A stretch of DNA of 40,827 bases. Origin: a virus. Below the pieces are notes generated by a model. That model was not told where the DNA came from. It was given only the letters and a program-made list of their open reading frames with translations, and ran no database searches. The DNA is taken from the IMG/VR virus record IMGVR_UViG_3300027805_000033, positions 1 to 40,827 of that record; one strand, written 5' to 3'. Position 1 is the first letter of the stretch; each line of letters opens with the position of its first letter. A program made the position numbers and the translations under genes. This document shows, in pieces, positions 1 through 40,827 of the stretch.

Positions 1-133
1 TGTACCGATGCAGTATTCCAAGTCAACTACAGCAGCTAGTCAAGGTGGCGATGGCGTAAAAAAAGTAGTTAGTGGATCAACTGTAACCCCAACGGGTGTA
101 TCCACAACAACTCAGAACTTAGGTTCATTTGTA
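1..133. repeat. Left copy of terminal direct repeat
   Basis: Bases 1-133 match 40695-40827. Positions 8-133 are identical to 40702-40827, and the only difference is base 7 (g here, a at 40701). The mismatch is the third base of a proline codon (ccg/cca), so it is synonymous. This is what an assembler leaves when a circular or circularly permuted genome is cut open; a true short terminal repeat is less likely because the repeat lies inside a coding gene. The unit genome is then about 40,694 bp. Confidence 0.9.
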
Positions 134-1066
134 TCTGGCGCTGGGATGACAGCAGGCGGTCAAATACAAAACCCATATCTTCCTGGCACTGAAGCATTTA
201 CTGGATTCCAACAAAGAGAATCTGCCTACAACTTGCTACGTCAACAGATGGCAGCCTACGGTTTAGAGTCCTTAGTAGACCCGCTAAAGAACTTGGTTCT
301 TGAAGGTGTATCTCCATCAGAGTTTACAATCCGTCTACGCGATACCGCTGCCTATAAGCAACGCTTTGGTGCTAACCAAGCCCGTATCAATAAGGGTCTA
401 CGCGCCTTATCTGAAGCAGAGTACATCGGTCTTGAGGACCAGTATCAAGATGTTATGCGCCGCTATGGTATGCCTGAGACTTATTACAAGCGAGGCGACC
501 TAGGTCGTCAAGAAGGATTTGAGAAGTTTATCTCTGGAGATGTATCGCCAGTAGAACTAGAAGACCGCATTCAGACTGCATACAACAGAGTTGTTAATGC
601 TAACCCTGAAGTTGGTATTGCACTACGTAACTTCTACCCTGGTATTACTAATGGCGATATCTTGGCATACTCACTAGATCCAGATAGAGCACTTGATGAC
701 ATCAAGCGTAAGATTACCGCTGCTGAAATCGGTGGTGCTGCAGTACAGGCAGGACTTACAACCAACGAATCTGATGCTCAGTACCTAGCTCGTTATGGAA
801 TTACCAGACAGCAGGCTCAGGAAGGATACCAAACAATATCTGGATTCCTACCAAGAGCACAGCAACTATCAAGCATTTATCAGAGGCAAGTTGAAGGTGG
901 TCCTTACACCCAGGCTTCCGCAGAACGAGAAGTCTTCGGAGTTCCGGGCGCTGCTGAAGAACGCCGTAAGCGCGAACGAATCACCTCACTTGAGCAAGCC
1001 GCCTTTGCCGGACAATCCGGACTTACTGGTGGCGCACTAGGCCGCGAACGCGCAGGCCAATTCTAG
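2..1066 (+). CDS. Virion-associated protein, C-terminal part (continues from the gene at 40387)
   Basis: The frame is open from base 2 and has no natural start here. Joined through the terminal repeat to the gene beginning at 40387 it gives one protein of 457 residues; the frames agree. No enzymatic motif was recognised. The body is rich in predicted helix, with a stretch (roughly residues 60-150 of this part) containing MAAYGLESLVDPL and EGVSPSEFTIRLRDT. That stretch resembles a region in the upstream neighbour (38792-40384), so the two look like distant paralogues. It lies between the giant internal virion protein and the scaffold gene, which suggests a virion-internal or head-associated structural role; this is inference from position. 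The C terminus is Gly/Ala/Arg rich. The methionine at base 8 is internal, not a true start. Confidence 0.8.
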   Translation, partial: VPMQYSKSTTAASQGGDGVKKVVSGSTVTPTGVSTTTQNLGSFVSGAGMTAGGQIQNPYLPGTEAFTGFQQRESAYNLLRQQMAAYGLESLVDPLKNLVLEGVSPSEFTIRLRDTAAYKQRFGANQARINKGLRALSEAEYIGLEDQYQDVMRRYGMPETYYKRGDLGRQEGFEKFISGDVSPVELEDRIQTAYNRVVNANPEVGIALRNFYPGITNGDILAYSLDPDRALDDIKRKITAAEIGGAAVQAGLTTNESDAQYLARYGITRQQAQEGYQTISGFLPRAQQLSSIYQRQVEGGPYTQASAEREVFGVPGAAEERRKRERITSLEQAAFAGQSGLTGGALGRERAGQF

Positions 1067-1071
1067 ACCTG

Positions 1072-1149
1072 CTAACGGAACTACCGGCCCGTTAGAGAGA
1101 TATAAACACCGGCAGTAGAAGCCATACAGAGATTCCCCGAATCTGTATG
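1072..1149 (+). promoter_or_regulatory. Two hairpins between virion gene and scaffold gene
   Basis: The 119-base gap before the scaffold gene holds two perfect inverted repeats. CTAACGG at 1072-1078 pairs with CCGTTAG at 1089-1095. CATACAGA at 1123-1130 pairs with TCTGTATG at 1142-1149. A TATAAA sequence at 1101-1106 lies between them but has no convincing -35 element. No U-tract follows either hairpin, so they are not typical terminators. They may be RNA processing or stabilising elements that set the level of the scaffold and capsid messages; this is inference. Confidence 0.4.
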
Positions 1150-1185
1150 AGGTCTACGAAAACAACTAACAAGGGAGAAGGACCT

Positions 1186-1653
1186 ATGTCCAACTACGAC
1201 TACGAAGACGACGACTTTGATACACCTAATGATGGTGGAGATCTCGTCAAGCAGTTGCGTAAAGCAACAAAGCAAAAAGACAAAGAACTCGCAGAGCTTA
1301 AGGCTCAATATGAGGGACTTGCTAAAGCAAACAGAGAACGAGCAATCAAAGATGCACTCGCTAGTCGCGGGGTAAATCCGAAGATAGCTTCATTTATCCC
1401 ACAGGATATAGACCCAACTGAGGAGTCTGTATCGAAATGGCTTGGTGAATATGCCGATGTATTCGGTGTTGACACTGGGTCGAACCAGGCTACACCTAAT
1501 ATCGATCCTACTCAGGCAAAGCAATATCAGAAGATGACCAAGACAGTTGATTCTGGTTCATCACCTGATGGAGCCGACGACATTATGCGTCGACTTATGA
1601 ATGCTAATAGCCGCGAAGAGTTGGATGATGTTATTAGACAGTCTGGACTCTAA
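1186..1653 (+). CDS. Probable capsid scaffold protein
   Basis: A 155-residue acidic protein directly upstream of the major capsid gene, the usual scaffold position. The first 15 residues are very acidic (DYEDDDFD). A Lys/Glu-rich coiled-coil segment follows at about residues 25-60 (KQLRKATKQKDKELAELKAQ), then a small globular part with ASRGVNPKIASFIP and WLGEYADVFG. The C terminus is short and helical (MRRLMNANSREELDDVIRQS). Size, charge and coiled coil match phage scaffolds, which guide coat assembly and leave the shell before packaging. The start at 1186 has an AAGGGAGAAGG ribosome site; an in-frame ATG at 1147 lies inside a hairpin arm and is less likely. Family assignment rests on context and composition, not on a recognised domain. 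Confidence 0.75.
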   Translation: MSNYDYEDDDFDTPNDGGDLVKQLRKATKQKDKELAELKAQYEGLAKANRERAIKDALASRGVNPKIASFIPQDIDPTEESVSKWLGEYADVFGVDTGSNQATPNIDPTQAKQYQKMTKTVDSGSSPDGADDIMRRLMNANSREELDDVIRQSGL

Positions 1654-1681
1654 CCGAACCTAAACGAAAGGCACAACGCAA

Positions 1682-2611
1682 ATGGCACTACCCGGCGGTA
1701 GTTTAACTGGTGCAACGACCATTAGCAACTTGGTGCAAACAGCATACGATCAGTATGTTCGTATGGCACTACGTTCCATCCCAGTGATGAGAGCGATTGC
1801 TGATGTCAAGCCAGTACAGCAAGCAATGCCAGGTTCGTCAGTTGTTTTCTCCATCTACTCAGATCTAAGCGCTGCAACCAGCACTTTGACAGAAACACTT
1901 GACGTATCCTCCATTGCTCTTGGTAACCCATCACAGGTTACAGTAACACTCAACGAATACGGCTCTGCCGTAACAACAACCAAGAAGTTGAACCTCACTT
2001 CGTTCAACGATGTAGATGCTGCTCTTGCAGATATCATCGCTTACAACGCTGCTGACTCAATCGATCAGGTTGTTGCATCCGTTCTCACTGCAGGTACCAA
2101 CGTAATCTACGCAGGTACAACTGCAACCACAACTTCAGGAATCACCGCTGCAGATACTATGTCTGTTGCTAACATCCGTGAAGCTGTTGTACAGCTCCGT
2201 ACAAACAAGGCAGTTCCTCGCATTGGCGAACTCTATGCTGCTTACCTACACCCACGTCAATCTGCAGACCTCCGTGCCGAATCAGGTACCGGCGGATTCC
2301 AGGAACTCACCAAGTACGTCGAGCGCACACCGTTCGTCGCTGGTGCAGTCGGCGTTCTCGAAGGTGCATTCATTGTTGAAACACCTCGCGTACCGTTTGC
2401 TACAAACGGAACAACCAATGTCTACAAGGCGGTCATCGCAGGCCGTGAGGCTCTTGCTGAGGCAATGGCACAAGACATCTCAACCGTTATCGGTCCAGAA
2501 ATCGACGCACTACGTCGTTTCCGCACCATCGGTTGGTACTACTTCGGTGGCTTCAACCGCCTCCGCGAAGCAGCTCTATATCGCATTGAGTCTGCTGCAT
2601 CAATCTCCTAG
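1682..2611 (+). CDS. Major capsid protein
   Basis: A 309-residue protein just after the scaffold gene. It begins with an Ala/Thr-rich segment and carries typical coat features: YDQYVRMALRSIPVMRAIAD near the N terminus, a Thr/Ser-rich beta region (LTETLDVSSIALGNPSQVTV), and the conserved-looking late part HPRQSADLRAES, FQELTKYVERTPFV and WYYFGGFNRLREAALYRIE. Overall it looks like an HK97-fold coat of the N4-gp56-like group; that subgroup is a by-eye judgement. The start ATG has an AAAGG site about ten bases upstream. It forms the icosahedral shell. No separate prohead protease was recognised near it. A hairpin at 2627-2646 follows the stop codon. Confidence 0.85.
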   Translation: MALPGGSLTGATTISNLVQTAYDQYVRMALRSIPVMRAIADVKPVQQAMPGSSVVFSIYSDLSAATSTLTETLDVSSIALGNPSQVTVTLNEYGSAVTTTKKLNLTSFNDVDAALADIIAYNAADSIDQVVASVLTAGTNVIYAGTTATTTSGITAADTMSVANIREAVVQLRTNKAVPRIGELYAAYLHPRQSADLRAESGTGGFQELTKYVERTPFVAGAVGVLEGAFIVETPRVPFATNGTTNVYKAVIAGREALAEAMAQDISTVIGPEIDALRRFRTIGWYYFGGFNRLREAALYRIESAASIS

Positions 2612-2626
2612 TTGATTGACTGTCAG

Positions 2627-2646
2627 GCAGGGCCTTGAAACCCTGC
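2627..2646 (+). promoter_or_regulatory. Hairpin after the major capsid gene
   Basis: GCAGGG at 2627-2632 pairs with CCCTGC at 2641-2646 across an 8-base loop. No T-run follows, so it is at most a partial terminator or an mRNA 3'-end stabiliser that lets the capsid gene be expressed above its downstream neighbours. Confidence 0.4.
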
Positions 2647-2675
2647 TTGGCGGTGAGTTCATTAGAAAGGACGAA

Positions 2676-2987
2676 ATGACCCAATACACGGTTACAACAC
2701 CTTGGCAAAACGAAACTTGGATTACTGGTTCTCAGTATGACCCATACGCTCGTCTTGCTGGTCGTCCTATTTACAATGGTTCCTTCCTCACAGATATCGG
2801 TAGAGGTGTCACACTTATCGTCAATGGCACTACCGTTACTGAGAACCGCACACCAAATCAAGATGATTTGGCTGATGCTGATGCTTACTATCTTGGTGGT
2901 CACGTCTACACCGTAAATCAGGCAGCAGCACAGATTCTTATTGATGCTGGTTACGGCGATTACGTAACCCCGATAACAGGAAGCTAA
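2676..2987 (+). CDS. Small head-region protein, unknown function
   Basis: A 103-residue protein with no recognised family. It is Thr/Tyr/Asn rich and likely mostly beta (TVTTPWQNETWITGSQYDPY, GRGVTLIVNGTTVTENRTP), ending with a helix AAQILIDAGYGDYV. The ATG at 2676 is chosen because it has AGAAAGGACGAA just upstream. A TTG at 2616 in the same frame would start inside the hairpin after the capsid gene and lacks a ribosome site. Its position straight after the coat protein suggests a capsid decoration or head-completion role; that is inference. Confidence 0.75.
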   Translation: MTQYTVTTPWQNETWITGSQYDPYARLAGRPIYNGSFLTDIGRGVTLIVNGTTVTENRTPNQDDLADADAYYLGGHVYTVNQAAAQILIDAGYGDYVTPITGS

Positions 2988-3325
2988 TGCCTAGATACGA
3001 CTACATCTGCCGGACTTGTGAAGTACAAGAAGAGGTAAGCAAGTCCTACTCTGAATATGAACGTAAAGAGATTTGCTCTTCCTGCGGAAATGAAATGGTT
3101 AGAGCAATCAATATGCCTAACTTTGCAGGGTGCTTTCCCACCAGGCAAGGTTGGGATAAAGACAAAGAGAAAAAAGACAATAAAGAATTGGACTCATATT
3201 ACTCCGCAGTCAAGCAGGGCATTGAGCCAATAAGCACAAAACAAAAAGACATCGATGCAGCAGTAAGACTTTCCAACGAAGCAAGCCAAGCGTTCGATGG
3301 AAACTCACTATCCTTCAAGGAGTAA
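2987..3325 (+). CDS. FmdB-like zinc-ribbon protein
   Basis: A 112-residue protein whose N terminus is a two-knuckle zinc ribbon of the FmdB/CxxC_CXXC_SSSS type: CRTC at residues 8-11 and CSSC at 30-33, in the setting MPRYDYICRTC and KEICSSCGNEM. The rest is a charged, Lys-rich tail (DKDKEKKDNKELDSYY). The start overlaps the previous stop by one base (TAATG), which indicates translational coupling. A shorter relative occurs at 23684-23857 in the other rightward operon. The function is not known; such ribbons bind zinc and often mediate protein or nucleic-acid contacts. Confidence 0.75.
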   Translation: MPRYDYICRTCEVQEEVSKSYSEYERKEICSSCGNEMVRAINMPNFAGCFPTRQGWDKDKEKKDNKELDSYYSAVKQGIEPISTKQKDIDAAVRLSNEASQAFDGNSLSFKE

Positions 3326-3327
3326 TA

Positions 3328-3492
3328 ATGCCAATCTCAGATCCAGCACAATACAAGAATAAGTACAAGGCTTCAGAGCGTCCAGAGTTCTATCAGCCAT
3401 ATCCATCAGATTCAAACGACAAGCCATTTATGACCTATGAGGCTATCTCACAAGGCGCACCTGGCAAGCCAGCACCAAAGCAGGGCAAGTAA
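3328..3492 (+). CDS. Small hypothetical protein, 54 aa
   Basis: The frame starts at an ATG after AAGGAGTAATA and encodes 54 residues, Pro/Lys/Tyr rich (KASERPEFYQPYPSD; SQGAPGKPAPKQGK at the end). It overlaps the next start by one base (TAATG). No domain was recognised; it probably lacks a stable fold. It is the first of a run of five tiny, mostly basic genes between head and tail genes. Confidence 0.6.
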   Translation: MPISDPAQYKNKYKASERPEFYQPYPSDSNDKPFMTYEAISQGAPGKPAPKQGK

Positions 3493-3656
3493 TGAAGAAG
3501 AAAGCCTCTGCTAAAAAAGTAGAAAAAGTAATGCGTGAGTTCAAGAAGGGCAAACTACATTCAGGTTCCAAGAAGGGACCGATGGTTAAGTCCCGCAAGC
3601 AAGCCGTTGCTATCGCTATGAGCGAAGCTGGAATGGCTAAAAAGAAAAAGAAGTAA
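3492..3656 (+). CDS. Small basic protein, DUF6496-like
   Basis: A 54-residue, very Lys-rich protein. The core GKLHSGSKKGPMVKSRKQAV and AIAMSEAG matches, by eye, the small DUF6496-type family found in phages and bacteria. It starts and ends with Lys runs (MKKKASAKK; AKKKKK). The start overlaps the upstream stop (TAATG). The charge suggests nucleic-acid binding, but no activity is known for the family. Confidence 0.7.
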   Translation: MKKKASAKKVEKVMREFKKGKLHSGSKKGPMVKSRKQAVAIAMSEAGMAKKKKK

Positions 3657-3808
3657 TGTCGTCGGGCAAGTACAAAACCCACAGAGGTTTTAACTCAGTC
3701 CAAATAAAAGATGGTTATGTAGTTCGTCTAAATAAGAACGGCACAGTCCGAGCCGTATTAGGAAAGTACGGAGAATATGGCAAACAAAAAGGACCCAAGG
3801 CTAGCTAG
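3656..3808 (+). CDS. Small basic protein, 50 aa
   Basis: It starts at the TAATG overlap with the preceding gene and encodes 50 residues (MSSGKYKTHRGFNSV; GYVVRLNKNGTVRAVLGKYG). The middle looks like a beta hairpin. The last 32 bases overlap the next gene in another frame. The conserved coupling and the protein-like composition support a real gene; the function is unknown. Confidence 0.6.
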   Translation: MSSGKYKTHRGFNSVQIKDGYVVRLNKNGTVRAVLGKYGEYGKQKGPKAS

Positions 3809-4043
3809 AGCTGGAGTATCTGGTTTTAATAAACCGAAGAGAACTCCAAGCCATCCGAAGAAGTCACACGTAGTTGTGGCTAAAGTCGGAGACCAAGTAA
3901 AGACCATTCGTTTCGGACAGCAAGGCGTTACTGGAGACAAGAAGCCAACTGCTCGTCAGAAATCATTCAAGGCCCGTCACTCAGCAAACATTGCCAAAGG
4001 CAAGATGTCTGCAGCGTACTGGGCAGATAAGGTGAAGTGGTGA
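3777..4043 (+). CDS. Small basic protein, DUF6321-like
   Basis: An 88-residue basic protein with the features KPKRTPSHPKKSHVVVAK, VKTIRFGQQGV, RQKSFKARHSANIAKGK and MSAAYWADKVKW. This pattern fits a small conserved family annotated as DUF6321 (assignment by memory, moderate certainty). Many Lys and His suggest contact with DNA or RNA. It overlaps its upstream neighbour by 32 bases and the next gene by four (GTGA). An AGGAAAGTACGGAGA region upstream can act as ribosome site. Confidence 0.7.
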   Translation: MANKKDPRLARAGVSGFNKPKRTPSHPKKSHVVVAKVGDQVKTIRFGQQGVTGDKKPTARQKSFKARHSANIAKGKMSAAYWADKVKW

Positions 4044-4198
4044 AGAAGAAAGCATTTTGGGATCAAGAAAACCCAAAGAAGCGTAGCAAGAAATTAACAC
4101 CTGCTCAAAAGACTGCCGCTAAGAAGCGGGCAAAAGCAGCAGGTCGTCCATATCCAAACTTAGTGGATAACGCAGCAGTAGCCAAGAAAAAGAAGTAG
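4040..4198 (+). CDS. Small Lys/Ala-rich protein, 52 aa
   Basis: It starts with GTG overlapping the stop of the gene before it (GTGA). Its 52 residues include KKRSKKLTPAQKTAAKKRAK, then GRPYPNLVDN and a Lys tail. It resembles a small histone-like or HU-tail-like basic peptide in composition only. It may bind DNA in the particle or help assembly; unknown. Confidence 0.6.
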   Translation: MKKKAFWDQENPKKRSKKLTPAQKTAAKKRAKAAGRPYPNLVDNAAVAKKKK

Positions 4199-4207
4199 GA
4201 GACATAG

Positions 4208-4495
4208 GTGACCATCAATAGTCAGTCAACGCTCAATCAGGAATTGAATCGCCTTGCCAATGGTGGCACCTATCGTCCCGCTAACGAAATGGTCGATAGT
4301 GCGCTAGCTGCAAAGCAGTGGGCTATTGCCAGAGGTGTTACTCCGTACCACACAGATACTGTAGGAGTTCTAAATGATATTGCGGGCATTACGGGTCCTG
4401 CGCTCAATCACCTTGATTACAGCGGTGTATGTAATTTCCTCGCTAGCACTTCTGGTCTACCTGCAGCGGCAGCTCTCAGAGAGATCGCTTCCTGA
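4208..4495 (+). CDS. Hypothetical protein, 95 aa
   Basis: GTG start after AGGAGACATAG. A 95-residue helical protein (STLNQELNRLANGGTYRP, ALAAKQWAIARGVTPY, AAALREIAS). No family recognised. It is coupled to the next gene by TGATG. Position between basic head genes and a beta-rich tail gene gives no firm role. Confidence 0.65.
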   Translation: MTINSQSTLNQELNRLANGGTYRPANEMVDSALAAKQWAIARGVTPYHTDTVGVLNDIAGITGPALNHLDYSGVCNFLASTSGLPAAAALREIAS

Positions 4496-4844
4496 TGAGT
4501 GCGAAATATAACTTAGTCTGCGAGCAGGCAACCACATTTACTTTTCAGTTTCAGGTATTAGACAATACTACTTCTGGTTCTACTCCTTGGAACTTAACCT
4601 CATATACCGGCACAATGACAGTTAGACCGTTTGTTGGCTCCAGTACTACTACTGTTGTAGCCTCAACCGCTAATGGTCGTATGGTATTTGATGCACTAAA
4701 CGGACGCATTACTGTAACTATTGATGACGATATCACCGCTGATTTTTCAGCAGGTCGTTATGTTTATGACTTGGTAGTTACTACCGGTGCCACAACTACA
4801 AGACTTTTAGAAGGTAAATTTACAGTGACTGCTGGGGTGACAGT

Positions 4845-4848
<4 letters not shown>
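4495..4848 (+). CDS. Beta-sandwich tail/fibre-associated protein
   Basis: A 117-residue, Thr/Val-rich protein with alternating beta pattern ([63 protein letters not shown]). This looks like an Ig-like or immunoglobulin-type small domain often placed just before collagen-like or fibre genes in phages. It overlaps the collagen-like gene by four bases (ATGA), suggesting the two products are made together and may interact. The precise role (base of the fibre or capsid decoration) is inference. Confidence 0.7.
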
Positions 4849-6113
<1,265 letters not shown>

Positions 6114-6122
6114 TATAAGCCT

Positions 6123-7202
6123 ATGAAAGTAGCCATTTATACCATCGCATTAAACGAAGAGAAGCACGTAGCCCGCTGGTATGATTCCAGTAAAGAAGCA
6201 GATTACCACTTAATCTGTGATACGGGATCAACGGATAAAACAGTTGAGATAGCCGAATCGTTGGGTATCAAAGTAGTTCACTGTAAAGTCAAACCCTTTA
6301 GGTTTGATGATGCCAGAAACTTTAGTTTGTTTGCTTTGCCTGAAGATGTAGATTACTGCGTGGCCTTGGATATGGATGAGGTTATGCAACCAGGTTGGCG
6401 AGCAGAACTAGAGCGAGCCTTTGAAGAAGGAACTGATAGGCCGCAGTACAGGTTTATTACCGACTGGGATGCTGAAGGTAAACCCTTTGTAGAGTTTGAT
6501 GGATTTAGAATCCACAGGCGTCACGGGGTTAGATGGATTTATCCAATCCACGAAGTACCTACAGTTTATGATGGCACAGATACTCGCAAGAAGTATAACT
6601 TTGAAATTCATCATCGGGCAGATAAATCTAAATCTAGAGGTCAATACCTGCCGATGTTAATTATGGCAGCCAAAGAAAACCCAGACGCTCGTAATCTTTA
6701 TTATCTTGGTAGAGAGTATTTCTATCGCCAACAATGGGTTGAGTGTGCTAATACTTTGAAGCAATACTTAGAGAAATCAATCTTCAAGGCTGAGATGTCT
6801 TATGCAATGAGAATGATTGCAAAGTGTGAGCCAGATCAGGCAGAAGAATGGTTGATGAAATCAATCGAATCTTATCCAAGTAGAGAATCTTTACTGGCAT
6901 TAGCTAATCATTATTATATGAGTCAACAGTGGAAAGAATGTATTTTGCTATGTAATGAAGCACTCTTAGTAACCAAAAAACCTACGGAGTTTATGTCTGA
7001 AGGTTGGGCTTGGGGGCATATGGCAGATGACTTAATTGCTGTTTGTTCTTGGCAATTAGGTGATTTCAAAACTGCATACAAGCACGGCAAAATAGCGGCA
7101 GAAATGTCGCCAAACGATGAACGAATACAAAAGAACCTAGCGTTCTATAAGGAGAAAATAGATGCCAACGTTCGACGAACTGGTAGACGAGGTAAAAAGT
7201 AA
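6123..7202 (+). CDS. Family 2-type glycosyltransferase with TPR-like C terminus
   Basis: A 359-residue protein. Residues 1-170 are a GT-A fold: start MKVAIYTIALNEEKHVARW, then CDTGSTDKTVEIAESLGI, the metal-binding ALDMDEVM (DxD-like), and IHRRHGVRWIYPIHEV. The second half is helical with repeat-like units (NLYYLGREYFYRQQWVECAN; LALANHYYMSQQWKECILLC), as in TPR tails of bacterial glycosyltransferases. It would transfer a sugar from a nucleotide-sugar donor; the acceptor is unknown. It lies among fibre genes, so virion fibre glycosylation (for example Thr of the collagen repeat) is a reasonable idea. Its end overlaps the next gene by 41 bases. Confidence 0.85.
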   Translation: MKVAIYTIALNEEKHVARWYDSSKEADYHLICDTGSTDKTVEIAESLGIKVVHCKVKPFRFDDARNFSLFALPEDVDYCVALDMDEVMQPGWRAELERAFEEGTDRPQYRFITDWDAEGKPFVEFDGFRIHRRHGVRWIYPIHEVPTVYDGTDTRKKYNFEIHHRADKSKSRGQYLPMLIMAAKENPDARNLYYLGREYFYRQQWVECANTLKQYLEKSIFKAEMSYAMRMIAKCEPDQAEEWLMKSIESYPSRESLLALANHYYMSQQWKECILLCNEALLVTKKPTEFMSEGWAWGHMADDLIAVCSWQLGDFKTAYKHGKIAAEMSPNDERIQKNLAFYKEKIDANVRRTGRRGKK

Positions 7203-8064
7203 CCTCATTGGTTACACACTACGTCAAGACCGTTTAACTTATGTTACTAATCCATCTGGCATAACAACCAGTTCGCTCGCTATTAACGTCGGCTCTGCTG
7301 ATAACCTTGCCAAAGGCATTATTGAGATTGATGATGAGTTGATTTGGGTAGATTCATTTACCAAGACAAGTAATACGCTAAACATAGCGCCAGGTTTTGG
7401 GCGTGGTTACCTAGGAACTACACCTGCTCCACATAGCCTCAATGCAATGGTTACGCTTTCTCCTGCGTTTCCACGAGTTAATATCAAGAAGGCTATTAAC
7501 GATACCATCAAGTCTTTCTATCCTAAACTCTTTGCGGTAGGCTCAACAACTTTTACATTTAACGCAGCCCAAACAACCTATGCTCTACCTGATGATGCTA
7601 GAGAAGTTCTTTATATGTCTTGGCAGACAACGGGATCAAGCCGTGAGTGGCTACCTATCAAACGCTGGCGCTTTGACCCATTAGCTAACGTGCCTACATT
7701 TAACACTCAAAAGACTGTAAACATCTATGAGAATATCCAGCCAGGTCGTACTATCAAAGTTTGGTACACAATGGTTCCAGATACTATGGATGCCAATACT
7801 GATGACTTTGTAGATGTGACTGGACTTCCAGAATCCTGCCAGGATGTAGTTGTGTATGGCGCAGCCTATCGTCTACTCACATTCCTAGATGCAGGTCGTA
7901 TAAACTTAACCTCAGCAGAGTCTGACTTTGCAGATTCTAAGAATCCATATAACTCTGGTTCTGCTGCAAGCCGTTATGTATTTGCTTTATTCCAACAGAG
8001 ACTTCAAGAAGAAGCGTTGAAGTTATCTGACCAGTTCCCCATCCGGCTTCACTATACCAAGTAA
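7162..8064 (+). CDS. Tail adaptor / head-tail connector-like protein
   Basis: A 300-residue protein. The N terminus (MPTFDELVDEVKSNLIGYTL) is followed by a beta domain (LAINVGSADNLAKGIIEIDD, GFGRGYLGTTP), then a helical adaptor part (RVNIKKAINDTIKSFYPKLF) and a C-terminal portion with DVVVYGAAYRLLTFLDAGRI. This order fits adaptor proteins that join the portal to the tail nozzle in short-tailed phages. The start at 7162 is supported by AAGGAGAAAATAG just before it, inside the preceding gene. The assignment is from pattern and position, not from a diagnostic motif. Confidence 0.65.
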   Translation: MPTFDELVDEVKSNLIGYTLRQDRLTYVTNPSGITTSSLAINVGSADNLAKGIIEIDDELIWVDSFTKTSNTLNIAPGFGRGYLGTTPAPHSLNAMVTLSPAFPRVNIKKAINDTIKSFYPKLFAVGSTTFTFNAAQTTYALPDDAREVLYMSWQTTGSSREWLPIKRWRFDPLANVPTFNTQKTVNIYENIQPGRTIKVWYTMVPDTMDANTDDFVDVTGLPESCQDVVVYGAAYRLLTFLDAGRINLTSAESDFADSKNPYNSGSAASRYVFALFQQRLQEEALKLSDQFPIRLHYTK

Positions 8065-8073
8065 GGAAACCCA

Positions 8074-9027
8074 ATGACTCGTAAGTTCAGTTCAACCAGC
8101 GTTGAAACAACGCTTGCTTCGGGTATATCAAACTCAGCAACATCTATGACCGTTGCCTCTGGTACGGGTTCAGCACTGCTTGGTGGTATTACCCTAGCTG
8201 CAGGTAACGTAGACCAGTTCACCGTTGCTCTTGATGTAGATACAGCAAACGAAGAAATTGTATTTATTACTGCAGCATCAAGTGATACCTTTACTATTGT
8301 AAGAGGCGGGGCTGGAACCTCTGCCATATCTCATAGCCCTGGCGCTACAGTAAAGCACGTACTTACATCCGATGACTTAAATGCTTTTAACTCTGCAGTT
8401 TCGCCAGTAAGCAGCATTACATTCTCGGGTTCTTCATCGGGAACTATGACTCTTCAGTCGGCTGCTATTGCTTCAGGAACGGTTACTTTGCCAGCAGGCA
8501 CAGCAACACTGGTGACAACTAGCGCCACTCAGACCTTAACCAACAAGACACTGACTGCACCTACTATTACCACTCCAGTTATATCAACCATTGTCAATAC
8601 TGGAACACTTACGCTTCCGACACTGACAGATACGGTAGTTACCCGTACCTCAACGGATACGTTGACTAATAAGACTATTAACTATAACGACAATACAATT
8701 ACCAACCTGCCTGCTGCTAATCTAGACTTAACTCTAAACGCACAGACTGGTACTACCTATACCTTGGTCGCTGGCGATAAGAATAAGTTGGTAACTCTTA
8801 GCAATGCCGCTGCCATTACCTTGACAGTACCCACAAATGCCAACGTTGCTTTTGCTACTGGATCTCAAGTCAACATCCAGCAAATTGGAGCAGGTCAGGT
8901 AACCGTTGCTGGAGATAGCGGAGTTACTGTTACTGGAACTGGCACTAAGTTACGCGCTCAATATAGCGCAGCTACCCTAATTAAAACCGGAACAGATTCT
9001 TGGACTATGGTAGGAGACATTCAGTAA
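8074..9027 (+). CDS. Tail fibre protein with shared C-terminal domain
   Basis: A 317-residue, Thr/Ser-rich beta protein. The first 100 residues look like a beta attachment domain (VETTLASGISNSATSMTV, EEIVFITAASSDTFTIVRGG). The middle is a repetitive beta-fibre region (TATLVTTSATQTLTNKTLTA; RTSTDTLTNKTINYNDNTIT, the SATQTLTNKT motif common in phage fibres). The C-terminal 95 residues ([58 protein letters not shown]) match the tail of the collagen-like protein at 4845-6113. The gene is coupled to the spike gene by TAATG. It probably helps in host recognition. Confidence 0.8.
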   Translation: MTRKFSSTSVETTLASGISNSATSMTVASGTGSALLGGITLAAGNVDQFTVALDVDTANEEIVFITAASSDTFTIVRGGAGTSAISHSPGATVKHVLTSDDLNAFNSAVSPVSSITFSGSSSGTMTLQSAAIASGTVTLPAGTATLVTTSATQTLTNKTLTAPTITTPVISTIVNTGTLTLPTLTDTVVTRTSTDTLTNKTINYNDNTITNLPAANLDLTLNAQTGTTYTLVAGDKNKLVTLSNAAAITLTVPTNANVAFATGSQVNIQQIGAGQVTVAGDSGVTVTGTGTKLRAQYSAATLIKTGTDSWTMVGDIQ

Positions 9028-10859
9028 TGCCAATTATAGGAATTATTGCATCTGCCGCCAATGTATCAGTGGTCTATAACTATGCTGTTGCTGGAGCAGA
9101 TGGCACTTTGTATTTATCTAGTGATGCAATTTCTTGGGACGTAAAACCTATTGACCAAGGATACGTAAGAGGAGCAGCAGAGGCTGGTTACTACGTAGAT
9201 TATATAAACAATACTTTGTATGGTAATAACGGTGTAGGAACTGCAACATCAACCGACGGTCTTACTTGGACATTCCAAAAATCAAACCTTGTTGATATAC
9301 AAGATGCTGTTTATGCGAACAATCAATATGTTATGGTTTCTAATAGAGGAGAACTTGCAACCTCTCCAGATTTTTCTGTATGGACATATAGGACTATTCC
9401 AAATTATGCTAGAGATTTATATGGAATTGATTATGGCAACGGAACTTATGTAGCGGCTGGAAATGAAGGCGCTATCTATACCTCTACCGATGCTATTACT
9501 TGGACCGATAGGTCTACAGGTGTTACTACTGAATACTTTAGAGATGTTATTTATGCAAACAATCTTTGGGTTGCAGTCGGATTCAAAGCCAGCGATGCTG
9601 GACTTATCAGAACATCTACCGATGCTGTTTCTTGGACTGCTCGAACTCCAGCAACTGGGGCAACTGCAGCTAGAGAAATAAAATCCATTACTTATGGTAA
9701 TGGTTATTATGTAACAACTGTATATGGCGCTACGAGTTCTCAATACTCTACTGACGGTATTACCTGGACAGTAGGTACAAATATAGCAACTGACTATACA
9801 GACACTTGGAAAGTTGTTTACAAAAATAGTAAATTTGTATTGTCTGGTGGTAGTAGAACTATTTGGACTTCTACTGATGGAGTAACTTGGACATCTATTG
9901 TCGATGCAATGCCTAGCGGCTATGCTCCAGTTTACGACATAACTTGGAATGGTACCCGCTGGATATTTGCAACAGAAGGAGAACCTACCGCTTTAGATAA
10001 TATCGTAACATCCACAGACTTAGTAACCTTTACTGCAAATACTTCTTCGGTTATTTGGAATAGACCAGAAATTTCAGCATTAGGATATTTCAATGGAATT
10101 TATATTGCTGGTGGAAATAATTCTGCATATGGTGAACCCGCTTACTTGGTCACATCCACTGATGGCCTTACTTGGACAACAAGAAATCCTCAACTTTCCA
10201 CTCGTGGAGCCAGGGATATAGCATATGGAAACTCTACATATGTTCTTGTTGCAACAGGTGGTTTAGTATCCACATCTACTGATGCTGTTACTTGGACAAA
10301 TAGAACATCTGGTACGACAAGCAATCTTACTTCAGCAATATATGCAGGAAGTCAATTTGTAATTGGTGGCAATTCTGGTGCTATTAGAACCTCTACTGAT
10401 GGTATTACTTGGACTACTAGAACTTCTACTTTTAGTACAGTGAATATAAACGATTTGGCTTATGGTACTTCCACTTATGTAGCAGTTGGTGCAAATGGAA
10501 GAATAGCATCATCTACCGACGCAGTTACTTGGACCTCTAGAACATCCAACTTTAGTACAACTGCTATAAATGGAGTTATCTTTGGTAATGAGTTTGTCGC
10601 AGTTGGTGCTACCGCAAAAGTAGCAACCTCTACTGATGGTATTACTTGGACCACTAGAACCTCTGCTATAAGTAGTAATTATAATTTACTTAAAGTTTCT
10701 TACAAAAATGGAGTTTATGTAACAGTAGGTTCAATCACTTCTTCTAATATAGCAAATAACCTTGCCTACTATCAGACCTCTACTGATGGCATAACTTGGA
10801 CGCAACGTGAGTTGCCAACATCAGCAGAAAATGCAATGAATGTTACAATAGGCTTATGA
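9027..10859 (+). CDS. Asp-box repeat spike/fibre (probable beta-propeller)
   Basis: A 610-residue protein with about 14 copies of the motif [TS]STD[GA][ILV][ST]WT, spaced on average some 43 residues apart, each followed by a YGNGxYV or similar strand. This is close to the Asp-box of sialidase-type beta-propellers (SxDxGxTW) with one residue fewer, so the fold is probably one long or two seven-bladed propellers. It likely forms a receptor-binding spike; an enzymatic role is possible but no catalytic set is visible. The ATG at 9027 overlaps the previous stop (TAATG); an earlier ATG at 9000 lies inside the upstream gene and is not needed. Base composition is more AT-rich than neighbours, which may indicate acquisition. 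Confidence 0.8.
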   Translation: MPIIGIIASAANVSVVYNYAVAGADGTLYLSSDAISWDVKPIDQGYVRGAAEAGYYVDYINNTLYGNNGVGTATSTDGLTWTFQKSNLVDIQDAVYANNQYVMVSNRGELATSPDFSVWTYRTIPNYARDLYGIDYGNGTYVAAGNEGAIYTSTDAITWTDRSTGVTTEYFRDVIYANNLWVAVGFKASDAGLIRTSTDAVSWTARTPATGATAAREIKSITYGNGYYVTTVYGATSSQYSTDGITWTVGTNIATDYTDTWKVVYKNSKFVLSGGSRTIWTSTDGVTWTSIVDAMPSGYAPVYDITWNGTRWIFATEGEPTALDNIVTSTDLVTFTANTSSVIWNRPEISALGYFNGIYIAGGNNSAYGEPAYLVTSTDGLTWTTRNPQLSTRGARDIAYGNSTYVLVATGGLVSTSTDAVTWTNRTSGTTSNLTSAIYAGSQFVIGGNSGAIRTSTDGITWTTRTSTFSTVNINDLAYGTSTYVAVGANGRIASSTDAVTWTSRTSNFSTTAINGVIFGNEFVAVGATAKVATSTDGITWTTRTSAISSNYNLLKVSYKNGVYVTVGSITSSNIANNLAYYQTSTDGITWTQRELPTSAENAMNVTIGL

Positions 10860-11533
10860 CAATACCTCACGTAAATGTACTGATAGCCACCCCTGGACAT
10901 AGTGTTATGTCCCAGTATCTATTCAGTCTAATCAATACAACTCAGCACCTAAATAAGGAAGGCATTTCTTGGGCCTACCTGCAACGTTATGCTTCGCACG
11001 TAGGAGACGCTAGAGAAATAACTATTGGTGGTCCAGATCCACAGCAGATATTTGATAGCAGGCCATTGCAAGGAGCTGTGACATACGACAAAATCATCTG
11101 GATTGACAGCGATATTGCTTGGAATATTGATGACTTTATGAAGTTATACAATTCAGATAAGGACATAATATCTGGTGCGTACCTACTTGCTGGTGGAGAA
11201 GTAGTAGCCTACCCAGAACTAGCAAAACCAGCACTGCGCTATGAAAAAGTAATTGAGATGACTGAACCTATGAAGGTTCACGCTACGGGCTTTGGTTTTC
11301 TTGCTGTGAAGCAAGGAGTGTTTGAGTCTATCTCAAGACCTTGGTTTCAATCAGTAACAGTAAAGCAAACGAATCCAGAAACAGGCGAAGAGTATGACTT
11401 CCCGTTGCTTGGAGAAGATTATTCTTGGTGCGAAAGAGCGCATAGAGCAGGATTTGATGTGTGGTTTGACCCAACAATAAGGGTAACACATCATAAAACA
11501 ATGCAACTAACTTGGGAAGGACCTAGGTCGTAA
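10856..11533 (+). CDS. Glycosyltransferase, GT-A fold
   Basis: A 225-residue protein with N-terminal VNVLIATPGHSVMSQYLFSL, a DxD-type metal site in KIIWIDSDIAW (about residue 82), HATGFGFLAVKQGVFE, and GEDYSWCERAHRAGFDVWFD with a late His pair (VTHHKTM). These are hallmarks of GT-A transferases of the kind found in phages and surface-polysaccharide loci. It overlaps the spike gene by four bases (ATGA), so it is made with it; glycosylation of spike or fibre is the simplest guess. The acceptor and donor cannot be read from sequence. Confidence 0.85.
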   Translation: MTIPHVNVLIATPGHSVMSQYLFSLINTTQHLNKEGISWAYLQRYASHVGDAREITIGGPDPQQIFDSRPLQGAVTYDKIIWIDSDIAWNIDDFMKLYNSDKDIISGAYLLAGGEVVAYPELAKPALRYEKVIEMTEPMKVHATGFGFLAVKQGVFESISRPWFQSVTVKQTNPETGEEYDFPLLGEDYSWCERAHRAGFDVWFDPTIRVTHHKTMQLTWEGPRS

Positions 11534-11799
11534 TGAGTAGATATCGTTATGAAATAGCAGAAAACGAAAACTTTGCTATTCGCTGTTGGGATGATGGAAA
11601 CCCAAACGAAAATGGCGCACCATTTTTGTATCAACCAGATTGGCCTAATGCAACGCCTTGGGCTTCAAGAGCTGAAGCAGAGTTTTGGGCTGAAGCATTT
11701 ATTAGACATATGGAAGACCCAAAGAATGGTCGTCCAGGAGATGGGCCAGATAACGCGTTTATCCCTTGGTCAGAAGATGAGCAACCAGTAGAGGAGTAG
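11533..11799 (+). CDS. Small acidic protein, possible fibre assembly factor
   Basis: An 88-residue acidic protein rich in Trp (CWDDGNPNENGAPFLYQ, WPNATPWASRAEAEFWAEAF, IPWSEDEQPVEE). No family was recognised with certainty. Small acidic Trp-rich proteins next to fibres are sometimes tail-fibre chaperones. Start coupled by TAATG to the glycosyltransferase. Confidence 0.6.
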   Translation: MSRYRYEIAENENFAIRCWDDGNPNENGAPFLYQPDWPNATPWASRAEAEFWAEAFIRHMEDPKNGRPGDGPDNAFIPWSEDEQPVEE

Positions 11800-11802
11800 C
11801 AA

Positions 11803-14001
11803 GTGGCCCCAAATGGCGACGATATTACCGAAGGCATACCGTATGTACTTTCTAACCCATCTGGATCTGCTACTTATTCAGCATCCGGTGAAGCATATGA
11901 CATCGCCATTAACGGCTTGCCATTCTTTCTTAACTCAGGTGATGATAACCCTTACCGCCGAGTAACAGCTCAGTACCGCAAGCAGCAGATTGACCAGTCC
12001 AGAGAACCTGGCGAACAAACCCTTACTGGTTGGTGGCTACGATCTCAGTCATCCTTTCACTTCGGACAAGGCATTAAATACTTTGAGCCTGCTCAAGATG
12101 AATCGCTTCGCTTTCAATACACCGAATCTAAAGGTGTAGACGTTTGGACCAAGGGACAGGCTACCCTTATTTACGATGTGGATGAGGGCCACGTAACAAC
12201 CTCAGCTATCAATGCTAACGGTAGACCAGATCAGCACTTGCGTTCCATTAAATGGACCAAGAGTGGTAACACCTACGACGGTTGCCTACTTCTTGATGGC
12301 TTTGATATCAATAAAGTTTATCCAACCATAACGGCATCCGTTACTAATAAGGCTTTGACATCTAACGTGGCTACACTTACTGCCACTGCTCACGGTATGG
12401 CTGTAGGTATGACCGTTGAGGTATCTGGTGTAGATGCCACCTTCAATGGTTCCTATACGATTACTGCAGTTACTGCCAATACTTTATCTTATGCCAAGAC
12501 TGCAGCAGATGTAGCCTCCACACCTGTCAGCCCTGCTGGTACTGCCATTAGCAATGACACTCACTTCCAAGACTATGCAACCGTAGGTGCCTATAAGGTC
12601 TACGGACTTTGCGATGATGGTGTCTATGCCTACTGGCTTGCTTTGATTGATGATTCTGGTACTGATAAGACTGCTCTGTATAAAAAGTTAATTAATGATG
12701 ATGACACAGTAGCTCCTACAGAGATGTTCAAGACCACAGCTATCTTGGTCAACAACGCTGTTCTAGAGTTTACTAAAGAACGTATCGTTGCTTGTATCAA
12801 TAACAAAGTATTTGAAATCTCAACAACAGCAACTGCTCTGCCAACTGCTGTCTATACCCACCCAGTAGATAACTTTGTGTATACCAGCGTTACTTCATCT
12901 GGCGCTGCCATCTATGTCACCGGCTATTCAGGTAGCCAGTCCAACATTCAGAAGTTTACCTTGGCATCTAACGGAACTATGCCTACCTTGACCAGCGCCA
13001 TCACTGCTGCTGAGATGCCTGCTGGCGAACTTATCTACAAGATTTATTACTACCTCGGTTATATGCTCATCGGTACCACCAAAGGTGTACGAGTAGCAGC
13101 AGTATCTGATGATGGATCATTGGCCTATGGCCCGTTGCTATTTACCTCAGAGCAACCAGTCTATGACTTTGCTGCCCGTGACCGCTATGTCTGGGCTGCA
13201 ACCAATGTAGACGGCTTTCCTGGTACCACCCGTATTGACCTAGGTCAAAGCCTAGGAACTCTAATCTTTCCTTACGCTTGGGATACTTACTACAACGGAA
13301 CAACTAATCGTTATACGACAGCCTGTGCCTTTATCAACGGTACAGATAGACTGGCTTTTACTACTAACCACACAACCACTAATGGTCACGTCTATGTAGA
13401 ATCAGATTCAAGGTTGGTATCTGAAGGCTATCTACAGACCGGTTATGTTCGCTATAACACCACCGAGAATAAGATATTCAAGGTGCTCTTCCCTCGCTTT
13501 GACTCCACCAATGGTGGCTTAAACCTCAAGTCTATTGACTCAACTGGTGTTGAGTATTCTCTTGGTACCTTTGCTCAGACTGGTTTAATCCAAGAGGTTA
13601 ATATCTCATATCCAGTAGGACCGCAGGAGTACCTAGCCTTTAAGTTTACAATGACCCGAAGTTCAACAGATAACACCAAGGGTCCACTCTTTACTGGCTA
13701 TCAACTCAAAGCCTTGCCAGCAGTACCACGTCAGAGATTGATTCAATATCCGCTGCTCTGCTTTGACAGAGAGTCAGATAAGTTTGGCGTAATGGTTGGC
13801 TATGAAGGCCGAGCATACGACAGAATGCAACAGCTTGAATCTGTTGAGAATGCAGGCGATACCATCCGAGTTGAAGACTTCCGTACTGGTGAGTCTTACC
13901 TTGGCCTGATTGAAGAGATGGACTTTATCAACCGCACACCTACTGACAAGAGATACTCCGGATTTGGAGGCATCTTGGTCGTCACTATCAGATCCGTATA
14001 G
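11803..14001 (+). CDS. Tail nozzle / tail tubular protein B-like
   Basis: A 732-residue, mostly beta protein starting with GTG. It has the pattern of large short-tail nozzle proteins: an N-terminal part (YSASGEAYDIAINGLPFFLN), an inserted Ig-like beta domain at about residues 175-250 (VTNKALTSNVATLTATAHGM, GSYTITAVTANTLSY), several propeller-like strands (WLALIDDSGTDKTALYK; RDRYVWAATNVDGFPG) and a C-terminal region (YEGRAYDRMQQLESV, RYSGFGGILVVTIRSV). Length and place before the lysis cassette agree with the tail nozzle. There is no tape-measure gene in the genome, which supports a short tail. Assignment is moderate. Confidence 0.6.
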   Translation: MAPNGDDITEGIPYVLSNPSGSATYSASGEAYDIAINGLPFFLNSGDDNPYRRVTAQYRKQQIDQSREPGEQTLTGWWLRSQSSFHFGQGIKYFEPAQDESLRFQYTESKGVDVWTKGQATLIYDVDEGHVTTSAINANGRPDQHLRSIKWTKSGNTYDGCLLLDGFDINKVYPTITASVTNKALTSNVATLTATAHGMAVGMTVEVSGVDATFNGSYTITAVTANTLSYAKTAADVASTPVSPAGTAISNDTHFQDYATVGAYKVYGLCDDGVYAYWLALIDDSGTDKTALYKKLINDDDTVAPTEMFKTTAILVNNAVLEFTKERIVACINNKVFEISTTATALPTAVYTHPVDNFVYTSVTSSGAAIYVTGYSGSQSNIQKFTLASNGTMPTLTSAITAAEMPAGELIYKIYYYLGYMLIGTTKGVRVAAVSDDGSLAYGPLLFTSEQPVYDFAARDRYVWAATNVDGFPGTTRIDLGQSLGTLIFPYAWDTYYNGTTNRYTTACAFINGTDRLAFTTNHTTTNGHVYVESDSRLVSEGYLQTGYVRYNTTENKIFKVLFPRFDSTNGGLNLKSIDSTGVEYSLGTFAQTGLIQEVNISYPVGPQEYLAFKFTMTRSSTDNTKGPLFTGYQLKALPAVPRQRLIQYPLLCFDRESDKFGVMVGYEGRAYDRMQQLESVENAGDTIRVEDFRTGESYLGLIEEMDFINRTPTDKRYSGFGGILVVTIRSV

Positions 14002-14009
14002 GAGCCGCA

Positions 14010-14213
14010 ATGACCCCTACTGAATGGGCTGGCCTAGCCATAGCCATAATCACCCTCGTAACAGCCTTTGCAAGCCTTGTAAGATGGCTTGTAAAGCATT
14101 ACCTATATGAGTTAAAGCCCAACGGCGGGTCCTCTCTGAAGGACAAAGTAAACGCACTGGAGCAGAAGGTTGACATTCTGACAGATATAGTGCAAGCGGC
14201 AATTAGGAGATGA
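14010..14213 (+). CDS. Small membrane protein, holin-like
   Basis: 67 residues: one transmembrane helix at about residues 7-29 (WAGLAIAIITLVTAFASLV), a basic turn (RWLVKHYLYELK) and a C-terminal coiled coil (LKDKVNALEQKVDILTDIV). This architecture fits class III-like holins or spanin-like accessory proteins of actinophages. It stands immediately before the endolysin. A GGAGCCGCA ribosome site precedes the ATG. A second holin candidate follows the endolysin. Confidence 0.65.
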   Translation: MTPTEWAGLAIAIITLVTAFASLVRWLVKHYLYELKPNGGSSLKDKVNALEQKVDILTDIVQAAIRR

Positions 14214-14726
14214 ATGAAACCCCTAGCCAAGAGAGCAACTCCTGCAGCTATTGCTGTGCTGAGACAAGCGACAGCGTTGTCACCGAAGCGCAAGAAAGCA
14301 TCCGACGGATTATTGCCTTCATCGGCACACATCAAGGCCAACCCCAACAGCGACCACAACACGGGTCTTGCTGTTGATTTAACCCACGATCCTGACAACG
14401 GGATTGACTGCAAGGTAATCTTCGAGAAGTTGAAAGAAGATGAACGGGTGGAGTATCTCATCTTCAATAAGAAGATTTGGTCCAGAGCAAAAGCCAAGGC
14501 TGGCAATAGGCCTTACAGCGGAAGCAACCCACACACAAAACATTTGCATATAAACATCTACGCAGATAAGTCTAAGGACATCAGTCCTTGGTTCTGGTGG
14601 ATGGATACCCCGAAGATTGTGAACCAGGTAAAGGCTAAGTTACAGCCTAAGCCAAAGAAGAAAGTAGCAGTGCAGCCCGTCTGTACCTGCTGCCAGGTTC
14701 ACAATACAAAACGAAAGGCAATCTAA
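14214..14726 (+). CDS. Endolysin, M15-type peptidase
   Basis: 170 residues. The zinc peptidase signature of the M15/VanY-hedgehog group is visible: SDHNTGLAVDLTHDP (S-x-H-x(n)-G-x-A-x-D, about residues 46-60) and the HxH element in NPHTKHLHINIY (about residues 108-119). These residues bind zinc and cut peptide cross-links of peptidoglycan. The C-terminal 35 residues are Lys/Pro rich with a CTCC pair (QPKPKKKVAVQPVCTCCQV), perhaps a wall-binding or linker tail. No signal peptide, so release depends on the neighbouring holins. It follows the previous stop without a gap and is coupled to the next gene (TAATG). Confidence 0.85.
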   Translation: MKPLAKRATPAAIAVLRQATALSPKRKKASDGLLPSSAHIKANPNSDHNTGLAVDLTHDPDNGIDCKVIFEKLKEDERVEYLIFNKKIWSRAKAKAGNRPYSGSNPHTKHLHINIYADKSKDISPWFWWMDTPKIVNQVKAKLQPKPKKKVAVQPVCTCCQVHNTKRKAI

Positions 14727-14905
14727 TGGAAACACTCAAGCAAGTATCGCTGACCTGGTTCCGTGCTGCAGCCTCTGCTGCTATCGCACTTTACCTTGCA
14801 GGAGAAACTGATGTGAAGACTCTTGGAGCAGCAGCTCTGGCAGGCTTCCTCGGTCCTGTACTCAAGTGGCTAGATCCATCAGCCAAGGAGTTTGGTCGTA
14901 AGTAG
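14726..14905 (+). CDS. Holin-like membrane protein, 59 aa
   Basis: The reading frame starts at the TAATG overlap with the endolysin stop. It has two likely membrane segments: TWFRAAASAAIALYLAG (about residues 10-26) and LGAAALAGFLGPVLKWL (about 33-49), then a charged tail (DPSAKEFGRK). Two short helices with a charged turn between them fit a class II holin. It is the last gene before the terminator at 14929, ending the late operon with the usual lysis cassette order. Confidence 0.7.
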   Translation: METLKQVSLTWFRAAASAAIALYLAGETDVKTLGAAALAGFLGPVLKWLDPSAKEFGRK

Positions 14906-14928
14906 TTTGTAGATAGCGCGAGGCAAGG

Positions 14929-14960
14929 CCCCACCGGTAAAACGGTGGGGTTCTTTTTTG
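14929..14960 (+). terminator. Strong intrinsic terminator of the late operon
   Basis: CCCCACCG (14929-14936), loop GTAAAA, CGGTGGGG (14943-14950), followed by TTCTTTTTTG. This is a perfect 8-bp GC stem with a U-run, so it ends the rightward late transcript. The facing leftward gene (14965-15192) ends close by; in that direction there is no U-run. Confidence 0.9.
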
Positions 14961-14964
14961 TTGT

Positions 14965-15192
14965 CTAAATGTCTTCTTTGTCCAACGGACAGGGAGCTTT
15001 AAGTAGATTACCGCAGGAGGCGCACTGCACATCGAGTGCATACCAAGAGATTTCATAGTCATCGAACTGGACGTAGGTATTAAAGACAGTACATCCGCAG
15101 GAGCAGGCGTGTGTTGGACCGATAGATCTCAGGTCAGCAGCCTTGATAGATGGTAGGCTATTTTTCCGCAGCCTTGGTAGACGGAGACGCAT
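14965..15192 (-). CDS. Small zinc-ribbon protein
   Basis: A 75-residue leftward protein. A basic N terminus (MRLRLPRLRKNSL) is followed by CSCGC and, 32 residues later, CASC, then a CPLDKED end. The two cysteine pairs with VQFDDYEISWYALDVQ between them fit a rubredoxin-knuckle zinc ribbon. The ATG at 15192 has AGGAAGGAG about 12 bases upstream; a longer frame to 15330 starts inside the promoter region and has an implausible Arg-rich composition. It is alone on its strand, facing the end of the late operon, and reads from the divergent region 15193-15356. The function is unknown; an early regulator is possible. Confidence 0.7.
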   Translation of the reverse strand: MRLRLPRLRKNSLPSIKAADLRSIGPTHACSCGCTVFNTYVQFDDYEISWYALDVQCASCGNLLKAPCPLDKEDI

Positions 15193-15356
15193 TGCTCGGC
15201 ACGGCTCCTTCCTGTGGTCAGTCGCCTCTCGGCCTTCTAACCTACGGCCTCGGCCCCGTAAGGGGTACCGTTTAATTCGCCTTCGGCTCATATTATACAA
15301 ATCCGCTGGAGTGTCGGACTGGTACGACACGCCGTAGGTAGGAGTATGATTCCGCT
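15193..15356. promoter_or_regulatory. Divergent promoter region with dyads
   Basis: This 164-base gap separates a leftward and a rightward gene. TATAAT lies on the minus strand at 15297-15292 and, because the site is near-symmetric, TATTAT on the plus strand at 15291-15296. No strong -35 was seen for either. The rightward leader has a perfect hairpin GTGTCG (15311-15316) / CGACAC (15325-15330), and the leftward leader has CCCC/GGGG and GGCC-rich stems. An actinobacterial extended -10 promoter or a phage-activated promoter would fit. WhiB or the sigma-like factor of this phage could act here; inference. Confidence 0.55.
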
Positions 15357-15920
15357 ATGACAACATTGGTAGGTGTGCAACTCGAAGATCGAGTTGTGAT
15401 GGCAGCAGATAGTCAGATTACTGAAGATAACTTGAGGACCGTTAGTACTTCGACTCCGAAAATAATTCACGTCGGTAAGTATCTGCTAGGCATTACGGGC
15501 GATACTCGACCTGGTGACATCCTTACCTATAACTGGAAACCGCCTGTCTATAAGGGAGCTGACCCGATACAGTGGATGGGTACCAAGATTATGCCGTCGA
15601 TACTCACGGCATTCAAAGAGAATGGATACGAACCATATGACGCGACCAAAGAAAAAGAAGCAGGGTTCGACTACCTTGTATCGTTTAATGGCAACCTCTT
15701 CCATATTGCGACGGACCTTTCTTTCATCCAATCAGACTCCGCGATTTACGGACTTGGTAGCGGTGGTCAGTTTGCTCTTGGTTATCTTTATGATCGCTTG
15801 GGCCGCCTTACTCTCGGCAATATAGAAAGACACGCCGAACGTGCCGTTCAAATAGCATCGATGCTTGACATCAATACCTGTCCTCCGATTCAATTAGTTA
15901 CTCAAAGGAGGGAGTTCTAA
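15357..15920 (+). CDS. Proteasome-beta/HslV-like Ntn-hydrolase
   Basis: A 187-residue protein with the layout of 20S proteasome beta and HslV peptidases. After removal of Met the first residue is Thr, the nucleophile (TTLVGVQLEDRVVMAADSQ). Asp17 of the mature chain is in the MAADS motif, and a Lys sits at position 34, one residue off the usual Lys33. LLGITGD matches the Gly-rich strand. YGLGSGGQFALGYLYD carries the conserved GSG, and ASMLDINT fits the Asp166 element with Thr where Ser169 is usual. Start: a stop codon lies just upstream in frame, so ATG 15357 is the only start and leaves Thr at the N terminus without a propeptide. TAGGAG lies 12 bases upstream. It is the first gene of the rightward early operon; no partner ATPase, Pup or HslU was found. 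It would cut peptides inside a ring; the target is unknown. Confidence 0.85.
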   Translation: MTTLVGVQLEDRVVMAADSQITEDNLRTVSTSTPKIIHVGKYLLGITGDTRPGDILTYNWKPPVYKGADPIQWMGTKIMPSILTAFKENGYEPYDATKEKEAGFDYLVSFNGNLFHIATDLSFIQSDSAIYGLGSGGQFALGYLYDRLGRLTLGNIERHAERAVQIASMLDINTCPPIQLVTQRREF

Positions 15921-16102
15921 TGCAATCAGATTACGGCAGATATACGGTTCATATCAACCGTCATTATCTATCTAACTTTGCTTTAGGTATTGACTATTAC
16001 CAGCTTTATGCCTACCCTGAAGGGGAGCACGAAGCATCAATCTTTCAGTTGAACTTTTTATTTTTTAACGTTACGATTACGAGGTGGCAGAAGTGGATAT
16101 AA
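15920..16102 (+). CDS. Hypothetical protein, 60 aa
   Basis: 60 residues, Tyr/Phe/His rich (YGRYTVHINRHYLSNFALG, YYQLYAYPEGEHE, FQLNFLFFNVTITRW). No family recognised. The start is TAATG-coupled to the peptidase gene, with AAAGGAGGGAG upstream, and its end overlaps the nuclease gene by 19 bases. The good ribosome site and coupling support a true gene. Confidence 0.65.
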   Translation: MQSDYGRYTVHINRHYLSNFALGIDYYQLYAYPEGEHEASIFQLNFLFFNVTITRWQKWI

Positions 16103-17031
16103 AAGAACTATTAGTGAAGGCTCTTCACGATAAAGAGAACTCACGGCCTCGATCTACACAGGTCCAGATTGGCCCTTCAGAATTGGGTGGGTGCCGCCGT
16201 AAGGTTTGGTACCGACTCAACAACCAGCCAGAGACAAACGACAATGAGTTAAAGCTCGCTGCCATTATGGGTACAGCCATACACTCAGCAATCGAGAATG
16301 CTTTTGCTGGTAACAACTCAATACTGCTGGAGACTACCGTCGAGTATGGTGGTATGAAGGCACACGTCGATGCGTTCCTGCCGGACACAGGAGATGTTAT
16401 CGACTGGAAGACAGTGAAGGCTAAGAACCTAAGCTACTTCCCAAGCCAGCAACAACGCTGGCAAGTTCAGGTCTATGGCTACCTTATTGAAAAGTCGGGG
16501 AAGGGGAAGCCTCGTACTGTCAATCTGGTAGCCATACCAAGAGATGGCGATGAGCGAGATATCAAGGTTCACTCTGAACCCTACGATGAAGCCATTGCAC
16601 TAGAGGCGCTAGCCTGGCTAGAGGCCATTAAAGAATCTGCTGATACACCAGCACCAGAACGCGATGAGTCATACTGCAAGTTCTATTGCAAGTATTTTGA
16701 CCCATCAGGCGAGATGGGATGCGTTGGTCTAAAAAAAGAAGTTACAAAAACTGAACTGCCTATCATCCAAGATGAGGCAGCAGGTATGACTGTCTTGCAC
16801 TATGCACAGGTGGATGAAGAGATTAAAGTTTTAGAAGCAAAGAAGGAGTCTCTACGTGAGGCTCTATTAGGAATCACTGGAGTTACTAATACTGGATACG
16901 AGATCAAGTGGTCATCGACCCAGAGTAATACTGTCGACAAAGAAGCGGTGGAGAAAGCACTGGGCTTCGTGCCGATGAAGCAAGGTAAGGAAAGCACAAG
17001 GCTTTCCATTAAAAAAACTGGAGGAAAGTAA
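16084..17031 (+). CDS. PD-(D/E)XK exonuclease, Cas4/RecB-like
   Basis: 315 residues starting with GTG (a second GTG at 16093 is possible). Conserved elements in order: IGPSELGGCRRKVWYRL with an early Cys; MGTAIHSAIENAF; the nuclease core AHVDAFLPDTGDVIDWKTVK (D...D-x-K); the QVQVYGYLIEK helix; and a late Cys group YCKFYCKYFDPSGEMGC. One early and three late cysteines are as in Cas4/AddB-type nucleases with an Fe-S cluster. The C terminus has a helical segment (QVDEEIKVLEAKKESLREAL). It would degrade or trim DNA ends in phage recombination or replication. It lies next to WhiB and the RecA-like ATPase in the replication operon. Confidence 0.85.
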   Translation: MAEVDIKELLVKALHDKENSRPRSTQVQIGPSELGGCRRKVWYRLNNQPETNDNELKLAAIMGTAIHSAIENAFAGNNSILLETTVEYGGMKAHVDAFLPDTGDVIDWKTVKAKNLSYFPSQQQRWQVQVYGYLIEKSGKGKPRTVNLVAIPRDGDERDIKVHSEPYDEAIALEALAWLEAIKESADTPAPERDESYCKFYCKYFDPSGEMGCVGLKKEVTKTELPIIQDEAAGMTVLHYAQVDEEIKVLEAKKESLREALLGITGVTNTGYEIKWSSTQSNTVDKEAVEKALGFVPMKQGKESTRLSIKKTGGK

Positions 17032-17388
17032 ATGGCTGCACCAGAATCAACTAAGTTTCAGGTGAACTTTAAGTCACCCGATGGAACTCTTATCAATCTT
17101 TATGCTGCAAGCAAGGAGGAACTTGAGGCGTTGCTTACCGCAGCGCAAGACTTTTCCGCCCTTATTGGAAGCGTTAGCCAAGCATTCACAGGCTCTGCTG
17201 CACCTGCGCCCGTACGTAGTTATACACCAGCAGTAGCAGCATCTTCTGCAACTGGTAATGGCAATGTATGTAAGCACGGAGAGATGGTCTACCGCGAAGG
17301 CGTAGGCGCTAAGGGTCCTTGGAAGGGCTATATGTGCGCTGCTCCAAAGGGAGCAACGGACAAGTGCTCAACAATCTGGGTCAAGTGA
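17032..17388 (+). CDS. Hypothetical protein with C-terminal Cys motif
   Basis: 118 residues. The N-terminal part is a small beta/helix domain (FQVNFKSPDGTLINLYAAS, KEELEALLTAAQDFSALIGS), then an Ala/Pro/Ser linker. The C terminus has C-K-H-G, GPWKGYMC and KCSTIWVK, a pattern like a short zinc knuckle (Cys-His-Cys-Cys). The start follows GAGGAAAGTAA. Position after the nuclease and before WhiB suggests a DNA-associated accessory factor such as a single-strand binding helper, but nothing proves this. Confidence 0.6.
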   Translation: MAAPESTKFQVNFKSPDGTLINLYAASKEELEALLTAAQDFSALIGSVSQAFTGSAAPAPVRSYTPAVAASSATGNGNVCKHGEMVYREGVGAKGPWKGYMCAAPKGATDKCSTIWVK

Positions 17389-17392
17389 CCCA

Positions 17393-17656
17393 ATGCGTGA
17401 GCCGCGTAACTACGAGGCTCCGCTATGTGCACAAACCGGAAGCGGGGATTCCTGGTTCCCAGAGGTTGGGTCCGGAACTTCTTACGAGATTAGATACGCT
17501 AGAAGTATATGTGGTCAGTGTATCCATCAAGCTGAATGTGCAGAATGGGGGATCAGATACGAACGATTCGGTATCTGGGGAGGCCTTACTGAACTTGATA
17601 GAAAGAACATTAGAAGAAAACAAAATATAATTCTGCAGGAGGGGAACATTGCTTAA
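17393..17656 (+). CDS. whiB: WhiB family Fe-S transcription regulator
   Basis: 87 residues with the WhiB signature: one Cys at residue 12, then CGQC and C (residues 40, 43, 49) forming the four-Cys [4Fe-4S] site, followed by the GIWGGLTE turn and a basic tail (RKNIRRKQ). WhiB proteins are found only in Actinobacteria and their phages; they bind the principal sigma factor and change promoter choice. Its presence fixes the host phylum. Phage WhiB homologues are thought to turn host transcription towards phage genes. The gene overlaps the next by eight bases. Confidence 0.93.
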   Translation: MREPRNYEAPLCAQTGSGDSWFPEVGSGTSYEIRYARSICGQCIHQAECAEWGIRYERFGIWGGLTELDRKNIRRKQNIILQEGNIA

Positions 17657-18482
17657 GCTATCGCGAGCTTGGAGCAGCGTGACAACTAAGGCAACTCCGT
17701 TGCCTGATGTATGGAGTGATTTAGACCAACTTAAGATTAAGTTCCGGCGCGGTCAAGTGTGTATGGTTGCCGCTGCACCTAACGCTGGTAAGTCTATGTT
17801 CGCTCTTATCTACGCTATCCGTGCGAAGGTACCTACATTGTTCTTCTCCGCAGATACTGATACAGCAACAGTAATGATTAGGGCTGCCTCAGCGCTGTCA
17901 GGTCACGGACAGGTCAGCGTTGAGACAAACCTGCAGAATAATCCCAAGGCTTATAGAGAAGAACTAGCGGGTATGAACCATATCCAATGGGTCTTTGATT
18001 CATCTCCATCATTAGATGATATCGAACTTGAAGTCAAGGCTTATGTAGAACTGTATGGGATAGCACCAGAGTTAATCATCGTAGATAACCTGATGAATGT
18101 TGTTGCTGAACACGAGAATGAATGGGCAGGACTGCGGCAGATTATGATGGAGCTGCACGATATGGCGAGAAAGACTGAAGCCTGTGTGATGGTACTGCAC
18201 CACGTCTCGGAGCAAAGCGAGTATGGAGATACCACCAAACCTCCTGCTCGTAGAGCAATTCACGGCAAGGTATCTCAACTGCCGTCACTAATACTTACTC
18301 TTGGTTACTCACCGCTAGAGGGAACTCTACGGGTAGCACCAGTCAAGAACCGCTTTGGTCCTATGTTTGCCAATGCGGATCAGCACGTTCCTCTCTTTGT
18401 GGATTATGCCACCTGCCGCATAGAGAATGTAGATGCAATAGGCAGGATGGTCAGACACGGTAACCCATTAGTGAGGTATTGA
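17649..18482 (+). CDS. RecA/DnaB-type ATPase, probable replicative helicase
   Basis: 277 residues beginning with TTG, preceded by AGGAGG and overlapping WhiB. Walker A AAPNAGKSMFAL (about residues 42-53), Walker B LIIVDNLMNV (about residues 140-149), and a sensor-like VMVLHHVSE. The order and the HGKVSQLPSLILTLGY region match the C-terminal motor of DnaB-like helicases, or KaiC/RecA-family ATPases, without the DnaB N-terminal domain (DnaB is around 450 residues). It could load on the phage origin together with the separate primase genes. A RecA-like recombinase is the alternative. Confidence 0.8.
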   Translation: MLKLSRAWSSVTTKATPLPDVWSDLDQLKIKFRRGQVCMVAAAPNAGKSMFALIYAIRAKVPTLFFSADTDTATVMIRAASALSGHGQVSVETNLQNNPKAYREELAGMNHIQWVFDSSPSLDDIELEVKAYVELYGIAPELIIVDNLMNVVAEHENEWAGLRQIMMELHDMARKTEACVMVLHHVSEQSEYGDTTKPPARRAIHGKVSQLPSLILTLGYSPLEGTLRVAPVKNRFGPMFANADQHVPLFVDYATCRIENVDAIGRMVRHGNPLVRY

Positions 18483-19147
18483 TGAATACAAACTTAGTAA
18501 TTATCCCAGCCAGAGGAAGACCCAAGGCTGCAGAAGAAGCCTTTGCTGCTCTGAAAGAGCACAGCGTTATCTCAGATTTTATGATTGGTCTTGATGAGGA
18601 CGATGCTGACAACTACCCAGAGATAGAGGGAGTCATCAGAGAAGTCAACCCACGACTGAAGATGAATGGCACACTGAACCTGCTGGTCAATAAGTATCAC
18701 GACAAGTATGAGACTATCTCATTTCTAGGTGATGACCATAGGGTGAGAACTCCAGGCTGGGATGCTACTTTGTATGCACCTATCTTTGAAAGTGGTTACG
18801 GAGTTGCCTATGGCAACGACCTGTTCCAGTCACAAGACCTACCTACTGCGGTTATGTTGAGCACTGCTATTACCAAGGTGCTTGGTTTCTTTGCACCGCC
18901 AGTGCTGATACATCTGTATATGGATAACTTCTGGCGAGACTTAGGTACAGCTCTTGATCGTTACTTCTACTTTAATGATGTCATCATTGAGCATATGCAC
19001 CCATTTGCTGGCAAAGGTGAGATGGATGCAGGCTATGCTGAGGTAAATGCCAGAGAGATTGGCAGCCACGATCAGTTGGAATACCAAAAGTATTTCTTGG
19101 GTCAGTTCAAGGATGATGTCATTCGTATCGTAAAGGAACTAGGATGA
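18482..19147 (+). CDS. Glycosyltransferase-like protein, GT-A fold
   Basis: 221 residues. The N terminus LVIIPARGRPKAAEEAFAAL and FMIGLDEDDADNYPE (acidic metal-site candidate), then FLGDDHRVRTPGWDATL with a DD pair are GT-A features. The end has HMHPFAGKGEMDAGY. It starts at the TGATG overlap with the ATPase gene (a TTG three bases before is not needed). It lies with a second transferase and an epimerase inside the replication operon, an unusual place for sugar genes. Sugar donor and acceptor are unknown. Confidence 0.75.
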   Translation: MNTNLVIIPARGRPKAAEEAFAALKEHSVISDFMIGLDEDDADNYPEIEGVIREVNPRLKMNGTLNLLVNKYHDKYETISFLGDDHRVRTPGWDATLYAPIFESGYGVAYGNDLFQSQDLPTAVMLSTAITKVLGFFAPPVLIHLYMDNFWRDLGTALDRYFYFNDVIIEHMHPFAGKGEMDAGYAEVNAREIGSHDQLEYQKYFLGQFKDDVIRIVKELG

Positions 19148-19866
19148 AGCAGGTTATATCCTATTCACTCTACGGCAGTCATCTTAGATACACCGTAGGT
19201 GCTATCAAGAATGCACAGTTAGCACAGGTATTCTTTCCAGGCTTCAAGGTGCGCTACTACTATGGCGCATCGGTTCCTGAATGGGTTGTCTCTACGCTCT
19301 CTGTATTTGACAATGTTGAGTTAGTGCCAATGGACCAGCCAGAGAATCACTTGGCTAAGATGTGGCGCTTTCAAGCCTTTGCAGACCCGATGGTATCAGT
19401 TGTCTTGTCACGGGATACTGATGCACGCTTATCGCTACGCGAGGCGATAGCCCACCTTGAATGGCAGAACTCGGGTCTGCCCTTTCATATCATTAGAGAT
19501 CATCCGACGGGTCATAAGTACACCATCTCTGCTGGAATGTTTGCATCTAAGACTGAGATACTGCGGGATATGGAGAACTTGATTCGTAACTTCCCACTGC
19601 GGGATGTATACACAATGGACCAAGACTTCTTAGGTCACGTCATCTGGCCTCGCATCAGAGATAACGCAATGCAACACGATGCTTACTATAACTTTGATGT
19701 GCTCGGTAACTCCATTAAGAAGGAGATACCAAGGCAACCAATAAACCCAGTGTGTCACATTGGTGCTGCCTTAGATGAGAATGATAGATTTGTATATCAG
19801 GTAGATAAGGCTGACTCGATGCAAGCATCGGGTGATGAGAAGTACCTATACGATTGGGGATTCTAA
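19144..19866 (+). CDS. Glycosyltransferase-like protein with DxD motif
   Basis: 240 residues. SYSLYGSHLRYTVGAIKNAQ at the N terminus, VLSRDTDARLSLREA containing the DxD metal site (about residues 90-94), SAGMFASKTEILRDM and YTMDQDFLGHVIWPRI are the typical elements of a family with a GT-A fold seen in environmental phages. It overlaps its upstream partner by four bases and the epimerase by one (TAATG), so all three are co-translated. Confidence 0.8.
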   Translation: MKQVISYSLYGSHLRYTVGAIKNAQLAQVFFPGFKVRYYYGASVPEWVVSTLSVFDNVELVPMDQPENHLAKMWRFQAFADPMVSVVLSRDTDARLSLREAIAHLEWQNSGLPFHIIRDHPTGHKYTISAGMFASKTEILRDMENLIRNFPLRDVYTMDQDFLGHVIWPRIRDNAMQHDAYYNFDVLGNSIKKEIPRQPINPVCHIGAALDENDRFVYQVDKADSMQASGDEKYLYDWGF

Positions 19867-20732
19867 TGAAAGAAGTTCTGATTACTGGCGATAGAGGTTT
19901 TGTTGGTCGTTACTTCTGGAAGAAGTTGAACGACGGTAATCATAGAATCACTGGTGTTGATAAAGTAAATGGCGGAGATGACTGCCGTTTCTTCTTTAGA
20001 CATACCAACAGACAATACGATTTAGTTATCCACCTTGCAGCCGTCGTAGGTGGGCGTGAGACCATCGAGGGTCGCCCACTTGCGGTTGCAGATAACTTTG
20101 CTATTGACTCTGACTTCTTTCAGTGGTGTCTCAAGACTAAGCCTAAGAAGGTAGTCTACTTCTCAAGCTCTGCTGCCTATCCAGTATCACTGCAGACACC
20201 TGAGCGTCACGTCAAACTAAAAGAAACTATGTCCTGCTGGGAACATATGTCTATGCCTGATATGACTTACGGTGCATCTAAGTTGCTCGGTGAATACCTT
20301 GCATCCTTTGTAGAGAACGTTCATATCTTCAGACCATTCAGCGGGTATGGCACAGACCAAGACTTGAACTATCCGTTCCCGATGTACATTCGCAGAGCGC
20401 TAGATGTAGCAGACCCATTTGAAGTATGGGGTCCAGGCACACAGACCAGAGACTTTATTCATATCGAAGATATCGTCAATGCAGTAATGGTTGCAGTTGA
20501 AGAAGGCATCACCGGTCCAATCAATCTAGGCTGGGGTAGGTCTACATCATTCTTAGAGTTAGCACAGATGTGTATGGATGCAGTTGGTTACAAGGGTGAG
20601 ATAGTTACTAGACCTGAGAAGCCTGTCGGATGTATGCACCGTGTATCTGATAACACAAAGATGCTATCCTTCTACACTCCGAAGATTACTTTGGAAGAAG
20701 GAATTGACAGGGCGGTCAAGGGAATTGTCTAG
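19866..20732 (+). CDS. NAD-dependent nucleotide-sugar epimerase/dehydratase
   Basis: 288 residues of the extended short-chain dehydrogenase family. ITGDRGFVGRYFWKKL at the N terminus holds the Rossmann glycine motif (GxxGxxG), DLVIHLAAVVGG follows, VYFSSSAAYP carries the catalytic Ser/Thr strand, and TYGASKLLGEYLAS has the YxxxK pair. Later parts (DFIHIEDIVNAVM; GPINLGWGRSTSFLEL) match GDP-L-fucose synthase / UDP-glucose epimerase-like enzymes. It would provide an activated sugar for the two transferases just upstream. The ATG at 19866 is the coupled start; an earlier ATG at 19854 lies inside the previous gene. Confidence 0.88.
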   Translation: MKEVLITGDRGFVGRYFWKKLNDGNHRITGVDKVNGGDDCRFFFRHTNRQYDLVIHLAAVVGGRETIEGRPLAVADNFAIDSDFFQWCLKTKPKKVVYFSSSAAYPVSLQTPERHVKLKETMSCWEHMSMPDMTYGASKLLGEYLASFVENVHIFRPFSGYGTDQDLNYPFPMYIRRALDVADPFEVWGPGTQTRDFIHIEDIVNAVMVAVEEGITGPINLGWGRSTSFLELAQMCMDAVGYKGEIVTRPEKPVGCMHRVSDNTKMLSFYTPKITLEEGIDRAVKGIV

Positions 20733-21144
20733 TTACAACAAGGCTAAGGGTTCAAAGTTTGAGACAGATGTGATGAAATATCTACGCAAACTAGGACACT
20801 TTGCTGAAAGATTAGCCAAGGCTGGCAGCAGCGACGAGGGTGATATCGTTACCATAATCGCAGGTCAGACCTATATTTTGGAATGTAAGAACAGGAAGAA
20901 GCTCGATCTACCTACCTTCTGGGACGAGGCTCAGGTAGAAGCAAAGAACTATGCGAAGGCTAGAGGTCTACCTTATCTCCCTCCGGCCTTCGTTATAGTC
21001 AAACGCAGGAACAAGGGCATCGAAGATGCTTGGGTCATACAAACACTAGAGAAATGGATAGAACAAATGCCAACACCACAAGGTGATATCACCAGCAGTG
21101 AGGTACTAGCACCAAAGGAAGAAAAGAAAGAAGAGCAGAAGTGA
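20725..21144 (+). CDS. Holliday junction resolvase-like nuclease
   Basis: About 139 residues if TTG 20725 is the start (AAGGGA just before it); the frame is open further upstream but that part is only the shadow of the epimerase. Motifs KGSKFETDVMKYLRKLGHFA, SSDEGDIVTIIAG and YILECKNRKKLDLPTFWDEA give the PD-(D/E)XK set E...D...E-x-K of archaeal-type resolvases and phage endonucleases. The C terminus is acidic and disordered (KEEKKEEQK). It probably resolves branched DNA before packaging. It overlaps the following small gene at GTGA. Confidence 0.75.
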   Translation: MSSYNKAKGSKFETDVMKYLRKLGHFAERLAKAGSSDEGDIVTIIAGQTYILECKNRKKLDLPTFWDEAQVEAKNYAKARGLPYLPPAFVIVKRRNKGIEDAWVIQTLEKWIEQMPTPQGDITSSEVLAPKEEKKEEQK

Positions 21145-21317
21145 TTTGTTCTGATTGCAGTATGGCTGCACTTTACAACTCCACTGGTAAGTATGTATTT
21201 GCAGAGAACTTTCACAAGAATTGCAAAGGAGACTGCGGATGTCAGCACAAGACTGGTCCAGGGTGGTTCGTAAAGCGAAACGAAAAGGCTCCGTTGATAC
21301 AAGTACAATCCCCATAG
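21141..21317 (+). CDS. Cysteine-rich mini-protein, 58 aa
   Basis: It starts with GTG that overlaps the nuclease stop (GTGA) and encodes 58 residues: CSDC near the start, then NCKGDCGCQHKTG and a short tail (FVKRNEKAPLIQVQSP). The six Cys and adjacent His could bind zinc. The last 79 bases overlap the primase zinc-domain gene in another frame. The coupled start and the regular Cys pattern argue for a real gene, but the overlap lowers certainty. Confidence 0.6.
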   Translation: MICSDCSMAALYNSTGKYVFAENFHKNCKGDCGCQHKTGPGWFVKRNEKAPLIQVQSP

Positions 21318-21616
21318 GAGATATCATTCGCTTCTATGGAGGAGAAGTAAAAGAAGGTAGGAATGTGTCAGTGCGTTGTTGTATTCATAACGACACCAGA
21401 CGCAGTGCAGTAATGGATACATACGGGAACTTATATTTCTGTCACACCTGCGGTAAAGGTGGCTCGGCAGTAGATATAATTATGGAGAAGGAAGGGATAG
21501 GTTTCAAAGATGCAGTCGAACGTGCAGATGAAATCCTTGCTGGAGTCGGCGCAACATTACGCAGCGAACCTAAGCGAAGAGGCCGTAGCTTATCTAAACG
21601 GACGTGGAATATCTGA
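21239..21616 (+). CDS. DnaG-type primase zinc-binding domain (CHC2)
   Basis: 125 residues. IGDIIRFYGGEVKEGRNVS, CCIHNDTRRSAVMDTYGN and YFCHTCGKGGSAVDIIM are the CHC2 zinc domain of DnaG primases (Cys, His, Cys, Cys), followed by GFKDAVERADEIL, as usual after this domain. The start ATG 21239 has AAGGAG seven bases upstream. The chain stops after a short basic tail, and the catalytic TOPRIM part is encoded by the next gene in another frame, overlapping by 107 bases. It reads the template site for primer synthesis. Confidence 0.8.
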   Translation: MSAQDWSRVVRKAKRKGSVDTSTIPIGDIIRFYGGEVKEGRNVSVRCCIHNDTRRSAVMDTYGNLYFCHTCGKGGSAVDIIMEKEGIGFKDAVERADEILAGVGATLRSEPKRRGRSLSKRTWNI

Positions 21617-22154
21617 GGATGTAGCACGGCAGTTCTCATTGGGAACTATTGTAGATCCGCACACCGGTCACGAGATGCACGAGGGGTGGCTCTCGATACC
21701 ATACATCACAGTGCTGGGTCACTGTGTTGGTTTTAAGTTTAGAAGATTAGATGATGGCAAGCCTAAGTATGGCTCACCGCTGGGGCAGAAGTCTCACTTA
21801 TATAACGTAGCTGATATTACTTTAGATGCACCAGCCATTGTAATCTGTGAAGGTGAGTTAGATGCGGTAGTGCTATCAGGAATGTGCAACATACCAGCAG
21901 TAGGTGTACCTGGTGTGACAGCGTGGAAGCCACACTTTCCTAGATTATTTACTGGCTTTGATACAGTGTATATTGTTGGCGATAATGATGTGAAAGAAGA
22001 TGGTTCTAATCCTGGCGCTGAGTTTGCTCGGCGTGTCGCAGGAGAACTAACAAATGGACAAATAGTACAATTACCACCAGGTATGGATATCAACGAACTG
22101 TACTTGGCAGAAGGACCTGACGCGTTGAATAACCTACTAGGAGGAGTGCGATGA
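21510..22154 (+). CDS. TOPRIM primase catalytic subunit
   Basis: 214 residues. AVAYLNGRGISEDVARQFSL is the linker typical between the zinc and core domains of phage primases. VICEGELDAVVLSGM has the TOPRIM glutamate, and TVYIVGDNDVKEDGSNPGAE has the DxD-type acid pair with a GAEFA helix, then LPPGMDINELY. This is the polymerising part of a DnaG/gp4-type primase. Starts at 21510 or 21528 are possible. It lacks a zinc domain of its own and must work with the product of 21239-21616. Coupled to the next gene by ATGA. Confidence 0.85.
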   Translation: MQSNVQMKSLLESAQHYAANLSEEAVAYLNGRGISEDVARQFSLGTIVDPHTGHEMHEGWLSIPYITVLGHCVGFKFRRLDDGKPKYGSPLGQKSHLYNVADITLDAPAIVICEGELDAVVLSGMCNIPAVGVPGVTAWKPHFPRLFTGFDTVYIVGDNDVKEDGSNPGAEFARRVAGELTNGQIVQLPPGMDINELYLAEGPDALNNLLGGVR

Positions 22155-22567
22155 GTGAAAAAGAACCAGGAGTTAGTGGACTTAGCAGAATACTTGACGG
22201 GTATGGGGATGATAGTAACCGAGATAAACTTCAAGGCTGGTACTATAACAGTGAAACCAATCCCGATAAAAAAGTAGAGATGGATTTCGTAACTAATGTC
22301 TGGTCAATCCTTGACTCAGCAGGTAATCTGCTCATCCGCAAGCATCACGATTACGGCCCGAAGAACATCGCTCACTCTCCAGGTGGAGCACTCAACGGAC
22401 TCCGTGTGCGAATGTGGGACAAAGTGGCTCGCATCAATAACCTCCTTGATTCTAACGTCGCTCCCTCAAACGAATCCCTCCGAGACTCCTTCTTAGATCT
22501 ATTGAACTACTCTGCCATCGCAATGATGGTACTTGATAAGACGTGGCCTGAGCTACCTAATGACTAA
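22151..22567 (+). CDS. DUF1599-type protein (nucleotide-modification associated)
   Basis: 138 residues. The helical core IRKHHDYGPKNIAHSPGG, LRVRMWDKVARINNLLDS and SLRDSFLDLLNYSAIAMMVL matches the DUF1599 / nucleotide-modification-associated domain 1 family, which has been suggested by comparative genomics to take part in DNA base modification. No experimental role is known to me. It overlaps the primase stop by four bases. With the epimerase, transferases and the cytosine methyltransferase it hints at modified phage DNA, but this is inference. Confidence 0.7.
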   Translation: MSEKEPGVSGLSRILDGYGDDSNRDKLQGWYYNSETNPDKKVEMDFVTNVWSILDSAGNLLIRKHHDYGPKNIAHSPGGALNGLRVRMWDKVARINNLLDSNVAPSNESLRDSFLDLLNYSAIAMMVLDKTWPELPND

Positions 22568-22706
22568 GAAGAAAGAGTGGACACCATACAAGGCGGCACT
22601 ACGCCGTAAGAAGATTGCTGAAGAAAAGAAACTCAAGGCTGCCCGTTACGTAGAAGAGATGAATAAGAGAGCCAATGAACAACCAATTACACCCAGCGTT
22701 CTTTGA
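22560..22706 (+). CDS. Small basic helical protein, 48 aa
   Basis: The frame starts at ATG 22560, overlapping the previous stop by eight bases. It encodes 48 residues, nearly all one charged helix (MTKKKEWTPYKAALRRKKIA; EEKKLKAARYVEEMNKRA). It overlaps the sigma-like gene by 32 bases. No family recognised. Confidence 0.5.
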   Translation: MTKKKEWTPYKAALRRKKIAEEKKLKAARYVEEMNKRANEQPITPSVL

Positions 22707-23310
22707 CTTAGTACCACCTGTAGCTGGCAGTATCTACCGCCGCTTCAGACAGTGGGTAGAACGTGATGATGTGACACAAGAGTGCTACGCTTGGGCTATG
22801 GGTAGGGCTGACCACTACTCAGAGTTACTCAACGATGAGAACCCGATACAACGGGTCATCAACGAGAAGCGTATTAGCTGGCAGATGCGCCGCCACTGCG
22901 AGCGTTATGCTCGCAAGGAGAAGGCTAAGAAGTCTGGCTATCAGATAGGTGATGAGTCTTTCTATGACACAGTTGTTCTTGGTCAGTTGCTACCTCACGT
23001 CATCGCATCGGTAGTTGATGGGACAGTATTAGAGACAGCACAAGAGTTGATCAACGATGGACAACCACGCAAGCAGAGCGCACCGGCAGAAGGTGGCAAC
23101 TTGCTAGCCATACTGATAGATATAAAGAAGGCTTACTTGAAACTAGATGTAGCAGATAAAGACCTGCTCATCAAGAGATACCACGAGAGTCTGACGCTAG
23201 AGGAGATGGGTGTGTATCTAGGCTGTGCTACTTCTACTGCTGATCGTAGATGTCAAGCATCTATCCGTAGGCTACAGAATATCCTCGGCGGAGAGAGTCC
23301 CTGGAACTAA
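22675..23310 (+). CDS. Sigma-70-like factor
   Basis: 211 residues with the two parts of a small sigma factor. Near the N terminus WVERDDVTQECYAWAMG resembles region 2 (the DxxQExx element). Basic residues follow (RISWQMRRHCERYARKEKAK). The C terminus has KLDVADKDLLIKRYHES and LTLEEMGVYLGCATSTADRR, a region 4 helix-turn-helix. Such proteins recruit host RNA polymerase to special promoters. With WhiB it gives the phage two factors aimed at host polymerase. No RNA polymerase gene is present. Confidence 0.75.
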   Translation: MNNQLHPAFFDLVPPVAGSIYRRFRQWVERDDVTQECYAWAMGRADHYSELLNDENPIQRVINEKRISWQMRRHCERYARKEKAKKSGYQIGDESFYDTVVLGQLLPHVIASVVDGTVLETAQELINDGQPRKQSAPAEGGNLLAILIDIKKAYLKLDVADKDLLIKRYHESLTLEEMGVYLGCATSTADRRCQASIRRLQNILGGESPWN

Positions 23311-23687
23311 TGAAAGAACAAGACCTCTTCGATTATCTCAAGGCTAGTCACTTCCCCGACTTAGAAAAGAGTGAAGGGGCCTACGATTCTTTCGACTGTA
23401 CCACCACTGAGAAGAACCTCTACATAGAGTTGAAGTGTAGGCATACCCACTACCCTGACCTGCTGATTGAAGAGATGAAGTACCGCAGGCTTATCAACCA
23501 AGCTGGTACTCGCACTCCTTACTACATCAACTCCACTCCGCAGGGTATCTACGCCTTTGACCTATCACGTGTGCCTGAACCAGCGTGGTCAGAGCGACGT
23601 ATGCCAGCGACTACAGAGTTCACTAACACTCGTAGGATTATGAAGCTTGTAGGCTTCCTCCACCTTGATTACGGATTTACTTTATGA
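23310..23687 (+). CDS. Probable small nuclease-like protein
   Basis: 125 residues. The stretch AYDSFDCTTTEKNLYIELKC has D...E-x-K, like the core of PD-(D/E)XK nucleases, followed by a long helix (PDLLIEEMKYRRLINQ). The rest is beta (YYINSTPQGIYAFDL) and basic. The family is not firmly recognised. It starts at the TAATG overlap with the sigma-like gene and ends overlapping the FmdB gene by four bases. Confidence 0.6.
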   Translation: MKEQDLFDYLKASHFPDLEKSEGAYDSFDCTTTEKNLYIELKCRHTHYPDLLIEEMKYRRLINQAGTRTPYYINSTPQGIYAFDLSRVPEPAWSERRMPATTEFTNTRRIMKLVGFLHLDYGFTL

Positions 23688-23857
23688 TATACGAATACAA
23701 ATGTCAGAACTGCTTGACGACCCTTTCCGTTGAGCGTTCAATCCACGCCGAAGCTAGCACCCCCTCTTGTGCTGACTGCGGCAACCTAATGGATAGACTC
23801 TGGTCCTCGCCTCCTATCTCTTTCCGAGGATCAGGGTTCTATTCGACAGACAAATAA
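23684..23857 (+). CDS. FmdB-like zinc ribbon, 57 aa
   Basis: It starts at the ATGA overlap with the previous gene and encodes MIYEYKCQNC, then CADCGNLMDRLWSSPP and an FRGSGFY motif near the end. CxxC...CxxC and the terminal FRGSGFY are diagnostic of the FmdB-type regulatory zinc ribbon family. A longer relative lies at 2987-3325. Last gene of the rightward early operon, just before a terminator. Confidence 0.85.
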   Translation: MIYEYKCQNCLTTLSVERSIHAEASTPSCADCGNLMDRLWSSPPISFRGSGFYSTDK

Positions 23858-23862
23858 GAAAA

Positions 23863-23885
23863 CCCCGCCGAAGCGGGGCCTCTTA
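23863..23885 (+). terminator. Terminator of the rightward early operon
   Basis: CCCCGC (23863-23868), tetraloop CGAA, GCGGGG (23873-23878), then CCTCTTA. Strong stem with a stable loop but a short T-run. It separates the rightward operon from the leftward methyltransferase genes. Confidence 0.75.
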
Positions 23886-23886
23886 C

Positions 23887-23915
23887 GCCGAGCGAAAGGA
23901 TAAGTAACTCTCGGC
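23887..23915. terminator. Second hairpin between convergent operons
   Basis: GCCGAG (23887-23892) pairs with CTCGGC (23910-23915), immediately downstream of the methyltransferase stop in the leftward direction. No T-run on the leftward strand. The loop contains CGAAAGGATAAG, the same 12-mer found, on the other strand, in front of the leftward gene at 27115. It may help to end the leftward transcript. Confidence 0.4.
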
Positions 23916-23917
23916 AG

Positions 23918-24358
23918 TTATAGTGTATCAACAATACCTTCAATAATCCAATCGACTACAGGTACAGCAACAGCATTACCCATCTGCTTGTAACGGGTAG
24001 AGTCTGACTGTCCCTCTGTCCAGCCATCCGGAAATCCTTGTAACCTTTCACATTCCACAGGCGTAAGCCTGCGTACTGATGACTCTGTGAACAAGGTCTG
24101 ATCGTTGTTAGTTGCGATAGTCAAGCTCTTATCCTCCGATAGTAGTGGGCCTTTGCCTCCACCTGGTTTGCCTTCTCTCATACGCATCAGCACTGCTACT
24201 GTCGTACGTATATCTCCATTATCAAATGCGTTCAAGGTTGGTACAACCCCCCCCTCAAGCCACGTCTCATAGTCATCAACATTCTGCGCCCTCCTACTTT
24301 TGGTGAACCACAAGTTTGTTCTCTTCGACATACTGGTTTCCCACTCCCTTGTAATCAC
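23918..24358 (-). CDS. Cytosine-5 DNA methyltransferase, C-terminal part (motifs IX-X)
   Basis: An open leftward frame of 146 codons, with GTG 24358 or ATG 24328 as possible starts. It encodes the target-recognition remainder plus motif IX (VRRLTPVECERLQGFPDGW) and motif X (RYKQMGNAVAVPVVDWI). It belongs with the frame at 24294-25022, which supplies motifs I-VIII. The two overlap in different frames, and joining them near the AAAA run at about 24302-24305 (one base fewer) would restore a single enzyme. It is either a sequencing or true frameshift, or a natural two-chain enzyme like M.AquI. Without this part the enzyme could not close the AdoMet pocket or bind its target. Confidence 0.8.
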   Translation of the reverse strand: MITREWETSMSKRTNLWFTKSRRAQNVDDYETWLEGGVVPTLNAFDNGDIRTTVAVLMRMREGKPGGGKGPLLSEDKSLTIATNNDQTLFTESSVRRLTPVECERLQGFPDGWTEGQSDSTRYKQMGNAVAVPVVDWIIEGIVDTL

Positions 24359-25022
24359 GAGCTTGAAGTGTGCCGACTACCTCTGCACCTGTCGTTCTAG
24401 TGCCTGTTGCAGTGCTGGCGGCAGAGTCTTGCCCCTGCGGTTTGCTCTGCGTAGTATCCCTTCGCACGCTGTTGCGCTCAAATAATACTTTTCCGATACG
24501 TTCTGCGTCTCCAGAACGTGAGCCAACGATGAAGACTCTGCGCCTTCTCTGGGGTACTCCGAAGTATTGAGCATCAAGGATACGCCATCCGACACTATAC
24601 CCGAGTTGGGCCATCTCCCCGAGAACGATTCCAAAGTCCTTCCCTCCGTTAGAGGATAATAAACCAGGGACGTTTTCGAGGACGAACCACTCTGTTTGCG
24701 TTTCTTCCACAAGTCTAGCAATCTCCCAGAATAACCCGCTTCTTTCACCAGCCAAACCAGCGCGTTTGCCAGCGACGCTGAGGTCTTGGCAGGGAAATCC
24801 TCCTGTAATAATTCCTCTGCTTGGTTCAAATCCTGCTTCAATTAGATCACTGCCTTTCACTTGGGTTACATCAGAAAATATCTTGGACTCAGGGAAGTGG
24901 CGAGCAAGGACAGACTGACAGTTCTTATCTATCTCTACGCTTGCCACCACCTTTACATTGTGGTTCTTCATAGCAATCTCAAAGCCACCCACTCCAGCAA
25001 AGAGTGATACACCGGTAATCAT
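24294..25022 (-). CDS. Cytosine-5 DNA methyltransferase, N-terminal part (motifs I-VIII)
   Basis: 242 residues. Motif I VSLFAGVGGFEIAMKN (AdoMet binding), motif IV GGFPCQDLSVAGKRAGL with the catalytic Cys, motif VI WFVLENVPGLLSS (ENV), and motif VIII FGVPQRRRRVFIVGS, followed by the start of the variable region (GTLQARDYKGVG). It stops just after HQK where the companion frame takes over. The start ATG has TGAGGAG upstream and also overlaps the stop of an upstream frame (ATGA). It methylates cytosine C5, most likely to protect phage DNA from host restriction or to mimic host marks. No restriction enzyme partner is nearby, so it is an orphan methylase. Confidence 0.88.
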   Translation of the reverse strand: MITGVSLFAGVGGFEIAMKNHNVKVVASVEIDKNCQSVLARHFPESKIFSDVTQVKGSDLIEAGFEPSRGIITGGFPCQDLSVAGKRAGLAGERSGLFWEIARLVEETQTEWFVLENVPGLLSSNGGKDFGIVLGEMAQLGYSVGWRILDAQYFGVPQRRRRVFIVGSRSGDAERIGKVLFERNSVRRDTTQSKPQGQDSAASTATGTRTTGAEVVGTLQARDYKGVGNQYVEENKLVVHQK

Positions 25023-25309
25023 TTGTTCTCCTCAGTAGTGGTTGTTGCGTTGGTGAAAACGGAAAGCCTTACAAGGGCTTCCGTAACGCTCAGAAATGTA
25101 TCGAAGACCTCTAAGTATTTGGATTCTAGGATTTCGACTTTCTTCTCCAAGCATCTGAGCGATTCCAAAAGCTGAACTTCCTTGCTGGTTACTTGCGAGG
25201 TGGTCAAACCTGCTCTCACGGGTCCATAAATCGTGGAGGCAGAGCCACTCTCCTCCTCGCCAACCAAACGCAACCCACGCGTATTGCTTTGCCAGTTTTC
25301 TGTTCTCAT
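25019..25309 (-). CDS. Possible overlapping gene, 96 aa, coiled-coil C terminus
   Basis: A leftward frame that begins with AAGGAG four bases before the ATG, overlapping the stop of the 25306-25605 gene (ATGA), and ends overlapping the methyltransferase start (ATGA). Both junctions are perfect translational couplings. However, most of it lies over the lytic-transglycosylase-like gene in another frame. The first 40 residues are low-grade; the rest looks like a coiled coil (LESLRCLEKKVEILESKYLE). It may be a true overlapping gene or a lucky shadow. I lean slightly against it because the transglycosylase frame has family-level motifs. Confidence 0.35.
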   Translation of the reverse strand: MRTENWQSNTRGLRLVGEEESGSASTIYGPVRAGLTTSQVTSKEVQLLESLRCLEKKVEILESKYLEVFDTFLSVTEALVRLSVFTNATTTTEENK

Positions 25310-25457
25310 TCTTCTCCTTCCACGTTGCTTTCGTCCTGCTGATTTCTGTTGGTTTGTCGCTGGGTAGATGTAGCTGACCTGCTGGGTGAGCCAGCACTAT
25401 CCATAGTGCTAGCCCTCCCGCCAGTAATATCACTCCACGCTTTACCGCTAGCCTCAT
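25032..25457 (-). CDS. Lytic transglycosylase-like protein with signal anchor
   Basis: 141 residues. An N-terminal membrane anchor (VILLAGGLALWIVLA, about residues 9-23) is followed by a charged linker and a lysozyme-like domain typical of actinobacterial secreted transglycosylases: WLCLHDLWTRESRFDH (catalytic Glu), SNQQGSSAFGIAQML, and QILRGLRYISERYGSPCKAF with an HQRNNHY end. It would cut glycan strands of peptidoglycan outside the membrane. It is expressed from the leftward operon rather than the lysis cassette, so it may act early, for example in wall remodelling or exclusion of other phages (inference). GAAAGG lies about eight bases before the ATG. It overlaps frames on both sides. Confidence 0.8.
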   Translation of the reverse strand: MRLAVKRGVILLAGGLALWIVLAHPAGQLHLPSDKPTEISRTKATWKEKNENRKLAKQYAWVAFGWRGGEWLCLHDLWTRESRFDHLASNQQGSSAFGIAQMLGEESRNPRIQILRGLRYISERYGSPCKAFRFHQRNNHY

Positions 25458-25605
25458 CAGATAGCCTTTCTTCTTCCAAGATCTCCTTGAATTGGTCGGG
25501 GTGGTGCTTGGCTAGGCGTGTCATAGCTCGCCCTCTCGCTCGCTGATAGTTGCGTAGCCATACGGCTCGCTTCTCAGCACTAGCCTTGCGTCTATCTAGG
25601 TTCAT
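25306..25605 (-). CDS. Small basic helical protein with disordered tail
   Basis: 99 residues. The N-terminal half is a conserved-looking basic helix (EKRAVWLRNYQRARGRAMTR, LAKHHPDQFKEILEEERL) of a kind common in actinophages. After DITGG the last 40 residues are Ser/Thr/Gln rich and disordered; this tail overlaps the start of the transglycosylase gene in another frame. Start preceded by GGGAGGATAAG. Function unknown. Confidence 0.65.
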   Translation of the reverse strand: MNLDRRKASAEKRAVWLRNYQRARGRAMTRLAKHHPDQFKEILEEERLSDEASGKAWSDITGGRASTMDSAGSPSRSATSTQRQTNRNQQDESNVEGEE

Positions 25606-25675
25606 TGAGCTTATCCTCCCACACTATGAGCAGGTAGGCAATAATGGTCACGATTACTACGCCTAAGAATATCAT
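25592..25675 (-). CDS. Transmembrane micro-protein, 27 aa
   Basis: The short frame starts at the ATGA overlap with the upstream gene and encodes MIFLGVVIVTIIAYLLIVW followed by EDKLNEPR: a single membrane helix with an acidic/basic tail. The coupling and clean helix support it, though its length makes it uncertain. It overlaps the next gene by 14 bases. Confidence 0.5.
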   Translation of the reverse strand: MIFLGVVIVTIIAYLLIVWEDKLNEPR

Positions 25676-25929
25676 CGCGCCCACTCCTTCTTAGGCTTGG
25701 GGTAATACTCTTCCCTCTCACTCACCAGCAGGGAGAGCAATAGGTTCGTCACTTCTATCTTGTCGGTGACCAAGACAGGCTCTTCAATGTCCTCCTCATT
25801 CCATACTGATACAAAGATAGAGTTGTTGAAGCCCTTACGAAACCACTTGATAGCCTCGCTTGCGCTCGCCGTGCCTGTCTCAATATCGCCTTTGCTATTC
25901 ATAATCTGGTAGAAATTGATTAGCTTCAC
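25672..25929 (-). CDS. Hypothetical protein, 85 aa
   Basis: GTG start coupled to the upstream gene (GTGA). 85 residues: INFYQIMNSKGDIETGTASA, SEAIKWFRKGFNNSIFVSVW, LLLSLLVSEREEYYPKPKKE. Mixed alpha/beta, no family recognised. A member of the chain of tiny leftward genes. Confidence 0.6.
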   Translation of the reverse strand: MKLINFYQIMNSKGDIETGTASASEAIKWFRKGFNNSIFVSVWNEEDIEEPVLVTDKIEVTNLLLSLLVSEREEYYPKPKKEWAR

Positions 25930-26045
25930 TTGTTCTCCTCTACTTTCTTTATTGTGTATGGCTCATCAACTATAAAGGTATCTCCATAGTGCCACTCTCT
26001 TGGATTTGTCTTGCTCTCTACCTCCAGCGTTATTGTGTATTTCAT
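25926..26045 (-). CDS. Hypothetical protein, 39 aa
   Basis: 39 residues (MKYTITLEVESKTNPREWHY; GDTFIVDEPYTIKKVEENK), probably a small beta fold. GGAGGAGAAGGGG lies directly upstream and the ATG overlaps the previous stop. No known family. Confidence 0.55.
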   Translation of the reverse strand: MKYTITLEVESKTNPREWHYGDTFIVDEPYTIKKVEENK

Positions 26046-26206
26046 AGCCCCTTCTCCTCCTTGTAGTTGATTAGTTGAATCTGATTTAGGGCATTCACCA
26101 TACGGATCAGGTTATCTCCTGCCTCTTTCGCGTTGCCCTCTGTCATCTGTTGGATAGCCAACTTCTGACATAGGTCTGCCTTAGCTTGATAGTATTCTTT
26201 ATTCAT
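26042..26206 (-). CDS. Hypothetical helical protein, 54 aa
   Basis: 54 residues, almost fully helical (YYQAKADLCQKLAIQQMTEG; NLIRMVNALNQIQLINYKEE). Coupled to the next gene by ATGA and preceded by GGCAGAAGGAA. May be a small inhibitor or adaptor; nothing in the sequence says which. Confidence 0.55.
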   Translation of the reverse strand: MNKEYYQAKADLCQKLAIQQMTEGNAKEAGDNLIRMVNALNQIQLINYKEEKGL

Positions 26207-26318
26207 TTCCTTCTGCCTCCTTGATTAGTGTTACTGCCTCGCTTACTTTGTCGTATTCTCCGTCGTACTCCCAGTTACTGATGGCAATTTCTAACGCCTC
26301 TTTGATGAGATTATTCAT
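26199..26318 (-). CDS. Hypothetical acidic helical protein, 39 aa
   Basis: 39 residues (LIKEALEIAISNWEYDGEYD; KVSEAVTLIKEAEGNE). Two short helices, acidic. AAAGGAGGAG upstream of the ATG. Ends inside the next gene by eight bases. No family. Confidence 0.55.
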   Translation of the reverse strand: MNNLIKEALEIAISNWEYDGEYDKVSEAVTLIKEAEGNE

Positions 26319-26470
26319 AGTGCCTCCTCCTTTAGGTTTAGTCCTTCAATAATATCCACCGCTAATGCGTGAATCTCTAAGCAGTAAGGTGTGTCCTGCC
26401 TCATCATTTTCTCTGCCACTTCACGCAGTTCCAATACTTTATCTGCCACGCTCTCAGGTTTAGTTATCAC
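26315..26470 (-). CDS. Hypothetical helical protein, 51 aa
   Basis: GTG start overlapping the upstream stop (GTGA); 51 residues (SVADKVLELREVAEKMMRQD; YCLEIHALAVDIIEGLNLKE). Helical, acidic. AGGAGG within the preceding gene's end serves as ribosome site. Confidence 0.55.
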   Translation of the reverse strand: MITKPESVADKVLELREVAEKMMRQDTPYCLEIHALAVDIIEGLNLKEEAL

Positions 26471-26613
26471 TTGCTTTCCTCCTCTTGTCTAATTAGGTCA
26501 TCTATTTCCGGAGAGTAGGTCATTCTCTCCCCCTTCCTATCGTCCTCACAGATAGCCCCGTGAGGCACAAGGGTATTGGCTATGCCACCGCCGCAGACTC
26601 CACACTCACTCAT
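26467..26613 (-). CDS. Small Cys-containing protein, 48 aa
   Basis: 48 residues starting MSECGVCGGGIANTLVPHG, with CGVC and a later AICEDD: three Cys and one His, a possible zinc knuckle. Acidic C terminus (SPEIDDLIRQEEESK). The ATG at 26613 is used because it overlaps the stop of the membrane micro-protein; a longer upstream frame would start inside that gene. Confidence 0.55.
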   Translation of the reverse strand: MSECGVCGGGIANTLVPHGAICEDDRKGERMTYSPEIDDLIRQEEESK

Positions 26614-26726
26614 CACTTGCCCTCTCTTCCTATCTTGCTCATTATGTAAAGCCCTAGCCCTATGACCAGGCAATAGATCAGCACTTGCCCTGCTCCGTTC
26701 GTCCAGCTTGTAGATACCTCGAACAT
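26613..26726 (-). CDS. Transmembrane micro-protein, 37 aa
   Basis: 37 residues with one membrane helix (GQVLIYCLVIGLGLYIM) and a basic tail (SKIGREGK). Starts at the TAATG overlap and ends at the next start. Second single-helix peptide of this operon. Might act on the host membrane. Confidence 0.5.
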   Translation of the reverse strand: MFEVSTSWTNGAGQVLIYCLVIGLGLYIMSKIGREGK

Positions 26727-27115
26727 TATGCGGTCACCTTCTCGTAAATCTCATCCAACAGGGAATCGTCACCGATTAGCCTCTCGTAGTCCTCGTTCTG
26801 AGCGACTAAATGGCGGTGAGTTCTAGTCGTGTTCTTATCCCACCCGAACTCATCGCCGAACTCATCTAGGCTCATCTGAGCGTAGGTTCTATCGGTAGCA
26901 AGGCACTCGATTATTCTTTCTAGTGTTGGCTCATCTAGCGCCGTTCCCTGATAAAACCAAAACGACATTTCCTCATTATCTTTTGTGAGTGTGATGTGGT
27001 AGTGATTTGATTTGTTAGCCCACTCGGGTGCTTCCTCGTTGTAGTCGTGATAAAACTCTAGGTCTAGCCCGATTCCCTTTAGATACTCGGTGAGCGTTTT
27101 CTCTTGCGTTGTCAT
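26726..27115 (-). CDS. Acidic hypothetical protein, 129 aa
   Basis: 129 residues, strongly acidic (LDLEFYHDYNEEAPEWANKS, YAQMSLDEFGDEFGWDKNTT, LIGDDSLLDEIYEKV). Acidity and size recall DNA-mimic anti-defence proteins, but no motif supports that. It has its own promoter/operator region (27158-27188) and the leader CGAAAGGATAAGAA, so it starts a transcription unit. Confidence 0.65.
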   Translation of the reverse strand: MTTQEKTLTEYLKGIGLDLEFYHDYNEEAPEWANKSNHYHITLTKDNEEMSFWFYQGTALDEPTLERIIECLATDRTYAQMSLDEFGDEFGWDKNTTRTHRHLVAQNEDYERLIGDDSLLDEIYEKVTA

Positions 27116-27157
27116 TTCTTATCCTTTCGTATTGGAGGCTAGTTCCTCCCCTCCCCA

Positions 27158-27188
27158 CTAGGTTATTCTAACCTAGCAGGAAAGGCAA
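27158..27188 (-). promoter_or_regulatory. Promoter with overlapping operator-like dyad
   Basis: Reading leftward: TTGCCT (27188-27183), 17-base spacer, TAACCT (27165-27160). A perfect inverted repeat CTAGGTTA (27158-27165) / TAACCTAG (27169-27176), loop three bases, overlaps the -10. The same kind of layout is at 27896-27950, so a common regulator is likely. Confidence 0.6.
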
Positions 27189-27191
27189 GCA

Positions 27192-27341
27192 CTAGAGCTG
27201 ATCTTTTTGAAGTTCCGCCTCTACCCTCCTCGCTATGCCTAGAAGGTAATCGTGAAGTTTTACCGCGTCGTATTCATCGGAGGCGATAGCCTCCTCCACT
27301 TGTTCCTTGTGATAGTCGATGAGGATTTGGATTTCACTCAT
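27192..27341 (-). CDS. Hypothetical helical protein, 49 aa
   Basis: 49 residues (SEIQILIDYHKEQVEEAIAS; VKLHDYLLGIARRVEAELQK), a helical hairpin. Starts at the TAATG overlap with the gene before it. Its stop is just before the promoter at 27188. Confidence 0.6.
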   Translation of the reverse strand: MSEIQILIDYHKEQVEEAIASDEYDAVKLHDYLLGIARRVEAELQKDQL

Positions 27342-27640
27342 TAGTTGCTCTCCTTGATGTATCGGGCGACGGCTGTCGCCACTTGTTTGCTATCTGCCTC
27401 GTCTAGTTGAATGATGTCTGACTCGTAGCCTTCCGCGTCGTAGACGCTCGCGCCATAGGCATTGGCGTAGATATAGCGGTCCTCTGATAGTCGAACATAG
27501 GCGCACATAGTGAAGCCACCTGTTTGCTCACTCGTGGCGGTTATCTCCTCCTCCTTCAGGCCTGCCACGATTTGGTCTATTCCTTGTTCCTTGCTTGCCT
27601 CCTTACAGCGCAAGGCGTAAGCCCTAGCGAACTCGTTCAT
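27341..27640 (-). CDS. Hypothetical protein, 99 aa
   Basis: 99 residues, alpha/beta: AYALRCKEASKEQGIDQIVA, GGFTMCAYVRLSEDRYIYAN, AVARYIKESN. No family recognised. Coupled at both ends by TAATG. Confidence 0.6.
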   Translation of the reverse strand: MNEFARAYALRCKEASKEQGIDQIVAGLKEEEITATSEQTGGFTMCAYVRLSEDRYIYANAYGASVYDAEGYESDIIQLDEADSKQVATAVARYIKESN

Positions 27641-27879
27641 TATTTAGCCTCCCCGTAGATTTCTTTCAGACATTCCGCGCAGGTATCGCCCCACGGCAAT
27701 ACCACGCCAGCCGTGAATATGTCGGAAATCTCATTACCGCATAGATTACAGATTGCGGTTTGCGTTGCTTCAATAAATAGCCCGCAAGTTCCGCAAGCGG
27801 AATCAGAAAGATTCGAGTGATGATTATCGGCGCAGGTGGCGCAACCATTCAGGCAATCGCCTAGGTGAATCGTAGTCAT
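27640..27879 (-). CDS. Cys-rich zinc-ribbon protein
   Basis: 79 residues with several Cys pairs: CLNGCATC, CGTC, CNLC and CAEC. This fits two zinc ribbons or a RING/treble-clef-like domain. First gene of the leftward operon, with leader CGAAAGGATAGAAAA before the ATG and a promoter/operator at 27896-27950. As the earliest product it could regulate the operon itself; this is inference. Confidence 0.65.
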   Translation of the reverse strand: MTTIHLGDCLNGCATCADNHHSNLSDSACGTCGLFIEATQTAICNLCGNEISDIFTAGVVLPWGDTCAECLKEIYGEAK

Positions 27880-27895
27880 TTTTCTATCCTTTCGC

Positions 27896-27950
27896 GGTTA
27901 GATTTTCTAACCAACAAGGCGAGGATATACGAGGCTAGTCTAACAAGCAA
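27896..27950 (-). promoter_or_regulatory. Promoter and operator of the leftward operon
   Basis: Reading leftward: TTGCTT (27950-27945), 17-base spacer, TATCCT (27927-27922), predicted start near 27915. A perfect dyad GGTTAGA (27896-27902) / TCTAACC (27906-27912) sits right at the start site. The half-site GGTTA and the position match the element at 27158-27188. Confidence 0.6.
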
Positions 27951-27956
27951 GACGAA

Positions 27957-28019
27957 ACAGCAAAAAGCTTTATAACAGTTTGGTAACGGAGTTATCCACA
28001 GATCAGTGAGTTATCCACA
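27957..28019. other. Probable replication origin with two DnaA boxes
   Basis: An AT-rich patch (27957-27980) is followed by two perfect DnaA boxes TTATCCACA at 27992-28000 and 28011-28019, same orientation, 19 bases apart. Perfect tandem boxes in the only long non-coding region are typical of bacterial-type origins. The phage lacks a recognisable polymerase or initiator gene, so host DnaA probably starts replication here. Confidence 0.65.
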
Positions 28020-28344
28020 GGCTAAGTTACTCGATGTTGCTTTCCGGTAACTTGAGAGTTTCCTGAGTGTTGCCTGAGCTGAGAGAGTGGCGCGAGATGG
28101 ATAGCAGGGTGAGAGAGTTATTGAATCGGCAGGGGAAGAGATAAGGAGAGCAAGGGGCGCAAGGGTGCCGAGAGGGTAGCAAGCCCCTGTCTGCTTTCCA
28201 GCATACGCAGACAGAAGACCGAGAGTGGGGTGGGTATCTCGGTCTGACCGCAACGACCGACCCCAGTATGTTGAAAATGGGGGCGGGCGTGTCTGTACTC
28301 CCTCACTAAATATCTCGACTAAATGGGGGGTCGATCTATTTGTT

Positions 28345-28610
28345 CGGTATGTCCGTATTATACCGCTATATCTGTGACGTTAGTCACATCTATAAAGATT
28401 TTTCAGCAGTATGCGGGAAATGACTTTTTTTTCCCGCCTACTATACAGTAGGGAGCAAATGCGGGATAAGTTCCATTTGCGACCGTCTCTGGGTAGGGCT
28501 GCGCTGGCGCTACGCCCCCTAGGGCCGAGAGCAGACCTACCCCTCACGTCGCTGTAGCTCGCTCGGGCGCTCAAGCCCGATGACGAGGTGCAGCGCACCA
28601 CTTTTAGTGG
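28345..28610. promoter_or_regulatory. Array of inverted repeats upstream of terminase
   Basis: Nine perfect dyads follow one another: CGGTAT/ATACCG (28345-28365), TGTGAC/GTCACA (28373-28388), GCGGGAAA/TTTCCCGC (28413-28437), CCTACT/AGTAGG (28437-28452), GCAAATG/CATTTGC (28455-28480), GGGTAGG/CCTACCC (28491-28542), TCGGGC/GCCCGA (28563-28580), GGTGC/GCACC (28587-28599) and CCACT/AGTGG (28598-28610). A weak late promoter, ATGACT (28420-28425) and TATACA (28442-28447), overlaps two of them. The array may be late-gene control, a packaging site or a structured RNA. Confidence 0.55.
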
Positions 28611-28651
28611 GGATAAATCTATCTTCCGCTGAACATAATTTGAGGAGCCTG

Positions 28652-30511
28652 ATGGCTGAGAATACCGCCGATATCGCAAAGCGAGTCATACTCACAGCGG
28701 TAGCCGAAGGGCTAACAGTAGAGCAAGCAGTTTCATCCGCTGGCAAGTCTATGAAGACTTATGAGTATTACCGCAGGACCGATAAGGTCTTTGCTGACAA
28801 GATGGACAGAACTAGGCTAGGCCTGAAGACCAAGAACTACGCCGCAGCCGATGTCCACGATCTTACCTTCCCAGAGTTCAGGCAGCGCTTCCTCCACCAA
28901 AAGACCTTTGGTCACCAGCAGAACTTGGTAGATGTAATCGAAGGGCGTGACCCCTTTTGGCTACACCCCGCTATGCGTTATGAAAAAGGCAGCGCTAATA
29001 ACCGCATCCTTCTCAATATCCCTCCTAACCACGCCAAGTCAATTACCATTACCGTTGACTATGTAACCTGGAAGGTAGCCACCAACCCTAACTTTAGAGT
29101 CCTAATAGTCTCTCAGACTCAGCAGCTTGCCGCAGACTTTCTTTACGCTATCAAGCAACGCCTTACCCATCCGATGTATGAAACCCTCCATCAGGCCTAT
29201 GCTGCCGGTGTTGGCTTTAACTCCAAGTCTGCCTCGTGGCAGGCCACCCGCGTAGTCTTCGGAGATGAACTCAGAGAGTCTTCTGAAAAAGACCCGAATA
29301 TCGAGGCTGTCGGTATCGGCGGTCAGATTTACGGTAAACGCGCTGATATGATTATTGTCGATGATGCGGTCACCCTCAAGAACGCTAACGAGTTTGAAAA
29401 GCAAATCAGATGGCTCACCCAAGATGTACGCTCCCGTCTTAACCCGACGGGCAAGTTGGTCGTTATCGGTACCCGCGTAGCATCGGTAGACCTCTATAAA
29501 GAATTACGGAATCCAGAACGTTACCCTGGCGGTTTGGTCCCTTGGACATATCTGGCAATGCCAGCTTTACTTGAAACCAATGAGGACCCCGCTAAATGGG
29601 TTACGCTCTGGCCTTATTCAGATGCTCCCTTTGATGGGCAGACTGAGGCAGACAAAACTGAAGATGACCTTTATCCCCGCTGGCACGGACCCCACTTGTA
29701 TAATGAGCGCCAAGCGATGGATGCTCAAACGTGGGCCTTGGTCTACCAACAGCAGGATGTATCCGATGATGCCATCTTTGATCCAGTCTGTGTGAAAGGT
29801 TCCATTGATGGAATGCGAAAAGCAGGACGACTTGTACCTGGCAATCCTGGTCACCCCAAGGACCTCAACGGTTTCAGTTTCGTCTGTGGCCTCGACCCAG
29901 CAATGGTCGGAGACACAGCAGCGGTTTGTTACGCTATTGATCGTGTCTCTCATAAAAGGTTTATTGTTGACGCTATTAAAATCACGCGTCCTACCCCAGC
30001 GCAAATTCGTGGCCTTATTACCGATTGGACTAATCTTTACACTCCGTCGGAATGGATCGTGGAGCGTAACGCATTTCAGTCCTTCCTTACCCAAGATGAA
30101 GGAATCAGGCAGTTCCTTGCAACTAAGGGAGTTCTTCTAAGAGAACACCACACCGGTAATAACAAATGGGATGCAGGCTTTGGTGTGGCATCGATGTCTA
30201 CCCTCTTTGGAACTAAGCAGCAAGACGGCAAACACCACCGCGATAATTTAATACATTTACCATCAGACCAAACTGAGAATATCAAAGCGATGATGGAACA
30301 ACTTATTACCTGGTCCCCGACGACCAAAGGTAAGACCGATATGGTGATGGCACTTTGGTTCTGTGAGATTAGAGCACGAGAGATGCTCAACCAAGGCATC
30401 CACGCAGTACATCATATGAAGAATCCATTTTTGTCTCGTTCAGAAAAGAACAAACGTATTGTTGTCAACATCGACGCATTACTAGCCGAACAAGAAAGGC
30501 AGTTCATCTAA
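28652..30511 (+). CDS. terL: Terminase large subunit
   Basis: 619 residues. An N-terminal helix-turn-helix-like part (LTVEQAVSSAGKSMKTYEYY) may replace a separate small subunit, which was not found. The ATPase has a Walker A-like ILLNIPPNHAKSITIT (about residues 110-125), Walker B DMIIVDDAVTL, and motif III-like LVVIGTRVAS. The nuclease part has FVCGLDPAMVGDTAAV (first Asp), EWIVERNAFQSF and GKTDMVMALWFCE (late Asp). It cuts concatemeric DNA and pumps it into the head. GAGGAG precedes ATG 28652; the frame is open upstream to 28580, but that lies in the hairpin array. First gene of the late operon. Confidence 0.92.
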   Translation: MAENTADIAKRVILTAVAEGLTVEQAVSSAGKSMKTYEYYRRTDKVFADKMDRTRLGLKTKNYAAADVHDLTFPEFRQRFLHQKTFGHQQNLVDVIEGRDPFWLHPAMRYEKGSANNRILLNIPPNHAKSITITVDYVTWKVATNPNFRVLIVSQTQQLAADFLYAIKQRLTHPMYETLHQAYAAGVGFNSKSASWQATRVVFGDELRESSEKDPNIEAVGIGGQIYGKRADMIIVDDAVTLKNANEFEKQIRWLTQDVRSRLNPTGKLVVIGTRVASVDLYKELRNPERYPGGLVPWTYLAMPALLETNEDPAKWVTLWPYSDAPFDGQTEADKTEDDLYPRWHGPHLYNERQAMDAQTWALVYQQQDVSDDAIFDPVCVKGSIDGMRKAGRLVPGNPGHPKDLNGFSFVCGLDPAMVGDTAAVCYAIDRVSHKRFIVDAIKITRPTPAQIRGLITDWTNLYTPSEWIVERNAFQSFLTQDEGIRQFLATKGVLLREHHTGNNKWDAGFGVASMSTLFGTKQQDGKHHRDNLIHLPSDQTENIKAMMEQLITWSPTTKGKTDMVMALWFCEIRAREMLNQGIHAVHHMKNPFLSRSEKNKRIVVNIDALLAEQERQFI

Positions 30512-30648
30512 TGCCAGGAATGAAAAATACAAAAATGCCTAAGGGTAAGAAGACAAAACTTCCACCAGATTACGATGTGATTATGCCTGGTATGGGTTAC
30601 ACAAAGCCTAAGAAGAACAAGCCACCAAAGAAGATTAAGAAGAAGTAG
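30511..30648 (+). CDS. Small basic protein, 45 aa
   Basis: The frame starts at the TAATG overlap with terminase and encodes 45 residues (MPGMKNTKMPKGKKTKLPP; YDVIMPGMGYTKPKKNKPP; Lys tail). Very basic and Pro rich; likely disordered. Role unknown, perhaps DNA or portal binding. Confidence 0.6.
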   Translation: MPGMKNTKMPKGKKTKLPPDYDVIMPGMGYTKPKKNKPPKKIKKK

Positions 30649-30655
30649 GGATACT

Positions 30656-30961
30656 ATGGCAAAGAAAAAAGCACCAGCGAAGCCTAAAGGTAAAACTTCA
30701 GAGAAGGTTAAGAAACTTGCCACACCTAAAAGCAATGTTAAGGTTGTGCCAGCAGATAAAACTCTTCGTGATAGAAAAAATAGAGAATCTTTCTATGCTA
30801 CAGAAAAGGCTAAGTCAGGCGCAACCGCTGCTCAAAAAGCAGATGAGATGAACTATCAGATGCGTAAGCGCAGAAATTCTGCAGTATCAAGAATCAAGAC
30901 AATTAAAATTCGTTCAGGTGGCGCTGGCGCAGGCGGAATGTTTAACACAAAGAATCGATAG
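30656..30961 (+). CDS. Basic protein, 101 aa
   Basis: 101 residues, Lys/Arg/Ala rich (MAKKKAPAKPKGKTSEKVKK; FYATEKAKSGATAAQKADEM; MRKRRNSAVSRIKTIKIRSG) with a Gly-rich end (GGAGAGGMF). It sits between terminase and portal. A nucleic-acid-binding or head-assembly role is possible; no family recognised. Confidence 0.65.
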   Translation: MAKKKAPAKPKGKTSEKVKKLATPKSNVKVVPADKTLRDRKNRESFYATEKAKSGATAAQKADEMNYQMRKRRNSAVSRIKTIKIRSGGAGAGGMFNTKNR

Positions 30962-30969
30962 AGGAATAA

Positions 30970-32706
30970 ATGCTTACATCCAAAGAGGTCATAGCGAAGG
31001 TAACGCGCCTTCAGACTCGTTACGCTAAACGCGACCAGCGTATGCGTGACGTGCTATCAGTGCGTCAAGGAGATATCTCCAAGGTCTATCCTGCTATGTT
31101 CTCTGAGGATTATCCAAGACCGCTAGTAGCAAACTTTATTGATGTAGCTGCTCGTGACTTGGCAGAGGCTATGGCACCGCTTCCAGCCTTTGAATGCTCT
31201 GCAACAAATATGGTTTCAGATCAGGCTCGTAAGCAAGCCGATACTAGAACCCGCATTGCTAACTATTACGTTTCATCATCTGACCTACAGATACAAATGT
31301 ATTCTGGAGCAGACTGGTTTAACACCTACGGTATGCTCCCTGCAATCGTTGAGATGGATTACGAGACAAACAATCCTAGAATTCGTCTACTAAATCCTTT
31401 TGGAGTCTATCCAGAAATCGATAGATTCGGTAGAACTATCTCTATTACCCAGGTAGTTCAATCCGATGCAGAGACTATTGCTTCACAATACCCAGAGTTT
31501 GCCAAGCAAATCCTCGGCGGTAACTCCTACATCAACAACTCTCCTTATGTTTCTTTAGTTCGCTACCACGACAAAGACCAAGATTTAATCTTCTTACCTG
31601 AACGACAGAATCTAGTCCTTGCTAATATCCCCAATCCAATCGGCAGATGTTTAGCATCGGTAGCAGTTCGTGCATCCCTTGACGGTGAAGCTCGTGGACA
31701 ATTCGATGATGTTCTAGCGGTACAACTAGCACGTGCTCGTTTTGCTGTGCTACAAATTCAAGCAGCAGAAAAATCTATCCAAGCACCGATTGCTATTCCG
31801 CAGGATGTCCAAGAACTTGCTCTTGGCCCTGATGCGATTATGCGTTCTGCTAATCCCCAAGCAATTCGTCGAGTGCCGCTAGAACTTCCTCCTGGAGTAT
31901 TTGCTGAATCTGGAGTCTTAGAGCGAGAACTACGTCTCGGCTCACGTTACCCTGAAGTACGTAGCGGTAACTTAGATGCCTCCGTCGTCACCGGTCGCGG
32001 TGTACAGGCGTTGCAGGCTGGTTTTGATACACAAATCCGCAGCGCTCAAGCGCAGTTTGCCCGTCTCTTTACAGATATGGTTGCAATGTGCTTTGAGGTA
32101 GACGAGAAAATCTTTGGCAATATGACCAAAGAGATTCGCGGCTCTGAAGATGGCACACCATTTTCAATGAAGTATGTTCCATCTCGCGCCATTGGCGGCG
32201 AGTATGGAGTAGATGTTCGCTACGGAATTATGTCTGGTATGGATCCTAACCGTGCCATCATTGCGCTATTACAGATGCGTAGCGATAAGTTAGTTTCGCG
32301 TGATTATGTACGTCGTGAAATTCCGATGGAGCTTAATGTTACTCAAGAAGAACAACGTGTGGATATTGAAGAGATGCGTGATTCTCTCCGTGTTGCTGTT
32401 GCTCAGTACGCCCAGGCTATTCCAGCGCTTGCTGCACAAGGCCAAGATCCTTCTCAAATCGTTTCCCGAATCGCGGAAGTCATTAAGGGTCGTCAAAAAG
32501 GCAAGCAGTTAGAAACAATTATTCAAGAAGTATTTGAGCCTGAAGAGCCAGAGGTCCCAGAAGAAATGATGGGCGCACAAGTTCCAGCAGCAGGTATGGC
32601 CCCAGCCCCTGCCTCGCAGCCTAATCCAGAAATGATGACTGGTGCGGCCCCTGCTGCTGGCGCTCGTCCCGATATAGCAAGTTTGCTCGCGCAAATCGCA
32701 GGTTGA
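30970..32706 (+). CDS. Portal protein
   Basis: 578 residues. The N terminus (SKEVIAKVTRLQTRYAKRDQ), the wing-like beta part (YGMLPAIVEMDYETNNPRIR, LLNPFGVYPEIDRFGR), the long stem helix region (EARGQFDDVLAVQLARARFA) and the C-terminal Pro/Ala/Met tail (EEPEVPEEMMGAQVPAAGMA) agree with phage portals, and it follows terminase as usual. It forms the 12-fold ring through which DNA enters and leaves. GAGGAATAA lies before the ATG. Confidence 0.85.
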   Translation: MLTSKEVIAKVTRLQTRYAKRDQRMRDVLSVRQGDISKVYPAMFSEDYPRPLVANFIDVAARDLAEAMAPLPAFECSATNMVSDQARKQADTRTRIANYYVSSSDLQIQMYSGADWFNTYGMLPAIVEMDYETNNPRIRLLNPFGVYPEIDRFGRTISITQVVQSDAETIASQYPEFAKQILGGNSYINNSPYVSLVRYHDKDQDLIFLPERQNLVLANIPNPIGRCLASVAVRASLDGEARGQFDDVLAVQLARARFAVLQIQAAEKSIQAPIAIPQDVQELALGPDAIMRSANPQAIRRVPLELPPGVFAESGVLERELRLGSRYPEVRSGNLDASVVTGRGVQALQAGFDTQIRSAQAQFARLFTDMVAMCFEVDEKIFGNMTKEIRGSEDGTPFSMKYVPSRAIGGEYGVDVRYGIMSGMDPNRAIIALLQMRSDKLVSRDYVRREIPMELNVTQEEQRVDIEEMRDSLRVAVAQYAQAIPALAAQGQDPSQIVSRIAEVIKGRQKGKQLETIIQEVFEPEEPEVPEEMMGAQVPAAGMAPAPASQPNPEMMTGAAPAAGARPDIASLLAQIAG

Positions 32707-32727
32707 GCATAACCGAAGGAGGTGCAA

Positions 32728-32862
32728 ATGAATAAAAAAGGTAGCCGTGCTTCAGCTCCAGTGCAGAAGCCAACAGAAGGTAAGAAGGACACATCAAAGC
32801 CAAAAGGCGGAGATGTAAAGTTCGGATATGCCCCTGCCGGTCGTAGAGGTAAGCCAGCTTAA
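32728..32862 (+). CDS. Small basic protein, 44 aa
   Basis: The frame is preceded by GAAGGAGGTGCAA and encodes 44 residues (MNKKGSRASAPVQKPTEGKK; KPKGGDVKFGYAPAGRRG). Disordered and basic like the other micro-proteins of the head region. Confidence 0.6.
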   Translation: MNKKGSRASAPVQKPTEGKKDTSKPKGGDVKFGYAPAGRRGKPA

Positions 32863-32887
32863 ATAATTCAAGAGAATAGGACCGAGT

Positions 32888-33109
32888 GTGTTCAACGACG
32901 ATAACGAAGTTCCGCGCTCGGTCCAACGCTCTGATTTGTTAGTAGTTTTTACAGCATTCTTTCATAACTTGATATCATCATTTCACGCATTAACAGAAGA
33001 ACTTTTAGAATTAGCGGTCTATAACGCAAACCGCAAGAATAAGATAAACAAAGTCTGGAAAGACTTTTCTCAAGATTTAGAAAAAATACAGGAGGACAAC
33101 AATGGCTAG
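32888..33109 (+). CDS. Hypothetical helical protein, 73 aa
   Basis: GTG start. 73 residues: an acidic N terminus (FNDDNEVPRSVQRSD), an amphipathic or membrane-like helix (LLVVFTAFFHNLISSFHAL) and a charged helix (KINKVWKDFSQDLEKIQEDN). No family recognised. Overlaps the next gene by eight bases. Confidence 0.6.
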   Translation: MFNDDNEVPRSVQRSDLLVVFTAFFHNLISSFHALTEELLELAVYNANRKNKINKVWKDFSQDLEKIQEDNNG

Positions 33110-33503
33110 AGGTCCATTAGCAGGAGCGTCAGGCCCTGGCAAGTTCTCCAAGAGAACTGATTTGAATATGGGTTCTATTGCATACGGCGAAGGTGTAGAA
33201 ACCGCTGCTATTAAAAGCGGTGCACCAATGGCAAAAACACCAAGTGTTAATCCTACATCTCTATCTGAGCAGGGAATGGCACCTAGCCAACTAGAAAGAG
33301 TCACACCACTGTACGCACCAACACAACGTACCGATGAACCAATCACAGCAGGTATTCCTATGGGTGCTGGTCCTGGACCAGAAGTACTAGGTGCTGGACC
33401 TATGCGTCAAAAAACATCTGATGCACTTGCAAAGATGATTCCATTTGACACTACAGGTGAAATAACAATTCTTTACCAACAAGCCTTGGCACGAGGTGAT
33501 TAG
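33102..33503 (+). CDS. Virion-associated Gly/Pro-rich protein
   Basis: 133 residues with low-complexity GPLAGASGPGKFSKR, then PTQRTDEPITAGIPMGAGPG, and a helical end (DALAKMIPFDTTGEITILYQ). AGGAGG lies before the ATG. Coupled by TAGTG to the giant protein that follows. A role as internal virion or head-completion protein is inferred from place. Confidence 0.6.
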   Translation: MARGPLAGASGPGKFSKRTDLNMGSIAYGEGVETAAIKSGAPMAKTPSVNPTSLSEQGMAPSQLERVTPLYAPTQRTDEPITAGIPMGAGPGPEVLGAGPMRQKTSDALAKMIPFDTTGEITILYQQALARGD

Positions 33504-36500
33504 TGGCTGACAAATTCACAGCAGCCGCAGCCGCTGCTGGCTTAACCCCGGAAGAGCGCAAGCGAATTGAGAATCTAAGCAAAACAATCGCTAGCCATAG
33601 AGAACTTTCCAATCTGCCAGCAAACGTTGCGAAACAAGCATACGACTCAAAAACACCAGCACAACAACAGGCTTTAACTTCTGTTGCTGGAACTCAGCAA
33701 GCCCCGCGTCGCGGATGGTTGAGCACTGCTTGGCATTACACCCTTGGTGGCGCAGTTAATGTTCTAACCGAACTTTCTGATTTATCTACTCGCGCTTATC
33801 GAGCTGCCGCAATTCCATTATCACGTGGTGATATTGGTTTTGCTTGGGATGAAGCAAATGACAAAGGCGATACCGTATTTAACAAGGGTCGCGTTGAAGA
33901 TGCCCGTAAGAAGTTTGGTAATGCAACGGTCAATGTTGCACTTCAGGTAGCACAAGGTAAGAAACTATCTGACATTATCAACGTTGGAACTGAAGAAGAA
34001 AAGCAAGTTGCTCGTGTAGCACAGACTGGCGTCAAGTTACAGAATGGAACTTTAGACGGCGGAATCTTTCAGGATGCTTTAGATGCAGTCCAGGCTGCTA
34101 AGTATTCACCAGGTCGTCAGTTAGCTAACTTTTTACTGCCTGGTCAACTAGAAGGCTCAGGTCTTTTGTACCGCACCATCTCTGGTGTAACCGATGCTGC
34201 CTTTAGAATTGTTGCAGATCCTACCCTTGTAGCAGGAAAAGCAAAACGTTTATTTGATGTAAGTAGATATGCTGTTGATGTAGTAATCGGCGGCAATAAA
34301 GTGGACGAAGTATTTGCTCGTCCAGCCGTACAAAATTTTTGGAATGACTACGGTGCAAGTCTAAAGAAACTTAAGGATGCTACCGACAAAGGTGCAATGG
34401 ATGAGGCAGTAGCGGCCCGTAATAGGCTTAAAGCCTTAGCCCCTGAGTTTGGTCCTGCTGTAATCAATGCTTTCCTAAAAGCAGATGTCCCTGTAGAAAA
34501 CGCCCTTACTGCTAAAGCCTTCTTTGGGAATGCAAAGCAGGTAGATGAAATATTCTCTGGACAAGTCGGGCGCAAGCGCGTCTTGATTCCTAAACTAGAC
34601 CCACTACGTCAAATCCGCGTAGCAACAGTAACAACCGCTAATAGAATTTTTGACCTAGACCGTATGGGTTCTAAGTTTGTAGACGACCTATTTTTCGGTG
34701 GCGCTTCTACTACTGATGGTATCGCCGAGAAATTAATCAATGGTCGTAAAGAGATTGTTGAGCAGGTAACAGCCAATGAATCGTCTAAAGGTATAGCTAG
34801 ATTCTCAACGGCTATGATTCAACGTCGTTTAGATAGATTTAAGTCTAAGTTTGAGCGCATTCCATTCTTTGAGAATAATCAATTTAATGTATTAGAAAAA
34901 GATGCACAGACCAAGATTTACCAAATGGCACGTTTAGTATTGCCACAACGTGAGTCTAAGTTAATCTCCGAAGCATTTGGTGCTACAGAACAACTTGGTA
35001 AGCGTAAAGAAATTTTTTATGGCCTACAAGGTACTATTGCCGAAATTCGTGGTTTGAATGTAACTAAAGAAGGCAAGACTATCTTTGATGAAATCAGCGG
35101 TCGAGTCAAGCCAATGCACGCAGCTCGTAATGCTGATGGATATAACCCATCGCTTTTACCTAACGGCGAATCCGTAGCGCTTATCCTTTCGGATAACTCC
35201 GACTTTGTATCTACCTTAAGCCTACGCGATCTTGATAGAGCTTCTGCTCGGTCGGGCATAATCCAGCGTATGCTCGGTGTAGGTCACTCTAACTGGGTAG
35301 AGAAGATGACTTCTTACTGGTCATTCTTAACTCTTGCTGGTCCTCGTTACGCTGTTCGTAACGCAACAGAAGACTTGCTTGTTCACCTTGCAATCGGTGA
35401 ATCTCCTTGGGGATTGGTCAAAGGCCGTGCTCTTTCAACCCGTCTTCGTACTGCTCGTCAAGTTGAAAAGGGCTTGAGTGGTATGCAGAAGGTAGCCGAA
35501 ACTCCTCTTGGCAGCGTTATGCGTTTTGTCAATAAGAAAGAAGCAAAAGCCTACGGTGCAGCGATTGAAGCCGCACAAGGTGATGTAACTAAGGTCCGTG
35601 AGATTCTTGCTACCGCAATTAACGAAGGCAAGATTGCTCGATTCAACGAGCGTACTGGACTTGCTAAGTTTACTAAGGCTGACCGCGAACTACTTGCAGA
35701 GCAGATTCGCTTTGGTGACCTAGATAATGCTTTGGCTGACGTTGTAGAAGGTGGGCGTAATGCTTTCACCGGTATTGATTCTTACAATCGTACAGTTAAC
35801 TTTACTCGCAAGAACAAAGTTCGTACAGCAGAACTAACCTATACCTTACCTTCTAACTTCCGCAAAGCACGTGGTGGCAGGTTTAAGGAAATGGTACCTA
35901 CAGTTGCTGATGAATCTACCCTGGTAGCGCTTCTTATGCGTATCGGTTATTACTCTAACGATCGCTTGGGCGCTATTGCCGTTGCTAACTTGGCAGATGA
36001 TGTCGCTGAAGAAACAGTAGCGGTAACTAAGATATTCCAATGGCTAGATGACCCGAAGAATGCTAAGTTGGTTTCGGCATTCCGCCTTGAAGAAAACGGT
36101 GTATCTAAGCAAGAACACGCACAACGGGTTTATGATGCTGCAAAGCAACTATTCGTAAAGCGTGACGGCAAGCTGAATAACAACTTGCTAAACAAAGTCA
36201 GAGTCTTAGACGAAGCAACTGGTGAATATAAGATTGCTGGTCAGTTGACTATGGATGATTTGCCCAACATAGATGCAGACCTTCCAGACTTTATCGTAGG
36301 TCCAGCGCTAGTTCCTGTATCTGATTCAGATAACTACGCAGCTTCGATTATGGAGTGGGGTTGGGATTGGCTAGGCAATGCTAACGCCAGATTCTCCCGC
36401 GAACCTATGGTTTTATCTGAGGTAATTAAGATTCGTAAGCAGTTCAAGTCCAGCGGATTTGAGAACGCCTTTATTGCTGCATACAAGCGCGGCATAACAG

Positions 36501-38194
36501 ACCCAGATGGTCTAGCAAAAGCAGAACTTTCTGCCCGTCGTAAGTTGGCAGAGATTGCAGAAGATAGAGCAAGACTGCAAATCCTTGCATATGTTGATAA
36601 TCCTGCAGTACAAAGCCAGTTAGCATTCTCAGTTCGTAACTTTGCTCGTTTTTATCGCGCAACTGAAGACTTTTATCGCCGCTTTTACCGTGCAGTACGC
36701 TATAACCCTGAAGGATTAGCCCGTGCAGCCCTTACTTATGAGGGAATTACACACTCAGGCTTCGTCCAGAAGGACGATCAGGGTGAAGATTACTTCCTAT
36801 ACCCTGGAGTTCAGCAAGTTTATCGCGCTGTACAGACTGCAATGCAGGCTTTAGGTGTACCAGCAGAGTTCAAAGCACCACTTCCTGTAGAATTCGGTGC
36901 AAAACTTAAGATGATTACCCCATCTTTGAGCATTGACTCGGTAGTTCCTACCCTTGCTGGTCCATTATCTGGCGTATCTATCAAGGTTGTATCAAATCTT
37001 GTAAATATCTTTAGCCCAGGTGCAGCAGATACAATTACTCGCGTAACTCTTGGTAAGTATGCTGAGGGTCAGCCAATGGTTTCAGCATTCTTGCCAGCCC
37101 ATATCAACCGTATTTACTCAGCAATGAACCAGAATGACCGTGATGGTCAGTATGCTTCAGCTTGGCGCAAGGCAGTTACTTACCTTGAAGCATCAGGTCA
37201 CGGCCTAAAGCAGAAATACACCACAGATGAAGAAGGTAATGAGGTAGCAGTTCCGTTCACCGCTGCAGAACTTGATGAATACCGTCGTAGAGTAAAGAAC
37301 ATTACTGTTGGTATCTTAGGTCTACGTGTTGTATATGGCTTTGTTGCTCCAGCATCACCACAAGTCACACTCAAGAGTGATATGGCTGACTGGGTTCGTG
37401 ATAACGGTGAGGCTTCATTCAAGCAAGTTTGGTACGGAATCCTAGATAAATCTGGCGATTACGACTCTGCTATGAAGGAATGGGTACGTCTATTCCCAGA
37501 TCAAATGCCATTTACGGTATCTGAATCAGAGCGTTCAACGGTTTCTTACTTCCGTTACGCACAGGAATCTGGTGACTTTGTAGACCAAAACCAAGAACTA
37601 TTCAAGCAGTTCAAGCAAGGCGCAGCCTTCTTGATACCGCATAAAGGCGGATTCTCTTGGGATGCTTACCGGACTATGACCGATATGGGTCTGCGTCAGA
37701 ATAAGCAAGTCGATTCTTTCTTGCGTGAGGCACAAGTTGCTGCAGATATGCAGACATACTATGAGCGTAAGAACGATTACGAGGCTTCACTTGAGAAAGT
37801 TGGTACGGACTTTGAGCGTCAACAACTACGTGCTGAGTGGACTAACTGGGCAACCCTATTCAAAGCAGGACGACCATTGGTACAGGAAGAACTAGCCCAA
37901 GGTGGACGTAAGGCTGTAGAACGCATTAATGCGCTTAATGATCTCAAGGCAATGCTTGATAGTGGCGCTGCGGATAAAGCAGCACCAGATACTGTAACCA
38001 AATTGCGCGAGATGACTGACCTATATTACCAATATAAAAAGGCTGTTGACCAACTTAACCTGATTAGCGGTGGTTCTACTTTAGCCCGTTGGGAAAAAGA
38101 TAACACAATAATCAAGATGCGTAAGTTGTCAGAGTTTAACGAAAACACAATGAACGCATATAACCTGTTGTTCGGAAGATTACTAGGAGACTAA
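33503..38194 (+). CDS. Giant internal virion / DNA-ejection protein
   Basis: 1563 residues, the largest gene, GTG start at the TAGTG overlap. Mostly helical with no transmembrane or coiled-coil tape pattern. Recognisable stretches: YTLGGAVNVLTELSDL near the N terminus, WSFLTLAGPRYAVRNATEDL at about residue 605 (a pattern seen in large internal proteins of phages), FSVRNFARFYRATEDFYRRF at about residue 1050, and VVPTLAGPLSGVSIKVVSNL. T7-like and related short-tailed phages carry such large internal core proteins, which leave the head with the DNA and build a channel through the cell envelope. No transglycosylase or peptidase motif was clear. With no tape measure elsewhere this is the best candidate for the ejection apparatus. 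Confidence 0.7.
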   Translation: MADKFTAAAAAAGLTPEERKRIENLSKTIASHRELSNLPANVAKQAYDSKTPAQQQALTSVAGTQQAPRRGWLSTAWHYTLGGAVNVLTELSDLSTRAYRAAAIPLSRGDIGFAWDEANDKGDTVFNKGRVEDARKKFGNATVNVALQVAQGKKLSDIINVGTEEEKQVARVAQTGVKLQNGTLDGGIFQDALDAVQAAKYSPGRQLANFLLPGQLEGSGLLYRTISGVTDAAFRIVADPTLVAGKAKRLFDVSRYAVDVVIGGNKVDEVFARPAVQNFWNDYGASLKKLKDATDKGAMDEAVAARNRLKALAPEFGPAVINAFLKADVPVENALTAKAFFGNAKQVDEIFSGQVGRKRVLIPKLDPLRQIRVATVTTANRIFDLDRMGSKFVDDLFFGGASTTDGIAEKLINGRKEIVEQVTANESSKGIARFSTAMIQRRLDRFKSKFERIPFFENNQFNVLEKDAQTKIYQMARLVLPQRESKLISEAFGATEQLGKRKEIFYGLQGTIAEIRGLNVTKEGKTIFDEISGRVKPMHAARNADGYNPSLLPNGESVALILSDNSDFVSTLSLRDLDRASARSGIIQRMLGVGHSNWVEKMTSYWSFLTLAGPRYAVRNATEDLLVHLAIGESPWGLVKGRALSTRLRTARQVEKGLSGMQKVAETPLGSVMRFVNKKEAKAYGAAIEAAQGDVTKVREILATAINEGKIARFNERTGLAKFTKADRELLAEQIRFGDLDNALADVVEGGRNAFTGIDSYNRTVNFTRKNKVRTAELTYTLPSNFRKARGGRFKEMVPTVADESTLVALLMRIGYYSNDRLGAIAVANLADDVAEETVAVTKIFQWLDDPKNAKLVSAFRLEENGVSKQEHAQRVYDAAKQLFVKRDGKLNNNLLNKVRVLDEATGEYKIAGQLTMDDLPNIDADLPDFIVGPALVPVSDSDNYAASIMEWGWDWLGNANARFSREPMVLSEVIKIRKQFKSSGFENAFIAAYKRGITDPDGLAKAELSARRKLAEIAEDRARLQILAYVDNPAVQSQLAFSVRNFARFYRATEDFYRRFYRAVRYNPEGLARAALTYEGITHSGFVQKDDQGEDYFLYPGVQQVYRAVQTAMQALGVPAEFKAPLPVEFGAKLKMITPSLSIDSVVPTLAGPLSGVSIKVVSNLVNIFSPGAADTITRVTLGKYAEGQPMVSAFLPAHINRIYSAMNQNDRDGQYASAWRKAVTYLEASGHGLKQKYTTDEEGNEVAVPFTAAELDEYRRRVKNITVGILGLRVVYGFVAPASPQVTLKSDMADWVRDNGEASFKQVWYGILDKSGDYDSAMKEWVRLFPDQMPFTVSESERSTVSYFRYAQESGDFVDQNQELFKQFKQGAAFLIPHKGGFSWDAYRTMTDMGLRQNKQVDSFLREAQVAADMQTYYERKNDYEASLEKVGTDFERQQLRAEWTNWATLFKAGRPLVQEELAQGGRKAVERINALNDLKAMLDSGAADKAAPDTVTKLREMTDLYYQYKKAVDQLNLISGGSTLARWEKDNTIIKMRKLSEFNENTMNAYNLLFGRLLGD

Positions 38195-38195
38195 A

Positions 38196-38792
38196 GTGGC
38201 AGAAGAAGTAACGTTTACGGACTTTGTAAAGGCTATCTCTCAGTCTCCTGAAGATGTCCGTCTACGCCTAGCCAAGCAACTTAAGAAGGCTGGCCTATAC
38301 AGCGGAACACCTAGCGGCAAGTTTAATAACTCTATGTATGACGCACTTACAAAGGCTGAAACAAAGCGCGTTCAGTTGGCTACAATTACTGGCCCTATAG
38401 ATCGTTTCAACTTTATTGACGATTTAGCTACAGAAGGAACTGCCAAGACTGGCGCTAAGAAGGGTCCATCCAAAGTAACTTCTCGTACTATTTCCGAGCC
38501 TAAAGAGTTCTTTGATGATGTTGATGCAGTCACCCGCGAATACCTTGGTCGAGAACTTCCTGCTGCTGCCAAGAAAAAACTGTCCGAAAAATATATTCAA
38601 AAACAAAAGTCTGGTCAACTAGATGTTACAACTACGTATAACACCGATGGCTCATTCCGGCAGACTACTGGCGGCGGAGTGACACCAGAGCAGTTCTTTA
38701 TTGAAGAGATTTCAAATAGCGATGAGGCTAGGGCTAACAAAGCCCTTAAAGGCTACAACATCCTGCTTAACTTGTTTGGAGGTCTACGTTAA
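38196..38792 (+). CDS. Virion-associated protein, 198 aa
   Basis: GTG start after TAGGAGACTAAA. 198 residues, helical: VTFTDFVKAISQSPEDVRLR, LAKQLKKAGLYSGTPSGKFN, YDALTKAETKRVQLA. The first 60 residues look like a small peptidoglycan-binding-type or LysM-unlike helical bundle (the KKAGLYSGTPSG turn is reminiscent), but this is not certain. C terminus EEISNSDEARANKALKGYN. Coupled to the next gene by TAATG. Confidence 0.6.
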   Translation: MAEEVTFTDFVKAISQSPEDVRLRLAKQLKKAGLYSGTPSGKFNNSMYDALTKAETKRVQLATITGPIDRFNFIDDLATEGTAKTGAKKGPSKVTSRTISEPKEFFDDVDAVTREYLGRELPAAAKKKLSEKYIQKQKSGQLDVTTTYNTDGSFRQTTGGGVTPEQFFIEEISNSDEARANKALKGYNILLNLFGGLR

Positions 38793-40384
38793 TGGCACTA
38801 GACCAAACAGAACAACGCCTCCGTATGGAGTTGCGTCGCAAAAAGTCTGCACTCCAAAATGCTATCAGCGATGCTGCTGTTCAAAAGCGCCTAGCTGAAA
38901 GCGTCAGCGAAACCCCAGAGCGTCGTGCTAAGGCTCGTGCTAAGTATACTCAACTTCAATCTCAAGTAACAAAACTTCGCACAGATGTTAAGAAAATTGA
39001 AGGTGACGTAAAGAAGGAACAAGGGCGTAAAGAAGCAGAAGAAGTCAAGAAGAACTATGACCGTTTGAAAAGTCAATATGATCTAGTAATTGACAAGACC
39101 AGTCCAGAAGCTGCTGCATTAGCAAATAAAGTTAATGCTGAAGTAAAGAAATTAAATAACGCTTATCAGGCATCGGGTCAAACCACCAGAGTCTCTGCTA
39201 TTGGCGCAGTTAGTTCTAAGAAAGTACAACCAAATGTTGTGCCACAGGGAAGTCTACCATTTGGTGGTAAGTCAGTTACGGGTGCTGAGATATCTAAACT
39301 TGAACCCATTCCTACCACTGCAACTGGTCCAGTTGGCCCAGGTTCAGGATCTTCAAAGACAGGCACTGGCACCAAGGCTACTGGTCCAGTTGTAACTGAA
39401 ACAACAGCAACTGGCGATAATGTTAAAACAAAAGAACAACGTTATGCAGATGCTATTGCTTTGGCTATGAAGCAATACAATATGCCAGATATTATTTTCC
39501 GTAATGTTGGTAGTCTTGGTCTTTTACTTAAGAAATATTTAGATGATAAGTTAACTGATGAACAGTTTGCGCTAGAGATTCAGAACGACCCTTGGTATCG
39601 CAGTAACTCTGCTGAAATCAAGGCTCGCTACGTCCAGTTGTTTAACTACGAAGACCTTGTAAAAAGCGGTCGCGCTATGGGTACAACTGACTATGAGCAA
39701 CAGATTGCTCGTATAACTCGTACTATCCAAGCAAAAGCACGAGAGATGAATGGCATTGAGATTCCCGATGACCAAGCAAAACTCATTGCTAAAGACCTTT
39801 ATATCTTCAATCTAGCCGATGACCCAGCGGTTCTTACTGAGCGCTTAGTGTCTTTCATCCGCCCTAGTGGTGGAATGATTGGCGGTCAGCCAACTATTGG
39901 CTACGGTGGACAGGCTCTTCAGGCTTACCAAAGCCTTCAGGCTATTGCTAAGGCTAACGGTTTCAAACTAGAAGACATCCTTCCTAAAGATATTAACGGC
40001 AAGCCTATGACTGCCGAAGGAACTCTAGAGCAATTAGCTCTCGGTAAGTTAGATATTAACCGTATTGCCCAAGACGTTCGTAAGTTGGCTGCAGTTGGTC
40101 AACCCGACTATGTAAAAGACCTTCTTGGTCAAGGATATGACCTAGAATATATCTACGCTCCATATCGCCAGCGTATGTCTGCAGTTCTTGAACTAGATCC
40201 AAACACTATTTCACTTACTGACCCAACCTTACGTATGGGTATCAGCAAGGAAGGCGATATGAATTTATATGACTTCGAGAAGGCTCTTCGTAAAGACACT
40301 CGTTGGCAATACACACAAAATGCAAGAGAAGAAGTATCCAATTCAGTTCTTGGTGTACTTCGTGACTTCGGATTCCAGGGGTAA
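38792..40384 (+). CDS. Virion-associated protein with coiled coil, 530 aa
   Basis: 530 residues. Residues 1-115 form a strongly charged coiled coil (KYTQLQSQVTKLRTDVKKIE and following), then a Gly/Thr/Pro linker (TTATGPVGPGSGSSKTGTG). From about residue 215 a helical domain (MPDIIFRNVGSLGLLLKKYL, DDKLTDEQFALEIQNDPWYR) resembles part of the next gene product. Later: LLGQGYDLEYIYAPYRQRMS and LELDPNTISLTDPTLRMGIS. Probably part of the internal core or ejection complex with its two neighbours. Confidence 0.65.
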   Translation: MALDQTEQRLRMELRRKKSALQNAISDAAVQKRLAESVSETPERRAKARAKYTQLQSQVTKLRTDVKKIEGDVKKEQGRKEAEEVKKNYDRLKSQYDLVIDKTSPEAAALANKVNAEVKKLNNAYQASGQTTRVSAIGAVSSKKVQPNVVPQGSLPFGGKSVTGAEISKLEPIPTTATGPVGPGSGSSKTGTGTKATGPVVTETTATGDNVKTKEQRYADAIALAMKQYNMPDIIFRNVGSLGLLLKKYLDDKLTDEQFALEIQNDPWYRSNSAEIKARYVQLFNYEDLVKSGRAMGTTDYEQQIARITRTIQAKAREMNGIEIPDDQAKLIAKDLYIFNLADDPAVLTERLVSFIRPSGGMIGGQPTIGYGGQALQAYQSLQAIAKANGFKLEDILPKDINGKPMTAEGTLEQLALGKLDINRIAQDVRKLAAVGQPDYVKDLLGQGYDLEYIYAPYRQRMSAVLELDPNTISLTDPTLRMGISKEGDMNLYDFEKALRKDTRWQYTQNAREEVSNSVLGVLRDFGFQG

Positions 40385-40386
40385 CA

Positions 40387-40827
40387 ATGGCTGAATTACC
40401 AGAAGATGTACGACTTGCCGTATTTGGGTATAACCCCAAGACTGGCAAGGCATTTACAGAGGCCGAGTCTCGTGCTCTCAATGGTGGATTTTTACCATCA
40501 AACTATGTAGACATTGTTGACTATTCATTTGACCCACTACGTGGCGAACTTACTGTAAAAAACAAAGCAGGAATGTCATCGACGCTTGGTGCATCATTTA
40601 AGCAATCAAGTGCTGGTGCAATCGTTCCAGACATTGAGCGTATGAATGATGCTGGTGCAACATACGGTGAAGATGTGGCATATGATGAATTTGGTGTACC
40701 AATGCAGTATTCCAAGTCAACTACAGCAGCTAGTCAAGGTGGCGATGGCGTAAAAAAAGTAGTTAGTGGATCAACTGTAACCCCAACGGGTGTATCCACA
40801 ACAACTCAGAACTTAGGTTCATTTGTA
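40387..40827 (+). CDS. Virion-associated protein, N-terminal part (continues at base 2)
   Basis: 147 codons from ATG 40387 to the window end, then continuing at the left end of the window (full length 457 residues). N terminus: AELPEDVRLAVFGYNPKTGK, FTEAESRALNGGFLPSNYVD, then SFDPLRGELTVKNKAG. No known domain in this part. It follows the preceding stop by two bases. Confidence 0.8.
   Translation, partial: MAELPEDVRLAVFGYNPKTGKAFTEAESRALNGGFLPSNYVDIVDYSFDPLRGELTVKNKAGMSSTLGASFKQSSAGAIVPDIERMNDAGATYGEDVAYDEFGVPMQYSKSTTAASQGGDGVKKVVSGSTVTPTGVSTTTQNLGSFV
40695..40827. repeat. Right copy of terminal direct repeat
   Basis: Matches 1-133 with one mismatch (a at 40701 versus g at 7). It shows that the two ends are the same place on a circular map. 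Confidence 0.9.

Follow-up and report, generated by a model that had tools for sequence, protein, structure and literature searches.

A proteasome-like Ntn hydrolase as a core gene product of a family of freshwater actinophages

Phage-encoded proteasome homologues have been known as a kind since 2021, when Fuchs, Alva and Lupas reported 22 new homologues of the proteasome, including phage PPH and AAH (PMC8665760). According to that survey, no unfoldase is known for BPH, and the acidic pore loop of BPH is linked to the absence of an unfoldase; HslV carries no mark for Actinobacteria (its table 1), and the authors could find no phage specific to Actinobacteria that has AAH (PMC8665760). Our literature search found no functional assignment for any phage homologue of the proteasome. 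Here we compare these systems with a peptidase gene in the window, by which we mean the whole 40,827-nt stretch of viral DNA analyzed (IMG/VR record IMGVR_UViG_3300027805_000033).

The gene product, which begins with Met-Thr-Thr, had been read by eye in a preliminary description as a proteasome-like Thr peptidase resembling HslV and the proteasome beta subunit. PHROG 1040, 'peptidase HslV family', matches the whole protein (E 2.6e-24), and Pfam Proteasome (PF00227) passes its curated threshold (31.7 bits, cut-off 22.4) over an aligned stretch confined to residues 2-49; the NCBIfam matches, to HslV and archaeal beta, were weak and fell well short of the cut-offs (27-28 bits for the HslV equivalog against 137-158). 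Comparison of the family profile with the PDB returned BPH at E 2e-16, HslV at 1.7e-11 and 20S beta at about 2e-7. The AlphaFold2 model, a single chain computed from the window protein and 49 homologues, was confident (pLDDT 87.7, pTM 0.84) and took the four-layer Ntn sandwich rather than any other fold, with predicted helices H1-H4 all present (residues 50-59, 70-88, 137-146 and 156-170) and a charged, low-confidence loop past the second helix (residues 89-103). A Foldseek search against the PDB ranked BPH first (E 1.5e-12; TM 0.75-0.78), followed by HslV and 20S beta. Profiles and fold thus agree with the reading by eye, and the window protein is, as judged from sequence and model, very probably an intact Thr Ntn hydrolase. 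The proposed likeness to HslV and proteasome beta held for family and fold, but the protein is nearer to BPH and to the phage and rhizobial group I homologues than to HslV, Anbu or 20S beta.

The active-site elements listed earlier (Asp17, a Lys, GxxGD, GSG and Asp-x-x-Thr) are all present and in proteasome order. The N-terminal Thr/Ser, Asp17, Lys33 and Gly47, which form the proteasome-family set, are conserved throughout 152 aligned homologue rows (Table 1), so that neither of the outcomes named beforehand as refuting the reading, a different fold or unconserved Thr2/Asp18, was observed. The Asp166 equivalent is Asp in 117 rows and Asn in 35, and the Ser169 equivalent is Thr in 144, Ser in 6 and Cys in 2. 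Two residues had been suggested to tune activity, and neither is such a change, since Lys34 is the proteasome Lys33 displaced by a one-residue insertion and Thr in Asp-x-x-Thr is the family norm. Estimates of dN/dS against the window gene, covering 25 non-redundant relatives, were 0.07-0.19, indicating strong purifying selection; together with the invariant catalytic residues, they argue that an enzyme with a proteasome-type active site is maintained. As described before, the protein starts MTT with no propeptide, and removal of Met would expose Thr1. The gene product is thus apparently a catalytically competent, propeptide-less Thr peptidase. Asn at the Asp166 equivalent (window residue 171) was seen in an E7-type subclade (NNNGT/NNNET); this Asn and Thr at the Ser129 equivalent, both second-shell changes, could alter activity.

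In the phylogenetic analysis the window protein grouped with those of DSL-LC01, Pumpernickel and Hum25 in an actinophage clade (support 97/92). The phrog_1040 members of this clade, from Actinomycetia phage DSL-LC01 (WJZ48484) and the Planktophila phages E7 and F5, match over the full length at about 30-35% identity. DSL-LC01 resembles the window in that WhiB adjoins the peptidase gene and differs in a basic C-terminal tail, whereas in E7 and F5 the peptidase gene lies behind the portal gene and not in an early operon. Sister to the actinophage clade is one of rhizobial, Streptomyces-plasmid and Bacillus-plasmid homologues, of which the rhizobial and Streptomyces ones are of similar length and have no extra domains; their range fits AAH, and they are probably AAH. 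The window protein is sister to this clade and not inside it, the AAH reference set being itself assigned by inference. AAH-like rows show an MTCIVGL start, FTSSFRMGQLL and GCGE, against GDxRPGDIL and GSGG in the window type. Whether AAH or the sister of AAH, the actinophage clade bears on the gap noted in 2021 (PMC8665760). The nitrogen-fixation cluster of Sinorhizobium symbiotic plasmids contains a related Ntn hydrolase (L326 3001-3546 and L328 2001-2546), located between nifQ and the iron-sulfur assembly/nifS genes. The homologue of a Streptomyces plasmid (L324 2914-4442) adjoins a gene for a 3'-5' exonuclease, and the window operon also has an exonuclease.

Among solved structures, BPH (PDB 5ovs, 5ovt and 5ovu) comes closest in both profile and fold and has the same helices, and by alignment the window loop 89-103 is about as long as its acidic pore loop; yet identity in the Foldseek alignments is 22-23%, and a separate clade of bacterial BPH-like rows (branch-test support 98/91) leaves the window protein outside. 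PPH is likewise a phage-encoded group I Ntn hydrolase, but at about 140 aa and without helix H2 (PMC8665760) it is ruled out by the length of the window protein (187 aa) and its four helices. HslV (PDB 1m4y and 1e94) shares the fold and the catalytic set and forms a long-branch outgroup in the tree; HslV proper is ruled out by the NCBIfam cut-offs and by finding no hslU among the scanned window proteins.

A single-protein scan of IMG/VR yielded at least 595 relatives of the window peptidase. When records were instead selected by terminase, 12 of 16 carried the gene, including all eight contigs above 30 kb, the four without it being fragments of 20-28 kb. The peptidase gene belongs to the core of a large freshwater actinophage family. 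The TerL, portal and capsid proteins of the window are 46, 51 and 51% identical to those of Planktophila phages E7 and F5 (OX376640/OX376641), and Streptomyces phages are also relatives in the head genes (e.g. Immanuel3, TerL 43%); in the Immanuel3 genome the homologous head genes are present and the peptidase gene was not found. Window GC is about 46%, against 46.5% for Ca. Planktophila LanE-43, the host of E7 and F5 (PMC10202952). WhiB is an actinophage marker (PMC10202952, PMC6802176). On the strength of WhiB, the E7/F5 and Streptomyces phage relatives and the GC match, the most likely host is an actinobacterium from fresh water, of the Ca. Nanopelagicales type. The literature search found no paper on a proteasome of this host; the Planktophila phage paper mentions genes degrading host proteins (PMC10202952). 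Scanning genome contigs with the single protein confirmed no bacterial or prophage copies, and scanning with the alignment as query returned four Pseudomonadota loci and no others; in a sample of 398 Pseudomonadota, 13 had a match, mostly BPH-like by sequence.

In the window lineage the peptidase gene shares an operon with genes for an exonuclease, WhiB and DnaB (Table 1). A homologue of the Cys-rich gene, whose product matched no Pfam family, lies directly upstream on the opposite strand in 101 of 101 loci with enough flank, and the exonuclease gene follows downstream. With this conserved divergent start and the upstream terminator-like hairpin, the earlier proposal that the gene opens an early operon stands, 'early' referring to gene content only, and homologues indeed occupy the same place in related phages of this lineage. 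Between the divergent genes lies a promoter-like element which is present once in the window, occurred in 0 of 100 shuffles and has its core matched in 109 loci. A scan for the sigma-70 consensus on the plus strand upstream of the gene found no site, and the element emerged from conservation instead; we infer that the conserved stretch around CGGCTCATATTRTA is a promoter. It is followed by the inverted repeat GTGTCG...CGACACGCCG, whose loop varies among related loci; it may be an operator or a hairpin in the 5' leader, and some of its changes may be compensatory. Scans of the 41 window proteins against PHROGs, and of some of them against Pfam, recognized no AAA+ unfoldase, Pup or HslU, in keeping with the preliminary description.

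Table 1. Features of the peptidase locus (window coordinates; residue counts from 152 aligned homologue rows)
Feature	Positions	Strand	Evidence or remark
Terminator-like hairpin with T run, closing the preceding operon	14927..14952	+	Predicted site
Divergent small Cys-rich protein (zinc-ribbon-like by eye)	14965..15192	-	ATG start hand-picked
Promoter-like element TTCGCCTTCGGCTCATATTATA in divergent intergenic region	15276..15297	+	Conserved across 26 aligned non-redundant loci
Inverted repeat GTGTCG-N8-CGACAC just 5' of peptidase start	15311..15330	+	Conserved
Proteasome-like Ntn hydrolase (group I), without propeptide, 187 aa	15357..15920	+	Profiles, predicted fold, conservation
Predicted catalytic Thr1 (after Met removal), Thr2 codon	15360..15362	+	Thr 150/152, Ser 2/152
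Asp17 of triad, Asp18 codon	15408..15410	+	152/152
Lys33 of triad, Lys35 codon	15459..15461	+	152/152
Gly47 (oxyanion hole) in GITGD, Gly48 codon	15498..15500	+	152/152
Ser129 equivalent in GSGG, Ser135 codon	15759..15761	+	Ser 121/152, Thr 31/152
D-I-N-T, Asp166/Ser169 equivalents (residues 171/174)	15867..15878	+	Conservation count
60-aa ORF overlapping peptidase stop	15920..16102	+	Homologues in 110 loci
Cas4/RecB-like PD-(D/E)XK exonuclease, next operon gene	16084..17031	+	Downstream in 110/110 loci
WhiB-like regulator, actinophage marker	17393..17656	+	At most 3.5 kb downstream in 107/110 loci
Portal protein	30970..32706	+	In E7/F5 relatives, peptidase gene directly behind portal homologue

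In the lineage of E7, F5 and related phages, sister to that of the window, the one peptidase copy lies directly behind the portal gene at 76 of 76 loci, a count that leaves aside the DSL-LC01-type, Pumpernickel and bacterial rows as other lineages; the position between portal and capsid genes is occupied in 0 of 101 loci of the window lineage. In E7 the gene begins 17 nt past the portal stop and ends in a stop codon that overlaps the start of the next gene. Two E7-type loci (L084 7480-8040 and L305 9055-9590) exemplify head-operon copies as against the early-operon copy of the window. The two types of peptidase are about 30% identical, and no second copy at the alternative position was found in 30 records chosen by their peptidase gene, each of which has one copy. 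In the tree, the early-operon form and the behind-portal form each make one clade (100/99), and 640 of 1000 bootstraps grouped them with each other (support 64/69). The two lineages stay apart in trees of TerL and portal, which include one Streptomyces outgroup. These groupings are compatible with either relocation or two acquisitions. The operon-leading position described earlier is borne out in the window lineage, and the host-takeover role proposed with it is weakened by the head-operon position in the sister lineage. Between the portal and capsid genes, the window itself has a gene for a 1563-aa protein (33503-38194), which matched no PHROG or Pfam family and has homologues in 15 related loci, that of E7 at about 25-28% identity.

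Early host takeover cannot account for all loci, nor can a head protease, since the operon that harbors the gene differs between the two lineages; the benefit is probably independent of one narrow time window. We consider it about an even bet that the protein is a stand-alone, BPH-like peptidase with no dedicated unfoldase, a model suggested by BPH as best match, the charged loop of BPH length and the absence of a recognized unfoldase in the window. With Thr1 exposed, the subunits would assemble into a BPH-like, self-compartmentalizing double ring, the four helices of the predicted model being of the kind that makes inter-subunit contacts, and the ring would work without a dedicated AAA+ unfoldase. 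Its substrates would be unfolded, damaged or small polypeptides of host and phage, and the benefit would be amino-acid recycling and proteostasis in infection, perhaps with particular targets. Because degrading such polypeptides would serve any stage of infection, retention in two operons fits this stand-alone model, and strictly early takeover or head maturation, each fitting only one lineage, fits less well. Against general clean-up, each lineage ties the gene strictly to one neighborhood, the exonuclease operon or the portal gene, which suggests more specific roles, and against an unfoldase-free ring, host proteins could be the source of an unfoldase.

Alternatively, the peptidase might bind a host AAA+ protein, either Mpa/ARC or a Clp ATPase, and redirect that unfoldase early in infection against chosen host proteins. 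This would suit a gene that stands at the head of an operon containing WhiB and replication genes, in a phage without an unfoldase of its own, but related family members have no co-occurring AAA+ partner (PMC8665760), the nearest relative BPH has none, and the E7/F5 copy sits in a head operon, so we regard docking as unlikely. The same E7/F5 position directly behind the portal gene speaks for a head-maturation or scaffold protease; this is nevertheless rather improbable given that the gene lies in the exonuclease/WhiB/DnaB operon in the window lineage, whose TerL, portal and capsid genes are homologous, that Immanuel3 does without a peptidase gene beside homologous head genes, and that homologues in large phages adjoin genes for PhoH, ThyX or thymidylate synthase. 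Counter-defence genes often sit at operon-leading positions, as the peptidase gene does, and it might remove a host antiviral protein or toxin. No PADLOC match was obtained, however, a single-copy core gene would be unusual for a variable arms-race function, and the position in E7/F5 is late, making counter-defence distinctly improbable.

Many Actinobacteria have a 20S proteasome, and the shared fold family might allow the protein to poison it by mixed assembly, as proposed earlier; the protein resembles 20S beta less than it does BPH or HslV, and a poison would not need the conserved active site, so that the proposal found no support and is extremely improbable. Proteasome-like proteins do vary in assembly and function, connectase being a monomeric ligase (PMC8665760), and the window protein could by analogy be a monomeric Ntn enzyme, either a specific ligase or a single-site protease, instead of a general peptidase. 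Connectase, however, lacks H1/H2 and carries a helical S3/S4 insertion, whereas the window model has four helices and no insertion, and the nearest solved relatives are ring peptidases; we hold a connectase-like enzyme to be highly unlikely.

More tentatively than the stand-alone model itself, and with a probability we set below even, the actinophages may have an old subfamily of their own, distinct from PPH, AAH, BPH and HslV, that is nearly essential as a 'solo proteasome' in abundant freshwater phages, its gene having moved between operons or been acquired twice and never lost. If true, this viral function would depend neither on an unfoldase nor on infection timing. The finding gains interest from the gene's core status in phages that are abundant and from its two genomic homes, which are a natural experiment on whether expression timing matters. 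Because a core gene under strong purifying selection has isolated representatives, E7 and F5, on a cultured host, its role is directly testable. The two genomes (OX376640.1 and OX376641.1) are filed without annotation as 'Caudovirales sp. ct2KA10', which is why searches by name miss them.
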